From Verrucomicrobiota bacterium (GTDB lineage: Bacteria > Verrucomicrobiota > Verrucomicrobiia > Opitutales > Opitutaceae): a DNA stretch of 64,000 nucleotides. The notes beneath the pieces were generated by a model that saw only the letters and a program-made list of their open reading frames with translations, ran no database searches and was not told where the DNA came from. Position numbers and translations under genes: made by a program. Where the stretch lies: assembly GCA_018239675.1 (NCBI GenBank), contig JAFEGX010000125.1, positions 1 through 64,000 on the forward strand, in the 5' to 3' direction. Below are positions 1 to 64,000 of the stretch, in pieces. Positions within the stretch are counted from its first letter, which is position 1. Every line of letters starts with the position of its first letter.

Positions 1-882
1 CCGGTTGCCGGGACCGACGACGAAGATCCGTTCCATCTGGCCCAGCGGAGCGAGGGCGGCGGCGGGAATGAGCAGCGACGCGACCGGGGCGCCGGGCACC
101 AACACGCGGGCGTACTGGCCCGAGCGAACGGCCGCGCCCGCCGGCAGCGCCAGCTTGGCGAGTACCGTGCGGGCAGAGGGATCGGCCGCGGACGAAAGCT
201 CGGCCAGCGTCGTGCTTACCTTCAGGTCGGCCGCGGGAATGGTGACCTCCAGGGTCGCGCCCGGGGCCAGCCGGGAGACGAGCGAATCCGGGACCGGCAC
301 CTCGACCTGGAAATTGTCGGTGCCCTCGAGCTCCACCAGCGGGTAGCCCGGGGCGGCGAGGTCGCCGACGTTGGCGAGCTTGCGGGCCACGACGCCGGCG
401 AACGGCGCGCGGACCTCGGCGTAGCTGAGCATGACCTCGGCCTCGCGGACCATGGCCTGCGTCATCGTGAAGCGGTCCTCAAGACTGCGCACCATCTCGG
501 CGGTGCTGGCGCCCTTGCCGAGCAGGTCGCGCTCGCGCTCCAGGTCGCGGCGGGCGACATTCAACTGGGCCTGCGCCTGGGCGACGCGGGCGGTGATCTC
601 GCCGACCGAGATCCGGACCAGCAGATCCCCGGCGGCGACGCGCTGGCCGAGGGTCACGGGCAGCTCGGTGATGGCGCCCATGACCTTGGCGGCGATCTGC
701 GCGCGGAGGACGGGGCGGACGGTGCCGGTGACCTCGGTCAGGGCGGGCCGCTCGGCCGTCTGGGCGGTGGCCACGTGCACGCGGGCCGGCGGGAGATTCG
801 CGGCGGTGGCGGCGGACTCGGACTTGTGGCAGCCGGCGAGCAGGAGGCCGCTGGCGGAGAGGAGGACGGCGAGGCGATTCAT
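1..882 (-). CDS. RND efflux periplasmic adaptor (membrane fusion protein), 3' end cut by window edge
   Basis: The reading frame is open from an ATG at 882 to the window edge, giving the first 294 residues. It starts with a lipoprotein signal (hydrophobic stretch ending LLLAGC at about residue 18, so Cys18 would be lipidated). A barrel-sandwich (lipoyl-like) half follows at about 60-95 (VMGAITELPVTLGQRVAAGD), then an alpha-hairpin at about 95-150, the second half at about 155-190 (YAEVRAPFAGVVARKL) and a beta-barrel region. This is the HlyD/AcrA family order. The protein should bridge an inner-membrane pump and the TolC-like protein encoded just upstream (21 bp gap, same strand). The pump gene presumably lies beyond the left edge. 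Family is secure; substrate is unknown. Confidence 0.9.
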   Translation of the reverse strand, partial: MNRLAVLLSASGLLLAGCHKSESAATAANLPPARVHVATAQTAERPALTEVTGTVRPVLRAQIAAKVMGAITELPVTLGQRVAAGDLLVRISVGEITARVAQAQAQLNVARRDLERERDLLGKGASTAEMVRSLEDRFTMTQAMVREAEVMLSYAEVRAPFAGVVARKLANVGDLAAPGYPLVELEGTDNFQVEVPVPDSLVSRLAPGATLEVTIPAADLKVSTTLAELSSAADPSARTVLAKLALPAGAAVRSGQYARVLVPGAPVASLLIPAAALAPLGQMERIFVVGPGNR

Positions 883-902
883 GACAGAAAGGAGGGCGGG
901 GG

Positions 903-2213
903 TTAGGAAGCGGGCAGGGGATCGAGGCCGAGGGCGCGGCGCAGTTCCACGAGGGCAAGGCGCTCGTCGGCCTCGGCGGCGGTGCGGCGGAGGCGGGCCT
1001 CGAGCAGGCGGGTCTCGGCGCCGATCAGGTCGGCGGCGAGCAGCGCCCCTTTTTCGAAGCGCGCCCGGCTGAGCGCGGCGCCCTCGGCGGCCTGGTCGAC
1101 CGCTCGGTCCGAGACCGACAGGCGCTCGGCGGCGTCCGCATGCGCGAGGCGGGCCTGCTCAACCTCGAGGCTGATGCCGAGCTCGGCCTTGCGCGCGTAC
1201 TCGCGCACCTCGGCGAGCTCCGCGGTGCTCTGCCGGACCTTGCCGCGGGTCTGGCCGCCGTCGAAGACGTTGAGGTCAACCGCGACGCCGGCCATCCAGC
1301 TGTCGCCGTGGCGGTCGGTCTGCCAGCCCTGGTCGTACTGGTAGCTGGCAAAGGCGTTCACCGTGGGCCGGTGGGCGCCGCGGGCGGCCTCCACCATCGC
1401 CTCGGCGGCGCGGACGCGGGCGAGGATGCCGCGCAGCTCGGGCCGCCGGGAGAAGTCGGTGGTGTCGGGCAGGCTCAGGCGGGCAAGGGCGGGATCATCC
1501 GCGACCAGCTCGATCGGCTGGCCGTCGGGCTCGAGTCCCAGCACGAAGGCAAAGGCCCGCGCGGCAAGCGCGGCGCCGTGGCGGGCGGACGAAAGCTGCT
1601 CGCGGGTCTGCGCCAGCTGCACCTCCAGCCCGAGCAGGTCGGCCTTGAGCAGCTGGCCGGCGTCGTAGCGCGCCCGGGCGTTGGCCACGGTGGCGGCGTA
1701 GGCCTCGACGCCGCTCTCGACGGTGGCGACCGCGGCCCGGGCGGTGCGGAGATTGAGGGCGGCGCGGACGACCTCCACGGCCAGCCGGTGGTGGGCGGCC
1801 TGCAGGTCGAGCGCGGCGGCCTCGGCGCCGGCCCGGGCGGCGTTGCGGCCGGCCGTGGCACGCCCGCCGGCGTAGAGATTGTAGCCGACGGTGCCGGTGG
1901 CGTTGAGATTGTCGATCCGGCCCGGGTGGTTGAAATCGAGCCCGAAGTTGAACGCCCGCTGGTTGAGGATCGAGCCGAAGGCCATCATCGGGCTGTTGGT
2001 GTCGGTATAGCGCGAGCTGACCGACAGCTGCGGCAGCCAGGCCGACTGCGCCTGCTCCACCAGGGCCTGGGCGCCGTCGACGCGGGCGCGGGCGGCCCGG
2101 GCGTCGGGATTGCGCTCCAGCGCGGTGGCCACGGCGCGGTCGAGGGACCAGGTCTCGGCGCGCAGCGCCGGCAGCACGAGGACAAGGATGAGGGCAAGGC
2201 GGGCGGCAGGCAT
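903..2213 (-). CDS. TolC-family outer membrane efflux protein
   Basis: This 436-residue protein has a signal peptide (MPAARLALILVLVLPALRA) and two tandem OEP repeats of alternating long helices, typical of TolC/CusC-like outer-membrane channel proteins. The ATG at 2213 was chosen because the signal peptide begins there; the frame extends upstream to 2303 but that part is Arg/Pro-rich and overlaps the preceding gene. It lies between a DUF6132 gene and the adaptor gene on the same strand with short gaps, so it should form the outer-membrane part of that tripartite pump. The helical hairpins carry many Ala/Glu/Arg, as is usual for the family. Confidence 0.92.
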   Translation of the reverse strand: MPAARLALILVLVLPALRAETWSLDRAVATALERNPDARAARARVDGAQALVEQAQSAWLPQLSVSSRYTDTNSPMMAFGSILNQRAFNFGLDFNHPGRIDNLNATGTVGYNLYAGGRATAGRNAARAGAEAAALDLQAAHHRLAVEVVRAALNLRTARAAVATVESGVEAYAATVANARARYDAGQLLKADLLGLEVQLAQTREQLSSARHGAALAARAFAFVLGLEPDGQPIELVADDPALARLSLPDTTDFSRRPELRGILARVRAAEAMVEAARGAHRPTVNAFASYQYDQGWQTDRHGDSWMAGVAVDLNVFDGGQTRGKVRQSTAELAEVREYARKAELGISLEVEQARLAHADAAERLSVSDRAVDQAAEGAALSRARFEKGALLAADLIGAETRLLEARLRRTAAEADERLALVELRRALGLDPLPAS

Positions 2214-2233
2214 GGGCGAGGAAATAGTCGGGT

Positions 2234-2416
2234 TCAGCTGGTGCGGCCGGAGAGGGCGAGGAACAGGCCCAGGACCCCGCCGTAGAGGGCGCCCCGCCAC
2301 CACGTCGCGGTCAGCGGGCAGGCGCCCGTGGTGCAGGAGCCGATCTGGCCCCAGACCGCGCCGAGGGCGGCGCCGACGACGATCGGGGCGAGAAAACGGA
2401 TCACGGGATGGTGCAT
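2234..2416 (-). CDS. Small membrane protein, DUF6132-like
   Basis: A 60-residue protein with two hydrophobic segments (about 8-24 and 42-56) and a Cys-containing loop reading GSCTTGACPLT between them. This pattern (C-T-x-G-x-C-P) matches the DUF6132 family of small membrane proteins, whose function is not established; they are often found near rhodanese and sulfur genes. It lies 13 bp after the DUF2892 gene and 20 bp before the TolC-like gene on the same strand, so it is part of the operon behind the 22-bp operator. The two loop cysteines could bind metal or react with sulfur species, which is inference. Confidence 0.7.
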   Translation of the reverse strand: MHHPVIRFLAPIVVGAALGAVWGQIGSCTTGACPLTATWWRGALYGGVLGLFLALSGRTS

Positions 2417-2429
2417 GAAGTCCCGCGGC

Positions 2430-2654
2430 TCAGCCCTTGCGGCCGCCGAAATGCACGATGCCGTCGTCCCCGAGCCAGCCGAGCTTGCGCAGGACGATCG
2501 AGGGCGGGCAGAAGCCGGTGAAGGCGGACTGGATGAGGTTGAGGCCGACGAAGCAGGTCAGCAGCAGCCACCAGGGGCTGTGGAAGTGGACGAGGGCGAC
2601 GCTGACCAGGACCATGGTGCCCGCCAGGACCCGGATGAGGTTGTCGATTTTCAT
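2430..2654 (-). CDS. DUF2892 (YgaP-like membrane segment) protein
   Basis: A 74-residue protein with an amphipathic N-terminus (MKIDNLIRVLAGTMVLVSVAL) and two hydrophobic segments separated by a short loop, followed by FTGFCPPSIVLRKLG. This is the DUF2892 pattern, which also forms the membrane part of the sulfurtransferase YgaP (TGFC-P motif). There is no rhodanese domain here. It is the first gene of the leftward operon, and its ATG lies 28 bp from the perfect operator palindrome shared with the divergent ArsR gene. In E. coli the ArsR-type YgaV controls ygaP, so the pairing is familiar even though the downstream efflux genes are not. Confidence 0.75.
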   Translation of the reverse strand: MKIDNLIRVLAGTMVLVSVALVHFHSPWWLLLTCFVGLNLIQSAFTGFCPPSIVLRKLGWLGDDGIVHFGGRKG

Positions 2655-2674
2655 GGGGGAGGACGATTTTCTAC

Positions 2675-2704
2675 TTGAAACTTATATGAGCATATGCTCA
2701 TATA
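2675..2704 (+). promoter_or_regulatory. Putative promoter of the arsR-type gene
   Basis: A TTGAAA box at 2675-2680 is followed, at 18 bp spacing, by CATATA at 2699-2704. The second box lies inside the operator palindrome, so a bound regulator would block its own promoter. The gene starts at 2726. Assigned by eye only. Confidence 0.45.
2683..2704. promoter_or_regulatory. Perfect 22-bp operator palindrome between divergent arsR and efflux operon
   Basis: The half-site TATATGAGCAT is followed directly by its exact reverse complement, giving an 11+11 perfect inverted repeat. It is AT-rich in a very GC-rich genome and sits centrally in the 71-bp space between two divergent genes. Its size and symmetry fit a winged-helix ArsR dimer site. 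It overlaps the putative -10 regions on both strands, so both transcripts would be repressed together. Confidence 0.8.
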
Positions 2705-2718
2705 GAGAATCAAGTCAA
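2689..2718 (-). promoter_or_regulatory. Putative promoter of the DUF2892-efflux operon
   Basis: Read leftward, TTGACT (2718-2713, one mismatch to the -35 consensus) is followed after 18 bp by TATGCT (2694-2689), four of six matches to the -10 consensus and inside the operator palindrome. The first gene of the operon starts at 2654. Confidence 0.5.
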
Positions 2719-2725
2719 GACCCGA

Positions 2726-3082
2726 ATGGCCGCCGCGAAGAAGAATCCCCGCCTGATGTCGAATGACGCCCTGCTGCAGATCGCGCGGCGCTTTGCCGTC
2801 CTGGCCGAGCCCATGCGGCTCCGGCTGCTCCAGTCCCTGTTCGAGGGCGAGATGAGCGTCAACGAGCTGGTGGAGGTGACCGGCGGGACCCAGGCGAACG
2901 TCTCGCGGCATCTCCAGACGCTGGCCCACGCCCATCTCGTTTCGCGGCGCAAGGAGGGGCTGCAGGTGTTCTACACCATTTCCGACCCGTCGATTTTCCG
3001 CCTGTGCGAGCTGGTCTGCGGCAGCCTCGAACAACAGCTCGCGCAGCAGGCGGGAGCGTTTGCGGAAGGCGGTAGGCTGTAA
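2726..3082 (+). CDS. ArsR-family transcriptional regulator
   Basis: A 118-residue winged-helix protein. The recognition helix region is VTGGTQANVSRHLQTLAHAHLVSRRKEGLQVFY (about 51-83), typical of ArsR/SmtB repressors. The classic alpha-3 metal box (ELCVCDL) is absent: the corresponding stretch reads MSVNELVEVTGG with no Cys. The only cysteines are Cys94 and Cys98 (RLCELVCG) in the predicted alpha-5 helix, a place where some family members bind their inducer. It is divergent from the efflux operon across a perfect palindrome, so it most likely represses both itself and that operon. The inducer is unknown: thiol-reactive compounds, persulfide or a metal are possible. Confidence 0.88.
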   Translation: MAAAKKNPRLMSNDALLQIARRFAVLAEPMRLRLLQSLFEGEMSVNELVEVTGGTQANVSRHLQTLAHAHLVSRRKEGLQVFYTISDPSIFRLCELVCGSLEQQLAQQAGAFAEGGRL

Positions 3083-3112
3083 GCTGTAAGCTGTAAGCTG
3101 CAGGCTGTAGGC
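3072..3112. repeat. Tandem heptamer repeat, about six units of GTAAGCT
   Basis: Units read GTAGGCT, GTAAGCT, GTAAGCT, GTAAGCT, GCAGGCT, GTAGGC. The array begins inside the last codons of the ArsR gene and supplies its TAA stop. Such short perfect units can change copy number by slippage. Confidence 0.85.
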
Positions 3113-3125
3113 GGGTTCAGCTAGA

Positions 3126-3409
3126 GTAGACGGTAGTTGGTGGATCCTCATTCGCTTGCTGCTGGAAGCGAACTGAACGCTTCACTTTCACCGAATGCTG
3201 AGATGAACCACCGGATCGAATCCGATGGCCGAGCGGAACTAGCCTGCGCGTAGCGCGTAGCGCGAGGCGACGGTCCGTGAGGGATCGCCGCTTCATCCGC
3301 GAAAACCCGCGTATTCCGTGGTCAAGATCAGCTCCGGGCCCGAGTTTCCCGAGGAAAGTGCGAACAGACGCGGATGATCCGTGGTGGATCCCTACCAACT
3401 ACTGTCTAC
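3126..3409. repeat. Long-range inverted repeat in a 370-bp gene-free region
   Basis: No gene is supported between 3083 and 3450. The arms at 3126-3147 and 3386-3409 pair as inverted repeats (20 of 22 positions with one 2-base gap). Inside lie further small repeats built on cgcgtagcgcgtagcgcg and on ATCCGCG/CGCGGAT words. This resembles the other intergenic inverted repeats in the window and may be a degraded palindromic element. Confidence 0.6.
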
Positions 3410-3450
3410 CAGCTACCAACTACCTAAGGAGCTGCCGGCCCTATCCCGCG

Positions 3451-4980
3451 CTAGATCTCATAGCCCAGCCCCATCGGCTCGAACGACTCCGCGACCACGG
3501 TGGTCCGGCCGAACTCGTCGAACCAGTGATGCACCCGGCGGCCAATGGCGCCGGTGTCGGCGCGGTGGCAGTATTCGTTCGTGTTGGGATCGTAGGTGTA
3601 GTCCCGCGCCCACTCGCGGTGGTGCCGGGCCAGCTGCGAGATCGCCTCGACGATGCGCTCGGCCTCGGCGTCGGTGGTCGTCGGATGCATCGAGAGCCGG
3701 ACCCAGCCGGGCTTCTCGGTCTTGTTGCCGAGGTTGATCTGGTCGGTGATGGCCTTCGAGTGTTCCGGCGTCACGTGCAGGAGATAATGCCCGTAGGTGC
3801 CGGCGCAGGAGCAGCCGCCGCGGACCTGGATGCCGAAACGGTCGTTCAGCAGGCGGACCGCGAGGTTGTAGTGCAGGCCGTCGATGTAGAAGGACAGGAT
3901 GGCGAGGCGGTCGCGGTGCTGGTCCGCGAGGATGTGCAGGCCCGGGAGCGTCGCGAGGCGGTCCCACATCAGGGCCAGCAGCTCGTGCTCACGCCGCCGG
4001 ATGTTCTCCACGCCCATGGCCTCCTTGAGGCGGATGCACAGCGCGGTGCGGATGGCCTGGGTGAACCCCGGCGTCCCGCCGTCCTCGCGGGCCTCGACAT
4101 CGTCAAAGTATTTTCGGCCGCCCCAGGGATTGGTCCAGTCCACCGTGCCGCCGCCCGGGTTGTCGGGCACGCGGTTGGTGTAGAGCTTCTTGTTGAAGAT
4201 CAGCACGCCGCTGGTGCCCGGGCCGCCCAGGAATTTGTGCGGCGAGAACACGATGGCGTCGAGCGACTCGTCCGGCCGCCCCGCCGGGTGCAGGTCGATC
4301 GCGATGTACGGCGCGCTGGCGGCGAAGTCCACGAAGCACCAGCCGCCCGCGCGGTGGATCATCCCCGCGATCGCGTGGTAGGGCGTGATGATGCCGGTGA
4401 CGTTCGAGCAGCTGGTCACCGCCGCGAACTTCACCCTGCGGTCGCGGTATTCGTGGAGCAGCGCGGCGAGGTGCTGCAGGTCGACCAGGCCGTCGGCGGT
4501 GGCGTTGATCACGCGCACGTCCACCATGCACTCGAGCCACGAGGTCTGGTTGGAGTGGTGCTCCATGTGCGTGACAAACACGATGGGCCTGTCCACCTCG
4601 GCAATCTTCACCTGCGGCTGGAATTTCTCGTGCAGGCGCAGCCCGAGGATGCGCTGGAACTTGTTCACGACGCTCGTCATGCCCGAGCCGTAGCAGATGA
4701 TCGCGTCGTCGGCGGAGGCGTTGACGTGCCGCTTGATCAGGTGGAGGGCCTCATGGTACGCGCGCGTCATCGTCGTGCCGGTCACGGACGTCTCCGTGTG
4801 GGTGTTCCCCACGAATGGCGCGATCTCCTCGCTCATCATCTTCTCGATCGGCCCGAACATCCGGCCGCTGGCCGTCCAGTCCGCATAGAGGATGCGCTGG
4901 CGGCCGTACGGCGTCTCGAATTCCTGGTCGAGACCGATGATGTTCGCCCGAAACGGCGCAAAATAGTCCTCAAGGCTCAT
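3451..4980 (-). CDS. Class V aminotransferase-fold PLP enzyme (cysteine desulfurase-like)
   Basis: This 509-residue protein has the fold-type I class V pattern. The PLP-binding lysine is about residue 249 in FSPHKFLGGPGTSG, the cofactor aspartate lies in WCFVDFAASAPY, and a Cys-containing loop GGCSCAGTYGH at about 388-398 occupies the place of the desulfurase active-site cysteine. It is longer than SufS/IscS (about 400), with an extra C-terminal region. The reaction could be cysteine desulfuration, selenocysteine lyase or another class V activity, and the sequence does not decide. It stands alone between two intergenic repeat regions, in the same orientation as metW and metX, so a sulfur-metabolism role would fit but is inference. 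Confidence 0.82.
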   Translation of the reverse strand: MSLEDYFAPFRANIIGLDQEFETPYGRQRILYADWTASGRMFGPIEKMMSEEIAPFVGNTHTETSVTGTTMTRAYHEALHLIKRHVNASADDAIICYGSGMTSVVNKFQRILGLRLHEKFQPQVKIAEVDRPIVFVTHMEHHSNQTSWLECMVDVRVINATADGLVDLQHLAALLHEYRDRRVKFAAVTSCSNVTGIITPYHAIAGMIHRAGGWCFVDFAASAPYIAIDLHPAGRPDESLDAIVFSPHKFLGGPGTSGVLIFNKKLYTNRVPDNPGGGTVDWTNPWGGRKYFDDVEAREDGGTPGFTQAIRTALCIRLKEAMGVENIRRREHELLALMWDRLATLPGLHILADQHRDRLAILSFYIDGLHYNLAVRLLNDRFGIQVRGGCSCAGTYGHYLLHVTPEHSKAITDQINLGNKTEKPGWVRLSMHPTTTDAEAERIVEAISQLARHHREWARDYTYDPNTNEYCHRADTGAIGRRVHHWFDEFGRTTVVAESFEPMGLGYEI

Positions 4981-5088
4981 GATGAACGCCCGGCAGCATG
5001 ACGATGCGCCGGGTTTTGATCAATAGGCCGACCGGACTAATTGGGAGCTGGATTGGGATGGTCCCCAAGAGACTTCCCGCGGGGTGGA

Positions 5089-5260
5089 TTTGCCACAAAG
5101 GTCACCAAGCGCACGAAGCCCGAGGATGGGTGGCTTCGCGAGCTTGGCGCACTTGGCGGTGAACCAGATCGGAAACCACTCCAGATTCACCGCCAAGATC
5201 GCCGAGACCGCGAAGAACGGAGTCGGAACTTCGTGGGCTTTGTGCCCTTCGTGGCGAAAT
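5089..5260. repeat. Nested imperfect inverted repeat
   Basis: The outer arms 5089-5118 and 5230-5260 (GCCACAAAGG... / ...CTTCGTGGC) enclose inner arms 5133-5162 and 5185-5215 (CTTCGCGAGCTTGGCG... / ...GCCGAGACCGCGAAG). No gene is supported in 4981-5266. The inner arm shares about 25 of 30 positions with an arm at 15235. The transcript could fold into a long two-tier hairpin at the 3' side of metW. Confidence 0.6.
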
Positions 5261-5266
5261 GAGACC

Positions 5267-5872
5267 TCACTTCCTGAGGTCGTAGAGCGCGTAGCCGGCG
5301 AAGAGGTTCGGCAGGAAGCGGCAGGGCGAGCGCCAGTTGCCGCGGAGGTGGGCGCGGCGGGTGATGGTGATGCCCTTGGCGGCGCAGAAGTGCTCGAAGT
5401 CGGCGATCGTGACGGGATTCGCCGGCCGGCTTTCAAACCACTCGGTGGTGTACACCTCGTTGCGGACCTTGCGGCCGCGGGTCAGGGCATCGACGCGGTT
5501 CTTCCAGAAGCCGAAGTTCACGAAGCCCACGGTGAGCGCTCGGCCCACCCGGAGGGCCTCGAGGATCACGCCCGTCGGGTCGTCGAGCTCCTGGACGGTG
5601 CGCGAGCAGATGACGCGGTCGAAGTACCGGTCCGGGAACTCCCGCATGAACGCGGTCATGTCGCCCTGGTACACGGGAATGCCGCGCGCCACGCAGGCAG
5701 TGACGCGGCCAAAATCCAAGTCGACGCCGAGGGCCGAGACCTCCTTGGTCTGCACAAGATAGTCGAGCAGGGCGCCGCGGCCGCTGCCGAGGTCGAGCAC
5801 CCGCGATCCCGGGGCGACCCATTCCCCGATGATCTGCATGTCCACCGTGCGTTTCTCGACGACCTTGTTCAT
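5267..5872 (-). CDS. metW: MetW, methionine biosynthesis methyltransferase-like protein
   Basis: A 201-residue class I SAM-dependent methyltransferase fold. Motif I reads VLDLGSGRGALLDYL at about 25-39, and the typical MetW segment VNFGFWKNRVDALTRGRKV follows. Proteins of this family are encoded beside metX and help the homoserine acyltransferase step in several bacteria; the catalytic activity of MetW itself is poorly defined. It lies downstream of metX on the same strand, separated by about 190 bp that hold an inverted repeat, so it may be co-transcribed. The window contains a second MetW-like gene starting at 63340. Confidence 0.9.
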   Translation of the reverse strand: MNKVVEKRTVDMQIIGEWVAPGSRVLDLGSGRGALLDYLVQTKEVSALGVDLDFGRVTACVARGIPVYQGDMTAFMREFPDRYFDRVICSRTVQELDDPTGVILEALRVGRALTVGFVNFGFWKNRVDALTRGRKVRNEVYTTEWFESRPANPVTIADFEHFCAAKGITITRRAHLRGNWRSPCRFLPNLFAGYALYDLRK

Positions 5873-5918
5873 GGCACGGGCACCTCGAGCGTTTTCGATT
5901 CGGACGGAGGGGTGGGGG

Positions 5919-6036
5919 ACACCGAGATCACGGAGGATGCACCGAAATCACAGAGCATAGACCCTGCGATGGTGCCGGAGCAAATGCCCGCCGGCCGGGC
6001 TCTGTGCCCTCCGTCCCGGCTTGGTGCTCTCTGTGA
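5919..6036. repeat. Imperfect inverted repeat between metX and metW
   Basis: Arms at about 5919-5955 (ACACCGAGATCACGGAGG...) and 5999-6036 (...CCTCCGTCCC...CTCTGTGAC) are imperfect inverted copies and also contain internal direct repetition. It could form an RNA hairpin in the metX-metW transcript and set the relative output of the two genes. This is suggested by position only. Confidence 0.5.
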
Positions 6037-6058
6037 CGTCAACATTTGCCGGAATATC

Positions 6059-7243
6059 CTAGATGGAGAAGTCCACGACGGGCGCCTGGCTGCGCTCGAG
6101 GAAGGACCGGACGAGGGTGTAGAGCTCCTCGGACTCGAGGAGGAACGAGTCGTGGCCGAGGTCGGTGGTGAGCTCGGCGTAGCTGGCGCGCTTGCCGGCG
6201 CGGAGCAGCGCGTGGGCAATGGCGCGGTTCTGCTCGGGCGGAAACAGCCAGTCGCTGGTGAACCCGACCACGAGGGTCTCGGCCTGCACGGGACCGAACG
6301 CCGCCTCGAGCGAACCATCGGCGGCCGCGAGGTCGAACTGGTCGAGCGCCCGGGTGATGTAGAGGTACGAGTTCGCGTCGAAGCGGTTGATGAAGCTCTG
6401 GCCCTGGTGGCGCAGGTAGCTCTCCACCTCGAACTGCACGTCGAAGTTGTAGACGTCGCCGTTGCCCGGATTCTTCTTCCGCCGGCCGAACTTCCGGTCC
6501 ATCGAGGCGTCGGAAAGATAGGTGATGTGGGCCATCATGCGCGCGATCGCGAGGCCGACCCGCGGCCCGCCGCCCTTGGGGTAGGCGCCGTGGTTCCAGT
6601 CGGGATCCTGCATGATGGCCTGGCGGCCGACCTCGTTGAACGCGATGGCCTGCGCGCTCTCGCGGGCGGTCGTTGCCATGGCGAGGACGCGGCGCACAAA
6701 GCCGGGAAACTCGATCGCGAACTGCAGCGCCTGCATGCCGCCCATCGAGCCGCCAATGACAGCGTGGAGGGTGGTGACCCCGAGGTGGTCGAGCAGCAGC
6801 TTCTGCGCGCGCACCATGTCGGGGATCGTCACGAACGGAAAGCCGATGCCGTACGGCTCGCCGGTCGCGGGATCCACGCTCGAGGGGCCACTCGAGCCGA
6901 CGCAGCCGCCGAGCACGTTGGCGCACACGACGAAGAAGCGCGTGGTGTCAACGGCCTTGCCGGGGCCGATGAGGTTGTTCCACCAACCCGGCTTGCGGTC
7001 CTGCAGCGAGTGCACGCCGGCGCAGTGGTGGTCGCCGCTGAGCGCGTGGCAGATCAGCACGGCGTTGTCGCGCGTGGCGTTGAGCTCGCCGTAGGTCTCG
7101 TAGCGCAGCGTGAAACCGGGCAGCGTCTGGCCGCTCCGGAACGTGAACGACTGGGCGCACACGAAGTCACACGGCGCGACGAGGCCGACCTCGCCGGGCG
7201 CGAGGGGAGTCGGGGCGGACGCACTTTCCTCAGGGTCGGTCAT
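6059..7243 (-). CDS. metX: Homoserine O-acyltransferase MetX
   Basis: A 394-residue alpha/beta-hydrolase-fold enzyme that activates homoserine with acetyl-CoA (or succinyl-CoA) in methionine synthesis. The nucleophile is Ser166 in GGSMGGMQ. The catalytic aspartate and histidine lie in FTSDWLFPPEQ and DLGHDSFLLE near the C-terminus, and the family signature LICHALSGDHH is at about 63-73. Length fits the family (370-400). The acyl donor cannot be read with certainty. metW follows on the same strand, the usual partnership. A second route enzyme for homoserine esters, a Cys/Met PLP protein, is encoded at 41107-42606. Confidence 0.95.
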   Translation of the reverse strand: MTDPEESASAPTPLAPGEVGLVAPCDFVCAQSFTFRSGQTLPGFTLRYETYGELNATRDNAVLICHALSGDHHCAGVHSLQDRKPGWWNNLIGPGKAVDTTRFFVVCANVLGGCVGSSGPSSVDPATGEPYGIGFPFVTIPDMVRAQKLLLDHLGVTTLHAVIGGSMGGMQALQFAIEFPGFVRRVLAMATTARESAQAIAFNEVGRQAIMQDPDWNHGAYPKGGGPRVGLAIARMMAHITYLSDASMDRKFGRRKKNPGNGDVYNFDVQFEVESYLRHQGQSFINRFDANSYLYITRALDQFDLAAADGSLEAAFGPVQAETLVVGFTSDWLFPPEQNRAIAHALLRAGKRASYAELTTDLGHDSFLLESEELYTLVRSFLERSQAPVVDFSI

Positions 7244-7293
7244 GCCGGAGGGAAGACGATTAAGGGCGGGGCCGGGGAGACAAGCAACCGGGG

Positions 7294-7323
7294 TGTCATT
7301 ATGACAACCGCGCGGGCGCGCGG
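7294..7323. promoter_or_regulatory. Palindrome and hairpin upstream of metX
   Basis: TGTCATTATGACA at 7294-7306 is a 6-1-6 perfect palindrome, immediately followed by a GC hairpin at 7308-7323 (stem CCGCGCG, loop GG). They lie 51-80 bp upstream of the metX ATG. The first could be an operator; the second has no T-run and is probably not a terminator. I saw no match to known SAM riboswitch cores here. Confidence 0.45.
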
Positions 7324-7379
7324 TGGTTGAATGTTGAAGGTTGAAAGGTGAAGGGCGGCCGATGCGGAGAATCGAGGGT

Positions 7380-7561
7380 CCGCTGGAGCGATTTCAATAA
7401 TGATGTAGCCGCAAAGAGGCGCAAAAGGCGCAGACCAATCCGATTCTGGCTCCAGCAGCGGAGGGTTCTTGGGCCTCGGGCTGTTGATTTGGTTGGGCGC
7501 TGCGCTGTGGCGACGAGTTCTTGCGCCTTTTGCGCATCTTTGCGGCTACAATTCTGGTTAG
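7380..7561 (-). repeat. Dispersed ~180-bp repeat element, copy A
   Basis: Read on the minus strand, this segment matches 44053-44232 over its whole length, including the non-palindromic middle (GAACTCG...CCACAGCG, AGCCCGAGG, GAATCGGATTG). Its own ends are terminal inverted repeats: 7404-7433 and 7521-7550 agree at 28 of 30 positions and begin TGTAGCCGCAAAGA. No open frame is supported. Direct TTGAAGG-type repeats flank it at about 7330-7350 and 7578-7605. It fills most of the gene-free 7244-7629 region between yebC and metX. Confidence 0.8.
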
Positions 7562-7629
7562 GATGCCCTAGGATCGAGTCCTTCAACCGAAGACCTTCAA
7601 CCTTCAACTCCGGATCGGCCCGCCTTGCC

Positions 7630-8382
7630 TCAAGCTTGCGCCGCAGCGGCCACGGCGTCGTCCATCTCCTCGTTCGAGTAGACGGCCTGGACGTCATCCA
7701 TCTCCTCGAGCGCGTCGTGCAGCTTGAGAAGGGAGCGCGCCACGTTGGCGTCGGTGACCGGCACCGTGTTGGTCGGGATGTACGCGATCTCGGCGCTCTC
7801 GGTCTTCAGGCCCTTCTGCTCGAGGGCGTGGGAGACCTTGTCGAACGCCTGGATGCCGCAGCGGACCTCGAAGCCCTGCTCGCTGGTGATCACGTCGTCG
7901 GCGCCGGCCTCGAGCGCGATCTCCATGAGCGCGTCCTCGGTCGTCTGCTCCTTCGTGAGGAGAAACTGGCCCGCATGGAGGAACTGGAACGACACCGCTC
8001 CGGTGCTGGCGAGGTTGCCGCCGTTGTGGGCGAAGGTGGACCGGATCTCCTGCGCGGCGCGGGACTTGTTGTCGGTGGTGACCTTCACGACGAACGCGAC
8101 GCCGCCGGGGCCGTAGCCCTCGTAGGTGATCTCCTCGAACACGACGCCGGGGAGCTCGCCGGTGCCCTTCTTGATCGCGCGGTCGACGTTGTCGACGGGC
8201 ATGTTCGCGTCGCGGGCCTTGAGCAGCAGCGTGCGCAGGCGCGCGTTGCCGTTCGGGTCGCCGCCGCCCGCCTTTGCGGTGAGCGTGATGTCGCGGGAGA
8301 GCCGCGAGAAGACCTTGCCCTTGCGCGCGTCGGTGATGGCCTTCGCGCGTTTGACTTTGGACCACTTGTTATGGCCGGCCAT
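7630..8382 (-). CDS. yebC: YebC/PmpR-family protein (TACO1-like)
   Basis: A 250-residue protein with the invariant N-terminus MAGHNKWSKVKRAKAITDARKGKVFSRLSRDI split across the first 30 residues. The DAN-P-VDNVDRAIKKGTGE region is at about 58-74 and the family's GPGGVAF segment at about 95. Members were described as transcriptional regulators and more recently as ribosome-associated factors that relieve stalling at proline stretches. Length matches the family. It stands alone, in the same orientation as yidC upstream and metX downstream, separated by repeat-containing spacers on both sides. Confidence 0.95.
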   Translation of the reverse strand: MAGHNKWSKVKRAKAITDARKGKVFSRLSRDITLTAKAGGGDPNGNARLRTLLLKARDANMPVDNVDRAIKKGTGELPGVVFEEITYEGYGPGGVAFVVKVTTDNKSRAAQEIRSTFAHNGGNLASTGAVSFQFLHAGQFLLTKEQTTEDALMEIALEAGADDVITSEQGFEVRCGIQAFDKVSHALEQKGLKTESAEIAYIPTNTVPVTDANVARSLLKLHDALEEMDDVQAVYSNEEMDDAVAAAAQA

Positions 8383-8397
8383 GGTGGTGGGGGGTGG

Positions 8398-8540
8398 GGA
8401 GCTTTAGGCTTTTGGCGTTAAGCGGTAAGCTAGAAATAGGGAGCTTTAGGCTTTTAGCGATAAGCAGTAAGCCAGATATGAACGCCGGTTCAGGTTTTTT
8501 CCGATCGCCTACCGCTTAGAGCTTAGCGCCTACCGCTTCC
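8398..8540. repeat. Direct and inverted repeats between yidC and yebC
   Basis: Two direct copies of a ~34-bp unit (8398-8431 and 8440-8473, starting GGAGCTTTAGGCTTTT) are followed by an inverted, shorter form at 8509-8540 (CGCCTACCGCTTAGAGC). The last part overlaps the final codons of yidC. The words GTAAGC/GCTTAC recall the heptamer array at 3072. It may act as a transcript-end structure. Confidence 0.6.
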
Positions 8541-10314
8541 CGCCCTTGCGCGGCGTGACGTTCTTCAGGCCGTCGGCGCTGACGGGGTGGGTGGCCGGGT
8601 CGCCGTCGTCCTTCATGCGGTTGATCACGATCTGCTGGCCGATCGAGAACAGGCCGTTGATGGTCGAGTAGAGGGCGAGCGAGCAGGAGAAGGAGTAGCA
8701 GAAGAGCATGAAGATCCAGGGCATGAACTTCAGCATCTTCGCCTGGGCGTTGTCCACGGACGGCTGCGGCGTGAGCTTCATCTGGATGATCATCGTCGCG
8801 CCCATGAGGATCGGCATGATGTTGATCGGCAGGCCGAGCACGTGGGCGACGGTGTCGGGCGCCGCGAGGTCATGGGCCCAGAGGAACGGCACGAACCGCA
8901 GCTCGGCCGCGCTGGGGAGCATCTGGAAGAAGCCGAAGAAGAACGGCATCGTGATCAGCACGGGGATGCAGCCGCCGAGCGGGTTCACCTTGTGCTGCTT
9001 GAACAGCTCCATCGTCGCCGCCTGCATCTTCTGGGGGTTGTCCTTGAACTTCTCCCGGATGGCCTGCATCTCGGGCTGGATCTTCTGCATGCGGCGCGCG
9101 GAGCGCGACGCGGCGATGGTGAACGGCACGAAGACGATCTTGAGGATCAGGGTCGTGAGAATGATCGCGACGCCCCAGTTCGGCAGCCACGAGTGGACCC
9201 ACGTCATGAGCGTGAGCAGGATCTGGCTGAAGAACTTGAAGAACCCGAACTGCATGACCTTGTCCTGGTCGGCCTTGAACACGTTCGAGTTCGAGAGCCG
9301 GCGGTATTCCTTCGGGCCGACGTAGAGGCTGAAGCCCAGCTTGGTCTCGCCGTGGGCGGCGAGCGGCTTCACGTCGAACTGCGCCGCGCCGGCCAGGCCG
9401 TATGCGTTGCGCTGGTCGTCCGGCGCCTTGGCGACGAGCTTCAGGCGGTTGGTGATCAGCCCGACGCCGGGCTGGTCGGGGGTGAGGATCGCGGTGAAGA
9501 ACTGGTTGTCGATCGAGGCCCAGTTCACGGCGCCGCCGGTCGACACCGTGGTCTTCGCCTCGTGCGCACCGAGGCCGAAGAGGCCGCCGCTGCTCTCGAG
9601 GTCGGTGCGGTGGACGAAGGTCTGCCCGCTGCCATTCGAAAGGCCGGTGGCGATCTTCTGTCCGTAGACCGTCTCGCTGACCGGCCCGATCGTGCCGATG
9701 CTCAGTGCGAACCGCGGGATGGGCACCAGCTGGTCGGTCAGGTTGCGCAGCGTCACCTCATGCCGGAGCTGGTAGGGATCGTGCGTCTCGTCCGGCTGTG
9801 CGACCAGCGTGTAGCGGCGCGTGACCTCGACCTGGTTGCCCAGCACCGCGCGGTAGACGATCTCGGTGGGGGTCTTCGACACCAGCGTGTAGGGCGTGTG
9901 CTGGTCGAGCCCCGGGAAGTCCACGAAGGCAAGCATCGGGTCGGCATGGTGCTCGTTGAAGATGTAAGGATCGCGGAGATGGAGCTCGGCGGGGAACTTG
10001 CGCAGGGCCACGTCGCGGATCGCGCCGCCGAGGTTGGTGAAATTGACCGCGAGGTAGTCGTTCTCGAGCGTCGTGATCTGGGCCTCGGCCGGTGCGGCGG
10101 CGGGGGCGGGTGTCGCGAGCGTGGCGGTGCCGGTCGCGGCCGCGGCCGGCTGGCTGGCCACCGGGGTGGCCGGGGGCGTGGTCGCCGCAGCAGCAGCGGC
10201 GGTGGCGGCGGGAGCGGGCGGCGGGGGCGGGGGAGCGAACTTCTGACCGAAGTAAAAGCTGGCAAACGCGGCGGCGATCAGCAGGCCGCCGATGATGGTG
10301 TTCTTTTTATCCAT
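8530..10314 (-). CDS. yidC: Membrane protein insertase YidC
   Basis: A 594-residue protein of the long Gram-negative type. It has an N-terminal membrane segment (about 5-24), an Ala/Pro-rich linker, a periplasmic beta-domain at about 80-340, and the conserved five-helix insertase core at about 355-570. Core features include WGVAIILTTLILKIVFVPF, a cytoplasmic RMQKIQPEMQ hairpin and CIPVLITMPFFFGFF. It inserts and folds inner-membrane proteins with or without Sec. It is the last gene of the rpmH-rnpA-yidD-yidC block and follows yidD by 29 bp. Confidence 0.97.
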   Translation of the reverse strand: MDKKNTIIGGLLIAAAFASFYFGQKFAPPPPPPAPAATAAAAAATTPPATPVASQPAAAATGTATLATPAPAAAPAEAQITTLENDYLAVNFTNLGGAIRDVALRKFPAELHLRDPYIFNEHHADPMLAFVDFPGLDQHTPYTLVSKTPTEIVYRAVLGNQVEVTRRYTLVAQPDETHDPYQLRHEVTLRNLTDQLVPIPRFALSIGTIGPVSETVYGQKIATGLSNGSGQTFVHRTDLESSGGLFGLGAHEAKTTVSTGGAVNWASIDNQFFTAILTPDQPGVGLITNRLKLVAKAPDDQRNAYGLAGAAQFDVKPLAAHGETKLGFSLYVGPKEYRRLSNSNVFKADQDKVMQFGFFKFFSQILLTLMTWVHSWLPNWGVAIILTTLILKIVFVPFTIAASRSARRMQKIQPEMQAIREKFKDNPQKMQAATMELFKQHKVNPLGGCIPVLITMPFFFGFFQMLPSAAELRFVPFLWAHDLAAPDTVAHVLGLPINIMPILMGATMIIQMKLTPQPSVDNAQAKMLKFMPWIFMLFCYSFSCSLALYSTINGLFSIGQQIVINRMKDDGDPATHPVSADGLKNVTPRKGGKR

Positions 10315-10343
10315 GAATAACGGAGCGGGAAAGGTTCAGGGGC

Positions 10344-10667
10344 TCAGCCCCGGGCCGGGTTGGCCTTGGTGACACTGACACAGGAGAAACGGGCGCGGGG
10401 CGGGACGGGGTCGAAGCCACCCGGGTGCAGCGGCGTGCACTTCACCAGCCGGCGGACCGCCAGCCAGAGGCCGGCCAGCACGCCGTGGGTGCGGATGGCC
10501 CCGGCGGCGTAGTGCGAGCAGGTCGGATAGAAGCGGCACCCGCAGGCGGGGCCGAAAATCACCGGCAGGGCCGGCGAAAGCGTCCGCTGATACAGCCAGA
10601 TCAGCCCGAGCAGCAGCGCGGCGGGGAGTTGCCAAAGGCGGCGGATGAGGGATAGGCGCTCAGGCAT
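10344..10667 (-). CDS. yidD: YidD, membrane protein insertion efficiency factor
   Basis: A 107-residue protein with the hallmark sequence [21 protein letters not shown], followed by [13 protein letters not shown]. It is membrane-associated through an N-terminal amphipathic/hydrophobic helix. I chose the ATG at 10667, which overlaps the end of rnpA by 8 bases (translation coupling); an upstream in-frame start at 10703 would add 12 residues and overlap more. It acts close to YidC, whose gene follows. Confidence 0.93.
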
Positions 10668-11016
10668 GCGGGGTGGACGAAAGGCGGCGGCAGGCGTCGG
10701 CAAACTTCGCAGCGAGCGCGGGATAGTCGAGCCGGTTCACGGCGGCGCGGGCAACCAGCACAAGATCGGTACCGGCAGGCAGGAGGTCCTGGTGCTGGCG
10801 AAAGAGCTCCCGGAGGCGGCGCTTGGCGCGGTTGCGCTGCACCGCGGCACCCACCGACGCGGTCGAGGCGACGACCCCGACCCGCGGGCGGTCGACGGCA
10901 CCCTCGCGCCGCCGGTGCCAGAGCGTGAACGCCCCGCAGTCGAATCGCCGGCCCTGCTCGCGCACGGTGCGAAACTCGCCTGGGCGGCGGATGTGCTGCT
11001 CAGGACGGAAACGCAT
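10660..11016 (-). CDS. rnpA: Ribonuclease P protein component RnpA
   Basis: A 118-residue basic protein with the RNR motif region [18 protein letters not shown] at about 57-74 and the N-terminal [15 protein letters not shown] substrate-binding segment. It assists the RNase P RNA in 5' processing of tRNA precursors. It is located between rpmH (29 bp upstream) and yidD (8-bp overlap), the widely conserved order. Confidence 0.96.
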
Positions 11017-11045
11017 GGGACCACGACCCGCCGGGGCGTGTGGGA

Positions 11046-11183
11046 TCAGACGACCGTCAGGCGCTTGCGACCCTTGCGGCGGCGCAGCTTCAGGACTTTG
11101 CGGCCGCCACGGGTGGCCATGCGGGCGCGGTAACCAATCTTGCGGGCGCGCTTTTTGCGATGCGGGCGAAATGTAGGTTTCAT
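11046..11183 (-). CDS. rpmH: 50S ribosomal protein L34
   Basis: A 45-residue, very basic protein starting [20 protein letters not shown] and continuing with [19 protein letters not shown]. This is the L34 pattern (KR-x-HGFRARM in most bacteria; here KIGYRARM). Length fits the family (44-46). It heads the block rpmH-rnpA-yidD-yidC. dnaA, often upstream in other phyla, is not present; a gamma-glutamyltransferase gene lies there instead. Confidence 0.95.
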
Positions 11184-11285
11184 GGCTTTTGGAAAAAAAG
11201 AGGGTCAGAAGTGCCCGACCCCCCCGGGAGTGTCAAGGGCCGGATTTCGACGGTGGTGGTACGGCTTGGCGGGGCTGGCGTGAAT

Positions 11286-11310
11286 GTGGGCGGGGTGCCC
11301 TCACCCCGCT
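11286..11310. repeat. Dispersed 25-bp hairpin repeat, copy 1
   Basis: A 25-bp sequence containing the hairpin GCGGGGTG-CCCT-CACCCCGC. An exact inverted copy lies at 38279-38303. It is in the 251-bp space upstream of rpmH, which otherwise shows only a small accggtt/aaccgt inverted pair near 11343 and no recognisable DnaA boxes. Confidence 0.75.
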
Positions 11311-11434
11311 CGCTAGCTGGCGGGCGATCGGTTCCGCCTCACACCGGTTCGGAAAACCGTATCATGGCCCGAAGTCCGGAATGCGGCAGGTCCGGTCAGT
11401 CCTTCACCCGAAGCCGTCGGCTTAAGCTGGGGTT

Positions 11435-13162
11435 TCAATACCCCATGGCACAGCCATCCTTGCGACTTTCGCTGGCGCCCCGGTAGACCTTATTGACCGG
11501 GTCCCACATGATCGCCTGGTAGCCGCCAAACCCGCCATTTCCGGCCCGGACATCGTGGCCGCGCTGGACCAGTCCGCGCACGGCCTCGGCCGGGATCCCG
11601 GTCTCCAGCTGGACGTACCCGCCGGATTTTATGATCTCGTCGGTCGGCTCCGAAGAGCCGTCATGCTGCCAGCGCGCGGCGTCGCCGGCCTCCTGGAGAT
11701 TCATGCCGAAGTCGATCAGGTTGGTGAGGATCTGCACATGACCCTGGGGCTGCATCGCGCCGCCCATCACGCCGAAGCTCAGCCACGGCTGGCCGTCCTT
11801 CATCACGAAGGCCGGGATGATGGTGTGGAACGGCCGCTTGCCCGGCGCGTAGACGTTGGCGTGGCCGGGTGTGAGGGAAAACATCTCGCCGCGGTCCTGG
11901 AACGTGAAGCCGAGGCCCGGCACCGTGATGCCCGACCCCATGCCGCGGTAGTTGCTCTGGATCAGCGAGACCATGTTGCCCTCGCCGTCCGCCGTCGTGA
12001 GATAAATCGTGTCGCCGTCGCGCAGGCCCGGGTTTCCGGCGTCGTACCGCTGCGCCGCGTGCTTCAGGTCGATCAGCTTCCGGCGCTCGGCGGCGTAGGC
12101 CTTGGACAGCAGGCCGGCGAGCGGGATCTGGGCGAAGGCCGGGTCGGCGTAGAACTTCGCGCGGTCCTCGAACGCGAGCTTCTTGGCCTCGATCATGACG
12201 TGCAGCGCGTCGGCCGAGTTGTAGCCCATCGCCTTCAGATCGTAACCCTCGAGGATGTTCAACATCTGCAGGGCGGCGATGCCCTGCGAGTTCGGCGGGA
12301 GCTCGTAGACGTCGTAGCCGCGATAGTTGACCGACACCGGGTCGACCCAGGTGGCGGTGTGCCGCTCGAAGTCCACCTTGCGCAGGAAGCCACCGTGTTC
12401 GCGCATGAACGCGTCGACCCGGTCGGCGATCTCGCCCTTGTAGAACGCGTCGCGGCCCTGCTCGGCGATCAGGCGCAGCGTGTGGGCGAGGTCGGGATTG
12501 CGGAAGATCTCCCCCTCCGCCGGCGCGCGGCCGCCCGGCGCATAGGTGGCGAGAAAGGCGCCGGGAAAATGGTCGCCCTGCGCCAGCGCGACGTTGGCGG
12601 CCCACTGGCCCGCGATGTACTGCGAGACGGGAAAGCCTTCGTCGGCGTACCGGATGGCCGGTGCGAGCACGTCCTTCACCGGGAGGCGGCCGAAGCGGCC
12701 GTGCAGCTCGAACCAGCCGCTGACGCAGCCCGGCACCGAGATCGGCAGCAGCCCGCGCATCGGGATGTGGTGAGGCGAACCCGCCTTCACAAGCTCGGCC
12801 TTGAGCTGCTCGAAGCTCAGGCCCAGTGGGGAGCGTCCTGAGGCGTTCAGCCCGTAGAGTTTCTTCGTCTTCGCATCGTACACGATGGCGAACAGGTCAC
12901 CACCCACGCCGCTCCCGGTCGGCTCCATCAGCCCGAGCGCCGCGTCGCACGCGATCGCGGCGTCAACCGCGGAGCCGCCGGCCTTCAGGATGTCGATGCC
13001 GATCTGGGTGACCAGCGGCTGGCTCGTGCAGACCATGCCATGCTGCGCAATCACCACCGAGCGCGTGGCGAACGTGCGGCCGTTGATGCGGTCGATCTGG
13101 GCTGAAACCGTTCCAACAGCCAGCAGGCCTGCCGCCAAAATGAAGGCGCGGGAGAATTTCAT
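11435..13162 (-). CDS. ggt: Gamma-glutamyltransferase
   Basis: A 575-residue Ntn-hydrolase with a Sec signal peptide (first 21 residues, ending TVSAQ), so it is periplasmic. The self-processing nucleophile is the threonine in GDTIYLTTADGEGN at about residue 388, which splits the chain into large and small subunits. GSGVGGDLF at about 83-91 and the small-subunit glycine-rich stretch SFGVMGGAMQPQGHVQ are family signatures. It cleaves or transfers gamma-glutamyl groups from glutathione and related peptides. It is a single gene, transcribed toward rpmH. Confidence 0.95.
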   Translation of the reverse strand: MKFSRAFILAAGLLAVGTVSAQIDRINGRTFATRSVVIAQHGMVCTSQPLVTQIGIDILKAGGSAVDAAIACDAALGLMEPTGSGVGGDLFAIVYDAKTKKLYGLNASGRSPLGLSFEQLKAELVKAGSPHHIPMRGLLPISVPGCVSGWFELHGRFGRLPVKDVLAPAIRYADEGFPVSQYIAGQWAANVALAQGDHFPGAFLATYAPGGRAPAEGEIFRNPDLAHTLRLIAEQGRDAFYKGEIADRVDAFMREHGGFLRKVDFERHTATWVDPVSVNYRGYDVYELPPNSQGIAALQMLNILEGYDLKAMGYNSADALHVMIEAKKLAFEDRAKFYADPAFAQIPLAGLLSKAYAAERRKLIDLKHAAQRYDAGNPGLRDGDTIYLTTADGEGNMVSLIQSNYRGMGSGITVPGLGFTFQDRGEMFSLTPGHANVYAPGKRPFHTIIPAFVMKDGQPWLSFGVMGGAMQPQGHVQILTNLIDFGMNLQEAGDAARWQHDGSSEPTDEIIKSGGYVQLETGIPAEAVRGLVQRGHDVRAGNGGFGGYQAIMWDPVNKVYRGASESRKDGCAMGY

Positions 13163-13235
13163 GAGCCGAAGCTACGCCCCGACCCCAGCGCGTCAAACCG
13201 AGGCCCTCACGCCACCCAAGCCGACAATCTTTGAT

Positions 13236-13332
13236 TGGCCGCAAGAACGCGCAAAAGGCGCAGAATTCCATCCACTGCGATCAAGCCTTCGGCGGATCGC
13301 CATTGTGCCATTTGTGCCTCCTTGCGACCCAA
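13236..13332. repeat. Inverted repeat related to the 180-bp element arms
   Basis: Arms 13236-13263 (GGCCGCAAGAACGCGCAAAAGG...) and 13305-13332 pair imperfectly and share the GCCGCAA-x4-GCGCAAAAGGCGCA word with the terminal repeats at 7404 and 44064. The middle is shorter and unlike theirs. It lies in the spacer between the GH35 and ggt genes. Confidence 0.55.
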
Positions 13333-13356
13333 ACCGAAGGTCGGAACTCGCTCGGC

Positions 13357-15168
13357 CTATTCGTGCCAGGCGACGGTGCGCCGGCCGCGGGCGTCGCGGT
13401 CGAGCACGGGCTGGGTCAGGCCCGCCACGCTGCCGCGGCGCGGGCTTTCGAGGTCGAGGACGATCACCTCGTTGCGGCCGCGGCGGAGCCAGCAGCCCGG
13501 AACGTACAGCGTCTGCTGCGGGCCGATGTGCCAGAAACGGCCGAGGTGGTGTCCGTTGACCCACACGTGGCCTTTCTTCCAGCCCCGCAGGTCGAGATGG
13601 GTGTCGCCGGGCGCGCGCAGGCGGAAGGTCCCGCGGTGGAACGAAGGGCCGCGCGCTGCCGTGCGGCGCCAGCGCAGCCGCCGAAGCTGCGCGGCATCGA
13701 GCGGGAGGTTGAAGATCTCCCAATCCATCACGATGCCGGCCGGATAGGGCACGGGGAATTCGACCCACTGCGTGATGCCCTTCCGGTCGAGCATTTGCGG
13801 GCCGTAATTCACGCGGCCCATGCCCTCGACCAGGATGTCGAGCCGTTGCGCGCGGCGGCGCTCGCCGAGCTGCACGCTATTTTGCCCAAGGCGGCGGTCG
13901 AGGGTCGCGACGCGTTTCCCGTCGAGGTAAACTTGGCCGTAGTCGTGGACATCCCGCACGGTAAGCCGTCCCGCGCCGCCGGCCCAGAGGCGCGAGCGAT
14001 AGAGGATCAGGCCGTAGTTCTGGCCGTAGGCTTCCATGGGCCGGGGTTGCACGTCGCGTTTCGGCGCCGGGAGGTGATCGAGGAGGGCGGCTGACTCGGT
14101 CAGCCGGAATCGCGGCACCGCGATGAGCGGGTGGGGCGGCGCCGGGACGGGCGGCAGGGGCTCGGGAATGTGGCGCTGCACCAGCGCGCGGAGGCGGCGG
14201 AATTTCTGGGTGACGCGGCCCGTCTCGTCGATCGGTGAGCCGTAATCGTAGCTCGTCACGGTCGCGAGATACTCGCCGTCCGGCCCGGTGTTGGCGCCGG
14301 CGGAGAAGCCGAACGATGTGCCGCCGTGCGCCATGTAGAGGCTGAACGAGGCGCCGTGCTCGAGCATCCAGCCGACCACGGTCTCGGTGCGCGCAGACTT
14401 CACGCAGTTGTGGGTCTTGCCCCAGTGGTCGAAGGTGCCCGGGTAGAATTCGCCGCAGGCGAGCGGGGCGTCGGCCCGGAACCGGCGCAGCTTCCGGAAG
14501 GCGCCGGCGGGATCGAGCGGGAAGTTCGCGACCGGGAACGCGCCATTGACCGAGCCACGGTCAAAGGCGTCAGGGCCGTCGCAGGTGAACAGGGGCAAGT
14601 CGAAGCCGGAGGAGCGCAGCGTGTCGCGCACGAAGCCCAGGTAACGGTGGTCGTCGCCGTAGCTGCCGTACTCGTTCTCGACCTGCACGAGGATGATCGG
14701 GCCGCCGCGCGTGCTCTGGAGCGGCGCGAGCTCGCGACCGAGCCGCCGCAGCCACGCGCCGGCGGCCGCGAGGTAGCGCGGGTCGCAGCACCGCACGCGG
14801 ATATCCGGCGTCGCCAGCAGCCACGGCGGGAATCCGCCGAAATCCCACTCGGCACAGACATAGGGACCGGGCCGGAGGATCACCTTGAGCCCCTCGGCCG
14901 CCGCCAGCCGGATGAAGGCCGCGACGTCCGCGTCGCCCTTGAATTCGAACCGGCCCGGCGCCGGCTCGTGCACGCTCCAGAAGATGTACGGGCTCACGGC
15001 GTTCAATCCGAGCGCGCGCAGCATCTGCAGCCGGTGGCGCCAATAGGGGCGGGGAATGCGCGAGAAATGGAGCTCGCCGCACCGGAACTGGAAGGGTCGG
15101 CCCTCGAGCTCAAAGCCCTCACGACGCACGACCAGACGGGAGGACGATCCGCGTTTCGGGGAATTCAC
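13357..15168 (-). CDS. GH35 beta-galactosidase
   Basis: A 603-residue TIM-barrel glycosidase. The catalytic acid/base is the Glu in LVQVENEYGSYG at about residue 165. The nucleophile is the Glu in ACGEFYPGTFDHWGK at about 240. HFSRIPRPYWRHRLQMLRALGLNAV near residue 35-59 is the family's N-terminal signature. C-terminal beta-sandwich (galactose-binding-like) domains follow, with WVNGHHLGRFWHIGPQQTLYVPGCWL. It removes terminal beta-galactose. There is no signal peptide, so it should act on imported oligosaccharides in the cytoplasm. The start is a GTG at 15168. Confidence 0.94.
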   Translation of the reverse strand: MNSPKRGSSSRLVVRREGFELEGRPFQFRCGELHFSRIPRPYWRHRLQMLRALGLNAVSPYIFWSVHEPAPGRFEFKGDADVAAFIRLAAAEGLKVILRPGPYVCAEWDFGGFPPWLLATPDIRVRCCDPRYLAAAGAWLRRLGRELAPLQSTRGGPIILVQVENEYGSYGDDHRYLGFVRDTLRSSGFDLPLFTCDGPDAFDRGSVNGAFPVANFPLDPAGAFRKLRRFRADAPLACGEFYPGTFDHWGKTHNCVKSARTETVVGWMLEHGASFSLYMAHGGTSFGFSAGANTGPDGEYLATVTSYDYGSPIDETGRVTQKFRRLRALVQRHIPEPLPPVPAPPHPLIAVPRFRLTESAALLDHLPAPKRDVQPRPMEAYGQNYGLILYRSRLWAGGAGRLTVRDVHDYGQVYLDGKRVATLDRRLGQNSVQLGERRRAQRLDILVEGMGRVNYGPQMLDRKGITQWVEFPVPYPAGIVMDWEIFNLPLDAAQLRRLRWRRTAARGPSFHRGTFRLRAPGDTHLDLRGWKKGHVWVNGHHLGRFWHIGPQQTLYVPGCWLRRGRNEVIVLDLESPRRGSVAGLTQPVLDRDARGRRTVAWHE

Positions 15169-15232
15169 GATTGGCTAGCGTGGGCAATAGCCGCGGCTTC
15201 GACACGCTGAAAAAGCAGGCGACGTTGCTGTA

Positions 15233-15330
15233 TTTTCACCGCGAAGATCGTAAAGAACGCGAAGGCGGCTTCGCCGCGGTATGGTTGCCCCCGATCCGCT
15301 TGGCGAGCTTAGCGTCCTTCGCGGTGAACC
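15233..15330. repeat. Imperfect inverted repeat between polymerase and GH35 genes
   Basis: Arms 15234-15264 (TTTCACCGCGAAGATCG...) and 15299-15330 (...CCTTCGCGGTGAA) enclose a small hairpin GGCGGCTTCGCCGC. The left arm resembles the inner arm of the repeat at 5185-5215. It occurs at the 3' end of the polymerase gene and upstream of GH35. Confidence 0.6.
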
Positions 15331-16637
15331 TACTCTGCTCCGTCCGAGTTCGACTCGGGTGGCGGTACCGACGGCTTCTTTGGCCGCAGACGGCGTTGGC
15401 GGGCGGGGTCGATGTCCTCGACCTCGGGCTCGGGGATGCGGGTGAAGGCGATGCGGAGCGGGGCGTAGCCCGTGGCACCGTGGGCGCCGCCGAAGTAGAC
15501 GGAGTTTTTTCCGAAGGTCTGGTTGAGGGTGTCAACGGCGCCGAGCAGCCGGGCCCGGGTCGATTCCTGCCGGGCGTCGAACAGGTCGGCCGTGTGCTGG
15601 GCGCCCGGCAGCAGCGAATGCAGCACGACGCCGACCTGTTGCGGCGCCTTCCGCTGGTGCGTGGCCGGGCGGCGCGCCCATAGCTGGTTGAGCGCATGCG
15701 TGAACCGCAGGGTGTCCTGGGTCTCGTTGAAATGCAGGTCCTCGCTCCACTCGGTGCCGTCGCGGTAGCCGACGTGCAGCTGGAGCCCGCCGGCGTAGTA
15801 GCCCTCGTGGCGCAGGCGCATCGCCGCCTTCTGCAGCAGGCGGTGCAGGACGGGCTGCGCGGCCTCGGCGTTGCGGCGCTCGGGCGGCAGTACCTGGCTG
15901 TGGCCGATGGTCCGGTGCCGGGGCGCCTCGCGCTCCTGCACGCCGCCGTGCAGCCAGTCGTGGAACCGTGCGCCTTCCACGCTGCCCCACACGGCCCGGA
16001 GCCGGTCGCGGCTCGCCGCGTAGAGCTTCGCCACGTTGCCGATGCCGGCGGCGCGGAGCCGTTGCTCCATGTTGGGGCCGATGCCGGTGAACTCGGCGAG
16101 CGGGACGTCGAGGATCTTGCCCGGGATGTCACCCTCGTCGAAGAGCACCAGGCCGTCGGGCTTTTTCAGGTCCGACGCGAGCTTCGCGAGGAACCAGTTC
16201 GGCCCGATCCCGATCGAGCACCGCAGGTGCGTCCCGACCTCCCGGTAGATGCGCGTCCGGATCTCCTCGGCGAGCCGGAGGGCCCGGGCCGGCACCGCGA
16301 GGTCGCCGGACAGCTCGCATTCCAGCTCGTCGATCGACTGGACCTTTTTCACCGGCGCGAGCGTCTCGACGACGGCTTTCAGCCGACGGTGGTACTGGAT
16401 GTAGAGCTCGGGCCGCGCCTCGACGACGAGGATGCCGGGCAGCGCGCGGCGGGCCTCGGCGACCCGGACGTTGCGCGCGAGCCCGCGGGCCTTGGCCTCG
16501 AGACTGACGGCGATGGCGCCGGTCGTCTCCGCGAGCACCGGGACCACGATCAGCGGCTGGCCGCGCAGCTCGGGTCGCTCCTGCTGCTCGACGGAGGCGA
16601 AGAACGAGTTGAAGTCGATGGCCAGCGCGCGAAGCAC
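15330..16637 (-). CDS. Y-family DNA polymerase (DinB/UmuC-like)
   Basis: A 435-residue translesion polymerase. The first catalytic motif reads IDFNSFFASVEQQ (Asp8, steric-gate aromatic at Phe13). The second acidic motif is SIDELECELSG in place of the usual SIDEAYLD, keeping Asp-Glu. The helix-hairpin-helix TGIGPNMEQRLRAAGIG is at about 183-199, followed by a little-finger domain. It bypasses damaged template bases. It starts at GTG 16637. No SOS box was recognised, and it has no imuA/imuB neighbours. Assignment to a DinB or UmuC branch is not possible by eye. Confidence 0.88.
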   Translation of the reverse strand: MLRALAIDFNSFFASVEQQERPELRGQPLIVVPVLAETTGAIAVSLEAKARGLARNVRVAEARRALPGILVVEARPELYIQYHRRLKAVVETLAPVKKVQSIDELECELSGDLAVPARALRLAEEIRTRIYREVGTHLRCSIGIGPNWFLAKLASDLKKPDGLVLFDEGDIPGKILDVPLAEFTGIGPNMEQRLRAAGIGNVAKLYAASRDRLRAVWGSVEGARFHDWLHGGVQEREAPRHRTIGHSQVLPPERRNAEAAQPVLHRLLQKAAMRLRHEGYYAGGLQLHVGYRDGTEWSEDLHFNETQDTLRFTHALNQLWARRPATHQRKAPQQVGVVLHSLLPGAQHTADLFDARQESTRARLLGAVDTLNQTFGKNSVYFGGAHGATGYAPLRIAFTRIPEPEVEDIDPARQRRLRPKKPSVPPPESNSDGAE

Positions 16638-16700
16638 CCCTCCATCGTTGGCGGCCAGAAACCGCTGTCAAACGGTCGCCGTTTTGCCCATGGTCCCGCC

Positions 16701-17141
16701 ATGCGCATCGCGGTGATCTCCGACACCCATGACCGCTACCCGGAGGGCTTTCCGGCGCGGCTGCGGGAGGCCGACGAGATCTGGCACCTCGGCGATGTCT
16801 GCGACCCGAGCGTGCTCTGGGAATTCACCGCGCTGGGCCGGCCGCTCACGGTGGTGCGGGGCAATTGTGACGGGCACCCGGGCTGGCCCGAGGCGGCCGA
16901 CCTTGAGCGCGGCGGCGCGCGCTTCCTGCTCACCCACCTCCCGCCGGCCCGCGTGCCGCCGGGTTTCACCGCGGTGCTGCACGGCCACACCCACGTGCCG
17001 CGCGACGAGATGCATGCCGGCGTCCGCTGGCTGAATCCCGGCTGCGTGTCGCGCCCGCGCGGGTCCGAGCCCTCATTTGCATGGTTGACGGTCGAGGCGG
17101 GAAAGGTGACGAGTTGGACCACCGTCCCCCTGTCAACTTGA
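16701..17141 (+). CDS. YfcE/MJ0936-type metallophosphodiesterase
   Basis: A 146-residue calcineurin-like phosphoesterase with the full set of metal-binding motifs: SDTHD (7-11), HLGDVCD, RGNCDG, a lone His in LLTHLPP, and LHGHTHVP. It hydrolyses phosphodiester or phosphomonoester substrates; the natural substrate of this small family is usually unknown. The ATG at 16701 is chosen because the beta-strand and metal motif begin right there. It is divergent from the polymerase gene and 43 bp upstream of the YgjP-like peptidase gene. Confidence 0.88.
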   Translation: MRIAVISDTHDRYPEGFPARLREADEIWHLGDVCDPSVLWEFTALGRPLTVVRGNCDGHPGWPEAADLERGGARFLLTHLPPARVPPGFTAVLHGHTHVPRDEMHAGVRWLNPGCVSRPRGSEPSFAWLTVEAGKVTSWTTVPLST

Positions 17142-17184
17142 GCAAGATTCCCTCCATCTGGTCCTGCCACGGCGGTCGCATCGC

Positions 17185-17922
17185 ATGAGTCAGGAGCAGC
17201 AGGACCTCTTCGGGCTCTTCGAGCCGGCGACCGGGGTGCACAAGTCGCCGCCGACGGCGGACGGCATTGTCTTCGAGCGGAGCCACCGGGCGCGGCACTA
17301 CCGCCTGACGCTGCGCCGCGACGGCACGGCGGTCGCCGTGATTCCGCCGCGCGGGACGCTGCGCGACGCGGAGCGGTTCGTCGCGCAGCACGCCGACTGG
17401 CTCGAGCGTGCGCGGGCGCGGCATGCGCGGCGGCCGCGCAGCGCCGAGGTCTGGACGCTGGGGACGCATGTGCTCTGGCGGGGCGAGATGTGCGAGATCC
17501 GGGCGGCGGTGACCGGGGAGAAGCCGCAGGTCTGCCTGGCGGCCGACGTGTTCCGCGTGCCCGGCTTTGACTGCGACCTTCGCCCGACCCTCGAGGCCCA
17601 CTTCGCGCGGCGCGGCCGGATCGAGCTTCCCGCCCGCACCTGGGAACTCTCGGCGCTGACCGGCGTGGAGGTGAAGCTCGTCACGGTGCGCAACCAGCGC
17701 TCGCGTTGGGGATCGTGCTCGGCCAACGGCACCATCTCGCTCAACTGGCGCCTGGTGCAGACGCCCGACTTCGTGCGCGACTACATCATCTACCACGAGC
17801 TGATGCACCTCCGGGAGATGAACCACTCGGCGCGCTTCTGGGCGCGGGTCGAGGAGGTCTGCCCGGACTGGCGCGAGGCCGAACACTGGATCAAGCGGAA
17901 CGGCAGCCTGCTGGGGCTTTGA
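17185..17922 (+). CDS. YgjP-like (DUF45) metallopeptidase
   Basis: A 245-residue protein of the YgjP-like family. The zinc motif is YHELMHLREMNHSARFW (HExxH followed by a third His), preceded by the conserved NQRSRWGSCSANGTISLNWRL segment. No signal peptide is present, so it is cytoplasmic. Such proteins are often encoded beside type I restriction or as single genes, and the substrate is unknown. It is likely co-transcribed with the phosphoesterase gene upstream. Confidence 0.88.
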   Translation: MSQEQQDLFGLFEPATGVHKSPPTADGIVFERSHRARHYRLTLRRDGTAVAVIPPRGTLRDAERFVAQHADWLERARARHARRPRSAEVWTLGTHVLWRGEMCEIRAAVTGEKPQVCLAADVFRVPGFDCDLRPTLEAHFARRGRIELPARTWELSALTGVEVKLVTVRNQRSRWGSCSANGTISLNWRLVQTPDFVRDYIIYHELMHLREMNHSARFWARVEEVCPDWREAEHWIKRNGSLLGL

Positions 17923-17935
17923 TTGGGGTGGTTGA

Positions 17936-18020
17936 AAGTTGAAGGAAGTCCGTTGAAAGCCGGGCGAACTCCGCCGACGGTCGGCGACGGGGTGCGGTCT
18001 TCCCTTCAACCTTCAACCAA
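17936..18020. repeat. TTGAAGG-type inverted repeat
   Basis: GGTTGAAAGTTGAAGG at 17936-17951 is answered by CCCTTCAACCTTCAACC at 18003-18019, with a GCCGACGGTCGGC palindrome between them. Similar arms occur at 7330/7600 and 19938/20020. Confidence 0.6.
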
Positions 18021-18105
18021 GCGCCTTCCGCGCTCCTGAATGTTCGGGCGGTCGCGCAAAAAACGGAGTCGAGCTTTTCGTCGCGGCCCCTAGTCGTGGG
18101 AACGC

Positions 18106-19653
18106 ATGAGCGAGACCCCAAGCATCATCCCCAATCCTGTTGCGTGCCGCCTTGCCGGCGGGGCGCCTTTCGCCCTCGCGGCTTCTACGGTCGTGGTGGC
18201 CGCCGATCCGGCGCTGCGCCCGACGGCGGCGCACCTCGCGCGGCTGCTCGGCGTGGCCGTGGCCGAGCGGGCACCGGCCGGTCCGGTGGTGACGCTGGCC
18301 GTCGACGCCGGATTGACCGGGAAGCTGACGGCGGAGGGCTACGTGCTCACCGTGGCCGCGGGCGGCGTGACGATCCGCGGCGGCGGGGCGGCGGGCGTGT
18401 TCTATGGGATGCAGTCGTTCCGGCAGCTCCTGCCGCCGGACGTTGAGCGCTTTGGCTGGCGGGCGGCCGGCGGCGCCGCGACGGCGCCGGCGCTGGAGAT
18501 CGAGGATCGTCCGCGCTTCCGGTGGCGCGGTGCGCTGCTCGATGTGAGCCGGCACTTCTCGCCGATCGCAGAGGTGAAAAAATTCATCGACGCGATCGCA
18601 CTGCACAAGCTGAACACCTTCCACTGGCACCTGGTCGATGACCAGGGCTGGCGCATCGAGATCAAGAAATACCCGAAGCTCACGGCCGTGGGCGGCTGGC
18701 GCGAGACCACGACGCGCACCGGCGCGGAGCAGTTGTTTGACGGCGTGCCGCACGGCGGCTACTACACGCAGGACGAGATCCGCGAGGTGGTGGCGTATGC
18801 GGCGGAGCGCCACATCACGGTGATGCCGGAGATCGAGGTGCCGGGCCATAGCTCCGCCGCGCTCGCCGCCTATCCCGAGTTCGGCAACACCGACGCGCCG
18901 GGCTACGCCCCGAAGGTGCAGGCCAAGTGGGCGATCTTTCCCGAGACCTACGCCCCGAAGCCGGAGACCCTGCGTTTCTTGGAGGACGTCTTCGCCGAGG
19001 TGCTCGCGCTCTTCCCGAGCAAGTTCATCCACATCGGCGGCGACGAGGCGATGAAGGACCAGTGGGAGAACTCGCCCACGACGCGGGCCTTCATGAAGGC
19101 GAACGGCCTGAAGGACGGACACGAGATGCAGAGCTGGTTCATCCGCTGGCTCGAGAACCTGCTGGCGAAGCACGGCCGCCGGCTGATCGGCTGGGACGAG
19201 ATCCAGGAGGGCGGGCTCGCGCCGGGCGCCGCAATGATGGCGTGGCGCGACGTGAAGTGGGCGATCGAGGCGGCGCGGCATGGCCACGACGTCGTGATGG
19301 CACCAACCTCGCACACCTACTTCGACTACACCGAGGGTACCGCGGAGGAGGAGGGCGTGCCGATCGGCACGCAGACCACGCTCGAACGCGTGTATTCTTT
19401 CGATCCGCTCCCGGCGGAGTTGGAACCGCAGTTTCATGCGCGGGTGCTCGGCGCGCAGGGCCAGCTGTGGCGCGAGCGCATGCCGAGTCTCCCGGTGGTG
19501 GAGTTCCGCGCGTTCCCGCGCCTCTGCGCACTGTCGGAAGTCGTCTGGTCGCCGGTGGAGCGGAAGGACTTCACGGACTTCCGGCGGCGCCTCGTCTGGC
19601 TGCTTGCACGCCTGGACCGTCTCGGGGTGAACTATCGCCGCCCGCGGGTCTGA
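18106..19653 (+). CDS. GH20 beta-N-acetylhexosaminidase
   Basis: A 515-residue enzyme. An N-terminal GH20b-like domain (about 1-130) precedes the catalytic TIM barrel, starting RFRWRGALLDVSRHF. Signature segments include TFHWHLVDDQGWRIEIKKYP and the catalytic Asp-Glu pair in FIHIGGDEAMKDQW at about residue 308-320. The reaction uses substrate-assisted catalysis to release GlcNAc/GalNAc from chitin, glycans or peptidoglycan fragments. No signal peptide is evident, so it may be cytoplasmic. Confidence 0.94.
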   Translation: MSETPSIIPNPVACRLAGGAPFALAASTVVVAADPALRPTAAHLARLLGVAVAERAPAGPVVTLAVDAGLTGKLTAEGYVLTVAAGGVTIRGGGAAGVFYGMQSFRQLLPPDVERFGWRAAGGAATAPALEIEDRPRFRWRGALLDVSRHFSPIAEVKKFIDAIALHKLNTFHWHLVDDQGWRIEIKKYPKLTAVGGWRETTTRTGAEQLFDGVPHGGYYTQDEIREVVAYAAERHITVMPEIEVPGHSSAALAAYPEFGNTDAPGYAPKVQAKWAIFPETYAPKPETLRFLEDVFAEVLALFPSKFIHIGGDEAMKDQWENSPTTRAFMKANGLKDGHEMQSWFIRWLENLLAKHGRRLIGWDEIQEGGLAPGAAMMAWRDVKWAIEAARHGHDVVMAPTSHTYFDYTEGTAEEEGVPIGTQTTLERVYSFDPLPAELEPQFHARVLGAQGQLWRERMPSLPVVEFRAFPRLCALSEVVWSPVERKDFTDFRRRLVWLLARLDRLGVNYRRPRV

Positions 19654-19715
19654 CCCCAAAATTGGGTAGGGCGCGCGGGACCCGGCGGGGCCTCCGGGGC
19701 GTCTGACGGGCTATC

Positions 19716-19913
19716 GTGCCCAAGTCCCGCGCCAAGACCCCGCATCCGCCCGCCCGTCCCGCGGGCCTGGTCCGGCGCGTGACGCACGGCGCGCTGCTGG
19801 TCATGGGCCTCAAGGCCGCGCAGCTCGCCGCGGAGGAGTCGACAGTGTTCCGCGTGTTCGACCCGAACCTGGTCGACCGGCTCAAGGCGCCGCTGACGCG
19901 TTATCACGACTGA
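19716..19913 (+). CDS. Small hypothetical protein
   Basis: A 65-residue frame from GTG 19716 with a basic N-terminus and the sequence FRVFDPNLVDRLKAPLTRYHD at its end. No family is recognised. It follows the GH20 gene by 62 bp on the same strand. The third-position GC pattern looks coding, but the frame is short, so it may be spurious. Confidence 0.4.
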   Translation: MPKSRAKTPHPPARPAGLVRRVTHGALLVMGLKAAQLAAEESTVFRVFDPNLVDRLKAPLTRYHD

Positions 19914-19937
19914 GCCGGAAGCGACGGCAGGCCGCAG

Positions 19938-20030
19938 TTGAAGGTTGTCGGTTGAAAGTTGAGAAACCGGTCACGAACCCTCTGGGCAAGGTCCGGCTTT
20001 CAGCCGCCGACCTTCAACTTTCATTCGCGC
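19938..20030. repeat. TTGAAGG-type inverted repeat
   Basis: GTTGAAGGTTG...GGTTGAAAGTTGAG at 19938-19963 faces GCCGACCTTCAACTTTC at 20006-20022. It lies between the convergent small ORF and the FKBP gene and could serve as a bidirectional transcript end. Confidence 0.55.
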
Positions 20031-20042
20031 GCCTCGCGCAGA

Positions 20043-20576
20043 TCAGCGGATGTCCAGCAGCTCGACGTCGAACACGAGCGTGGCCCGCGGCGGGATCGCG
20101 GGCGGGCTGCCGGTGACGCCGTAGCCGAGCCAATAGGGAATGATGAGCGTGCGGCGCTCGCCCTTGCGCATGGTGAGGAACGCCTCCTCGAATCCCTGGA
20201 TCGCCATGCCGGAGCCCAGCCGGAAGGTGAACGGCGCGCCGCGCTTGTAGGAACTGTCGACCGGCGAGCCGTCGAGCAGCCGGCCGTCGTACTGGACGAC
20301 GACCTCCTGGCCGATGCGCGGGGTGGAGCTGCCGGTGCCGGCGTCGCGGATCACGTAGAGCAGGCCCGAGTGCAGGCGGTGCGCGTTGCCGAATTTCTCG
20401 CGGATAATGGCCATGTCGGCCTCGCTGAACTGCGGCGCGGACTCCGCCATGGCCTCGCGCATCGCGGCGTTGATCGGGCGGCCCGGATCCTTGCGGGCGA
20501 ATATGCCCGAACGCACGACGAGCGCGAGCGTGAGCAGCACGAGTCCGAGCAGGGCGACGTAAAGCAGGTTGCGCAT
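20043..20576 (-). CDS. FKBP-type peptidyl-prolyl isomerase, membrane-anchored
   Basis: A 177-residue protein. It has an N-terminal hydrophobic segment (about 3-20) without a clear cleavage site, an alpha-helical linker (about 30-65) and a C-terminal FKBP domain from about 85. Domain signatures are VVQYDGRLLDGSPVDSSYKRG, FRLGSGMAIQGFEEAFLTM and LVFDVELLDI. It should catalyse proline isomerisation in the periplasm during protein folding. Confidence 0.9.
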   Translation of the reverse strand: MRNLLYVALLGLVLLTLALVVRSGIFARKDPGRPINAAMREAMAESAPQFSEADMAIIREKFGNAHRLHSGLLYVIRDAGTGSSTPRIGQEVVVQYDGRLLDGSPVDSSYKRGAPFTFRLGSGMAIQGFEEAFLTMRKGERRTLIIPYWLGYGVTGSPPAIPPRATLVFDVELLDIR

Positions 20577-20626
20577 GATGGAACCTCAACCTGCCGCACC
20601 CGCGCCGTTCGCGCAAGCGCCCACCC

Positions 20627-21079
20627 TCACTGTGCCGCCGAGGTGTGGTCGGCGAAGATCCTCCAGCCGGCCGGTGTGCGCCGCACCAGCAGCGTGAATA
20701 GCCCGTGCGGCCGGTCGCCGACGCGGGTCAGTTGCCAGCGGCCGAACACGATCGCGGCGTCGGGGCCGAGTTCGGTCACCACCAGGTCGTGAAACGCCAG
20801 CGTGCCCATGGCCGCACGATCCGGGTAGCGCTTGCGATAGCGTTCGAGGGTCGATCGCCAGCCATAGGTCACGGTGTCGCCCGACGCGAACCGCAGATCG
20901 TCCGTCTGCGCATACGTCTGCATGAAGCCGTCGATGTCGCCGCGGTTCCACGCCGCCGCCTGCGCGTCCAGCAGCGGCAGAATTTCGCCCGCCGCACCGC
21001 GGTCCGCGGCCCGAACGCTGGAAAGCGTTACAAGGAACGCCACGATCCCGATCGCGCGAAACAGGCGGGTGAGCGTCAT
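20627..21079 (-). CDS. Secreted DUF4440/SnoaL-like protein
   Basis: A 150-residue protein with a signal peptide (first about 24 residues, ending SSVRA) and an NTF2-like fold. LDAQAAAWNRGDIDGFMQTYA is the typical first helix of DUF4440/SgcJ-type domains, and GRWQLTRVGDRPHGLFTLLVRRTPAGWRIFADHTS the closing strands. Function is unknown; members bind small ligands or act as stress proteins. The ATG at 21079 was preferred over 21097 because it gives a normal signal peptide. Confidence 0.8.
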   Translation of the reverse strand: MTLTRLFRAIGIVAFLVTLSSVRAADRGAAGEILPLLDAQAAAWNRGDIDGFMQTYAQTDDLRFASGDTVTYGWRSTLERYRKRYPDRAAMGTLAFHDLVVTELGPDAAIVFGRWQLTRVGDRPHGLFTLLVRRTPAGWRIFADHTSAAQ

Positions 21080-21132
21080 GGCCGTGTCAGTCAGCACTGC
21101 CCGCTGCCGGCACCAAGTCGGCCGCGGCCCGC

Positions 21133-21480
21133 TCAGAGACCGTAGGTGATGGTCCGGGCGCCGGCGACGCCCAGTACCGTGATCGGCACGCCCACGACGT
21201 AGGTGGCCGGGTAAACCTCGTTGGCCACGAGATCGAGGCTCTTCACGTAGTTGGTCGTTCCCACCAGGCTGCCCAGCGAAACCGTCGAGCGGCCGTATTC
21301 CATCATGTACTGGTCGGTGGCCGCCGCGAGTTGCCGGGCGTTGCTCATCACCGCCTTGTCCTGCGTGGCACTGCGGATCTTCTGGAACCCAGGAATCGCC
21401 AAGGCGGCCAGCAAGCCGATGATGACCACGACGATCATGATCTCAACGAGCGTGAAGCCTTTGCGGGAACTGGATTTCAT
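21133..21480 (-). CDS. Type IV pilin-like protein (prepilin N-methylation signal)
   Basis: A 115-residue protein. Its N-terminus KGFTLVEIMIVVVIIGLLAALAIPGF is split at the prepilin peptidase site G/FTLVE, with Glu at position 5 of the mature chain. The small C-terminal globular domain is Ser/Thr/Val-rich. It has no pilus or type II secretion genes nearby, so it may be an orphan pilin or pseudopilin such as are common in this phylum. A hairpin at 21486-21503 includes the GAGG ribosome-binding site. Confidence 0.88.
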   Translation of the reverse strand: MKSSSRKGFTLVEIMIVVVIIGLLAALAIPGFQKIRSATQDKAVMSNARQLAAATDQYMMEYGRSTVSLGSLVGTTNYVKSLDLVANEVYPATYVVGVPITVLGVAGARTITYGL

Positions 21481-21485
21481 CAGGC

Positions 21486-21503
21486 AGCCTCGGCAAGGAG
21501 GCT
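21486..21503 (-). promoter_or_regulatory. Hairpin covering the ribosome-binding site of the pilin-like gene
   Basis: On the minus strand AGCCTC-(6 nt)-GAGGCT forms a 6-bp stem, and its GAGG is the Shine-Dalgarno sequence, 7 nt before the ATG at 21480. Another inverted repeat, CGCCAA-TAT-TTGGCG, lies upstream at 21542-21556. The 21481-21725 spacer holds nothing else that I recognise. Confidence 0.4.
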
Positions 21504-21725
21504 TGGGAGACTTACTTTGGGGGAAAAGTGGGAGAAATGCTCGCCAATATTTGGCGGTGGGTAGATTTACGAACTCCGAAAGATAGTTGCTCGGTAACGG
21601 GATGGGGCGCCGGAATGCGAACCAAATCTTGCGCTTAGGGCGATAGATAGGATGAGCGCTTGCCGCGTGCCAAGGGCGAAAAACGGCGGGCTATTGAAAC
21701 CAACTGTCGAAAAGTGCGCCAAAGT

Positions 21726-23054
21726 TTACGGCTTCTTTAAGAGCTCGAGCGCAACCGCCGTCATTGCACTGACGCCGGTCTTGATCGTTGGCTCCGGCAC
21801 CGGGGCGAACCGGCTCGAGTGCAGCGAGGGCAGGGGCACCCCGGTCCGTTCGCTCTCCTCCGCCTTGGCCGGATCAACCGCCCCAAGCCGGTAGAGCACG
21901 ATCGGCACGTGTTCCGCGGTCCGCCCGAACTCGCTGAAATCCTCGCCACCCATCTCCGGATCGATCTTCCGCACCCGGTCCTCGCCGAACCAGTGGGTGA
22001 ACGCGCCGTGCAGGCGGCGCGTCAGCGCGGGGTCGTTGTACGTGGCCATCACGGTGTCGTCGTCGACGATCTTGACCTCCGGCGCCAGCTCGTCGGGCAG
22101 CCCGGCCGCGATCGCCTCGCCGCGGCAGATGCGGCGGATCGCCTCGATCGTGTGCGCCCGGACCTTGTCGGAGTAGGAGCGCAGTGTCAGCTGGAGCTTC
22201 ACCTCGTTGGGAATGACGTTGGCCTTGGTCCCACCATGGATCGAGCCCACGGTCACGACGGCCGGGTCGATCGGCCGGGTCTCGCGGCTGACGATGGTCT
22301 GCAGGGCCAGGACGATGCGGGAGGCGAGCACGATCGGGTCCTTGGTTGCCTGCGGGTAGGCGCCGTGGCCGCCGATGCCGTGGACCGTGATATCCACGGT
22401 GTCGACGTTGCCGAGGACGTAGCCCTCGACGGTGCCGACCGTTCCGGCCGGCAGCGTGGCCGAGTCGTGCAGCGCGACCGCAAAGTCCGGCTTCGGAAAT
22501 TTCTGGTAGAGTCCGGCGGCAAGCAGCGCCCGGGCGCCGCCGCCGCGTTCCTCGGCGTGCTGGCCGACGAACACGAGCGTGCCGGACCAGTGGTCCTTGA
22601 GTCCGCCCAGCATCCGCGCCGTGCCGGTGAAGACCGTCATGTGGATGTCATGCCCGCACGCGTGCATCACGGGCACCTCCCGCCCGCTGAGGTCCTTCAT
22701 GTGGACGGTGCTGGCGTAGGGCAGCCCGGTTTCCTCCTGCACCGGCAGCGCGTCAAGATCCGTGCGGACCAGCAGGGTCGGCCCCGGCCCGTTCCGCAGC
22801 ACGCCGACCAAACCGTAGCCCGCGAATTTCTCCGTGACCGTGAAACCCGCCGCACGGAGCGCCGCGGCCACCTTGGCGGAGGTTTCGGCCTCGAGGTACG
22901 AGAGCTCCGGGTGTTGATGGAGATCGGTGTAGAAGGCCTGCAGCGCGGGATAATCCGCGGCCACGCGACGCTCGACCTCGGGACGGAGGGCGGCGGGATC
23001 GGCGGCGAGCGCGGAGGAGGCGAGCAGGGCGGTGGCCAGCAGGAGGTGCTTCAT
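21726..23054 (-). CDS. M20-family amidohydrolase (secreted)
   Basis: A 442-residue protein with a signal peptide (first 17, ending SSALA). Metal-binding motifs are MHACGHDIHMT, GQHAEERGGGARALL (catalytic Glu-Glu) and MGGEDFSEF. This is the M20D pattern of hippurate hydrolase and N-acyl-amino-acid amidohydrolases. An insertion domain with GIGGHGAYPQATKDPI is present. It hydrolyses an N-acyl or peptide-like amide in the periplasm; the substrate is not predictable. It follows the cyclophilin gene by only 4 bp, so they form an operon. Confidence 0.9.
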   Translation of the reverse strand: MKHLLLATALLASSALAADPAALRPEVERRVAADYPALQAFYTDLHQHPELSYLEAETSAKVAAALRAAGFTVTEKFAGYGLVGVLRNGPGPTLLVRTDLDALPVQEETGLPYASTVHMKDLSGREVPVMHACGHDIHMTVFTGTARMLGGLKDHWSGTLVFVGQHAEERGGGARALLAAGLYQKFPKPDFAVALHDSATLPAGTVGTVEGYVLGNVDTVDITVHGIGGHGAYPQATKDPIVLASRIVLALQTIVSRETRPIDPAVVTVGSIHGGTKANVIPNEVKLQLTLRSYSDKVRAHTIEAIRRICRGEAIAAGLPDELAPEVKIVDDDTVMATYNDPALTRRLHGAFTHWFGEDRVRKIDPEMGGEDFSEFGRTAEHVPIVLYRLGAVDPAKAEESERTGVPLPSLHSSRFAPVPEPTIKTGVSAMTAVALELLKKP

Positions 23055-23058
23055 GGGG

Positions 23059-24195
23059 TCAGGGGTTGGATTCCAGTCGAAGGATCAGGCCGTCAAGGAC
23101 GGCGTCGACGTCAAATTTCAGGCGCTCCGCCGGCGTCAGGATCTGATTCGGCGCGGAGTCGCGCGCGAACTCGGCGGCGGTCCGTTCCCCGTCGGCCAGC
23201 GCCGCCCGGAGGAACTCGCGCTTGGCCCGGTGCAGGGTGCCATCCCGCGCCAATTCCGCGGCGGAACCGGCCCGGCCGGTGAAGGCCGCGAGGTGACCGT
23301 CGCCGATCCACAGCACCCACTGCGCCCGGTCGGCGAAATACACGGCGAGTGTGCCGTCGGCGGGCAGATCCAGGCGCCGGGCGAGAGTGCCCACGACCTG
23401 ACCGGGCGACTGGCCCGGCTTCTCCGGCGGGTAGTGTGCGTACAACCGGGCGCGGAGCTTCCGGCCGGTGGCGCGTTCGAAGTTCGCGAGCTTGCGCTGG
23501 AACGCCTGCGCCCGGGGCGGGTCCGCCGGCAGCAGATGGTCGGGGTCGTCGAATTCGGCGCGGGGACCCGGCGCGGCGGCGCCCGCATATTTCCGCGCGT
23601 GGCCCGATCGCGCGGCGAACACGGCGGTGTCCGCCTGAAAGGCCTCCGCGGCCGGACCGCGCCGGAGGATCCGGACCGCCGTCATGCGGTCGCCCGCCTG
23701 GATCCTCTGCAGCACGTCGAGCCCGCGCACGACGCGGCCGAAGACGCTGTGCAGGTAGTTGAGCCGGTTCACCGGCTGCAGCGTGATGAAAAACTGCGAG
23801 CCGTTGGTGTCGGGACCGTCATTCGCCATCGAGAGCACGCCGGCCGCGTCATGCCGCAGGCCCGGCACAAACTCGTCCGGGAACAGGTAGCCCGGCCCGC
23901 CTTCGCCCGTGCCGAGCGGATCGCCGCCCTGCACGACGAAATGGGGGACGACGCGGTGGAAGGTGAGCCCTGCGAAGAACGGCCGACCAGGCCGCGGGCC
24001 AAGGGTGCCCTCGGCGAGCCCGACGAAATTGGTCACCGTGAGCGGCGCCCGCTGGAAATACAGCTCCGCCAGCATCATGCCGCGCGGCGTGGTGATCTCG
24101 GCGTAAAGCCCGTCGGGCAGCGTCGCGGACTCCGGCGCGGCAGATCCGCTTGCGACCCCGGCGGCGGCCGCGAGGAGAAGCCGGAAGAGACCCAT
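23059..24195 (-). CDS. Cyclophilin-type peptidyl-prolyl isomerase with long C-terminal extension
   Basis: A 378-residue protein with a signal peptide (first about 20). The cyclophilin domain is at about 28-190: TFHRVVPHFVVQGGDPLGTG and GVLSMANDGPDTNGSQFFIT. The remaining ~185 residues match no domain I recognise and contain repeated Arg/Leu/Ala helices (RKLANFERATGRKLRARLYAH). The ATG at 24195 was chosen since the frame upstream is not protein-like and the signal peptide begins there. It should act in the periplasm and is the first gene of the two-gene operon with the M20 enzyme. Confidence 0.9.
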   Translation of the reverse strand: MGLFRLLLAAAAGVASGSAAPESATLPDGLYAEITTPRGMMLAELYFQRAPLTVTNFVGLAEGTLGPRPGRPFFAGLTFHRVVPHFVVQGGDPLGTGEGGPGYLFPDEFVPGLRHDAAGVLSMANDGPDTNGSQFFITLQPVNRLNYLHSVFGRVVRGLDVLQRIQAGDRMTAVRILRRGPAAEAFQADTAVFAARSGHARKYAGAAAPGPRAEFDDPDHLLPADPPRAQAFQRKLANFERATGRKLRARLYAHYPPEKPGQSPGQVVGTLARRLDLPADGTLAVYFADRAQWVLWIGDGHLAAFTGRAGSAAELARDGTLHRAKREFLRAALADGERTAAEFARDSAPNQILTPAERLKFDVDAVLDGLILRLESNP

Positions 24196-24295
24196 GGCGG
24201 ACAGTGGGAGGCCGGGGGCTCCGGCACAATGAAACTCTCGGCGCCACCGTGAGAAAACAGTTTTCGCCGGTCCTCCGAGCTGCCACGGTGCGCGC

Positions 24296-25000
24296 ATGAA
24301 ACGCGTCACCCTCCTGTTCGTTCTCGCCTCGCTGGCCCTGGCGTCGTCGCTCCCGGCGGCAAACGGCCCGGACGGCTTTCTCACGAGGGAGGCGATCGAC
24401 GTGAAGGCCGTGCTGCCCGCGCCGCCCCCGACGGGTTCGCTCGCGGCGCTGGGCGATCTCGAGGCGGTCCGCCAGGCGCAGGTCATGCGCACCGCCCAAG
24501 ACGTCGCGTGGGCCGCGCTCGTCGAGGACGACACCGTGTTCAACAACGCCAGCGTGCTGGGACCGTGGTTCACCCGGGAGAAGCTGCCCGTCACGGCCGA
24601 GTTTTTCGCGCGCATCACCGCCGACGTCATGGCCGTGAGCTACCGCGCCAAGGACCTGTTTCTCCGGCCGCGCCCACCCAAGGTTGATCCCGCGATCCAT
24701 CCTTGCGTGCACCTGGCGAAAAGCGGCTCGTACCCGAGCCGTCACTCGACGCAGGCGTTCGTCTGGGCCTATGTGCTCGGCGAGATTTTTCCAGAGCACC
24801 AGGCGGAACTCCTCGAGCGCGCGCATCGCGCCGCCTGGGGCCGGGTGCTCGGCGGCGTACACTATCCGACCGACCTCATTGGCGGCAAGCTGCTCGGCGA
24901 CGCGATCATCACCGAGCTCCGCAAGCTCCCCGCCTACCGGGCGGGCGTCGAGCGGTGCCGCCAGGAGGCGGCGCCCTACCTGCTGAAGGAAGCGGCGTGA
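24296..25000 (+). CDS. PAP2-superfamily (class A-like) acid phosphatase
   Basis: A 234-residue protein with a signal peptide (first about 22, ending SSLPA). The phosphatase motifs are KDLFLRPRP (K-x6-RP), YPSRHST (PSGH-like, with Arg in place of Gly) and GRVLGGVHYPTDLIGGK (SR-x5-H-x3-D-like). This is a periplasmic non-specific phosphomonoesterase type. It is divergent from the cyclophilin gene across 100 bp. Confidence 0.9.
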   Translation: MKRVTLLFVLASLALASSLPAANGPDGFLTREAIDVKAVLPAPPPTGSLAALGDLEAVRQAQVMRTAQDVAWAALVEDDTVFNNASVLGPWFTREKLPVTAEFFARITADVMAVSYRAKDLFLRPRPPKVDPAIHPCVHLAKSGSYPSRHSTQAFVWAYVLGEIFPEHQAELLERAHRAAWGRVLGGVHYPTDLIGGKLLGDAIITELRKLPAYRAGVERCRQEAAPYLLKEAA

Positions 25001-25022
25001 TCCGGCTCCGGCCGGGCTTGGC

Positions 25023-25673
25023 TCACGGGATCTTCAGCACCTTGCCGACGACGAGGCTCTTCTCGTCGCGCAGCACGTCGCGGTTCGCCGCCAGGATGTC
25101 CGCCCAGCGGGCCGAGGTGCCGTAGTACTGGCGCGAGATTTTTCCAAGCGTGTCGCCGGGAGCGATGACATGCGTGCGCGGCGCGGCGGCGGGCGTCTCC
25201 GGGACCGGCGTGGCGGCGGCGGCCGCGGCCGGGGTGCCCGGATGGGTGGGCGGCGGCATCACCAGGCCGGGAGAGGGCGCCGCGAGGGCGAGCCGGGTCT
25301 TGAGCTGGTTGTTCTCGAGCGCGACCGCGGCCAGCTGGTCCTGGGTCAGGCGCAGCTGCTCGCGGAGCGAATTGGCCTGCTCCGCCACCGGGATCGACTG
25401 CTTCGCGACGGCGAGCTGGGCCTCCAGGCTGGCCTTCTCGGCCAGCAGCTTTTCCTGGGTCTCCTTCAGCTGGTCATTCTCCGCCTGAAGCACCGCGAAG
25501 CTCCGCAGCGCGACCGCCAGCTTGGCCGCCTCGGTGTCCTGGGGCTCGCCGGCTGGCACCGACGTGACGGCCGGTGCGGGAGCGGTGGGCGGCGTGTCCG
25601 TGGACTGGGCCAGCAAGGCGCCGGGCAGCAGCGACGTGATCAGCAGGACGGCACGGGGCAGGTGGGAGCGCAT
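25023..25673 (-). CDS. LysM-domain coiled-coil protein (C-terminal-half paralogue of the 1606-residue neighbour)
   Basis: A 216-residue secreted protein. It has a signal peptide (ending GALLA), a Pro/Ala linker, a coiled coil at about 50-140 (QAENDQLKETQEKLLAEKASLE) and a C-terminal LysM domain at about 166-216 (GDTLGKISRQYYG). LysM binds peptidoglycan. Its last 51 residues match the end of the next upstream gene at 41 positions, and its coiled coil matches that protein's last heptads. The ATG at 25673 gives the signal peptide. It lies 135 bp downstream of the giant gene. Confidence 0.85.
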   Translation of the reverse strand: MRSHLPRAVLLITSLLPGALLAQSTDTPPTAPAPAVTSVPAGEPQDTEAAKLAVALRSFAVLQAENDQLKETQEKLLAEKASLEAQLAVAKQSIPVAEQANSLREQLRLTQDQLAAVALENNQLKTRLALAAPSPGLVMPPPTHPGTPAAAAAATPVPETPAAAPRTHVIAPGDTLGKISRQYYGTSARWADILAANRDVLRDEKSLVVGKVLKIP

Positions 25674-25808
25674 GATGCCGCAGGATGGCTGCCGGGTGCC
25701 GCGACGCAATCCTGCCGTGGCGCCGGCGGTTTCAATGATCCGTAAATCGCGGCGCCGTCCGGTCCGCAGCCAGCCGGGTGTGCCGGGAAACACGCGCCCC
25801 AGCCGGCC

Positions 25809-28800
25809 TTACGGGATGCGCAACACGCGTCCCACGACGAGGCTGCGCTCGTCGCGCAGCACGTCGCGATTCGCCGCGAGGATGTCGGGCCAGCGGTTGG
25901 GCGTGCCGTAGTACAGCCGGGAGATCTTGCCGAGCGTGTCGCCCGCGACGACCACATGGGTGCGCGGCGGCGGCGGGGCCGGGGGCGGCGGCGGGGTGGT
26001 GAACGCCAGCGCCTGCGGCGAACCGGGCCGGGTTGGCGAGTTGAGTCCCGCGGCGACGGTGCCGACCGGCCGGGCCGGCGCCGGGCTGGCCGGCACGGCG
26101 GCGGGCGGCGCGACCACGCGGCCGACGGTCTGCGAGACGCTGGCCAGCGTGGCCTTGAGGCGGCTGTTCTCGTCCGCGAGGGCCCGGTTGACGTTCTGCG
26201 ACTCGGCGGCCTTCCGTTCCGCCGCGGCGACTTGGGCGCGCAAGGCGTCGAGGTCGGCAGGCGGAGTGGCGGAAAGGCGGGTTTTGAGGGAGGCATTCTC
26301 GGTGGCGAGGGCCGCGGCCTGGTCCTGGGTCTGGCGCAGCTGCTCGCGGATGCCGTCGAGCTCGGCGCTTGCGGCCCCGGCACGGTCGGCCTGGGTCTTG
26401 AGATCCTGCGTGGCAGCCTGGGTGGCGGCCAGCTGCTGCTGCAGGGCGGCCTTCTCGGCGGCGAGCTTCTCGGCACCGGATTTCAGCGAGTCATTTTCCT
26501 GCTGGAGGAGAGTGAAGCTGCGGAGGGTGGTCGCGAGCTTCGCCTCGGCCTCGGCGCGGGCGGGATCCTCCGCCGGGGCGGCCTTCGCCTGCGCGAGCTG
26601 CTGCTGAAGGTTGGCACGCTCGGCCTGGAGCGACTGCACCGTGGACTGCAGGGTGGCGAGCTGGTCGGCCGCGGTCTTGTCGGCCTCGGTGGAGGCGCTG
26701 GCCTTGGCGGCCAGGGCGGCGCGCTCGGTTTCGCTGGCGGCGAGCCGGGCCTCAAGCTCGGCGGCCTTCGTGCGCAGCGCCGTCAGCTGGGCGGCCTGCT
26801 CGTCGCTCGGGGCCGGCGCGGATTTCGCGCGCTCGAGCTGGGCGAGCGACCCGCGGAGGCGGTCCAGCTCGGCATTGGCATTGGCCAAGTCGGCGCGGGA
26901 CTTGTCGCCGGCCTGGGTCGCCGCGGCGACCGAATCGGTGAGGCGCTGGCGCTCGGCGCGCAGGGTGGCGAGCTCGGGCTCGAGGCGGGCCAGCCGGGCG
27001 GCGGCCTCGGCGGTGGCTGCATTCGGGGCCTGGGCCTGGAGCTGGGCGACCTGACGGCGGGCCTCCTCGAGGGCCGTCGCCTGCTGCGTGTTCTCGGTCG
27101 CGAGGGCGGAGAGTTTTTCCCGGGCGGTGACGAGGTCGCGCTGGGTGGCGGCCAGGTCTTCGGCCGCTTTCGCGGCGGCGGCCGCCTTTGCCTCCAGCGC
27201 CTGGTTCGCGGTGGCGAGTTCGTCGGCGTGCGCGCGGGCCTGCGCCAGGGCGGCCGAGGCCGTGTCGCTGCCGGCTGACTGGCGGCGGGCGTGGTCGGCC
27301 GCGGCGAGGGCTTCCTGAAGCTGGGTGCGGAGGGGCGTGAGCTGCGCGGCGAGTTCGGCCCGGAGCCGCTCGCTGGCGTCGAGCTTCTGCTGGAGCTCGG
27401 CGTTCGCCTGGTGCGCCGTGGCGACCTCGGTGGTGGCGGCCGCCAGCTTGGCGCCAAGGTCCGAACCGGCGGCGGTTTTGGCTTGGTCGGCGGCGAGCTG
27501 GGAGGCCAGCGCCTCCTTTTCCTGGACGGCTTGGGTCCGCGCGGTTTCAGCGGCGCCGGCCTGATCCTTGAGCCTGGCCAGCTGCGCCTCGAGGTCGCTG
27601 ACCTTGGTTGACGCGCTGGCGGCGGCCGCGGCGGCGGCGCTGCCCGCGGCGCTGGCGAGCTGCTTGGTGAGGGACTCCGCGGCGCCCGCGGCCTTCGCGC
27701 GGGCCGACTCGGCGGCGTCGCGTTCTGAGGTGAGGGTTGCGACGGCCGACTCGGCCTTGGCCCGGGCGGCGTTGGCGGCGGCGATCTGCGCCTTGGCGGC
27801 CTCGGCGTCCTTGCGCGCGGCCTCGAGGTCGGCGGTCAGCTTCTTGGCGCGGTCGGAGAGGCTGGCCTGCTCCTTGAGGGCGGCAATGCGCGCGGCGTCG
27901 AGGGAATCGGCCTTGGTCTTGAGGGCCGCGGCCTGGGCGGCGGCCTCCTTGGCGGCGAACTCTGCGCGCCGGAGCGCCTCGCCGCTTGCGACGCGGCTGG
28001 CCTCGCTGGCTGCGGCGGTGGCCTGGGCCAGCTGCGCCGCGAGCTTGTCGCGCTCGCCGCTGAGCTTGGCGATCCGGCTGTCCGCCGCCGCCTTGTCGTT
28101 GGCCAGGGTGGTGCGGGCGGCCTCGGCGGCGGCCAGCTGCGATTTCAACGTGTCCGCCTGCTGCTGCAGCTCCGCCAGCTGGGCCGCGGCCTTGGTGGCG
28201 GTCGCCTGGGCGGAACCGGCGGCACTGGCGGCTTCATTCGCCGCCGCCAGTTTCTGGGTCAACTCGGCCAGCTGGCGCGCCTGGTCATCATCCTTTCGGG
28301 TGGCGGCCGCGAGCTGCGCCTGCAGCTCGCCGAGCTGGGCGGTGAGCTTGGCCGTCTCGGCCCGCGCGGCTTCGAGGGCGGCATCCTGCTTGGCGCCGGC
28401 GCCGGCCGCCGCGGCAAGGCGGTCGCGTTCCGCGGTCAGCTGGTTTTTCTCGTTCGTGAGCGCGGCCAGCGCAGCGGCGGTGCGGGCCTTTTCGTCGGCC
28501 TGGGCGGCGGCGGCCTGTTTGGCGTCCCCGAGAGCGCGGCCGGCGGCGGCCAGCTGGCTGGCGAGGTCGGCCTTCTCGGTGGCGAGGCGCGACAGCGACT
28601 CGGCGGCCGTGGCGCGTTCGCCCGCGAGCTCGGTGCGCGCCTGCTCGGCGGCGGCGAGCTGTGACTTGAGCGACTGAACCTGGCTGGAAAGCTCGTCAAC
28701 CTGGCGGGCAGCCTTGGCGGCAGCAGCCTGCGCGGTGGCTCCGGCGGCGGCGCCCGCCTCGGTCGCCTGCAGTTTCTGCCGCAAGTCGGTTAGGTCGCGG

Positions 28801-30629
28801 GCCTGGCCATCGGCCTTGGCGACGGCCGCGGCCAGCTGTGACCGCAATGGTTCGAGCTGGCCGGTGGCCTTGGACAACTCGGCGCGAGCCGAAGCCAGCG
28901 CTGCTTCCTGGTCCGCCCCGGATTTCGCGGCGGCGGCGAGCTGGGCGGCCAGAGTTTCCTTTTCCCGGACGGCCTGGGTTCGCGCGCCCTCGGCGGCGGC
29001 GGCCTGATCCTTGAGCTTGGCCAGCTGCGACTCGAGGTCGCCCACTTTGGTCGACGCGCTGGCAGCGGCAAGTTGCGCCTTGAGCGAATTCACCTGCTGC
29101 TGCTGGGCCGCGAGCTGGTCCGAGGCCTTCGCGGCGGCAGACTGCGCGGAGGCGGCCGCCTCCGTGGCGGCCGCAAGTTTCTGGTTCAAGGCTGAAACCT
29201 GGCGCGCCTGGTCTTCGGCTTTGCGGGCGGTGGCGGCGAGCTGCGCCTTGAGATCGTCGAGCTGGCCCGTTGCGGTGGTCGCTTGGGCGGAAGCGGCGCT
29301 GGCGGCAGCGAGCTTGGCGGTCAGGGCCGCAACCTCGCGACCGCGCGACTCCGCCGCGGCGTTGGCCTGGGAAAGCGCGGAATTGAGCCGGGCCACCTCA
29401 TCCTGGGCGCGGGCGGACTCCGCCTTCGCGCTCTCGGCCGCCTGTCGGGCCGCGGCGAGTTCCTCCGAGCGAGCCTGCGCCTGCTGGTGGCCGGCGGACT
29501 GGGCCGCAGCCTGCACCTCGGCCAGTTGGGCGGCGACCGCGTCCTTTGCGGCGGCGAGTTTCGCGGCCTCGGCCGCGGCGGCGGCTTTTTCGCTGGCGAG
29601 GTCCTTTTCGGCGGACTCAAGCGCGGTGCGGGCGCTGGCGAGCTGCGCCTGCAGTTCGGCGGTCTGCGCCGCGGCCTTTCCAGCGTCGCCGGCTTGGGCG
29701 GAGTCTGCGGCCAGCTTCTGGTTGAGGGCGGTAACCTGCTGCGCCTGCGCCGCGGCGGCGGCCTGGGCGGCCGCGCGGTCGGACTCGAGCTTCGCCTTTT
29801 CGGCCGTCAGGGCGGCGAGCGCGGACTCGAGCCGAGACTTTTCGGTGACGGCGGCCGAGGCGGAGGCCCGGGCCTGCACGAGGTCATCCTGGGATGTCTT
29901 GAGGGCGGTTGCCTGCTGGGCGGCGCCGGCCGCCTGAGCCTGGAATTTTGCGAGGGTGGTGCCTTGGGCGGCCAGCTGGTTCCGGGACTCGGTGAGCGCG
30001 GTCTGCAGCGCGGACAGGTCCGTCTTCAGCTGGCTGTTTTCCTTCCACGCGGCGGCGAGTTCCACGCTCAGCTGGTGACGGTCCTGGCGTAGGCTGGCGA
30101 GTTCGGGCTCGGCGGCGGGCGGTGCCGAGGGCTTGGCCTCGTCCGGCGGACCGGCCATGGGAATTGGCCGGCTGATGGCCGGGACCGGGAGCGCTTCACC
30201 CTCCGCGGTTGCGGTGGCCGGGGCCGGCGGCGGGGTCACGGTCGGACTGACGGTGAAGGAGCGGGCCGCCCGCGGAGGGGCGCGCAGGACCAGTGACTTC
30301 GTGTTGGCGGCGATGGTGGCGCGGTACTGCTCGAGACGCTTGCGGCCCTCGGCGAGCTGGGCGTCGGTGAGGTTCGTCAGGAGATTGTTGAGGGCCTTGC
30401 CGGTCGAGCCGTTCTCGGAAGCGAGGGAGAGCCAGGCGAAGGCTTCAGGTGGATCGACGGGAATCGTCTGGCCGTCGCTGTAGGCCAGACCGAGATTGTA
30501 CTGCGCGATGGCGTTGCCCTTTTCGGCCTTGGACCGAAGGGAGGCAATTTCCGGCGGAAGCGCGGCCGCAGCCCCGGAGGTGGCCACCGCCAGCAGGAAC
30601 AACAGGACAATGCGGGCGGGCGGGAGCAT
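25809..30629 (-). CDS. Giant Ala-rich coiled-coil envelope protein with Sel1 and LysM ends
   Basis: A 1606-residue protein. It has a signal peptide (first about 23) and a Sel1-like repeat at about 28-70 (AEKGNAIAQYNLGLAYSDGQ...AFAWLSLA). A Pro-rich linker and about 1350 residues of Ala/Lys/Glu/Gln coiled coil follow, ending in a LysM domain (about 1556-1606). The coil contains long internal duplications, for example the STKV-DLE-QLA-LKDQ segment encoded at 29004-29063 and again at 27561-27620. It probably reaches across the periplasm, anchored to peptidoglycan by LysM. No named family covers the full architecture. It is flanked by a gene resembling its N-terminus (30701-31321) and one resembling its C-terminus (25023-25673). 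Confidence 0.85.
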   Translation of the reverse strand: MLPPARIVLLFLLAVATSGAAAALPPEIASLRSKAEKGNAIAQYNLGLAYSDGQTIPVDPPEAFAWLSLASENGSTGKALNNLLTNLTDAQLAEGRKRLEQYRATIAANTKSLVLRAPPRAARSFTVSPTVTPPPAPATATAEGEALPVPAISRPIPMAGPPDEAKPSAPPAAEPELASLRQDRHQLSVELAAAWKENSQLKTDLSALQTALTESRNQLAAQGTTLAKFQAQAAGAAQQATALKTSQDDLVQARASASAAVTEKSRLESALAALTAEKAKLESDRAAAQAAAAAQAQQVTALNQKLAADSAQAGDAGKAAAQTAELQAQLASARTALESAEKDLASEKAAAAAEAAKLAAAKDAVAAQLAEVQAAAQSAGHQQAQARSEELAAARQAAESAKAESARAQDEVARLNSALSQANAAAESRGREVAALTAKLAAASAASAQATTATGQLDDLKAQLAATARKAEDQARQVSALNQKLAAATEAAASAQSAAAKASDQLAAQQQQVNSLKAQLAAASASTKVGDLESQLAKLKDQAAAAEGARTQAVREKETLAAQLAAAAKSGADQEAALASARAELSKATGQLEPLRSQLAAAVAKADGQARDLTDLRQKLQATEAGAAAGATAQAAAAKAARQVDELSSQVQSLKSQLAAAEQARTELAGERATAAESLSRLATEKADLASQLAAAGRALGDAKQAAAAQADEKARTAAALAALTNEKNQLTAERDRLAAAAGAGAKQDAALEAARAETAKLTAQLGELQAQLAAATRKDDDQARQLAELTQKLAAANEAASAAGSAQATATKAAAQLAELQQQADTLKSQLAAAEAARTTLANDKAAADSRIAKLSGERDKLAAQLAQATAAASEASRVASGEALRRAEFAAKEAAAQAAALKTKADSLDAARIAALKEQASLSDRAKKLTADLEAARKDAEAAKAQIAAANAARAKAESAVATLTSERDAAESARAKAAGAAESLTKQLASAAGSAAAAAAASASTKVSDLEAQLARLKDQAGAAETARTQAVQEKEALASQLAADQAKTAAGSDLGAKLAAATTEVATAHQANAELQQKLDASERLRAELAAQLTPLRTQLQEALAAADHARRQSAGSDTASAALAQARAHADELATANQALEAKAAAAAKAAEDLAATQRDLVTAREKLSALATENTQQATALEEARRQVAQLQAQAPNAATAEAAARLARLEPELATLRAERQRLTDSVAAATQAGDKSRADLANANAELDRLRGSLAQLERAKSAPAPSDEQAAQLTALRTKAAELEARLAASETERAALAAKASASTEADKTAADQLATLQSTVQSLQAERANLQQQLAQAKAAPAEDPARAEAEAKLATTLRSFTLLQQENDSLKSGAEKLAAEKAALQQQLAATQAATQDLKTQADRAGAASAELDGIREQLRQTQDQAAALATENASLKTRLSATPPADLDALRAQVAAAERKAAESQNVNRALADENSRLKATLASVSQTVGRVVAPPAAVPASPAPARPVGTVAAGLNSPTRPGSPQALAFTTPPPPPAPPPPRTHVVVAGDTLGKISRLYYGTPNRWPDILAANRDVLRDERSLVVGRVLRIP

Positions 30630-30700
30630 GGCCCACCAGACGTAAGGGCTTTTGGGCGTTACTCAACCGCGAATCCGCCCGGTGGCCGATGCGCGGCGAG

Positions 30701-31321
30701 TCACGGGCCCGGTTTCGTCCCGGCGGCCGCCTTGGCCTGCTGGTTCAATCGCTCGATGGTGGCGGCCTGGTCGCGGATCTTGGCCTGGGCCCGGGCGAGC
30801 TCGGCGCGCAGCCGCGCATTTTCCGCTTCGAGGGTGGCGGGAGGGACGGGGACCGCGGATCCGGCCGGGTCCGGCGGACGCGTGAGGGGCGACTCGGGAG
30901 TGGGCTCCGGCGGGACCGGAGCGGTCGGCGCGAGGCTGAAACCCCGCGACGCCGAACGGCGGGCGGCCTCGCGACTGGCGTTGGTCTGGGCGAGGCGGGC
31001 CGAGATGGCCGCCCGATACTGCGCATACCGCTGGCGGCCCTCGGCCAGCTGCCGGTCGGTCAGGTTCGACAGCAGGTCGTCGAGGGCCCGGCCGGTCGTG
31101 CCGTTGTCCGCCGCGAGCGAAAGCCACGCGAAGGCCTCGGCGGAATTGGCGGGCACCTGCTGGCCGGTCGAGTAGGCCAGGCCGAGATTGTACTGGGCGA
31201 GCGCGTTGCCCTGCTCGGCCTTGGACCGGAGGGCGGCGATCTCGACGGGCTCCGCGCCGGCGAGGAAGCCGGCCATCACGGTGGCGACGCCGAGGAGCAG
31301 AAGTCGAGGCAAGCGTACCAT
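30701..31321 (-). CDS. Sel1-repeat protein (N-terminal-half paralogue of the 1606-residue neighbour)
   Basis: A 206-residue secreted protein. It has a signal peptide (MVRLPRLLLLGVATVMAGFLAGA), a Sel1-like repeat at about 27-70 (AEQGNALAQYNLGLAYSTGQ), a helical QYRA region, a Pro-rich linker and a short coiled coil at the C-terminus. The first 90 mature residues are strikingly like those of the giant protein downstream. It lacks LysM. The ATG at 31321 was chosen over a TTG six codons upstream. It is 72 bp from the giant gene on the same strand and probably co-transcribed. Confidence 0.82.
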   Translation of the reverse strand: MVRLPRLLLLGVATVMAGFLAGAEPVEIAALRSKAEQGNALAQYNLGLAYSTGQQVPANSAEAFAWLSLAADNGTTGRALDDLLSNLTDRQLAEGRQRYAQYRAAISARLAQTNASREAARRSASRGFSLAPTAPVPPEPTPESPLTRPPDPAGSAVPVPPATLEAENARLRAELARAQAKIRDQAATIERLNQQAKAAAGTKPGP

Positions 31322-31369
31322 GGGAGCGTCAGCTTGCACGATCCCGGGCCCTGAGACAACGCGCGAATG

Positions 31370-31816
31370 TCACCGCTGGCCGGACGGCAGCGGCTTCACG
31401 AAGGCGTACTGGGTCTTCGCGACGGTGTAGCCGATCCCGGAGTAAAAACCGGGCGCCGCGGCGCGAAGCGTGTTGGTGCGCACCAGCATCCGCGGGCAGC
31501 CCTGCTGCGCGGCCCATTCCTCGGCCGCGGCCACCAGGGCTCGGCCGATCCCTTTTCGCCGGTGGGTCGCCGCGACGACGAGGCCGACGATCTGGGCGTG
31601 GCGGCCGAGCTCGAGCGTGACCGCCGTCACGACCTGCAGGCAGCCGATCACCGCATGGTCGTCCGCGACCAGCACCCGCTGTTCGGCCCGCCCGATCACC
31701 TGCGGCAGGCGTTCACCGATATCGGCCGGCGTGCTTGGGTAACCCAGCTCGGTGAACAGCCCGGCCAGCGCCGCGCTGTCCGATTCGCGCGCGTCGCGAA
31801 TCACGCCCGGGCTCAT
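31370..31816 (-). CDS. GNAT-family N-acetyltransferase
   Basis: A 148-residue protein with the acetyl-CoA-binding motif [23 protein letters not shown] at about 82-104 and the C-terminal [24 protein letters not shown]. The substrate is unknown. Its ATG overlaps the glpK stop (ATGA), so it is translationally coupled to glycerol kinase. Confidence 0.88.
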
Positions 31817-33312
31817 GGGGCCCAGCCCTTCGCCCGCTCGACGGCGCGATGCCAGTCGCGGCGCAGCGCCTGCATGGCGGCGCGATTCGCCCGCGGGCGG
31901 AAGACCCGGTCGGTCCGCCAGAGGCGCGCGATCTCCGCCTGGTCGCGCCAGAAGCCGACGGCGAGGCCGGCCAGGAAGGCGGCGCCGAGGGCGGTGGTCT
32001 CAGTGATGCGCGGCCGCACTGCCGGCACCCGGAGCAGGTCGCTCTGAAACTGCATGAGGGCGTTGTTCACGGTCGCGCCGCCGTCGACCCGCAGCTCGCG
32101 GAGCCGCAGGCCGGCGTCCGCCTGCATCGCGTCAAGCAGGTCCGCCGTCTGGAAGGCGATGCTGTCAAGCGCCGCCCGGGCGAGGTGACCCGCGGTGGTG
32201 CCGCGCGTGAGCCCGACCACGAGCCCGCGGGCCGCCGGATCCCAATGCGGTGCGCCGAGGCCGGTGAAGGCGGGCACGAACCGGACGCCGCCGGCATCGG
32301 GCACGCGCGCGGCCAGCGCCTCCACGTCGGCGGACTGCTCGATGAGCCCGAGGCCGTCGCGCAGCCACTGCACGACCGCGCCGCCCGCGAACACGCTGCC
32401 CTCCAGCGCGTACTCGAGCGGTCCGTCGGGGCCGAGCCGCCAGGCGATCGTGGTGAGGAGCTGGTGGCGGGAGCGCACGGGCCGCCGGCCGGTGTGCAGC
32501 AGGAGAAAGCAGCCCGTGCCGTAGGTGTTCTTGGCGAGGCCGGGACGGAAGCAGCCCTGGCCAAACAGCGCGGCCTGCTGGTCGCCCGCGACGCCGGCGA
32601 TGGGCACGCCGCGCAGGGCCGGGATCGACTCGACCTGGCCGAAGACCCCGCTGCTCGCGCGCACGGCGGGCAGGACGGCGCGGGGGATCCGCAGCAGCCG
32701 CAGCAGTTCGTCGTCCCACTGGCCGGTCGCCAGGTTCAGGAGCAGCGTGCGCGAGGCGTTCGAGACGTCGGTAGCGTGCACCCGGCCGCCGGTGAGCCGC
32801 CACAGCAGCCAGGTGTCGACCGTGCCGAAGGCGAGCTCGCCGCGGGCCGCCCGGCGGCGGGCGCCCGGGACGTGGTCGAGCAGCCACGCCAGCTTCGTGC
32901 CGCTGAAATAGGGATCGAGCACCAGCCCCGTGCGCCGCCGGAACTCCGGCTCGAGCCCGCGCCGCCGCAGTTCCGCGCAGCGCGCCGCGGTGCGGCGGTC
33001 CTGCCAGACGATCGCCGGCGCGAGCGGCCGGCCAGTGCGGCGGTCCCACAGCAGGGTGGTCTCGCGCTGGTTGGTCAGCCCGATCGCGGCGAGGTCGGCG
33101 CCCGCGAGGTTGGCCTCCGCCACCGCGGCCAGCGCGGTGCGGCGCGTGGACGTCCAGAGGTCCTCCGGATCGTGCTCCACCCACCCGGCGCGCGGGAAAT
33201 GCTGCGGAAACTCCTGCTGGGCCGCGCCGCGCACGCGGCCGCGACGGTCGAAGACGAGGGCCCGGGACGAGGTGGTGCCCTGGTCGAGCGCGAGAATGTG
33301 GGGGCGGCCCAT
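31813..33312 (-). CDS. glpK: Glycerol kinase
   Basis: A 499-residue FGGY-family kinase. It starts with the phosphate-binding [19 protein letters not shown], has [19 protein letters not shown] at about 76-94 and the C-terminal signature [24 protein letters not shown]. It converts glycerol to glycerol 3-phosphate. No facilitator or glycerol-3-phosphate dehydrogenase gene is adjacent. It is divergent from the MarR gene; the palindrome in the spacer could affect both. Confidence 0.95.
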
Positions 33313-33394
33313 GGGGTCGGGGAGAGGGTGGCGACGACCCCGGCGGGCGGCAAGCCCGCCGCGCGAAATTCACGGGCCGGGCTTGCCAGAGATA

Positions 33395-33408
33395 GTAAGC
33401 ACGCTTAC
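33395..33408. promoter_or_regulatory. Operator-like inverted repeat before the MarR-RND operon
   Basis: GTAAGC-AC-GCTTAC is a perfect 6-2-6 inverted repeat ending 13 bp before the ATG of the MarR gene. It is AT-richer than the surroundings and well placed for autorepression of the marR-adaptor-pump operon. Confidence 0.7.
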
Positions 33409-33421
33409 CAGTTGGCCCTTC

Positions 33422-33895
33422 ATGTCCCTCCGCTCCACCCAGATTGACCGCCGCCTCGGCTTCATCATCGGGGACATCAGCCGGCTGGCGCGCCGGGAGT
33501 TCGAGCGCCGGGCGCGGGCGCTCAAGCTGACGCGGGCCCAGTGGCTCTTCCTCTACCACCTCGCCCGGCAGCCCGGCTGCACGCAGAGCGAGCTGGCGGA
33601 AAGCCTGCAGCAGGAGCGCATCACCATCAGCCGCCAGGCCGAGCGGCTGGAGCGGGCCGGCTGGATCGAGCGGCGCGACCGCGCATCGGACCGCCGCGCC
33701 TACCATTTATTCCTGACGAACAAGGCGGAACGCATGACGCGGCGGCTGGACCAACTCGCCCTCCGGCTGCGCGAGGACTACCTCGCGGGCCTGCCGGCCG
33801 GGCGGCGCCACGCGCTCATCGACGACCTCCTTCACATCAAGACCAATCTCCTGCGCATGGAACAGCGCGCCAAACTCTGCCCAGATGAAAATTGA
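33422..33895 (+). CDS. MarR-family transcriptional regulator
   Basis: A 157-residue winged-helix protein: LTRAQWLFLYHLARQPGCTQSELAESLQQERITISRQAERLERAGWIERRDRASDRRAYHLFLT contains the helix-turn-helix and the DxRxxxxxLT wing. The ATG at 33422 begins the dimerisation helix; the frame is open further upstream but antisense to glpK. The end overlaps the adaptor gene by 11 bases. It probably represses the pump operon through the palindrome at 33395. Confidence 0.92.
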   Translation: MSLRSTQIDRRLGFIIGDISRLARREFERRARALKLTRAQWLFLYHLARQPGCTQSELAESLQQERITISRQAERLERAGWIERRDRASDRRAYHLFLTNKAERMTRRLDQLALRLREDYLAGLPAGRRHALIDDLLHIKTNLLRMEQRAKLCPDEN

Positions 33896-35018
33896 CCGTC
33901 GCTCCGTCCACCTCCTGTCGATCCTGTGCCCGCTGCTGGGCGCGGCGCTCCTCGTGACCGCCGGCTGCCGCAAGGGCCCCGCCCGCGGCGGCCCTTCCGC
34001 CGTGCCGGTCCAGGTGGCGGTCGCCACCCAGCAGGACGTGCCCCGCCAGATCGAGGCCATCGGCACGGTCCAGGCGCTCCGCACGGTCACGGTTAAGTCC
34101 CAGGTCGACGGCGTGGTGGCCGTGATCCACTTCCAGGAGGGCCAGGACGTGAAGGTGGGCGACCCGCTCGTCACGCTCGACCGCCGGCCGTTCGAGAACA
34201 GCCTGCGCAGCGCCCGCGCCGACCTCGCGAACGCCCGCGCGATGGCGGACCAGGCGAAGGCCGACCTCGACCGCTACTCGCGGCTCGACCAGCAGGCCGT
34301 CGTCTCGAAGGAGGAGTACGTGCAGTACGTGACGCGGGCCGAGACGACCGCCGCGCAGGTCCAGGCCAAGGAGGCGGCGGTGGCCAACGCCGAGCTCCAG
34401 CTGGGCTACACCGAGATCCGCGCGCCGATCTCTGGGCGCACCGGCCAGCGGCTCCTGCACGAGGGCGCCCTCGTGAAGGCCAACGACAACAGCTTCTCGC
34501 TCGTCACCATCAACCAGCTCGCCCCGATCGCCGTCAGCTTCGGCGTGCCGGAGAAGTCGCTCGACGAGATCCGCGCCGCGTACGCCGCCGGCCGCGCGAT
34601 GGTGTCGGTCACCGAGCGCACCACCGGCCACACCCGGTCGAACGGCAAGGTCGAGTTCATCGACAACACCGTCGACCCTACCACGGGCATGGTGACGCTG
34701 AAGGCGATCTTCCCGAACGACGACGTCGAGCTCTGGCCCGGCCAGTTCGTGTTTGTCGTCCTGCGCGTCGGCACCGATGCCGGCGCCATCGTCGTGCCGA
34801 GCACCGCGGTGCAGACCAGCCAGAACGGCTCGACCATCTTCGTGCTCAAGCCTGACTCCACCGTCGAGCTGCGCACCGTGAAGGTGGCCCGGACCGCCGG
34901 CGACAACACCCTCATCGCCGAGGGCATCCGCGCGGGCGAGACCGTCGTGACGGACGGCCAGCTCCGCCTGCTGCCCGGGATGAAGGCCGAGCCCCGCGCC
35001 CTGCCGGCCGCCCGCTAA
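33885..35018 (+). CDS. RND efflux periplasmic adaptor (membrane fusion protein)
   Basis: A 377-residue lipoprotein: the lipobox LLVTAGC ends at about residue 25. The barrel-sandwich halves are at about 65-100 (KSQVDGVVAVIHFQEGQDVKVGD) and 165-200 (YTEIRAPISGRTGQRL), with an alpha-hairpin between and a beta-barrel and membrane-proximal domain after. This is the MdtA/AcrA-like order. It overlaps the MarR gene and precedes the pump gene by 19 bp. No TolC gene is in this operon, so the outer-membrane partner must come from elsewhere. Confidence 0.95.
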   Translation: MKIDRRSVHLLSILCPLLGAALLVTAGCRKGPARGGPSAVPVQVAVATQQDVPRQIEAIGTVQALRTVTVKSQVDGVVAVIHFQEGQDVKVGDPLVTLDRRPFENSLRSARADLANARAMADQAKADLDRYSRLDQQAVVSKEEYVQYVTRAETTAAQVQAKEAAVANAELQLGYTEIRAPISGRTGQRLLHEGALVKANDNSFSLVTINQLAPIAVSFGVPEKSLDEIRAAYAAGRAMVSVTERTTGHTRSNGKVEFIDNTVDPTTGMVTLKAIFPNDDVELWPGQFVFVVLRVGTDAGAIVVPSTAVQTSQNGSTIFVLKPDSTVELRTVKVARTAGDNTLIAEGIRAGETVVTDGQLRLLPGMKAEPRALPAAR

Positions 35019-35037
35019 CCCGCCCCGCCGCGTCCCC

Positions 35038-38000
35038 ATGAATCTTCCCGCCCTCTGCATCCGCCGGCCGGTGATGACCACGCTGCTGACCGTGGCGCTG
35101 TGCCTGTTCGGCCTGATGGCCTACCGGCTCCTGCCGGTGAGCGACCTGCCGACCGTCGACTTTCCGACCATCGTCGTGAACGCCTCCCTGCCCGGCGCGA
35201 CGCCCGAGACGATGGCCAGCGCCGTCGCCACCGTGCTCGAGCAGCAGTTCTCCACGATCGCCGGCATCGACTCGATGACCTCGACCAGCGCCACCGGCGG
35301 CACGCAGATCACCCTGCAGTTCGCGCTGGAGCGCAACATCGACGCCGCGGCGCAGGACGTCCAGGCCGCGATCGCCGCGGTCCAGCGGCGGCTCCCGAAT
35401 GACATGCCGGCGCCGCCGTCCTTCCGGAAGACGAACCCGGCCGACCAGCCCGTCCTCTACCTCGCCCTCAGCTCGCCGACCCTCCCGCTGTCGGTCGTGG
35501 ACGAGTATGCCGAGACGATGCTGGCGCAGCGCATCTCGACCGTGGATGGCGTCTCGCAGGTCCAGGTGTACGGCGCCCAGAAGTACGCCCTGCGCGTGCG
35601 GCTCGACCCGCGCCTGCTGGCGAGCCGCGGGATCACGCTGGACGACGTGCGGACGGCGCTCAGCGCCCACAATGTCAACCAGCCGACCGGCCTGCTCGAC
35701 GGCTACCGCCAGTCGGTCCAGATCCTGGCCAGCGGCCAGCTGGCGAACGCCAGCGAGTTCACCAACATCGTCGTGGCCTACCGCAACGGCGCGCCGGTGC
35801 GGCTCGGCGAGCTGGCGCAGGTGATCGACAGCGTGCAGGACACGCGGGTGGCCAGCTGGTACGCCGAGCGCGACGCTGCGGGCCGCCTCGAGCCGGCACG
35901 GTCCATCGTGCTGGCCGTGCAGAAGCAGCCGGGCGTGAACACGGTCGAGGTCGTCGGCCGCGTGCGCGCGCTGCTCCCGATCTTCATGAAGCAGATGCCC
36001 GAGTCCGTGAAGCTGAGCGTGCTCCGCGACAACTCGGAGGCGGTGCGCGACTCGGTCCACGACGTGCAGTTCACGCTGATGCTGTCCATCTGCCTCGTCA
36101 TCCTCGTGATCTTCGTCTTCCTGCGCTCGGTGTGGGCGACCGTGATCCCAAGCATCGCGATCCCGATGGCGCTGCTGGGCACGTTCATCGCGATGTATTT
36201 CTGCGGGTACTCGCTCGACAACCTGTCGCTGCTGGCGCTGACGCTCTGCGTGGGCTTCGTCGTGGACGACGCGATCGTGATGCTCGAGAACATCGTGCGG
36301 CACATCGAGGCGGGCCAGCCGGTGCGCGAGGCGGCGTTCCAGGGCTCGAAGGAGATCGGATTCACGATTCTCTCGATGACCCTGTCGCTGGTCGCGGTGT
36401 TCATCCCGCTCATGTTCATGGGCGGCATCCTTGGCCGCCTGCTGCACGAGTTCGCGGTGACGATCACGGCGGCGATCCTGGTGTCGGGCGTGGTGTCGCT
36501 GACGCTGACCCCGATGCTCTGCAGCCGTTTCCTCAAGCCGCACGGCCACGGGGCGCCGGCGGGCGGGTCGGCGCACGGCAAGCTGTATGAGTGGAGCGAG
36601 CGGCTGTTTGACCGGATCCGCGACGCCTACGCGCGGACGCTCAAGCTGAGCCTGCGCCACCGCGGCCTGGTGGTGGCGATCGCCGTCCTGATGGCGGTGC
36701 TGACGGGCGTGCTGGCCAAGGTGCTGCCGCAGGGCTTCATCCCGACGGACGACACCGGCATCGTGCTGGTCTTCACCGAGGCCGCGCAGGACATCTCGTT
36801 CGAGGAGATGGTCCGCCACCAGCAGGCGGCGGCGGCGATCGTCGCGCAGCAGCCCTACGTCGATGCCTTCATGTCGGGCATGGGCGGCGGCGGCGCGATC
36901 AACTCCACCCAGAACCAGGCCCGCATCTTCATGCGGCTGAAGCCGCGCGACCAGCGGCCCTCGATCGACGTGATCATGTCCGACCTGCGCCAGAAGCTGG
37001 CGGCGATCCCCGGCCTGCGCGCCTACCCGCAGGTCCCGCCGGCGATCCGCATCGGCGGCCAGCTGACCAAGGCGCTCTACCAGTTCACGCTCACGGGCAG
37101 CGACCTCACCGAGCTCTACGCCGCGGCCGACAGTCTCGAGAAGAAATTCCGCGCGCTGCCGCAGCTCACGGACGTCAACACCGACCTCCAGATCACCAGC
37201 CCGCAGCTCCGCGTCGACATCCAGCGCGACCGGGCCGCGACCCTCGGCGTGACCCCGCAGCAGATCGAAGAAGCGCTCTACAGCGCGTTCGGCACCCGGC
37301 AGGTGTCGACGATCTACACGCCGACGAACCAGTACTACGTCATCATGGAGGTCGCGCCCGAGTTCCAGCGCGACGCCTCGGCGCTCTCGCTCATCTATCT
37401 CCGCACCCGCGGCGGCAAGCTGGTGTCGCTCGACAACGTCGCGACGCTCCGGCGGAACGTCGGCCCGCTCACCGTCGCGCACCTCGGCCAGCTGCCGGCC
37501 GTGACCATCTCCTTCAACCTCAAGCCCGACGTCTCGCTCGGCGAGGCGACCGCGGCGGTCGAGGCGCTCGCGCGGCGCGAGCTGCCCGCGACGATCAGCT
37601 ACAGCTTTGTCGGCGCCGCCCAGGCGTTCGGCGCGTCGCTGCAGGGCATGGGCCTGCTGCTCGCGACGGCCGTCATCGTGATCTACATCGTGCTCGGCAT
37701 CCTTTACGAGGACTTCATCCACCCGCTGACGATCCTCTCCGGCCTGCCGGCGGCGAGCTTCGGCGCGCTGTTCACGCTCTGGGCGTTCCGCGAGGAGCTG
37801 AACATCATGGGCTACGTCGGCGTGATCCTCCTCATCGGCATCGTGAAGAAGAATGCGATCATGATGATCGACTTCGCGATCGCGAAGGAGCACGAGCAGG
37901 GCGAGTCGTTCAACGCCGAGAAGGCGATCGTCGAGGCCTGCCTGGTGCGGTTCCGGCCGATCATGATGACCACCTTTGCGGCGCTGGCGGGCGCGCTCCC

Positions 38001-38208
38001 GATCGCGCTGGGCCTGGGCTCCGGTGCCGACTCCCGGCGCCCGCTCGGCCTGGCGGTCGTGGGCGGCCTGGTGGTCTCGCAGATGCTGACGCTCTACATC
38101 ACCCCGGTGATCTACATCTACATGGACCACTTCACCATGCGGCTGCGCCAGCGGCGCCGCGCGGCCCACCCGGCGGCGGTGCTGGGCGAGACCGCGGGCG
38201 CCAAGTAG
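35038..38208 (+). CDS. RND efflux pump permease (MdtB/AcrB-like)
   Basis: A 1056-residue inner-membrane proton antiporter with twelve membrane segments and two large periplasmic loops. The proton-relay Asp-Asp pair lies in TM4 (VGFVVDDAIVMLENIV). Other marks are the N-terminal RRPVMTTLLTVAL and the TM10-11 GIVKKNAIMMIDFA signature. Length fits the hydrophobe/amphiphile (HAE1) branch rather than the metal branch, since charged metal-relay residues were not seen. It works with the adaptor just upstream to expel drugs, detergents or metabolites under MarR control. Confidence 0.96.
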   Translation: MNLPALCIRRPVMTTLLTVALCLFGLMAYRLLPVSDLPTVDFPTIVVNASLPGATPETMASAVATVLEQQFSTIAGIDSMTSTSATGGTQITLQFALERNIDAAAQDVQAAIAAVQRRLPNDMPAPPSFRKTNPADQPVLYLALSSPTLPLSVVDEYAETMLAQRISTVDGVSQVQVYGAQKYALRVRLDPRLLASRGITLDDVRTALSAHNVNQPTGLLDGYRQSVQILASGQLANASEFTNIVVAYRNGAPVRLGELAQVIDSVQDTRVASWYAERDAAGRLEPARSIVLAVQKQPGVNTVEVVGRVRALLPIFMKQMPESVKLSVLRDNSEAVRDSVHDVQFTLMLSICLVILVIFVFLRSVWATVIPSIAIPMALLGTFIAMYFCGYSLDNLSLLALTLCVGFVVDDAIVMLENIVRHIEAGQPVREAAFQGSKEIGFTILSMTLSLVAVFIPLMFMGGILGRLLHEFAVTITAAILVSGVVSLTLTPMLCSRFLKPHGHGAPAGGSAHGKLYEWSERLFDRIRDAYARTLKLSLRHRGLVVAIAVLMAVLTGVLAKVLPQGFIPTDDTGIVLVFTEAAQDISFEEMVRHQQAAAAIVAQQPYVDAFMSGMGGGGAINSTQNQARIFMRLKPRDQRPSIDVIMSDLRQKLAAIPGLRAYPQVPPAIRIGGQLTKALYQFTLTGSDLTELYAAADSLEKKFRALPQLTDVNTDLQITSPQLRVDIQRDRAATLGVTPQQIEEALYSAFGTRQVSTIYTPTNQYYVIMEVAPEFQRDASALSLIYLRTRGGKLVSLDNVATLRRNVGPLTVAHLGQLPAVTISFNLKPDVSLGEATAAVEALARRELPATISYSFVGAAQAFGASLQGMGLLLATAVIVIYIVLGILYEDFIHPLTILSGLPAASFGALFTLWAFREELNIMGYVGVILLIGIVKKNAIMMIDFAIAKEHEQGESFNAEKAIVEACLVRFRPIMMTTFAALAGALPIALGLGSGADSRRPLGLAVVGGLVVSQMLTLYITPVIYIYMDHFTMRLRQRRRAAHPAAVLGETAGAK

Positions 38209-38278
38209 GGCGCGAGGGTGGTGGGGTAGTTTGCCGAATTTTGGTGCGGGGCGGGTGCCCTTACCCGCCGGTGCGGGG

Positions 38279-38303
38279 AGCGGGGTGAGGGCACCCCGCC
38301 CAC
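38279..38303. repeat. Dispersed 25-bp hairpin repeat, copy 2 (inverted)
   Basis: An exact reverse complement of 11286-11310. A related weaker hairpin (GCGGGT...ACCCGC) sits just before it at 38250-38268. Both are in the 257-bp space between the pump gene and the DUF1425 gene, which holds no gene. Confidence 0.75.
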
Positions 38304-38465
38304 CTTCCCTGCCGGCTCCCGGCCAGACCGGGCCACGACCGGCGCGAGCGGCCGCTCGACAGTGGCCCCGGCGGGCGCATGATAGGCGCGCCCACCGGAA
38401 AAACTTGGCGAACCTTTCCGGCCCGGTGCAGTCTCAGCCCCTCCTGACCTGACCACCGACCGACC

Positions 38466-38882
38466 ATGAAGACCAAGCACCTCGTTTCCCTGTCCGCCGC
38501 GGGCCTCCTCCTGCTGGCGGGCTGTACGACCCAGCCGACGGGGCCGGCGCCGCAGGATTCCACCAAGTTCACCGTCGAGAACACCGAGAAATTCGTGCTG
38601 CTCGACCAGGCCAGCCTGGCCGCCATCACCTGCACCGGCCTGCAGGAGCGCACGCTCCCCGACGGCCGGATCGAGGTCGTCGCCAACCTCAAGAACCGCG
38701 AGAGCCGTCCGTTCCGGCTCCAGGTCAACTGCGTCTTCAAGGACGAGCAGGGCTTCTCGACCGGCGACGAGACCGCCTTTCAGACCCTCACCATCGGCCG
38801 TCGCGACACCGAGGCCGTGCGCTTCACCGCGGCCAACGACAAGGCCCGGAAATACACGCTGCGCGTCCGCGAGGCGAAGTAG
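38466..38882 (+). CDS. DUF1425 (YcfL-like) lipoprotein
   Basis: A 138-residue lipoprotein with the lipobox LLLLAGC ending at residue 19. The remainder is a small beta-sandwich: DGRIEVVANLKNRESRPFRLQVNCVFKDEQGF and ETAFQTLTIGRRDTEAVRFTAANDKARKYTLRVRE. This matches the DUF1425/YcfL family, which lies near LpoB in E. coli and has no settled function. It is a single gene here. Confidence 0.82.
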   Translation: MKTKHLVSLSAAGLLLLAGCTTQPTGPAPQDSTKFTVENTEKFVLLDQASLAAITCTGLQERTLPDGRIEVVANLKNRESRPFRLQVNCVFKDEQGFSTGDETAFQTLTIGRRDTEAVRFTAANDKARKYTLRVREAK

Positions 38883-38906
38883 GGGCCCGGGATTCGAATT
38901 CCGGCC

Positions 38907-39224
38907 CTAGTCCTTCTTCTTCGGCGGTGGGTTCGGCTCGAAGGTGATGTCCTTCGTCGCTTCGTCCATTTCCTTCTTGGCGGCAGCGATCGCGGCCTGG
39001 TCTTCCGCGGACTCCTTCACGACGGGCTTGCCGGAGGAAAAGTCGATCGTCTTGCCCTCCTGGATCGGCACCTCGGGATGGGTCGGAGCAGAAGCGGGGG
39101 CGGGCTTGGCCGCGACCGGCGGCGGGACGGCCGGCGGTACGGGCCGGGGCCGCCGGTTCCACCAGTAGCCCAGCAGTACGCCCAGGGCGACCGCGAGAAG
39201 GAGCCAGAGATGCCGGCGACGCAT
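38907..39224 (-). CDS. Small single-pass membrane protein, hypothetical
   Basis: A 105-residue protein with one N-terminal membrane segment (LWLLLAVALGVLLGYWW), a Pro/Ala/Arg-rich linker (PRPVPPAVPPPVAAKPAPASA) and an acidic helix AAIAAAKKEMDEATKDI before a Lys-rich tail PPPKKKD. No family is recognised. It is convergent with the DUF1425 gene; the 24-bp gap carries a short palindrome (GGATTCGAATTCC) that may end both transcripts. Confidence 0.6.
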   Translation of the reverse strand: MRRRHLWLLLAVALGVLLGYWWNRRPRPVPPAVPPPVAAKPAPASAPTHPEVPIQEGKTIDFSSGKPVVKESAEDQAAIAAAKKEMDEATKDITFEPNPPPKKKD

Positions 39225-39462
39225 GGCTGCTTATCCCGCATCCTTGGGATCGGCTCAATCCGGAAAGTGGCGGGGCACGACGCAGCGGGATCGGGACGGA
39301 CGCCGAACACCGGACGCCCGACGCCGAAGCCATTCGAAAGGGATGCCTGGGCCACTTTTGGCGTAGGGCGTTCGATGATCGGCGTTCGCTCTAGCCGCCA
39401 CTCGGCCATGCCGACCTGATTCGGATTGAAGTGCGCGGGGCGCGCGGGCTCCCTTGGGCCGA

Positions 39463-40800
39463 GTGTCCCAACCGGTTTTCCTCCGCGAATTGCGCCTCAC
39501 CCTGGCGCTGGCCCTCCCGATCATCGTCGGGCAGGTGAGCCAGATGCTGATGGGCCTGACGGACAGCGTGATGATCGGGCGCACGGGCACGGTCCCGCTC
39601 GCGGCCTCGGCCTTCGGCGGCAATGTCTTCAGCGTGTTCTACGTGCTCGGCATCGGCCTGATGCTGCCGGTGTCGGTGCTCGTCTCGCGCGCCCGCGGCG
39701 CCAGCCGTCCCGAGGAATGCGGCGAATACCTGCGCCACGGGATCGCGCTGGCGCTGGCATTCGGGGCCGCCGAGACCTTGGTCCTGCTGGCGCTCGGGCT
39801 GAAGCTGGCCTGGTTCAGCCAGCCCGCGGAGGTCCTCGCGATCGTGAACCCCTTCTACTCGCTCATTGGCATCTCGATCACGCCGGTGCTGCTGTATCTC
39901 GCAATGCGCCAGTACGCCGAGGCGATGGGCCGGCCCTGGGTGCCCATGTTCATCATGCTCGGCGGCGTCGGCCTCAATGCGTTCCTCAACTGGGTGCTCA
40001 TCTACGGGCATCTCGGCGTGCCGGCGCTCGGCCTTACCGGCGCGGGCATCTCGACGCTCTCGTCGCGCACGCTCGGCACGCTCGTGCTGCTGGGCTGGAT
40101 CCACCTCGACCCCACCCTCCGCCGCGCGTTGCCCGGCCGCTGGTTCGCCCGGCTCGACGGGGCGCGCCTGCGCGAGATGCTGCACCTCGGCCTCCCGGCC
40201 TCCGGCATGCTGCTGTTCGAGAGCGGGGCCTTCGCCGGGGCGGCCATCATGATGGGCTGGCTGGGAGCGGTTCCGCTCGCGTCCCACCAGATCGCGATCT
40301 CCTGCGCGGCGACGACCTTCATGTTCCTCCTCGGCCTGTCCGCGGCGGCCGGCATGCGGGTCAGCGCGGCCCTCGGCGCCGGCGAGGCCGCCCGGCTCCG
40401 GCCCATCGGCTTCAGCGCGCTGGGCCTGGGGGTGCTGCTCGCGGGCACGTTCATGCTGCTTTACCTCGCGATGGGCCGCCGGGTCGCCGGCTGGTTCGTG
40501 ACGGACGCGGCGGTGATCGCGCTGGCCACGCAGCTGCTGGTCGTGACGGCCCTGTTCCAGGTGTTCGACGGCGGGCAGGTCATCGGCGCGGCGATCCTGC
40601 GCGGCCTGAGCGACGTGCGCGTGCCGGCGGTGATCACGTTCATCGCCTACTGGGTGATCGCGATCCCGGGCGGCTACCTGCTCGGCATCCGCGGACCGTT
40701 CGGCGCGCTCGGCATCTGGTCGGCCCTGGCCGCCGGCCTCGCGTTCGCCGCCATCTTCCTCGGGCTGCGTTTCGCGCGCCTGACCCATCGGTCGCCCTAG
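39463..40800 (+). CDS. MATE-family efflux transporter
   Basis: A 445-residue membrane protein with about twelve hydrophobic segments in two pseudo-repeats. The first repeat has IIVGQVSQMLMGLTDSVMIGRTG, the N-terminal signature of NorM-like exporters (Gln and Asp in TM1). It exchanges Na+ or H+ for cationic drugs or metabolites. The start is either GTG 39463 or TTG 39454, without a strong ribosome-binding site; I prefer GTG. Its end is 19 bp from the convergent DUF167 gene. Confidence 0.92.
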   Translation: MSQPVFLRELRLTLALALPIIVGQVSQMLMGLTDSVMIGRTGTVPLAASAFGGNVFSVFYVLGIGLMLPVSVLVSRARGASRPEECGEYLRHGIALALAFGAAETLVLLALGLKLAWFSQPAEVLAIVNPFYSLIGISITPVLLYLAMRQYAEAMGRPWVPMFIMLGGVGLNAFLNWVLIYGHLGVPALGLTGAGISTLSSRTLGTLVLLGWIHLDPTLRRALPGRWFARLDGARLREMLHLGLPASGMLLFESGAFAGAAIMMGWLGAVPLASHQIAISCAATTFMFLLGLSAAAGMRVSAALGAGEAARLRPIGFSALGLGVLLAGTFMLLYLAMGRRVAGWFVTDAAVIALATQLLVVTALFQVFDGGQVIGAAILRGLSDVRVPAVITFIAYWVIAIPGGYLLGIRGPFGALGIWSALAAGLAFAAIFLGLRFARLTHRSP

Positions 40801-40819
40801 AGGTGGGCTGGCCGGCAGT

Positions 40820-41104
40820 TCACTTCGCCAACAGCGCGCCGATCCGGGCCTGCACCTCGGCCAGGCTCAGCCCGGCGACCTGGATCACCTTCTGCCGTGA
40901 GGCGTCGCCGTGCGCGATGGTGACTGCCCGGCGCGGCAGCTGCAGGCACTCCGCGAGAAACTCGCACAGCTCGGCATTGGCGCGGCCCTCGAGCGCGGGG
41001 GCGTGGACCTTGACCTTCAGCGCGTCGCCGAGCCAGCCGACGACCTCGTTGCGCGGGGCGTTCGGGATCGCCTTCAGCGCGAGCCGGCAGGCTGGCGCGG
41101 CCAT
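40820..41104 (-). CDS. YggU/DUF167-family protein
   Basis: A 94-residue protein with the family pattern LALKAIPNAPRNEVVGW near the start and VHAPALEGRANAELCEFLAECL (usually APPVDGKANAALI) in the middle, followed by a basic QKVIQVAG segment. Function is unknown in this widespread family. It follows the Cys/Met PLP gene by 2 bp on the same strand, so it is in one transcript. Confidence 0.88.
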   Translation of the reverse strand: MAAPACRLALKAIPNAPRNEVVGWLGDALKVKVHAPALEGRANAELCEFLAECLQLPRRAVTIAHGDASRQKVIQVAGLSLAEVQARIGALLAK

Positions 41105-41106
41105 GG

Positions 41107-42606
41107 TCAGGCGAGGGCCGCGGCAAGCGCGGCCAGGATGTCCTCGACCGGCTCGGCGCCCACCGACAGGCGCAGCAGCTCGGGATCAAGGCCGCCGGCC
41201 GCCAGCTCCGCGCGGCCCGCGGCGGTGCTGACGAGGTCGTAGTGTGCAAGGTACATGAACGGGCAGATCAGGGTGGTTGCCATGCCGAAGCTCGGGCCCT
41301 TCGGGAGCGTCAGGCGGTCGTAGAACCGGTCGAGCGGACTGCGAAGCGTGAACGTGATCATCCCCCCGACCGCGGCCGGCGTCCGGGCGATCGCGAGGTA
41401 GTTGGCGCGCGACGCGGGATGCAGCGCCCAGTACACGTCCCGCACGCCGGGATGGCGCTGCAGGAATTCGACGACCCGCGGCACGCTGGCCTGGATCCGG
41501 TCGAGCAGGACCGACGTGTCGGCGATCTCGGCCGCCAGGCGGGCGAGGTCGCGGTCGTGCAGCGGCTCAACCTTGGGGGCGATCCCCGCGCGAAGCTCCG
41601 CCGCGCCGGCCGCCGCGGGGTTGACCACCACCAACCCGGCGGTGAGGTCGCCGCCGCCCGCGGTGTACTTCGTGAGGCTTGAGACGACCACGTCGGCGTG
41701 GCGCAGCACGTCGAGGCTGAAGGGCGAGGAAACCGAGGGATCGAGGATCACCCGGGCGCCGTGCCGCCGGGCGAGCATGGCGATGCCGGCGACGTCGGGG
41801 GTCTGGATCAGCGGGTTGGTCGGCACCTCGGTCACGATGCCCGCCACCCGCCCGGCGTGGCGCGCGAGCACGGCGTCAAGGGCGGCGAGGTCGAACACAT
41901 CCGCCACGTGGACATAGTCCGCGGGGGTGGCGGTGAACTTCTGGAGCAGCGCGATCGTGTCGAGGTAAAGCCAGCCGAGCTGGATCCACACCGTGCGCCC
42001 CTGGGCTGCCTGCCGTTCCGCGATCGCCCGGAACGCGGCGTCGACCGCGTTCATTCCGCAGTTGGTGATGAACAAGTCGGCGGGCGCCGTGCCCGGGAAC
42101 AGCGGCTGCAGGTGGCGGCGCACCTCGGCGAGGGCATCGCCCGCGAAGAGCGTCTCGGCGGTGACCGCGGGGCGGAGCCCGCGCCGCACCAGCTCGGCCT
42201 CGGCGGCCCGCGAGGAGAGGAAGCCGCCGACATTTTGGAGGAAGGTCTTGGCCCGCGACCCCAGCGCGGGATCGGTCGGATGCGCGAGGCCGGCGAGCCC
42301 CGCGTCGTTCACCCGCGTCACCGGCGCGGCGCCGAGGTGGGCGGCGAGCCGGTCGGCCATCCGGGTGGACGAGGTCAGCCAGAGCGTCTGCCCGGCCAGG
42401 CCTTGCCGGCGGCTCAGTTCGGCCGCGAGGTCCTGGACCAGCGGATGGACGACAAAACGCGGGTAGCCGGAGGTGAGATGCCGCGTCACGGCCGGGTCCT
42501 TTTCCTCGTACCCGCGCACGTCGCGCATCGTGGGCAGGCTGCAGGAGACGGCGTGCAGGCTGGCCGGGATGCGTTGACCGAGGGGCAGGGGGCGGAAGGC
42601 GGACAT
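41107..42606 (-). CDS. Cys/Met-metabolism PLP-dependent enzyme (cystathionine gamma-synthase-like)
   Basis: A 499-residue enzyme of the trans-sulfuration family. The PLP lysine is in VVVSSLTKYTAGGGDLTAG (usually STKYxxGHSD) and the cofactor Asp is in ARVILDPSVSSPF. It is longer than typical MetB (about 390) because of an extra N-terminal ~110 residues, as in fungal-type cystathionine gamma-synthases. With MetX in the same window, it may use acyl-homoserine with cysteine or sulfide. The ATG at 42606 was chosen; a TTG start 17 codons upstream is possible. Confidence 0.85.
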   Translation of the reverse strand: MSAFRPLPLGQRIPASLHAVSCSLPTMRDVRGYEEKDPAVTRHLTSGYPRFVVHPLVQDLAAELSRRQGLAGQTLWLTSSTRMADRLAAHLGAAPVTRVNDAGLAGLAHPTDPALGSRAKTFLQNVGGFLSSRAAEAELVRRGLRPAVTAETLFAGDALAEVRRHLQPLFPGTAPADLFITNCGMNAVDAAFRAIAERQAAQGRTVWIQLGWLYLDTIALLQKFTATPADYVHVADVFDLAALDAVLARHAGRVAGIVTEVPTNPLIQTPDVAGIAMLARRHGARVILDPSVSSPFSLDVLRHADVVVSSLTKYTAGGGDLTAGLVVVNPAAAGAAELRAGIAPKVEPLHDRDLARLAAEIADTSVLLDRIQASVPRVVEFLQRHPGVRDVYWALHPASRANYLAIARTPAAVGGMITFTLRSPLDRFYDRLTLPKGPSFGMATTLICPFMYLAHYDLVSTAAGRAELAAGGLDPELLRLSVGAEPVEDILAALAAALA

Positions 42607-42743
42607 CGGGAAGCGGGGGAGCCAGTCTTTCGTCACCCGCCCACGAGGCAACCGCAAGCTGCGTCATGCCGGGCGGCGAATTGTGGCCGTCCCCTCCGAA
42701 ACGGATTGCCCGGCGGGAGGGGCGGGCTGCTAGCGTGCGGGCC

Positions 42744-43505
42744 ATGAAACTCGTCTCGTGGAACGTGAACGGCATCCGGGCGGTGCTGCGGAAGGGCGCG
42801 ATGGACTACTTCAACTCGGTCGGCGCCGACGTGATCTGCCTCCAGGAGACGAAGGCGCATCCCGGCGACGTGCAGCACGTGGCCTGGCCGAAGGGCTACA
42901 CGGCCTTCTGGAACAGCGCGGCGAAGAAGGGTTACAGCGGCACGGTCGTGTTCACCCGGGTCGCGCCCCTGAAGGTGACCAATGGCATCGGCGTCGCGGC
43001 GCACGACGACGAGGGCCGCGTGATCACGGCGGAGTTCCCGGGCTTCCACCTCGTGAACGTCTACCAGCCCAACTCGCAGCGGGGCCTGACCCGGCTGGAG
43101 TACCGCACGCAGGAGTGGGACGGCGCGTTCCTCGCCTACCTCCGGAAGCTCGAGAAGCGCGGCAAGCCGGTCGTGTTCTGCGGCGACCTCAACGTGGCGC
43201 ACCAGGAGATCGACCTGGCCAACCCCAAGAGCAACCGCCGCAACGCCGGCTTCACCGACGAGGAGCGGGGCAACTTCTCGAAGCTGCTCGACCGGGGCTT
43301 CGTCGACACCTTCCGCGTGTTCGAGCCGGGACCGGGCCACTACACCTGGTGGAGCCAGATGATGAACTGCCGCGCCCGGAACATCGGGTGGCGGGTCGAC
43401 TACTTCGTGGCCTCGGAGAAGCTCCGTCCGGCACTGAAGCGCGCCTGGATCTCGCCCGAGGTCATGGGCAGCGACCACTGCCCGGTCGGTCTCGAGCTGG
43501 CGTGA
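42744..43505 (+). CDS. xth: Exodeoxyribonuclease III (AP endonuclease)
   Basis: A 253-residue EEP-superfamily nuclease for base excision repair. Motifs in order: WNVNGIRAVLRKG, CLQETKAH (metal Glu), NVYQPNSQRG, VFCGDLNVAHQEIDLANPK (catalytic Asp-x-Asn), RVDYFVASEKL and SDHCPVGLEL (catalytic Asp-His). Length fits ExoA/Xth. The ATG at 42744 was chosen because the first catalytic strand follows directly. It is divergent from the PLP enzyme. Confidence 0.96.
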   Translation: MKLVSWNVNGIRAVLRKGAMDYFNSVGADVICLQETKAHPGDVQHVAWPKGYTAFWNSAAKKGYSGTVVFTRVAPLKVTNGIGVAAHDDEGRVITAEFPGFHLVNVYQPNSQRGLTRLEYRTQEWDGAFLAYLRKLEKRGKPVVFCGDLNVAHQEIDLANPKSNRRNAGFTDEERGNFSKLLDRGFVDTFRVFEPGPGHYTWWSQMMNCRARNIGWRVDYFVASEKLRPALKRAWISPEVMGSDHCPVGLELA

Positions 43506-43557
43506 GGGCCCGGATTTTCTCCGTTACGTTCCGCCGCGGATCGGGCAAACTGCGGGC

Positions 43558-44046
43558 ATGATCGAACTCAAGCCCCTCATGCTCCAGCAGCCGTGGCTGA
43601 CGCTGGCCGTGGCGGAGAGCCTGACCTGCGGCCACGTGCAGGCCCGGGTCGGCGCGATCTCCGGGGCGTCGGATTTTCTCCTCGGTGGCATCACGGCGTA
43701 CACCCTCGACGAGAAGGTCCGCCATCTCGGCGTGAACCGCGCGGCGGCGCGCCGGGTCGACTGCGTGTCGGCCCGGGTGGCGCGGGAGATGGCGCTCGGG
43801 GCCTGCCGGCTCTTTGGCAGTGACCTCGGGCTGGCGACCACGGGCTACGCAGAGCCGTCGCCGGCGAAGGGCGTGAAGGCCCCGTTCGCGTGGTGGGCGC
43901 TCGCGCACGTGCGGCGCGGCCGGACCGTCGCGCTGCGCAGCGGCCGGGTGGAATGCCCGGGCGCCGCGCGGGTCGAGACGCAAGCCATGGTTGCCGCCGC
44001 CGCCCTCACCGAACTGGTCGAGTACCTGCGCCAGATCCGGGCCTGA
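43558..44046 (+). CDS. CinA C-terminal-domain protein (nicotinamide-nucleotide amidase-like)
   Basis: A 162-residue stand-alone CinA-C/PncC domain. AESLTCGHVQARVGAISGASDFLLGGITAYT (positions about 20-50) matches the family's AESLTGG start but has Cys in place of the first Gly. VARE-MA-GACRLFGSDLGLATTGYAEP follows. The family deamidates NMN to nicotinic acid mononucleotide to recycle pyridine nucleotides. The substitution near the active site leaves activity open. It is 52 bp downstream of xth. Confidence 0.85.
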   Translation: MIELKPLMLQQPWLTLAVAESLTCGHVQARVGAISGASDFLLGGITAYTLDEKVRHLGVNRAAARRVDCVSARVAREMALGACRLFGSDLGLATTGYAEPSPAKGVKAPFAWWALAHVRRGRTVALRSGRVECPGAARVETQAMVAAAALTELVEYLRQIRA

Positions 44047-44052
44047 AGCAAT

Positions 44053-44232
44053 CTGACCAAAATTGTAGCCGCAAAAATGCGCATAAGGCGCAAGAACTCG
44101 CGCCACAGCGTTGCGCCCTACCAAGGCAATAGCCCGAGGTCTACGATCACTCTGCCGCTGGATTTCGAATCGGATTGATCTGCGGTTTTGTGCCTCTTTG
44201 CGGCTACACCATTATCGAAATCGCTCTAGCCC
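44053..44232 (+). repeat. Dispersed ~180-bp repeat element, copy B
   Basis: Whole-length homologue of 7380-7561 (read on its minus strand), with the same outer sequence (ACCAAAATTGTAGCCGC at the start, ATTATCGAAATCGCTC at the end) and recognisable middle. Its terminal inverted repeats are 44064-44093 and 44187-44208. The 288-bp space between the CinA-C gene and the VOC gene holds this element and no gene. Confidence 0.8.
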
Positions 44233-44334
44233 CCGGCTTGATCGGGGTATCGGCCGCGCCTCGGCGACGGTGCGGCCGCGTCTCGTCGCCCGAATCCTGA
44301 TTCTCGAATCCCGAACGCCGTCCCGGGCGCCGAC

Positions 44335-44739
44335 TCACGTCAGTGTGTTCTGCAGGAACTCGACGCTCTCGCCGTTCGGGCCCTCGCAGAAGAAGATCCG
44401 GACGGGCACGGGGCCGGCGTTGGTGGTTGGGATCGTGACGTCGCGCGGCTCGACCGTGATCTTGAAACCCGCGGCGCGCACGCGGGCGGCGGTGTCGTCG
44501 AGCTGGTCGGTGCGGAAGGCGAAATGGTAGATCGCGCCGTTGGTCGGGCCGGAGTAGGCGAGGTCTTCGAAGACCTCGAGGTAGTTGCCGTCACCCGTGT
44601 CGAGCATCACGGCGCGTTGCGGCGCGGCCCGCCACGCGATCTTCACGGTGCAGCCGAGCACCTCCTGGTAGAACCGCATGGTGGCGTCCCAGTCGCGGGT
44701 CTTGACGCAGACGTGGTGGAAACCGGAGATCGCGCTCAT
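44335..44739 (-). CDS. VOC-superfamily (glyoxalase-like) protein
   Basis: A 134-residue protein with two beta-alpha-beta-beta-beta units: FHHVCVKTRDWDATMRFYQEVLGCTVKI and IYHFAFRTDQLDDTAARVRAAGFKIT, ending FFCEGPNGESVEFLQ. Metal ligands would be His8/His9, Glu in NYLEVFED, His in IYHFAF and Glu in ESVEF. It may be a lyase, dioxygenase or binding protein; the substrate is not predictable. The ATG at 44739 was chosen since the first strand starts there. Confidence 0.88.
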   Translation of the reverse strand: MSAISGFHHVCVKTRDWDATMRFYQEVLGCTVKIAWRAAPQRAVMLDTGDGNYLEVFEDLAYSGPTNGAIYHFAFRTDQLDDTAARVRAAGFKITVEPRDVTIPTTNAGPVPVRIFFCEGPNGESVEFLQNTLT

Positions 44740-44772
44740 CCCGGCCAGCGTCTCGGGCCGGGCGGCCGAAGT

Positions 44773-44800
44773 AAACAAAAACGGGGCCGCACGGCCCCGT
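44773..44800 (-). terminator. Rho-independent terminator of the SYLF gene
   Basis: Read leftward, a perfect 9-bp stem (ACGGGGCCG / CGGCCCCGT, loop of 2) is followed by TTTTTGTTT. It begins 30 bp after the SYLF stop codon. Confidence 0.9.
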
Positions 44801-44829
44801 TCGAGAAGCAAGGAGGATCGGCCGCGGAC

Positions 44830-45516
44830 TCAGGGCGCGATCGACTGCACGTACTGCATGAGCGGCACGACCTCGGTCGGCGCCGTGACCCAGTTGCTGT
44901 AGAGCAGCTCGGGCATCGTGTACTGCGTGTTGTAAAGGATGTAGTTGACCTGGTCGTTCCGCTCCAGCCAGCCGGCCTTGACCGTGGCACCCGCGTAGAG
45001 GCCCTTGGTCTTGGAGTACACAAGGACCGGCGCGGTGATCATTTCGCGGTTGTTCTTCTCGGCCTCGGCGGCCTTCGGCCCGGCGACCGCCTTGGCGTCG
45101 ACGCCGACATTGAAGCGCTGGTTGAATAGCAGGCGCGGGGTCTGGTCGTCGGTGATGACCATGACCGTCTCAAGGGAGTTGGCGCCGACCTGGAGGCCGA
45201 AGCTGAGTTCGCCGGCCGAGATCAGCACGGGCAGGCTCCAGTGGCCGTCCGCCTTCTTCACCATGATGACGCCGTAGCCGTCCTTCACGCCGAGGAGAAA
45301 TCCGGCCTTGAACTGGTTGACGATCACGATCGCGCGGGCGCCCTGCAGCACGCTGGCCGGGATGGCGGTGGCCGGGTTGGCCATGAACTCCCGCAGGATG
45401 GCCTCGCAGGTTTCGACGCGGGAGACGTACTCCGGGCGGGACGCCGCACTGGGGGCCGCGCGGGCGATGACGAGCCCGGAGAGGGCGAAAAGTGACAGCA
45501 GGAGCAGTTTTTTCAT
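44830..45516 (-). CDS. SYLF/Ysc84-like secreted lipid-binding protein
   Basis: A 228-residue protein with a signal peptide (first about 21, ending LVIARA). The SYLF (YSC84) domain starts at about 35: ASVLQGARAIVIVNQFKAGFLLGVKDGYGVIMVKK and PVLISAGELSFGLQVGANSLETVMVI are its glycine-rich core. The eukaryotic domain binds phosphoinositides; bacterial versions are periplasmic proteins of uncertain role. The ATG at 45516 was chosen over one 13 codons upstream because the signal peptide begins there. It has its own terminator. Confidence 0.9.
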   Translation of the reverse strand: MKKLLLLSLFALSGLVIARAAPSAASRPEYVSRVETCEAILREFMANPATAIPASVLQGARAIVIVNQFKAGFLLGVKDGYGVIMVKKADGHWSLPVLISAGELSFGLQVGANSLETVMVITDDQTPRLLFNQRFNVGVDAKAVAGPKAAEAEKNNREMITAPVLVYSKTKGLYAGATVKAGWLERNDQVNYILYNTQYTMPELLYSNWVTAPTEVVPLMQYVQSIAP

Positions 45517-45621
45517 GGCGGTGCGGAAACGCTGAATATCGGGCAGTCTATGCATGGCGGCGCGAACTTGGAAAGCGCGGAGTGCGTCCGGTTCCCGCGG
45601 GGGACAGCGGCCCGGCCCCGG

Positions 45622-45993
45622 CTAGTCGAGCCCCCGCGCCGTCAGCTCGTCCTCGTCCCAACCAAGGTAGTGGCCCAGCTCGTGGAGGTAGGTCAGGCGG
45701 GTCTCCTCGCGGAAGACCTCGACGTCGCCTTCCGCAAAGTCCCACAGGTTTTCCAGGTAGAGCAGGATCTCGGGCGGGGCGGGCTGGTCGTGTGCCAGCT
45801 CGGTGCCATGGGGGCTGCCGGTGAACAGGCCCAGGAGGTCCGGTTCAAATCCCTCCGCCAGGACGCTCGGGTGGGGGGTCTGCTCGAGGTGCACGGGCAC
45901 CGCCCGGGCCAGCGGGCGGATCTCCGGCGGCAGTTTCCGCTGGGTGGCGGCCACGACGGCGGCGGCGATCTCGGTGAGGCGGGAGTGTTTCAC
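45622..45993 (-). CDS. Small zincin-like metallopeptidase (DUF1025/PF06262-like)
   Basis: A 123-residue protein with YLHELGHYLGWDEDELTARGLD at the C-terminus: an HExxH zinc motif, a downstream third His and the acidic DEDEL tail characteristic of this minimal zincin family. LLGLFTGSP and EILLYLENLW are also family-like. There is no signal peptide, so it is cytoplasmic, and the substrate is unknown. The start is GTG 45993. Confidence 0.87.
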   Translation of the reverse strand: MKHSRLTEIAAAVVAATQRKLPPEIRPLARAVPVHLEQTPHPSVLAEGFEPDLLGLFTGSPHGTELAHDQPAPPEILLYLENLWDFAEGDVEVFREETRLTYLHELGHYLGWDEDELTARGLD

Positions 45994-46096
45994 GGCAACC
46001 GGGACCTAGGGTGAAGGGCCCGCCGGCAAAATCGCAACCCGGGATGAAAAACCGCGTAACCGGGCCGCCCGGCCGGCGTCTTGGTCTCCGTTGCCC

Positions 46097-46555
46097 ATGA
46101 AATCCAAAACAACGTTTGTAACCCTCCTGGCCATTGGGTTCTTGGCTGCGACCGCTCTGGTTCGCGCCCAGGCCCCGGCCGGTGGTCCCCCCGACGAACG
46201 CGGTCCGCGCCCGAGCCCCGAGCAGATGCGTGAACGCCGCATGAAGAGGCTCGATGAGAAGCTCTCGCTCACTCCCGCCGAAAAGCAGCAGATCCAGGCC
46301 ATCTGGGACCAGTCTGAGCAGCAGGCCAAGGCCCTGCGGGCCGACGACTCCCTGCCGCGCGACCAGCGCCGGCAGAAGATGATGGCGATCATGAAGGACA
46401 CGCACGACAAGGTTCGCGCCGTCCTCACGCCCGATCAGCAGAAGACTTTTGACACGCTCCCGCCGGAGCCCCGGGGCCGCCGGGGCGGTCCGCGGCCGGC
46501 CGGTGGCGGCAATACCCCGCCTCCGCCGCCTGCGAACCAGGCTCCGCCGAGCTGA
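46097..46555 (+). CDS. Spy/CpxP-like periplasmic protein (LTxxQ motifs)
   Basis: A 152-residue protein with a signal peptide (first about 24, ending ALVRA). A helical core carries two LTxxQ-like motifs (LTPAEKQQIQ and LTPDQQKTF) and many Arg/Gln/Asp, as in Spy and CpxP periplasmic chaperones. It ends in a Pro/Gly-rich tail. It may bind misfolded envelope proteins. The ATG at 46097 is preferred over TTG 46091. Confidence 0.82.
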   Translation: MKSKTTFVTLLAIGFLAATALVRAQAPAGGPPDERGPRPSPEQMRERRMKRLDEKLSLTPAEKQQIQAIWDQSEQQAKALRADDSLPRDQRRQKMMAIMKDTHDKVRAVLTPDQQKTFDTLPPEPRGRRGGPRPAGGGNTPPPPPANQAPPS

Positions 46556-46582
46556 GCACGATTTTGTCAGGGTTGGTTGTCT

Positions 46583-46620
46583 GGCCGCCGCGGCAGGGGT
46601 GTCGCGGCGGCCTTCTTTTT
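46583..46620 (+). terminator. Rho-independent terminator of the Spy-like gene
   Basis: A perfect 10-bp GC stem (GGCCGCCGCG / CGCGGCGGCC, loop of 10) is followed by TTCTTTTT. It begins 27 bp after the stop codon and 100 bp before the next gene. Confidence 0.92.
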
Positions 46621-46720
46621 GGCCGGATCGCGGAGTGTTCGCCCGTCTGAATCCCGTCGTTGGCGCGTCCGCCCGCCGGCACCCATTGACTCGCGGGCTC
46701 CGGCTTCGCAGCGTGCGCGG

Positions 46721-47965
46721 ATGGCTGATCCACGCGAGGTGATCATCGTCGGAGGCGGCGCCGCGGGCTTCTTCGCGGCGATCTCCTGCGCCGGCCAGCT
46801 GGGCCCCGCGGGCCGCGTCACGCTCCTGGAGGCCACCACGCACCCCCTCGCCAAGGTCCGCGTCTCGGGCGGCGGCCGCTGCAATGTCACCCACGCCTGC
46901 TTCGACCCCCGCGAGCTCGCCAAGCGCTACCCGCGCGGCGGCCGCGAGCTGCTCGGCGCGTTCCACCGCTGGCAGCCCCGCGACATGGTCGACTGGCTCG
47001 CCGCCCGCGGCGTCGCCACCAAGACCGAGGCCGACGGCCGCATGTTTCCCGTCACCGATGACTCCGGCACGATTGTCGACTGCCTGCTGCGCGCCGCGGC
47101 CGACGCCGGCGTCGACGTGTACACCGGGCTCGGGCTGCGGACGGCCGAGCGTGCGGCCCGGCCGGAAGGCGCCCCGGGATTCCGGATCACCCTGACCGAC
47201 GAAACGTCGCGCGCCTGCGACCGCCTGCTGCTGGCCACCGGCGGCAACAAGGGGTCTTCCGGCCTCAGCGTCGCCGCCTCCCTCGGCCACACCATCGAAC
47301 CGCCGGTGCCGTCGCTCTTCACGTTTCACATCGACGACGCGAGGCTGGCGGGGCTGTCCGGCCTGTCGGTGCCGGAGGTGATCGCGGCGGTGCCCGGGAC
47401 CAAGCTCCGCGAGCGCGGCCCGCTGCTCGTCACGCACTGGGGCCTCAGCGGCCCGGCCATCCTGAAACTCTCCGCGTGGGGCGCTCGCGAGCTGGCGGCG
47501 CGGCACTACGAATTTCCGGTGACGATCAACTTCGCGCCGGACCACTCGCGCGATTCGCTCATCCGGGAGCTCGGGCGGGTCCGGGAGCAGAATCCGCGGA
47601 AGCAGATCGCGACCTGGAGCCCGCTGCCGCTCCCGCAGCGCCTATGGGAGCGGCTGGTCGCCACGGCCGGCGTCGCGCCGGCGACGCCGTGGACCCAGGT
47701 GGGCAACGCCGCCCTCGCCGCGCTCGCGGGCCTCATCACCGGCGCCGAGTTCAAGGTGGTGGGCAAGAGCCTGTTCAAGGAGGAATTCGTGACCTGCGGC
47801 GGGGTCCGGCTGGCCGAGGTCGACTTCAAGACGATGGAGAGCCGGAAGTGTCCCGGTCTCCACTTTGCGGGCGAAGTGCTCGACATCGACGGCATCACCG
47901 GTGGCTTCAATTTTCAGGCCGCGTGGACCACCGGCCGGCTGGCCGGCCTTGCGATGGCGGGCTGA
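46721..47965 (+). CDS. HI0933/YhiN-type FAD-dependent oxidoreductase
   Basis: A 414-residue flavoprotein. The dinucleotide-binding motif VIIVGGGAAGFFAAI is at about 7-21, followed by KVRVSGGGRCNVTHACFD, the HI0933 signature. The C-terminal GKSLFKEEFVTCGGVRLAEVDFKTMESRKCPGLHFAGEVLDIDGITGGFNFQAAW closes the FAD site. The family is conserved but its reaction is not known. The ATG at 46721 was chosen because upstream sequence contains the previous gene's terminator. Confidence 0.93.
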   Translation: MADPREVIIVGGGAAGFFAAISCAGQLGPAGRVTLLEATTHPLAKVRVSGGGRCNVTHACFDPRELAKRYPRGGRELLGAFHRWQPRDMVDWLAARGVATKTEADGRMFPVTDDSGTIVDCLLRAAADAGVDVYTGLGLRTAERAARPEGAPGFRITLTDETSRACDRLLLATGGNKGSSGLSVAASLGHTIEPPVPSLFTFHIDDARLAGLSGLSVPEVIAAVPGTKLRERGPLLVTHWGLSGPAILKLSAWGARELAARHYEFPVTINFAPDHSRDSLIRELGRVREQNPRKQIATWSPLPLPQRLWERLVATAGVAPATPWTQVGNAALAALAGLITGAEFKVVGKSLFKEEFVTCGGVRLAEVDFKTMESRKCPGLHFAGEVLDIDGITGGFNFQAAWTTGRLAGLAMAG

Positions 47966-47969
47966 AGTA

Positions 47970-48124
47970 CGATTTCCGAATGACGATTTACGATTGGGCG
48001 GACGCAAGCGGGTGGGAGGGGGCCGGTCTTTCCGCGGGATCCACAAGTGCGCCCTGATCAAAAACTCTCCACCTCCCCGCCCGCACGGATTCAATCGCCA
48101 ATCGTAATTCGCAAATCGTAAATT
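47970..48124. repeat. Inverted repeat between flavoprotein and AEC genes
   Basis: Left arm 47970-47997 (ACGATTTCCGAATGACG...) and right arm 48092-48124 (CAATCGCCAATCG...AAATCGTAAAT) are imperfect inverted copies built from the AATCGTAA word. The right arm runs up to the GTG start of the AEC gene. Confidence 0.55.
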
Positions 48125-48129
48125 TCCCC

Positions 48130-49074
48130 GTGTCCTATTTTCACCTCCTCCTCCTGATCCTGCCGGTCTTCGCCCTGATGGGGCTCGGCATGGGGCTTCG
48201 GCGGGTCGGGTGGCTGACGGCGGAGGCCGACGCGAGCCTGCTGCGACTCGTGGTGAACTTCCTCTACCCGTGCATCATCTTCGAGAACGTCCACGCGAAC
48301 CCGGCGCTGCGTGATCCCGCCAATCTGGCGTGGGGTCCGTTCATGGGCTTCGCGACCATGGCGGGCGGCATCCTGCTGTGCCGGCAGGCCGCGCGCTGGC
48401 TCGGCTTCGAGGTCGGCACGGGCCTCCGCACGTTCGCCTTCACCGCCGGCATCTTCAATTACGCCTACATCACGGTGCCGGTGATGACCGCGCTGTTCGG
48501 CCCGGGCAGCCTGGGCGTTTTGTTCGCGTTCAACGTCGGGGCCGAGGCCGCGATCTGGACCGTGGGCGTGCTGCTGCTCGCCGGGCGGTCCTGGCGCGAC
48601 GGCGGGCGGCAGCTGCTCAGTCCGCCGGTCCTGGCGCTGTTTGTCGCGGTGGGGGTCAACCTTGGCGGCCTCGCGCCCCACGTGCCGAAGCTGCTGCTCG
48701 ACGTCGTCCATCCGCTGGCCGCCTGCGCGATCCCGATGGGCCTCATCCTGAGCGGCGCCACGATGGCCGAGCATTTCTTCGACCGGCCGGGCGAGCTGTT
48801 CGAGGCGCGCACCTCGGTCGGCGCCGTCGCGATGCGCCTGGGTGTGATGACCGGCCTGCTCCTGCTGCTCGCGCGGTTCGGCCCGTTCACCGCCGACCTG
48901 CGGCACGTGATCATGGTGCAGGCCGCGATGCCCGCCGGTTTCCTGCCGATCGTGCTCGTGAAACACTACGGCGGACATCTCCTCACCGCCGTCCGCATCG
49001 TCCTCGCCACCGTGCTCGCGAGCATCCTGCTCACCCCTTTCTGGTTGCAGCTCGGCCTGGCTTGGATCGGGTGA
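48130..49074 (+). CDS. AEC-family transporter (auxin efflux carrier type)
   Basis: A 314-residue membrane protein with about ten hydrophobic segments. Family marks are FLYPCIIFENV, AFTAGIFNYAYITVPVM (conserved Asn-Tyr-Gly-like crossing) and HPLAACAIPMGLILSGATM. Members export organic acids such as malate or malonate. It starts at GTG 48130, next to the alpha-galactosidase gene on the same strand. Confidence 0.9.
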   Translation: MSYFHLLLLILPVFALMGLGMGLRRVGWLTAEADASLLRLVVNFLYPCIIFENVHANPALRDPANLAWGPFMGFATMAGGILLCRQAARWLGFEVGTGLRTFAFTAGIFNYAYITVPVMTALFGPGSLGVLFAFNVGAEAAIWTVGVLLLAGRSWRDGGRQLLSPPVLALFVAVGVNLGGLAPHVPKLLLDVVHPLAACAIPMGLILSGATMAEHFFDRPGELFEARTSVGAVAMRLGVMTGLLLLLARFGPFTADLRHVIMVQAAMPAGFLPIVLVKHYGGHLLTAVRIVLATVLASILLTPFWLQLGLAWIG

Positions 49075-49080
49075 ATGGGA

Positions 49081-49108
49081 AGTGACGAGTGACAAGTGAC
49101 GAGTGACC
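49081..49108. repeat. Four tandem heptamers AGTGACN
   Basis: AGTGACG, AGTGACA, AGTGACG, AGTGACC lie in the 53-bp space between the AEC and GH36 genes. They could be a regulator-binding array, since 7-bp direct repeats are rare as such, or a slippage array. Confidence 0.8.
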
Positions 49109-49127
49109 AGCCATAGGCTTTTCGAAG

Positions 49128-51296
49128 ATGGAAAAAGTGACGCTGCCAAAGGTTTATCGTGAGGTTCGCTGCGGTGGGATCACCGCGCTTTTTGTGCAGG
49201 AGGCCGGCGGCGCGAAGCTCGGGCTCTGGCTGGTGCCAACGAAATTTCGGCGGCGGATCGTGCCGCACCGGGAGTTCCTGTCGGGGATCGAAATCGACAG
49301 CATCAAGGGCACCTCCGACCACGGACCGCGCGCCTGGATGATCGAGTCGCTGCTGCAGCTCAAGGTGCGCGACGACGACGCGCCGGCGGCCTTTGCCCAG
49401 GGACGTTCGCTGCGCAACAGCGTGACGGTCGACCGGATGACGCTCGCGGGACAGACCGTGACCCGCACGGGCGGGCGAACCACGATCCGGACTTCGTTCA
49501 ACCATCCCGACGGCTGGCAGGCGCACCATGAGCTCGTCTGGCGGCGCGGGGCCGGCTGGCTCGAGAGCCGGGTGACGGTGGAAAACACCAGCGCCGCGCC
49601 GGTCACGCTCGAGCAGCTCGCGAGCTTCTCGGTCGGCGGCATCACGCCGTTTGCCGCCGACGACGCCCCGGGCCGGCTCCAGCTGCACCGTTTCCGAGCG
49701 GTGTGGAGCATGGAGGGCCGGAAGGAGACCCGCGCGTTCGAGGACCTGCAGCTGGAGCGCTCGTGGGCCGGCTGGGGCGTGCGCGCCGAGCGGTTTGGCA
49801 CCCTGGGCTCGCTGCCCGTGAACGGCTTCTTCCCCTTTGTCGCGGTCGAGGACACCGGCGCCGGCGTCACGTGGGCCGCGCAGCTCGCGCATCCGGGCTC
49901 GTGGCAGATGGAGGTTTACCGGCGGGACGATTTCGGCGCGATTTCCGGCGGCTTGGCGGACCGCGAGTTCGGGCACTGGTGGAAAACCCTGGCCCCGGGC
50001 GAGAGCTTCACGTCGCCGGTCGCCACCGTCACCTGCGCCGCCGGCGGGCTCGACGACGCCTGCGCCGCGCTCACCGCCGCCCAGGAGCCGGCGCTGGCGC
50101 ACGGGCCGGCGAGCGAGCAGGCGCTGCCCGTGATGTTCAACGAGTGGACCACCAGCTGGGGCAACCCGAGCCATGCCAACATGACCGCGCTGGCCGAGTC
50201 TCTGCGCGACACCGGCGTCAGGTACCTCGTCATGGACGCCGGCTGGTACAAGCCCGCTGGCGGCGACTGGTCGACCGCGCAGGGCGAGTGGGTGCCCAAC
50301 GCGACGATGTACCCGCAGGGACTGCGGGCCACCGCCGACGCGATTCGCGCCCGCGGCCTCGTGCCCGGCATCTGGTTCGAGCTCGAGGTGGTCGGCTCGG
50401 CCTCGCCGCTGTTCGACCGCACCGACCTGATGCTGCACCGCGACGGCCGCGTCATCACGGTCGGCTCGCGCCGGTTTCTCGACCTCCGCCGGCCCGAGGT
50501 CGTCGCGCACCTCACGGCGCGGGTCATCGACCTGCTCCGGGCGGGCAACTTCGGCTACCTCAAGGTCGACTACAACGACAACATCGGCCTCGGCGTGGAC
50601 GGCGCGGAATCGCCGGGCGAGGGTCTCCGGCAGCATCTCCTCGGCGTCCAGGCGTTCTTCCGGAAACTCCGGGCGGAACTGCCTGACCTGGTCATCGAGA
50701 ACTGCTCGTCCGGCGGACATCGCCTCGAGCCGTCGATGATGGCGCTCACCGCGATGAGCAGCTTCTCCGACGCGCACGAGTGCCGGGAGATTCCCATCAT
50801 CGCCGCCAACCTCCACCGCGTGATGCTCCCGTGCCAGAGCCAGGTGTGGGCGGTCCTGCGCGCGCCGACCGACCTGCGGCGCATCGTGTACCTGCTGGCC
50901 GGGGGCTTCCTCGGCCGCCTCTGTCTCTCGGGCGACTTTGCGACCCTGCGGGCCGACCAGCGGGCGCTCGTCGACCGGGCCGTCGCACTCTACGCGCAGG
51001 CTGCCCCCGTGATCCGGCGCGGCCGGTCCCACCGCCACGGTCCGGATGTGCTCGCTTACCGTCACGCGGAGGGCTGGCAGGCCGTGGTGCGGGTGAACGC
51101 ACGCCAGGCGCTCATCGTTGCCCACACTTTCGCCCGCCCCGGCGTCCGGACGCTGCGGCTTCCCCTGCCGCCCGGGCGCTGGCGGGTGGCCGGCGAACTC
51201 CACGCCAACCGCCGCCGCGTCTCGCTCCGGCGGGGCGAAATCCACTGGACCCCCGCCGGCGAATGGTCCGCCTGCGTCGCCCTGCTGAAGAAATGA
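49128..51296 (+). CDS. GH36-like alpha-galactosidase
   Basis: A 722-residue protein: N-terminal beta-supersandwich (about 1-310), TIM-barrel from about 330, and C-terminal beta-domain. The nucleophile is the Asp in YLKVDYNDN (about 484). The acid/base is likely the Asp in SSFSDAHE (about 548). VMFNEWTTSWGNPSH, YLVMDAGWY and VIENCSSGGHRLE are clan-D GH36 signatures. It releases alpha-galactose or a related sugar. No signal peptide is present, so it is cytoplasmic. It stands at the left end of the SBP-TPR sugar locus. Confidence 0.9.
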   Translation: MEKVTLPKVYREVRCGGITALFVQEAGGAKLGLWLVPTKFRRRIVPHREFLSGIEIDSIKGTSDHGPRAWMIESLLQLKVRDDDAPAAFAQGRSLRNSVTVDRMTLAGQTVTRTGGRTTIRTSFNHPDGWQAHHELVWRRGAGWLESRVTVENTSAAPVTLEQLASFSVGGITPFAADDAPGRLQLHRFRAVWSMEGRKETRAFEDLQLERSWAGWGVRAERFGTLGSLPVNGFFPFVAVEDTGAGVTWAAQLAHPGSWQMEVYRRDDFGAISGGLADREFGHWWKTLAPGESFTSPVATVTCAAGGLDDACAALTAAQEPALAHGPASEQALPVMFNEWTTSWGNPSHANMTALAESLRDTGVRYLVMDAGWYKPAGGDWSTAQGEWVPNATMYPQGLRATADAIRARGLVPGIWFELEVVGSASPLFDRTDLMLHRDGRVITVGSRRFLDLRRPEVVAHLTARVIDLLRAGNFGYLKVDYNDNIGLGVDGAESPGEGLRQHLLGVQAFFRKLRAELPDLVIENCSSGGHRLEPSMMALTAMSSFSDAHECREIPIIAANLHRVMLPCQSQVWAVLRAPTDLRRIVYLLAGGFLGRLCLSGDFATLRADQRALVDRAVALYAQAAPVIRRGRSHRHGPDVLAYRHAEGWQAVVRVNARQALIVAHTFARPGVRTLRLPLPPGRWRVAGELHANRRRVSLRRGEIHWTPAGEWSACVALLKK

Positions 51297-51299
51297 TGC

Positions 51300-51320
51300 G
51301 AAATTCGGATCCCGAATTTC
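51300..51320. terminator. Hairpin between convergent GH36 and aldo/keto reductase genes
   Basis: GAAATTCGG-ATC-CCGAATTTC is a perfect 9-bp stem with a loop of 3, placed 3 bp after the GH36 stop and 16 bp before the convergent gene end. There is no T-run, so it may block convergent transcripts or protect 3' ends. Confidence 0.6.
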
Positions 51321-51336
51321 GGCCCTGCCGTTCGAC

Positions 51337-52326
51337 CTAGTCCCAAATCGGCCGCCAGTTGCGCGGGTAGTCGGTGAGCGAGTCCAGGGCCATCATCTCC
51401 TCGCCGGAGAGACGGTAGCCGACCGCACCGAAGGATTCGCGGAGCTGGCTCACCTGGTTGGCGCCGACGATGGGGGCGGTCACCACGGGATTGGTGAGCA
51501 GCCACGCGAGGGCGGTCTGGGCGATGGTCTTGCCGCGGCGCTGGGCGATGTCGGCGAGCTGGCGGATGACCGCATAGCCGCGGGGATTCGCGTATTTCCG
51601 CGCGATCTCCGGCGCGCGGGTGCTGTCGATCGCGACGCCCTCCCGGTACTTGCCGGTGAGAAAGCCGGCCGCGAGCGGCGAGTAGGGAATCACGCCGAGA
51701 TGGTAGTGGCGGCAGAGCGGCCGCGCCTCGACCTCGAACAGGCTGCGCTCCATCAGCGAGTATTCGGGCTGGTACGACTCGAACCGCGCGTAACCCAGCC
51801 GGTCGCTGCGCCACAGCGCCTCCATGAGCCGCCACGCGGGATAGTTCGAAGCGCCGATCACCCGGACCTTGCCGGCCCGCACCAGCTGGTCGAGCGCGCC
51901 GAGGGTCTCCTCGATGGGCACGGCCAGATCCGCCCAGTGGCACTGGTAGAGGTCGAGATGGTCCGTCTGCAGCCGGCGCAGCGAATCCTCGCAGCAGCGG
52001 ATCACGCGGTCGGCGCCCAGGCCCTCGCCGCCGGGTCCCTCGGCCATCTTGCCGCGGACCTTGGTCGCGATCACGACCTGCCGCCGGTTGCCGCGGGCCT
52101 TCAGCCAGCGGCCGATGATCTCCTCCGACCGGCCGCCGCCCGCCAGGCCGTCGCGGCCCCACGTCGTGTAGATGTCGGCCGTGTCAATCAGGTTGCCGCC
52201 GGCCTCGACGAAGGCGTCCAGCATCGCGAACGACGCCGCCTCGTCGGCGGTCCAGCCAAACTGCATCGTGCCGAGGCAGAGCTCGGAAACCAGGAGGGGA
52301 CTGCGGCCGAGGGGACGGAGGTGCAT
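51337..52326 (-). CDS. Aldo/keto reductase
   Basis: A 329-residue NADPH-dependent TIM-barrel enzyme. Catalytic Asp-Tyr-Lys-His are visible in NLIDTADIYTTW, VVIATKVRG and LYQCHW. The C-terminal NADPH-binding segment is PIVGANQVSQLRESFGAVGY. It is of the AKR11/YajO-like type and reduces sugar or aldehyde substrates. It starts at ATG 52326, divergent from the first SBP gene, so it may be part of the sugar locus. Confidence 0.92.
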   Translation of the reverse strand: MHLRPLGRSPLLVSELCLGTMQFGWTADEAASFAMLDAFVEAGGNLIDTADIYTTWGRDGLAGGGRSEEIIGRWLKARGNRRQVVIATKVRGKMAEGPGGEGLGADRVIRCCEDSLRRLQTDHLDLYQCHWADLAVPIEETLGALDQLVRAGKVRVIGASNYPAWRLMEALWRSDRLGYARFESYQPEYSLMERSLFEVEARPLCRHYHLGVIPYSPLAAGFLTGKYREGVAIDSTRAPEIARKYANPRGYAVIRQLADIAQRRGKTIAQTALAWLLTNPVVTAPIVGANQVSQLRESFGAVGYRLSGEEMMALDSLTDYPRNWRPIWD

Positions 52327-52441
52327 GGCGGCGAGGTTGGACCGGCGGGCGGCCGGAGGCGAGCGCAGGCGGCGGCGAATTCGGATTGGCCCCTGTCGTA
52401 TCCTCCGCTGTGGTGGCGCTGATGCCCGTCCTTCCGCCACC

Positions 52442-52456
52442 GCGGGGTCTCCCCGC
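52442..52456 (+). promoter_or_regulatory. Hairpin abutting the start codon of SBP copy 1
   Basis: GCGGGG-TCT-CCCCGC forms a 6-bp GC stem that ends on the base before the ATG at 52457. It would hinder ribosome access unless opened; no Shine-Dalgarno sequence is visible otherwise. Confidence 0.4.
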
Positions 52457-54052
52457 ATGAAACTCGCGCCCATCGGCCTCGCCGTGCTGGGCGTCGCGCT
52501 GGCCGCCGCGGCGACGCTGGGGTGGCGCCACGGCCGGCGCGCGGCGGACGACCGCGTGACGATCCGCCTGTCGCACTGGCAGCTCGAGGGCACGGTGCGC
52601 GAGGGCCTGCAGGCGGTGGCGCGGCGCTACGAGGAGCTCCATCCCCGGGTGAAGGTCGAGATCCTCGTCGTGCCGGACACGATCTACCGCCAGTGGATGC
52701 GGACCCAGCTTGTCGGCGGCACCGCCCCGGACCTGATCGAGTACACGATGTGGTGGGGCCGCATCGAGGAGCTCGCCCCGCGGTACTTCACCCCGATCAC
52801 CCGCTACGTGACCGAGCCCAATCCCTACAACCGGGGCACGCCGCTCGCGGGCGTCCCGTGGCGCGACACGTTCCTCGACGGCATGAACGGCGTGGACGGC
52901 TACAACACGCTGATGCGCGACTACTACGCGCCGACGATCGCGATGTTCACGATGCGGCTGTTCTACAACCGCACCCTGCTGCGGGAGATCACCGGCCGCG
53001 ACGAGCCGCCGCAGACTTGGCGGGAGTTCCTCGCGCTGGCGGACCAGGTCCGGGCGTTCGCGCGGCGCGAGCACCGGGTCGTGTCGACCATCGGCAACTC
53101 GTGGGACAACGCCCGCTGGCTGGCCGAGCCCGTGACGCACGGGATGGGCAGCCATTTTTCCCCGCAGCTCGACCATGACCACACGCTGAGCCTGTCGTAC
53201 TGGGAGGTGGCGCTCGGCTGGCAGCGGGGCGAGTGGTCGTTCCGCACGCCCGAGCTGGCCAACGGCCTCGCGGTGTTCCGCGAGCTCGGCAACGCCAGCC
53301 AGCCGGGCTTCGTGCAGATGAAGCGGGACGTCGCGATGCTCGACTTCCTCCGCGGCCACGCGCTCATCCTCTGCGCCGGCAGCTGGGACGCGAGCAGCCT
53401 GCGCCGCGAGGCGCCGTTTGAGGTGGGCGCGTTCCGCCTGCCGCTCCCCGGCGCCGAGGACCCGGTGTACGGCCCGCAGACCCTCGGTCCGCTGTCCGAC
53501 GGGTCCGTGCAGACCTCGACGCCGTTCTACCTGAACAAGGCGTCGGCCCATCCCGACGTGGCGCTCGATTTCCTGCGCTTCCTCACCAGCGTCGAGGGCA
53601 ACCAGATCTTCGTGAACATCAGCCAGTGGCTGCCGGCGATCCGCGGGGTGAAGCCGACGGACTTCTCGCGGCGGTTCATGCCGTTCTACGACGGCTACAA
53701 CTGGGGCGCGGCCACGTCCTACTTCAGCGGCACCGGCACGGAGATGAACATGTTCTTCCTCCAGGAAATGCACCGCCTGTTCGGCCCCGCCGGCAGCGTC
53801 GCCGCCTTCCAGGACGAGTTCGACCGGCGCGGCCGCGAGTACTCGAACCGCGACCTGCGCGCGCATCTCCGCGACTCGCGCGTGGCCTTCAACTCCGACG
53901 ACGTCTCCGCCACCGCCCGGCTCTGGATCACGCCCGGGTCCGACCGGCTGCCCGCCACGCCCGCCCTCCTCGAGGCGAAATACTACCAGACCGCCCGCGT
54001 GATGGATCCGCCCGGCGCCTCCGCCCCGACGTCTCCGCCCCAGTCGCCCTGA
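52457..54052 (+). CDS. Membrane-anchored family 1 solute-binding protein, cassette copy 1
   Basis: A 531-residue sugar-type binding protein. An N-terminal hydrophobic segment (about 4-22) is followed by RHGRRA, with neither lipobox Cys nor a convincing cleavage site, so it is likely anchored. The family 1 core begins RVTIRLSHWQLEG, with PDLIEYTMWW, NPYNRGTPLAGVPWRDT, SWDASSLRREAPFEVGAF and FLTSVEGNQIFVNISQWLPAI. It is about 100 residues longer than common SBPs, with an added C-terminal helical region. It is 50-60% alike by eye to the copies at 55577 and 58071. No permease or ATPase gene is nearby. The ligand is presumably an oligosaccharide. Confidence 0.88.
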   Translation: MKLAPIGLAVLGVALAAAATLGWRHGRRAADDRVTIRLSHWQLEGTVREGLQAVARRYEELHPRVKVEILVVPDTIYRQWMRTQLVGGTAPDLIEYTMWWGRIEELAPRYFTPITRYVTEPNPYNRGTPLAGVPWRDTFLDGMNGVDGYNTLMRDYYAPTIAMFTMRLFYNRTLLREITGRDEPPQTWREFLALADQVRAFARREHRVVSTIGNSWDNARWLAEPVTHGMGSHFSPQLDHDHTLSLSYWEVALGWQRGEWSFRTPELANGLAVFRELGNASQPGFVQMKRDVAMLDFLRGHALILCAGSWDASSLRREAPFEVGAFRLPLPGAEDPVYGPQTLGPLSDGSVQTSTPFYLNKASAHPDVALDFLRFLTSVEGNQIFVNISQWLPAIRGVKPTDFSRRFMPFYDGYNWGAATSYFSGTGTEMNMFFLQEMHRLFGPAGSVAAFQDEFDRRGREYSNRDLRAHLRDSRVAFNSDDVSATARLWITPGSDRLPATPALLEAKYYQTARVMDPPGASAPTSPPQSP

Positions 54053-54099
54053 CCGCCATGCCCCCGCGTCCCGGCCTCCCGCCTTCGTCCCGGCCCACT

Positions 54100-54130
54100 T
54101 GTCACCCAATGCGTGACCCGGGCCGGCGGC
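54100..54130. repeat. Shared 31-nt element containing GTCAC-N7-GTGAC, copy 1
   Basis: TGTCAC-CCAATGC-GTGACCCG followed by a GGCCGGCGG tail. The same pattern with four differences lies at 63167-63197. Here it spans the likely ATG (54109) of the TPR-like gene. Confidence 0.6.
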
Positions 54131-54909
54131 TGGCGCGCGGGGCCGCCATGGTGGCTGGGGTGCTCCTGGGAGTCGCCGCGCTCCGCGCCGCGCCGGCGGC
54201 GCCGGACCCGGCGTGGACCGCGCTGGCGCGGCTGCGGGCGGACGACGCGCTGCGCGAATTTGCCCGGGGAAATCGCCCGGAGGAGGAACGGGATTTCGGC
54301 ACGGCGGTGGCGCTGCTGGCGCGGCAGCCGATCGCGCCCGAGCAGGTGGCCGCGGCGCGCACGGTGTTCGCGCGGCTCGCGGACCACGGCTCCGGCGAGG
54401 TGGCGCCGGCCTCGCGCTATTTTCTCGGCCGCATCGCGCAGCACCACCTCGAGGTTGCCGATCCGGCGGAAGCCGCGCGGCAGTACCGCCGGCTGATCGC
54501 CGAGCACCCGGACTCGATCTGGGCCCAGACCGCGCTGACCCGGCTGGCCTTGCTGGAGCTCTATCCCGCCACTGCTGCCGGGTCGCCCGCCGCCGCTGTC
54601 GCCGCCGCCGAGGCGCTGTTGGACCACGCGAAGCTTCCGGCCGCCCGGAGCGAAATCCACCTGGTCGTGGCGGACGCGATCTTCTTCTATCGCCTGCCCG
54701 CCGCTCAGGCGCTGCCGCATCTCCTGGCGGCGGAGAAGATCGGCCTGCTCGATGCCCCGACCCGGGCCGACACCCTGATCCAGATCGCCGAGGTCTCGGT
54801 GCTGGCCGGCGATCGCGCCCGGGCCCGGCGGTACTACGAGGCCTACCTCGCCGACTTTCCGCTCGACCAGCGGCGCTTCATGGTTCGCCAGAAACTCGCG
54901 GGCCTTTGA
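54109..54909 (+). CDS. Secreted TPR-like protein, cassette copy 1
   Basis: A 266-residue protein with a signal peptide (RRLARGAAMVAGVLLGVAALRA) and helical TPR-like repeats, e.g. RYFLGRIAQHHLEVADPAEAARQYRRLIAEHPDS and LPHLLAAEKIGLLDAPTRADTLIQIAEVS. It is clearly homologous to the genes at 57157 and 59639. Starts at 54058 (6 bp after the SBP stop) or 54148 are also possible; 54109 gives the best signal peptide. It probably acts in the periplasm as a partner or scaffold of the adjacent SBP. Confidence 0.8.
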   Translation: MRDPGRRLARGAAMVAGVLLGVAALRAAPAAPDPAWTALARLRADDALREFARGNRPEEERDFGTAVALLARQPIAPEQVAAARTVFARLADHGSGEVAPASRYFLGRIAQHHLEVADPAEAARQYRRLIAEHPDSIWAQTALTRLALLELYPATAAGSPAAAVAAAEALLDHAKLPAARSEIHLVVADAIFFYRLPAAQALPHLLAAEKIGLLDAPTRADTLIQIAEVSVLAGDRARARRYYEAYLADFPLDQRRFMVRQKLAGL

Positions 54910-54972
54910 CTGGGCGGGCCGGACGGCCGACGCCGGCATTGCCCTGAACCCCGCGGCTGTCACGTTCGGGGC

Positions 54973-55500
54973 ATGGCCCGTCGCCTCCTGTTCCTGTGCC
55001 TCGTCCTGTCCGCCCTGCGGTGCGCCGCGGAGCCGCCGGCCGGGTGGAGCGCCCTCGAGGAGGAGGTGGCCGCCGCGGTGCGGGGCCCGCAGGTGACAGT
55101 GGTGCACTTCTGGGCGCCGTGGTGTCCCAACAGCCGGGCCGAGCTCGCGAACCACGGCTGGAGCACGTTTCTCGCCCTGAACCGGGACGTGAAGTTCATC
55201 TTCGTGACGGTCCGCAGCTCCGACGATTGCCGGGCGCTGCTGCACGAGAACGGCGTGGGGGACCAGCCCAACCTGGTGCTGCGCCACCATCCGAACCAGG
55301 TGCGCCGGGGCGACGGCGTGATCCAGAGCTTCATGGCCCTGCCGCTGACCTGGGTGCCATCGACCTGGGTGTTCTGCGACGGCCGGCTGCGCTACGCGCT
55401 CAACTACGGCGAGGTGCGTTTTCCGCTCCTGCAGCAGCTGATCCGCGACGCGGCGGACCCCTGGGAACACCCGGCGCCGGTCCGCCCGGCGGCGAAGTGA
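54973..55500 (+). CDS. Thioredoxin-like secreted protein with a monothiol site
   Basis: A 175-residue protein with a signal peptide (first about 18, ending RCAA). Thioredoxin-fold strand VTVVHFWAPWCPNSRAEL carries CPNS instead of CxxC, so only one active-site Cys, and the cis-Pro is in LPLTWVPSTWVF. It could be a monothiol oxidoreductase or a thiol-independent binding protein. It sits between cassette copies 1 and 2, on the same strand and with short gaps, and thus may belong to the system. Confidence 0.85.
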   Translation: MARRLLFLCLVLSALRCAAEPPAGWSALEEEVAAAVRGPQVTVVHFWAPWCPNSRAELANHGWSTFLALNRDVKFIFVTVRSSDDCRALLHENGVGDQPNLVLRHHPNQVRRGDGVIQSFMALPLTWVPSTWVFCDGRLRYALNYGEVRFPLLQQLIRDAADPWEHPAPVRPAAK

Positions 55501-55576
55501 CCACGGCCGGGCCGCAACTTCACTCTTGTCAGCCCCGACCCGGGGTTGGGAGTTTCGCCGGGCGCGACCCTCGCGC

Positions 55577-57160
55577 ATGGCCATGAGACTCACCGGAAAG
55601 ACCGTGGGCTTGCTGATGCTCGGCGCCGGCTACGTCGCGGCGGTGGTCCTGATGGTGTGGCGGGCGGCGGAGGAGGCGCGGCCGGACCGCGTGACGATCC
55701 GCGTGTCGCAGTGGCAGCTGGAGGGCGGCGTGCGGCAGGCCTTTGCCGCGATGATCCGCCGGTACGAGCAGCTCAACCCGCGCGTGCACGTCGAGCTGAT
55801 CTCGATCCCGGACCGCACGTACCGCCAGTGGGCGCAGACCCAGCTGATCGGCGGCGACGCCCCGGACATCGTGGAGTACGGCGTTGACTTCAATTCCGTC
55901 GGGCGGTTCTTCAGCCCGATCACCGACGAGGTGATGAAGCCGAACCCGTACAACCGGGGCACGCCGCTCGAGGGCGTGCCGTGGCGCGACACCTTCCTGG
56001 ACGCGATGATGAACGCGGACGGGTTCAACCCGCAGCTGAACCAGTACTACGCCGCGACGCTCACGCAGCACAGCATGCGGATGATCTATAACCGGCCGAT
56101 GCTGCGGGAGATCACCGGCTCCGACCAGCCGCCGCGCAACTACCGGGAGTTCCTCGCGCTCTGCGAGCGGGTGCAGGCGTTTGCGCGCGAGCACCGCCGC
56201 GAGCTGTCCCCGATCGCCAACTCCAAGGACACCGTGATCGGCGAGGCCATGTTCATCTTCGAGTGCTCGGCGAGCGGGGTCGCCGCGCGCATCGACCACC
56301 GCCACGTCTACGGGTTCACCAGCAAGGAGCTCGCGATGTCCTACCTGCGCGGCGACTGGAGCTTCCGCGAGCCGGAGCTCCGGATCGGCCTCGAGCTGCT
56401 CCAGGACCTCGGGAAGTTCAGCACGCCGGGGTTTCTCCAGCTGTCGCGCGACTCCGGCATCATGGACTTCGTCCGCCAGCGGACGCTCATGGTCGTGGCC
56501 CCGAGCTGGGAGGCGAGCAGCCTCAAGGAGCTCTGCGACTTCGACATCGGCGCGTTCCGGTATCCGGTGCCGCTCCAGGACGACCCGGTGTACGGGTCGA
56601 AGATGCTCGGTCCGTATGCCGACGGGCGGCTGGCCACGCTCATGGGCATGTACGTCAACCGCGCGACGAAGCACCGCGCGGAGGCGATCGATTTCCTGCA
56701 CTTCATCACGAGCGTGGAGGGCAACCAGATCTTCACCGACGTGAGCACCTGGCTGCCGGCGGTGGTCGGCGTCAAGGCGTCGGACTACTCGCGGCAGTTC
56801 CTGCCGATCTACGACGGCTACATCTGGTCGCTCGACGGCGGCTTCCTGAATCTCTCGGGCGACGACGCCGTCGCCCTGGTGCGCAACAATTTCTTCCAGC
56901 TCTGGGGGCCCAACGGCAACCCGGAGAAGTACCGCGCGGCGCTCGACGACGGCCTGAAGCCGCGGATCATTTCCGACCTCAAGCGGGAGATCCGCATCCG
57001 GACGCAGACGCTCACGCGGGAGGATGCGGCGGCGCTGGCCGCGCGGCAGCTCGCCCCCGGCGCCGCTGGTCCGGTGGCCCTGCTGCCGGCCCGGCTCGAG
57101 GGCCGGACCTTCCAGATGATCACCACCGTCCGCGAGGCGGAGCGGGAGGCGGCGAAATGA
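55577..57160 (+). CDS. Membrane-anchored family 1 solute-binding protein, cassette copy 2
   Basis: A 527-residue protein. The N-terminal hydrophobic segment (VGLLMLGAGYVAAVVLMVW, about 9-27) again lacks a lipobox. The core has RVTIRVSQWQLEGG, APDIVEYGVDF, NPYNRGTPLEGVPWRDTF, SWEASSLKELCDFDIGAF and FITSVEGNQIFTDVSTWLPA. Start at ATG 55577, or 55583 with two residues fewer. The stop overlaps the following TPR gene (ATGA), so the pair is translationally coupled. It is closer to copy 3 than to copy 1 by eye. Confidence 0.9.
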   Translation: MAMRLTGKTVGLLMLGAGYVAAVVLMVWRAAEEARPDRVTIRVSQWQLEGGVRQAFAAMIRRYEQLNPRVHVELISIPDRTYRQWAQTQLIGGDAPDIVEYGVDFNSVGRFFSPITDEVMKPNPYNRGTPLEGVPWRDTFLDAMMNADGFNPQLNQYYAATLTQHSMRMIYNRPMLREITGSDQPPRNYREFLALCERVQAFAREHRRELSPIANSKDTVIGEAMFIFECSASGVAARIDHRHVYGFTSKELAMSYLRGDWSFREPELRIGLELLQDLGKFSTPGFLQLSRDSGIMDFVRQRTLMVVAPSWEASSLKELCDFDIGAFRYPVPLQDDPVYGSKMLGPYADGRLATLMGMYVNRATKHRAEAIDFLHFITSVEGNQIFTDVSTWLPAVVGVKASDYSRQFLPIYDGYIWSLDGGFLNLSGDDAVALVRNNFFQLWGPNGNPEKYRAALDDGLKPRIISDLKREIRIRTQTLTREDAAALAARQLAPGAAGPVALLPARLEGRTFQMITTVREAEREAAK

Positions 57161-57966
57161 AGACCCCGTGCCTGCTCGCGGGCCTGCTCGGCCTGATCCT
57201 CGCGGCCCCGCTGCGCGCCGCGGACGCGGCGCCGGATGGGGCGCGCGAGGCGTGGGAGCTGCTGGCCGGCTACAAGCCCGAGCAGGCCCTGCACGCGTTC
57301 CGGGCCCTGACCGGCGGCGACCCGCGCCGGAACCAGCTGGGCGAGGCGATGGCGCTGCTGGCCCAGCCCATTCCGGTGCCGGACCGCGTGGCGCGCGGCC
57401 GGGCGCTGCTGGAGCAGGTGGCGGCGGGCCCGGACGACGACCTGGCGCTGGCCGCGCGTTTCTACCTGGGACGCGTGGCGGAGTTCCAGGCGGACCCGGT
57501 CGACCCGCGGGCGGCGGCGCAGCTCTTCGAGCGCCTGATCGCCGGGCATCCCGCGTCGCGCTGGGCGCAGGCCGCCATCGCCCGCCTGGCGATCCTGCAG
57601 CTCTACACCGCCGCGGGACCGGCCGCGCCGGCCGCCCGGGTGGACGAGGCCGAGAAACTGGTTGCCGCGGCCCGGGAGCCACAGGCGATCGCGGACCTCC
57701 ATCTCGTGATTGCCGACGCCGTGTTTCATTACCGGCTCCCGGACGCGCGCGCGCTGCCGCACCTGCTGGCGGCCGAGCGGACCGCCGTGCTCGACCCGAC
57801 GACCCGCGCCGACGTGCTCGTGCAGATCGGCGAGCTGGCGCGACTCGGCGGTGACCGGGCCCTGGCGGAGAAATTCTACCGGACCTTCCTGCAGGAGTAT
57901 CCGCGCGACGCCCGGCAGTATCCGGTCAAGCAGCAGCTCGCCGGCCTGGCGCACCTGTCGCCGTAG
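57157..57966 (+). CDS. Secreted TPR-like protein, cassette copy 2
   Basis: A 269-residue protein with a signal peptide (first about 22, ending APLRA). Homologous segments: RFYLGRVAEFQADPVDPRAAAQLFERLIAGHPAS, ADAVFHYRLPDARALPHLLAAER and FYRTFLQEYPRDARQ. Its ATG overlaps the SBP stop. A GGGAGG ribosome-binding site lies 7 nt before the ATG, inside the SBP gene. Role is unknown: binding partner, complex scaffold or peptidoglycan adaptor. Confidence 0.85.
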   Translation: MKTPCLLAGLLGLILAAPLRAADAAPDGAREAWELLAGYKPEQALHAFRALTGGDPRRNQLGEAMALLAQPIPVPDRVARGRALLEQVAAGPDDDLALAARFYLGRVAEFQADPVDPRAAAQLFERLIAGHPASRWAQAAIARLAILQLYTAAGPAAPAARVDEAEKLVAAAREPQAIADLHLVIADAVFHYRLPDARALPHLLAAERTAVLDPTTRADVLVQIGELARLGGDRALAEKFYRTFLQEYPRDARQYPVKQQLAGLAHLSP

Positions 57967-58070
57967 CGGCCGGCGGACCCGATTATTCGCGTCGCGGCGA
58001 CGACGGCTTGAACAATCGTGCAGCGCCGCCTTGCGCACACGGCGCCATAGTCTACATCGCCGGGGCCCGC

Positions 58071-59642
58071 ATGAAAATCTCCCGCCAGACGATCGGTTTC
58101 GCGCTGCTGGGCGTGGCGTACCTGATCGCGGCGTTCCTGGTCTTCCGGCACTCCGCGGAGGAGGCGCGGACGGACCGGGTGACCATCCGCTTCTCGCAGT
58201 GGCAGCTCGAGGGCACCGTGCGGAAGGCCTTCGACGCGATCATCGCCCGCTACGAGCAGCTCAACCCGCGGGTGCACGTGGTTCATCTCGCGGTGCCCGA
58301 CACGGTCTACCTGCCGTGGATCCAGACCCAGATGGTCGGCGGCACGGGGCCCGACATCGCCGAGTACGTCTGGATCTGGCCCGACATCGCGCGGCGCTTC
58401 CAGCCGCTCGACGAGGACGTGATGAAGCCGAACCCCTATAACCAGGGCACGCCGCTCGAGGGTGTGCCGTGGCGCGACACGAACATCGACGGCTTCTCGA
58501 ACGACGACAGCTACATCAAGGCGCTGAGCCACTACTACGGCATCACCGTGACGTCGCACGTCAACCGCATCGTCTACAACCGCGAGCTGATCCGGAAGAT
58601 CACCGGGTCGCCCGAGCCGCCGCGCACCTACCGGGAATTCGTGGCGCTGTGCGCGCGGATCCAGGCCTACGCGAAGGCCCACGACCTGAACCTGGTGCCG
58701 CTCGGGGCGTCGCAGGACACCTATCCGTTCCTGACCTACATGGTGATGGGCACGATGGGCTCGGGCCTGTCGGAGCGGCTCGATGTGCGGCACCGGCTGC
58801 AGATCTACCAGGACCAGCTCGCGTCGCAGTACCTCCGCGGCGAGTGGAACTTCGAGACCCCGGAGCTGGAGGCGGGCCTTGAGGTGCTCGAGCACCTCGG
58901 CTCCGTTGCCACCCCGGGTTTCGTGCAGCGCCGCCGGCACACGGCGCTCGCCGACTTCGTGGCGCAGCGGACCGCGATGGTCGCGATGCCGAGCTGGGAG
59001 GCGAGCAGCCTGCCCCTGATCTGCTCGTTCGACATCGGCGCGTTTCCGTTTCCCTATCCGCTGCAGGATGACCCGGTCTACGGCCACCTGGCTAGGGGGC
59101 CGTACGGCGAGGGGCCGCGCACCTCGGTGATGGGCCTGTACGTCAACCGCACGACCAAGCACCGGGCGGAGGCGATCGATTTCCTGCAGTTCCTCACCAG
59201 CGTCGAGGGCGCGCGGATCTTCACCAACGTGAGCAACTGGCAGCCGGCCACCGTCGGCGTGAAGCCGTCGGGCTTTGCCGCGCAGTTCACCCAGGAGACC
59301 GAGGGCTGGGCGTGGGCCGCGAGCTACATCGGCATCACGATCGACGCCGAGCAGTTCCTCCGCACGCGCTTCAGCACGCTCTGGAACGCGAACGGCGGGC
59401 TCAAGGCCTTCCAGGCGGAGGTGAAGGCGGGGCTGGAGTCGCGCATCCGGGACGACCTCCGGCGGGAGGTCATCAGCGGCGTCCACAATCTCCAGCGCGA
59501 GGACAACATCGCGGTCGCGTCGTACTTCGCGACGCCGCCCGACCGGCGGCCGCGGAAGCTCGAGCTCGCCACGCTTTCCAACGAGATCAAGGTCTACCAG
59601 TTCGGCCGCCTGCTCGCGGCTCCGGACCCGAGGCACCCATGA
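58071..59642 (+). CDS. Membrane-anchored family 1 solute-binding protein, cassette copy 3
   Basis: A 523-residue protein. Anchor segment IGFALLGVAYLIAAFLVF at about 7-24, no lipobox. The core shows RVTIRFSQWQLEGTVR, GPDIAEYVWIW, NPYNQGTPLEGVPWRDTNIDG, SWEASSLPLICSFDIGAF and FLTSVEGARIFTNVSNWQPA. The ATG at 58071 was chosen over one 63 bp upstream. Its stop overlaps the third TPR gene (ATGA). Aromatic residues in the presumed ligand cleft differ from copies 1 and 2 (WIW against MWW and DFN), suggesting different ligands. Confidence 0.9.
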   Translation: MKISRQTIGFALLGVAYLIAAFLVFRHSAEEARTDRVTIRFSQWQLEGTVRKAFDAIIARYEQLNPRVHVVHLAVPDTVYLPWIQTQMVGGTGPDIAEYVWIWPDIARRFQPLDEDVMKPNPYNQGTPLEGVPWRDTNIDGFSNDDSYIKALSHYYGITVTSHVNRIVYNRELIRKITGSPEPPRTYREFVALCARIQAYAKAHDLNLVPLGASQDTYPFLTYMVMGTMGSGLSERLDVRHRLQIYQDQLASQYLRGEWNFETPELEAGLEVLEHLGSVATPGFVQRRRHTALADFVAQRTAMVAMPSWEASSLPLICSFDIGAFPFPYPLQDDPVYGHLARGPYGEGPRTSVMGLYVNRTTKHRAEAIDFLQFLTSVEGARIFTNVSNWQPATVGVKPSGFAAQFTQETEGWAWAASYIGITIDAEQFLRTRFSTLWNANGGLKAFQAEVKAGLESRIRDDLRREVISGVHNLQREDNIAVASYFATPPDRRPRKLELATLSNEIKVYQFGRLLAAPDPRHP

Positions 59643-60481
59643 CCCGCGCGCGTCAATTTTCTTGGGGTCATGGGCTGCTGGCCGTGCTGCTGGCGCTGGC
59701 CGGGCCTGCGGCCGGACGCGGCGCGGACCTGACCGCGGGCTGGGAGGCGCTGACCAACTACCAGGCGGGGGAGGCGCTGAGGATCTTTGCCGCGGGCGAG
59801 GCTTCCACCAACCCTGCGACGGTGCGCGAGGCGCGCTTTGGCCGCGGGGTCGCGCTGCTCACCCGGCAGCCGGTCACTGCCGGCCAGATCGACGAGGCGC
59901 GCGGCCTGTTCCGGGCGCTGGCCGAAAGCGGCGCGGACGACTTCGCGCTGGGCGCGCGGTTCTACCTGGGCCGCATCGCGCAGCATCATCAGGAGACGCC
60001 CGACCCGGACGAGGCCGCCCGGCAGTTCCGCCTGCTGCTGAACGAGCACCCGGACTCAGTCTGGTCGCAGTCCGCGCTCAGCCGGCTGGCGCTGCTGCAG
60101 CTCTACGCCCTCGACCCGGGTTTCACGCCTGACCAGCGGATCGCCGCCGCGAAGAAGCTGCTCGCGCTGGCGCGAGTCCCGGCCGCCGAGGGCGAGGTGC
60201 ACATCGCAATCGCCGAGGCGATTTTCTACTACCGGCTGCCCGGCGAGCGCGCGCTGCCGCACCTGCTGGCGGCCGAGCGGCTCGGCGGGTATGACCGCGT
60301 CGGGCGTGCCGACATCCTGCTCCAGATCGCGGAGCTCTCCCGGCTCGCGGGCCTGCGGGCGCAGGCGGCGAAGTTCTACCATCTCTTCCTGAAGGAAAAT
60401 CCGCGCGACTCGGCGAACTACAACGCCCGGATGCATCTCGCCGAGGTCGAGCCGCCGGCCGCGGCGCCGGCGAAACGGTAG
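59639..60481 (+). CDS. Secreted TPR-like protein, cassette copy 3
   Basis: A 280-residue protein with a signal peptide (first about 29, ending GRGA). Homologous segments: RFYLGRIAQHHQETPDPDEAARQFRLLLNEHPDS, AEAIFYYRLPGERALPHLLAAERLG and FYHLFLKENPRDSA. Its ATG overlaps the SBP stop, and GAGG lies about 5 nt before the ATG. It ends the rightward series of cassettes. The next 137 bp hold only repeat-like sequence (GGCACGAAGGGCCCCAAGAACACG). Confidence 0.85.
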   Translation: MTRARQFSWGHGLLAVLLALAGPAAGRGADLTAGWEALTNYQAGEALRIFAAGEASTNPATVREARFGRGVALLTRQPVTAGQIDEARGLFRALAESGADDFALGARFYLGRIAQHHQETPDPDEAARQFRLLLNEHPDSVWSQSALSRLALLQLYALDPGFTPDQRIAAAKKLLALARVPAAEGEVHIAIAEAIFYYRLPGERALPHLLAAERLGGYDRVGRADILLQIAELSRLAGLRAQAAKFYHLFLKENPRDSANYNARMHLAEVEPPAAAPAKR

Positions 60482-60618
60482 GCGGAGTTATTCGCGCGCC
60501 CGAAGTTCGGTCCTGGCACGAAGGGCCCCAAGAACACGAAGTCCGGGTGGGCCGGCCATCGCGCGCTTCGTGGCTCTGGCGGTAGGGATCGGACCCCGCT
60601 CCCGCCTACAGACCCGCG

Positions 60619-63075
60619 CTACGCAATGGGGATGACCTGCGACGGCAAGCGCAGCGGCTTGAAGTGCCACGCGGGAATCAGGGTGGGAGATGGCGCGTCC
60701 GGCAGGTCGGCAAAGTTCTTCTCGCCGACAATCTGTCCCGGGCTCACGACATGCCAGTCGCCGTTGTAATAATGGTGCGGGCCGAAGTAGTTGAACGTGC
60801 TCGGCACCAGTTCGACGCGGAGCCGGTGCGGGCCCGCCGCCAGCGGTGCCGGCAGCGACAAGGTCCAGTCCGGACCCCAGGCCCAGCCGGCCGGCCGGCC
60901 GTCCACCCAGGCCCGGATGGCGTCGCCCATCATCCCGCCGAAGCGCAGTTGCCGCGCAATCGACCCCAGCTCGAAATTCGCCTCGGCCACCAGCGGGCGA
61001 TGCAGGAACGGCAGGCCGGCGGCCGCGAGCTCGGCGTCCGCCGCCAGGGTCGCGACGCGCCCGACGAACGGCCCGGCGGTCCGCAGCGTGCCGTTCGGAC
61101 CCGGGGTGAATGGGGTCCGGCTGTGCACCGTGAGCCCGCCCTTGAGCCAGACATAGGGCCGGGCGGAGAACTCGCGCTCGGTGCGGAAGCGGAGCCCGTG
61201 GCTTCCGTCCGCGAGTCCCGCCAGCGGGGCCACCGCGCCTTCGTAGTCCGGCGTGAGCGTGAGCGGCCGGCCGTCGAGGCTCGCGTTCACCAGATCGTCG
61301 GTGAAATGGAGGTGCAGCCCGGCCGGCATCCGGGCGCCGAACTCGGTCTGGAACGTCGCGACGTACTCGCGGGGTGCGGTCCGCTCCGGCTCGATGAGCC
61401 AGGAATTCTCGGGCAGGGCCGGCGCGGCCCAGGTGAGGCGGGCCAACCCGGGTTCGGCCGGCCGCCCGGCGGCCGTGACGGACACCGCCGGCCGCGTCGC
61501 GAGGGTGGCGACGCTGGCGCGCAACGCGGGCGGCAGGAGCCGCTGGCCGGACTCGCGCAGCCGCGCCCCGTCGTCGACCACGACCCGCGCGTAGGTTGCC
61601 TGGCCGAGGCGCAGGCGGCCCGACTCGAGCCGGCCGTCCTCCTCGAGCGTGCGCTCGTCGGTCACGTCGTAGGGAATGCCGGCGGCCTTGAGCTGCTCGA
61701 GCCGCGCGAGAAACGCGCGGTTGATCCGGCCGGCGGGCGTGTCGGGGTAGGTGGTTGCGACGTGGAGATTGGTCTGCCAGAGCTCCCACGGCTCGTACTC
61801 GGCCATCAGGCCGCGGTACGGGGCGACGACGAGCGTGTCGGGCACGGCCGGCGGGTGGGCGGCGAGCTCGCGCGTGACGCGGGCGAGCAGCTCCGGGAAC
61901 GCCTCGCGCCAGCTCAGGTGCAGCGGCTCCGACGGCGGCCAGTCCGTGAGCGCCGGCGTGTCGAGCCGGTACTGGCTCAGGTGGAAGACGAAATCGGTGA
62001 GCCCGTTCCGGCCGAGCCAGAGCACGTAGCGCTCGAGATCCTCGGGCGTCGCACCCCAGCCGGCGCCGCCGAAGCACTCGACCATGCACCGGCCGTTGCT
62101 GAACTGGCGCGACGCGGCGGCTGCCTGGCGCGGATAGAAGTCCAGGGCCGGGTGGCGTTCGAGGGCGTCGATGCCCGGGATGCTGAGGTGGCGGAAGATC
62201 CGGTGACACGACCCGACCATCGGGAGCTGGAAGAGCGGGTGTTCCTCGCCCTTCACGTGCGCGATGAACTGCTTGCCCTGGCGCCGGCACCACGCGAGAT
62301 AGGGCGCGAAGAAGCCGTCAATCAGCGCGTCGGTGACCGCCTCCCAGTACCGGACCCGCACCTCCTGGTAGCCGTCGCCGCGGGCGAAGATCAGCGGCAG
62401 CTGCGCGGCGAAGTCGGCGCCGAGCGCCGCGCGGAGGCGTTCGGGCATGGAAGGGGTCCACGGGATCCCGGCGACGTCGGGGAACGGATCCTTGAGGATG
62501 CCCGCCTCGGGCTCGTCGGCGAAGAAGGCCTCGACGTACTCGAACGCCGCCGGCTCCAGGCCGGTGCGGTAGCGCTCGTGGATCAGGTCGAGGAAATGGC
62601 CGAGCACGCGCGGCTCGAGGGAATCGACGTAGTTCGTCCGGCGCGGCGTCAGGTGCCAGGTCCGGGCGCCGTTGGTGCCGGCGGGCACGAGGCGGTTCGA
62701 GGCGTCGGTGGCGAAGGCGCCGAGCGAGTCCGGCGCGGCCTGCGGCGTGAGGTCGAGGCGCAGCGACGCGCTGTCGGGAAACCGCGCGAGCACCTGGCCG
62801 TCGCCCGTGCCGCTGGGCCAGCCGTTCTCGTCGTAGAGCCAGTAGCGCAGGCCGAGTTCCCTGGCGTGCAGGATCGAGTCGTTCACCAGCCGGAGATATT
62901 CCGGGCTCATGTACGGCGGGCGGCCCGGGTAGAATCGCGGGTGGAACACCACGCCGTGCAGGCCGGCCGCGCGGAAATCCTCGAGCTGGCGGCGCAGGCG
63001 CGCCCGGTCGAGGGCGCCGTTGATGGACCAGAACGTGTAGAAACGCGGGGTGCGGTCGGCGGCGACGGAGGACAT
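60619..63075 (-). CDS. GH106-like glycoside hydrolase
   Basis: An 818-residue protein without a signal peptide. The N-terminal barrel has RRQLEDFRAAGLHGVVFHPRFYPG and GLRYWLYDENGWPSGTGDG, the pattern of GH106-related alpha-L-rhamnosidase-like proteins. Acidic candidates for catalysis are in YVEAFFADEPEAG and AHVKGEEHP. It ends in beta-sandwich domains with AWVDGRPAGWAWGPDW. I chose the ATG at 63075; the frame extends to 63150 but that part overlaps the operator-like sites. It is convergent with the SBP-TPR series and presumably trims the same glycan. The substrate is not proved. Confidence 0.75.
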   Translation of the reverse strand: MSSVAADRTPRFYTFWSINGALDRARLRRQLEDFRAAGLHGVVFHPRFYPGRPPYMSPEYLRLVNDSILHARELGLRYWLYDENGWPSGTGDGQVLARFPDSASLRLDLTPQAAPDSLGAFATDASNRLVPAGTNGARTWHLTPRRTNYVDSLEPRVLGHFLDLIHERYRTGLEPAAFEYVEAFFADEPEAGILKDPFPDVAGIPWTPSMPERLRAALGADFAAQLPLIFARGDGYQEVRVRYWEAVTDALIDGFFAPYLAWCRRQGKQFIAHVKGEEHPLFQLPMVGSCHRIFRHLSIPGIDALERHPALDFYPRQAAAASRQFSNGRCMVECFGGAGWGATPEDLERYVLWLGRNGLTDFVFHLSQYRLDTPALTDWPPSEPLHLSWREAFPELLARVTRELAAHPPAVPDTLVVAPYRGLMAEYEPWELWQTNLHVATTYPDTPAGRINRAFLARLEQLKAAGIPYDVTDERTLEEDGRLESGRLRLGQATYARVVVDDGARLRESGQRLLPPALRASVATLATRPAVSVTAAGRPAEPGLARLTWAAPALPENSWLIEPERTAPREYVATFQTEFGARMPAGLHLHFTDDLVNASLDGRPLTLTPDYEGAVAPLAGLADGSHGLRFRTEREFSARPYVWLKGGLTVHSRTPFTPGPNGTLRTAGPFVGRVATLAADAELAAAGLPFLHRPLVAEANFELGSIARQLRFGGMMGDAIRAWVDGRPAGWAWGPDWTLSLPAPLAAGPHRLRVELVPSTFNYFGPHHYYNGDWHVVSPGQIVGEKNFADLPDAPSPTLIPAWHFKPLRLPSQVIPIA

Positions 63076-63138
63076 CGGGGAGGCGCGGAACCTACGCCGC
63101 CGGCCCGCCTCGAGGGAAACGGAAAACGCGCGCCGGGG

Positions 63139-63150
63139 GTGAACGTTCAC
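63139..63150. promoter_or_regulatory. Perfect 12-bp palindrome upstream of the GH106-like gene
   Basis: GTGAACGTTCAC is fully symmetric with a central CG, like LacI/GalR-type operators, and lies 64 bp upstream of the ATG at 63075. Confidence 0.55.
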
Positions 63151-63166
63151 CGCCGGCCCGTCCTCG

Positions 63167-63197
63167 TGTCACGCAATGAGTGACCCGCCCCGGCGGG
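63167..63197. repeat. Shared 31-nt element containing GTCAC-N7-GTGAC, copy 2
   Basis: TGTCAC-GCAATGA-GTGACCCG followed by a CCCCGGCGG tail, matching 54100-54130 with four differences. It lies between the GH106-like gene and the divergent methyltransferase gene. Confidence 0.6.
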
Positions 63198-63339
63198 CGC
63201 CGACCGCGGGCCGGTTTGCCGTTGGGTGCGGCGCGGTGCCCCGCTGCGCTGATGATCCCCCTCACTGCCCCACCGTTGGGCGCCTGTTGCCTTGCAAGCG
63301 GGGCCCGGCGGAGCGACAAGGGGAATCCGCTCCCCGGCC

Positions 63340-64000
63340 ATGAACGACAACCGCAACTACGACTACTCCCGCGGGACCTTTGGTCACCGCGCGGAATTCG
63401 GGGTGATCGTCGACTGGATCCCGGAGCGGGCCCGCGTCATCGACCTTGCCTGCGGCAACGGTTCGTTGATGAAGCTGCTCCACGAGAAGCCGGGCGTGGA
63501 GGTCGAGGGCCTGGACCTGGCGCCCACCGGCGTCGACTTCTGCCGGCGCCACGGCCTGAACGCGCGCGTGGCCGCGATCGACCAGCGGGCGAGCTACGAG
63601 CGCTACGCCGACCGGCAGTTCGACTTCGCCGTGTGCAACGTGACGGTGCAGATGGTGATGTATCCCGAGGTCCTGCTGGCGGAGATGAAGCGCATCGCGC
63701 GCTGGCAGATCGTGTCGTTCCCGAACTTCGCCCACTGGAGCAACCGCCTCGACCTCGTGACCCGGGGCCGCATGCCGCGCCCGATGATCTTCGGCTACGA
63801 CTGGTACAGCACCGGTCACATCCACCATCTCAGCATCGCCGACTACCGCGGCTACTGCGCCGCGAATGGCCTGCGCATCCTGCGCGAGGAGCACCTCGAC
63901 CGCTGGCGCTGGCTCGCCCGGCGCTGGCCCAACCTGTTCTCGACGGTCGGGGTCTTCCTGACGGAATCGGCGGACCAGGAGGTCTCGGCGGACGGCGTGC
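63340..64000 (+). CDS. MetW-like class I methyltransferase, 3' end cut by window edge
   Basis: An open frame of 220 residues from ATG 63340 to the window end. Motif I VIDLACGNGSLMKLL is at about 32-46, and FPNFAHWSNRLDLVTRGRMP is the MetW-type segment, followed by YDWYSTGHIHHLSIADY. It is related to the metW product at 5267-5872 but longer and not beside metX. The function may differ from methionine synthesis, for example a homologue recruited to another pathway. Confidence 0.85.
   Translation, partial: MNDNRNYDYSRGTFGHRAEFGVIVDWIPERARVIDLACGNGSLMKLLHEKPGVEVEGLDLAPTGVDFCRRHGLNARVAAIDQRASYERYADRQFDFAVCNVTVQMVMYPEVLLAEMKRIARWQIVSFPNFAHWSNRLDLVTRGRMPRPMIFGYDWYSTGHIHHLSIADYRGYCAANGLRILREEHLDRWRWLARRWPNLFSTVGVFLTESADQEVSADGV

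Follow-up and report, generated by a model that had tools for sequence, protein, structure and literature searches.

Tandem anchored solute-binding proteins with TPR-like partners as probable capture cassettes of one shared carbohydrate ABC permease in Verrucomicrobiota

Which transporter, if any, is served by three tandem pairs of genes that encode family-1 solute-binding proteins (SBPs) and TPR-like partners? The window (the whole stretch of 64,000 nucleotides that was analysed) is part of contig C28 of the host genome, G000, an assembly of 148 contigs with ~95.5% completeness. Comparison of this genome with its relatives leads us to consider it likely that each pair is a capture cassette, interchangeable with the others, of a single carbohydrate ABC importer, in which one MalF/MalG translocator is common to many SBP-TPR cassettes. 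The features of the cluster are as follows.

52457-54052, + strand: SBP1, membrane-anchored family-1 (sugar-type) SBP of cassette 1; 531 aa; SBP_bac_1 E 4.6e-20, SBP_bac_8 E 6.1e-16; own orthologue group in relatives
54109-54909, + strand: TPR1, exported TPR-like partner of cassette 1; 266 aa; TPR_14 E 3.2e-5; family found mostly in SBP cassettes
54973-55500, + strand: thioredoxin-like exported protein located between cassettes 1 and 2, with a WCPNS motif; Thioredoxin E 0.0035; homologues adjoin the same cassettes in ~half of class I loci (those with the SBP-TPR order of the window)
55577-57160, + strand: SBP2, anchored SBP of cassette 2; 527 aa; SBP_bac_8 E 2.8e-10, SBP_bac_1 E 5.1e-10
57157-57966, + strand: TPR2, partner in cassette 2, its start overlapping the SBP2 stop (ATGA); 269 aa; TPR_6 E 7.3e-6
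58071-59642, + strand: SBP3, anchored SBP of cassette 3; 523 aa; SBP_bac_1 E 2.8e-12; AlphaFold2 model pLDDT 84.6; top PDB matches are RafE and further oligosaccharide SBPs
59639-60481, + strand: TPR3, partner in cassette 3, its start overlapping the SBP3 stop (ATGA); 280 aa; TPR_6 E 1.9e-5; AlphaFold2 model pLDDT 91.5, an all-helical TPR superhelix

The arrangement is as originally predicted: all six cassette genes are open frames on the + strand, forming three homologous pairs, and the starts of TPR2 and TPR3 sit on the ATGA that closes the preceding SBP gene; the gap between SBP1 and TPR1 is 56 nt. Together with the thioredoxin-like gene, they make up seven consecutive genes of one orientation, bordered on both sides by genes of the opposite strand, an aldo/keto reductase upstream and, downstream, an 843-aa protein (60619-63150, - strand) with no Pfam match that by eye looks like a glycoside hydrolase. 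The thioredoxin-like gene, like the three SBP-TPR pairs that the genome has on other contigs, had been absent from the original prediction; its CXXC site reads CPNS in most relatives and CSNC in two loci (L028 and L034). No sigma-70-type promoters were found, and terminator-like sites occur at chance level only.

The three SBPs are 41-50% identical to one another and the three TPRs 44-50%. The SBPs score above the curated cut-offs of both the SBP_bac_1 and SBP_bac_8 profiles, and the SBP3 model has the two-lobed fold of family-1 (cluster B) carbohydrate SBPs, preceded by an uncleaved-looking N-terminal helix and followed by a helical C-terminal extension; among solved structures, those closest to it are of SBPs that bind oligosaccharides, for example RafE and NagB. 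SBPs of this family would be expected to be secreted or to be lipoproteins with a lipobox, but the N-terminal hydrophobic segment of the window SBPs has no Cys, in line with the lack of a lipobox noted earlier, and forms a single helix in the model (residues 5-33 of SBP3), which makes them an anchored variant. In an SBP relative from a spirochaete MAG (L042 9707-11722), which has no TPR neighbour, a LysM-like segment separates the membrane helix from the SBP domain. Matches of the window TPRs are limited to single TPR repeats, with scores near the cut-offs, and no profile beyond TPR repeats was matched at E 0.01. Of the two segments described as conserved among the TPRs, ALPHLLAAE is invariant across all three, while RFYLGRIAQ marks a segment that is conserved but worded inexactly, the true pattern being R-[YF]-[FY]-LGR-[IV]-A-[QE].

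The cluster indeed lacks a permease: the permease domain PF00528 is absent from the whole window, and the nearest one lies 7 kb past the cluster, at contig position 67447. A profile search of the host genome gave 18 SBP_bac_1 matches and 35 permease-domain matches. SBPs and TPRs of the window type number six each, in three pairs on C28, one on C12 and two on C80, and none of these six pairs has a permease beside it. One MalF/MalG-type permease pair, on C53 at ~12.7-14.5 kb, has no adjoining SBP or TPR gene; both of its members are BPD_transp_1 permeases (PF00528 E 2e-18 and 2.6e-12) with conserved EAA-loop residues, and its neighbours, by sequence reading, are sigma-factor-like, DNA-glycosylase-like, TolC-type and lipoprotein-export-type ATPase genes.

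The SBP gene that usually stands beside such permeases is missing from this position in the host, but is found in eight related genomes, in which the genes occur in the order TPR-SBP-MalF-MalG (L043 Pelagicoccus, L044 Cerasicoccus frondis, L097, L099 and L114-L117); in G474 the order is TPR-SBP-GH1-like-another gene-MalF-MalG-MalK. The operon SBPs with a readable start carry an N-terminal segment similar to that of the window SBPs. Identity of the C53 permeases to operon permeases from within their own family and order (L097, L099, L114, L115) is 59-78% for MalF and 58-66% for MalG; it is 40-58% to more distant ones and at most 38% to the other host sugar permeases examined. Similarly, in a tree of MalF-type permeases, C53 falls inside the clade of operon permeases and the other host permeases outside it, with some deep branches long and weakly supported. 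The MalF-type permeases of L043 (11692-13221) and L044 (10785-12251) are ~490-510 aa long and, compared with the usual form of the family, contain an insertion of ~170 aa.

The separation of permease and SBP genes recurs in 11 other genomes (G066, G260, G394, G050, G232, G268, G256, G035, G144, G207 and G274), although in G260 the contig starts just upstream of the permease pair; in G340 a divergent SBP gene adjoins the pair. Many of the compared genomes are draft assemblies and the gene calls around the loci follow a simple composition rule, but the main points also hold in the single-contig G035 and the two-contig G274. A distant permease shared by the cassettes, one of two readings in the original prediction, is therefore strongly supported, because complete operons exist in relatives, because the host combines six permease-less SBP-TPR pairs with one SBP-less permease pair of the operon type, and because the same separation is seen in these 11 genomes, G035 and G274 included.

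The co-occurrence of permease and SBP genes, which the original prediction had proposed to tabulate, is near-perfect for the C53-type permease. At the family level (250 genomes), 49 genomes have both, two the permease only, three the SBP only and 196 neither (phi 0.94, leaving out one borderline partial permease match, in G316); at the order level (273 genomes), the corresponding numbers are 17, 0, 1 and 255. Related genomes count shared ancestry repeatedly, an effect that is lessened but not removed by a test at the level of genera, of which 15 have both, one the permease only, one the SBP only and 32 neither (p 1.6e-10). This co-occurrence adds to the support for a shared permease; the five family genomes with one component only count against it, as does the complete importer downstream of the cluster.

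That importer, with permeases at 67.2-69.0 kb of C28 and its own lipoprotein SBP at ~69.2 kb, might be the one that the cassettes serve, rather than the C53 pair. Besides its proximity, close homologues speak for this: L030 and L037 each have one (87-90% identical) downstream of a class I cassette, and in both G349 and G408 one shares its contig with a class I SBP. However, its own SBP gene lies directly behind it (L017 7171-10426: MalF, MalG, lipoprotein SBP), and its permeases are only ~26% (MalF) to 36% (MalG) identical to those of C53. Its close orthologue occurs in 9 of 52 SBP-bearing family genomes and, among 12 genomes sampled from the genus, in 4, whereas all 12 have the SBPs and the C53-type permease. 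Used as a control, its permease gave a phi of 0.35 for close orthologues and 0.18 for a looser set, compared to 0.94 for the C53 type. We thus regard service to this importer as distinctly improbable, and its phylogenetic profile rules it out as a general partner of the cassettes.

The second reading in the original prediction was that the anchored SBP-TPR pairs work independently of any permease, sensing sugars or holding them at the membrane. The permease-less clusters and the membrane anchors would fit such a role, and some SBPs are known to signal to sensor kinases (PMC11113362). Beside the three window cassettes we recognised neither a sensor kinase nor a chemoreceptor, and this reading is disfavoured by the orphan C53 pair, by the near-perfect co-occurrence with a single permease clade and by the intact operons of relatives, which pair the same anchored SBP type with a permease; we consider it improbable.

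The copy numbers, for which all candidates were scored for SBP and TPR, are many-to-one. The ratio of SBP to TPR to permease is 6:6:1 in the host, 7:7:1 in both G066 and G268, 2:2:1 in G050, 3:3:1 in the single-contig G035 and 12:8:1 in the two-contig G274; it is 1:1:1 in G164, which has the operon on a single contig. In the SBP tree, the class I loci form one clade (29 rows) nested within the TPR-SBP forms, with one further SBP-TPR locus (G207) elsewhere, and the complete-operon forms branch at several places outside the class I clade. The basal placement of operon forms, at several points of the tree, and the derived state of most orphan forms would also be expected if the pairs were relics, remaining after the loss of their own permeases. 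Such an origin is extremely improbable, since no reading frame is broken, identity within orthologue groups remains at 69-79% across genomes, paralogues have expanded to 7-12 copies in a genome, and the genomes retain exactly the matching permease.

SBP1, SBP2 and SBP3 fall into separate orthologue groups in other genomes (identity between groups is 45%), and the tandem copies are therefore old. The original prediction had suggested a different ligand for each. This is plausible, because the groups also differ clearly in the loop after PD-x-x-EY; few positions (4) are fixed but different across all three groups, and a clear group difference is confined to that loop. The corresponding loop of E. 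coli MalE touches maltose.

Genes around the family cassettes encode GH123, GH38, GH141-type and melibiase-like enzymes, FGGY kinases, sugar-isomerase-like proteins and GFO/IDH/MocA proteins, with unrelated genes intermixed. Because glycoside hydrolases and FGGY kinases are among these neighbours, and because the best fold matches of SBP3 are oligosaccharide binders, the ligands are probably sugars. In G274, family SBPs with no TPR neighbour (L177, L178, L179) immediately follow a GH20-like gene or have lyase-like genes next to them, as judged by sequence.

ATPases that power several sugar importers, such as MsmK and MsmX, are found elsewhere. The host has one OB_MalK ATPase gene, on C68, a count that agrees with a shared permease. 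MalK-type genes lie next to C53-homologous permeases in G050, where one (PF17912) adjoins the separate pair, and, by sequence, in G474. In the mechanism that we propose, each anchored SBP would bind its own glycan in the periplasm, with its co-inherited TPR protein as a cognate periplasmic scaffold, and all SBPs would deliver to the single MalF/MalG-type pair on C53, presumably powered by the sole MalK-type ATPase of C68, which would also serve other sugar importers.

The role of the TPR protein is the weakest part of this model. SBP and TPR distances are correlated with an r of 0.845, compared to a mean of 0.674 (sd 0.029) when partners were reassigned within genomes; in 2000 such reassignments, no value as high was reached. 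Thus, the two proteins are co-inherited more tightly than genome sharing alone would give, which also fits the shared permease and favours direct pairing without proving contact. A scaffold for its own SBP is the most likely role, and ligand hand-over or enzyme tethering is possible. It is doubtful, though by no means far-fetched, that the TPR protein acts instead at another step, for example taking up glycans from an outer-membrane porin, a role suggested for TatT with lipids in TPAT systems (see below), or holding periplasmic glycosidases, a question that concerns only the TPR role and not the shared permease. The TPR protein looks exported and has no anchor, glycosidase genes adjoin the cassettes, and a transfer of ligand from the TPR protein TatT to its own SBP has been proposed (PMC5812351), but the excess co-inheritance speaks for direct pairing.

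The original prediction had also asked whether permeases always lie just beyond such clusters, which is not so, and whether TPR-like proteins occur independently of SBPs, which is true in a few genomes. Weaker TPR relatives are present without an SBP in three genomes of one genus (G212, G236, G244) and in G252, and SBPs lack a neighbouring TPR in G207 and in four of 12 cases in G274. The four G274 SBPs and the three one-genus genomes indicate that the TPR is not obligatory, and strict mutual dependence is ruled out. Lone TPR relatives at L106, L108 and L110, from one genus, share a conserved neighbourhood with no SBP or permease.

If the model is correct, swappable SBP-TPR cassettes, not whole transporters, determine the sugar specificity of these glycan-degrading Verrucomicrobiota, and a new sugar can be gained through one two-gene cassette. 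It would explain many SBP genes that have no neighbouring permease, and counts of transporters based on adjacency would overlook such systems. The cassettes also provide a defined test case for the service of a TPR partner to an SBP.

Among known systems, CUT1 importers (MalEFGK2 type, with cluster B SBPs) are alike in the SBP_bac_1 fold, the two BPD_transp_1 permeases with EAA loops, the MalK-type ATPase and, in relatives, the full operon. They differ in that here the SBP is uncleaved-looking and membrane-anchored, is extended by helices at its C-terminus, is accompanied by a TPR partner gene, and is encoded in multiplied cassettes detached from one permease. The SusCD type is not indicated, as the window TPRs gave no match to the SusD profile and no TonB receptor was recognised directly beside the three cassettes. 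Several SBPs serve one peptide permease in P. aeruginosa (DppA1-A5/DppBCDF; PMC4206461), and five binding proteins serve two permeases in Borrelia Opp (PMC5736914); there too, many paralogous SBPs widen the range of a translocator. However, the substrates are peptides rather than carbohydrates, and the available parts of these accounts name no TPR partner; here, up to 12 SBPs are dispersed, many beside glycan-degradation genes.

In TPR-protein-associated TRAP transporters (TPAT; TatT-TatP, PMC5812351), a periplasmic TPR-type protein is likewise encoded with an SBP and pairs with it, as it probably does here. TPAT systems use a TRAP (DctQM) permease and a DctP-type SBP, whereas the operon partners here are BPD_transp_1 permeases and SBP_bac_1 proteins, and similarity was found only in the TPR helices: Foldseek and VIA-align gave general TPR superhelices (LGN, OGT, PilF, BamD, LapB), with TatT, the TPR protein with a central pore, not among the matches listed. 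ECF transporters (PMC7755397) share a proposed exchange of membrane-bound capture subunits on one energised module, but their S-components are integral membrane proteins, and here classical SBPs sit on a single anchor. It could equally prove right or wrong that an anchored SBP and its dedicated TPR form a permanent capture unit, up to a dozen of which, each linked to a separate glycan-degradation locus, compete like S-components for one permease and ATPase, in what would be a new class of ABC importer. We found no description in the open-access literature of a carbohydrate ABC importer with dedicated TPRs, or of a many-to-one layout in Verrucomicrobia. Permease sharing is already known in peptide importers and TPR-SBP partnership in TRAP transporters; new here are the carbohydrate type and the scale of the sharing, together with the anchors and a co-inherited TPR partner.
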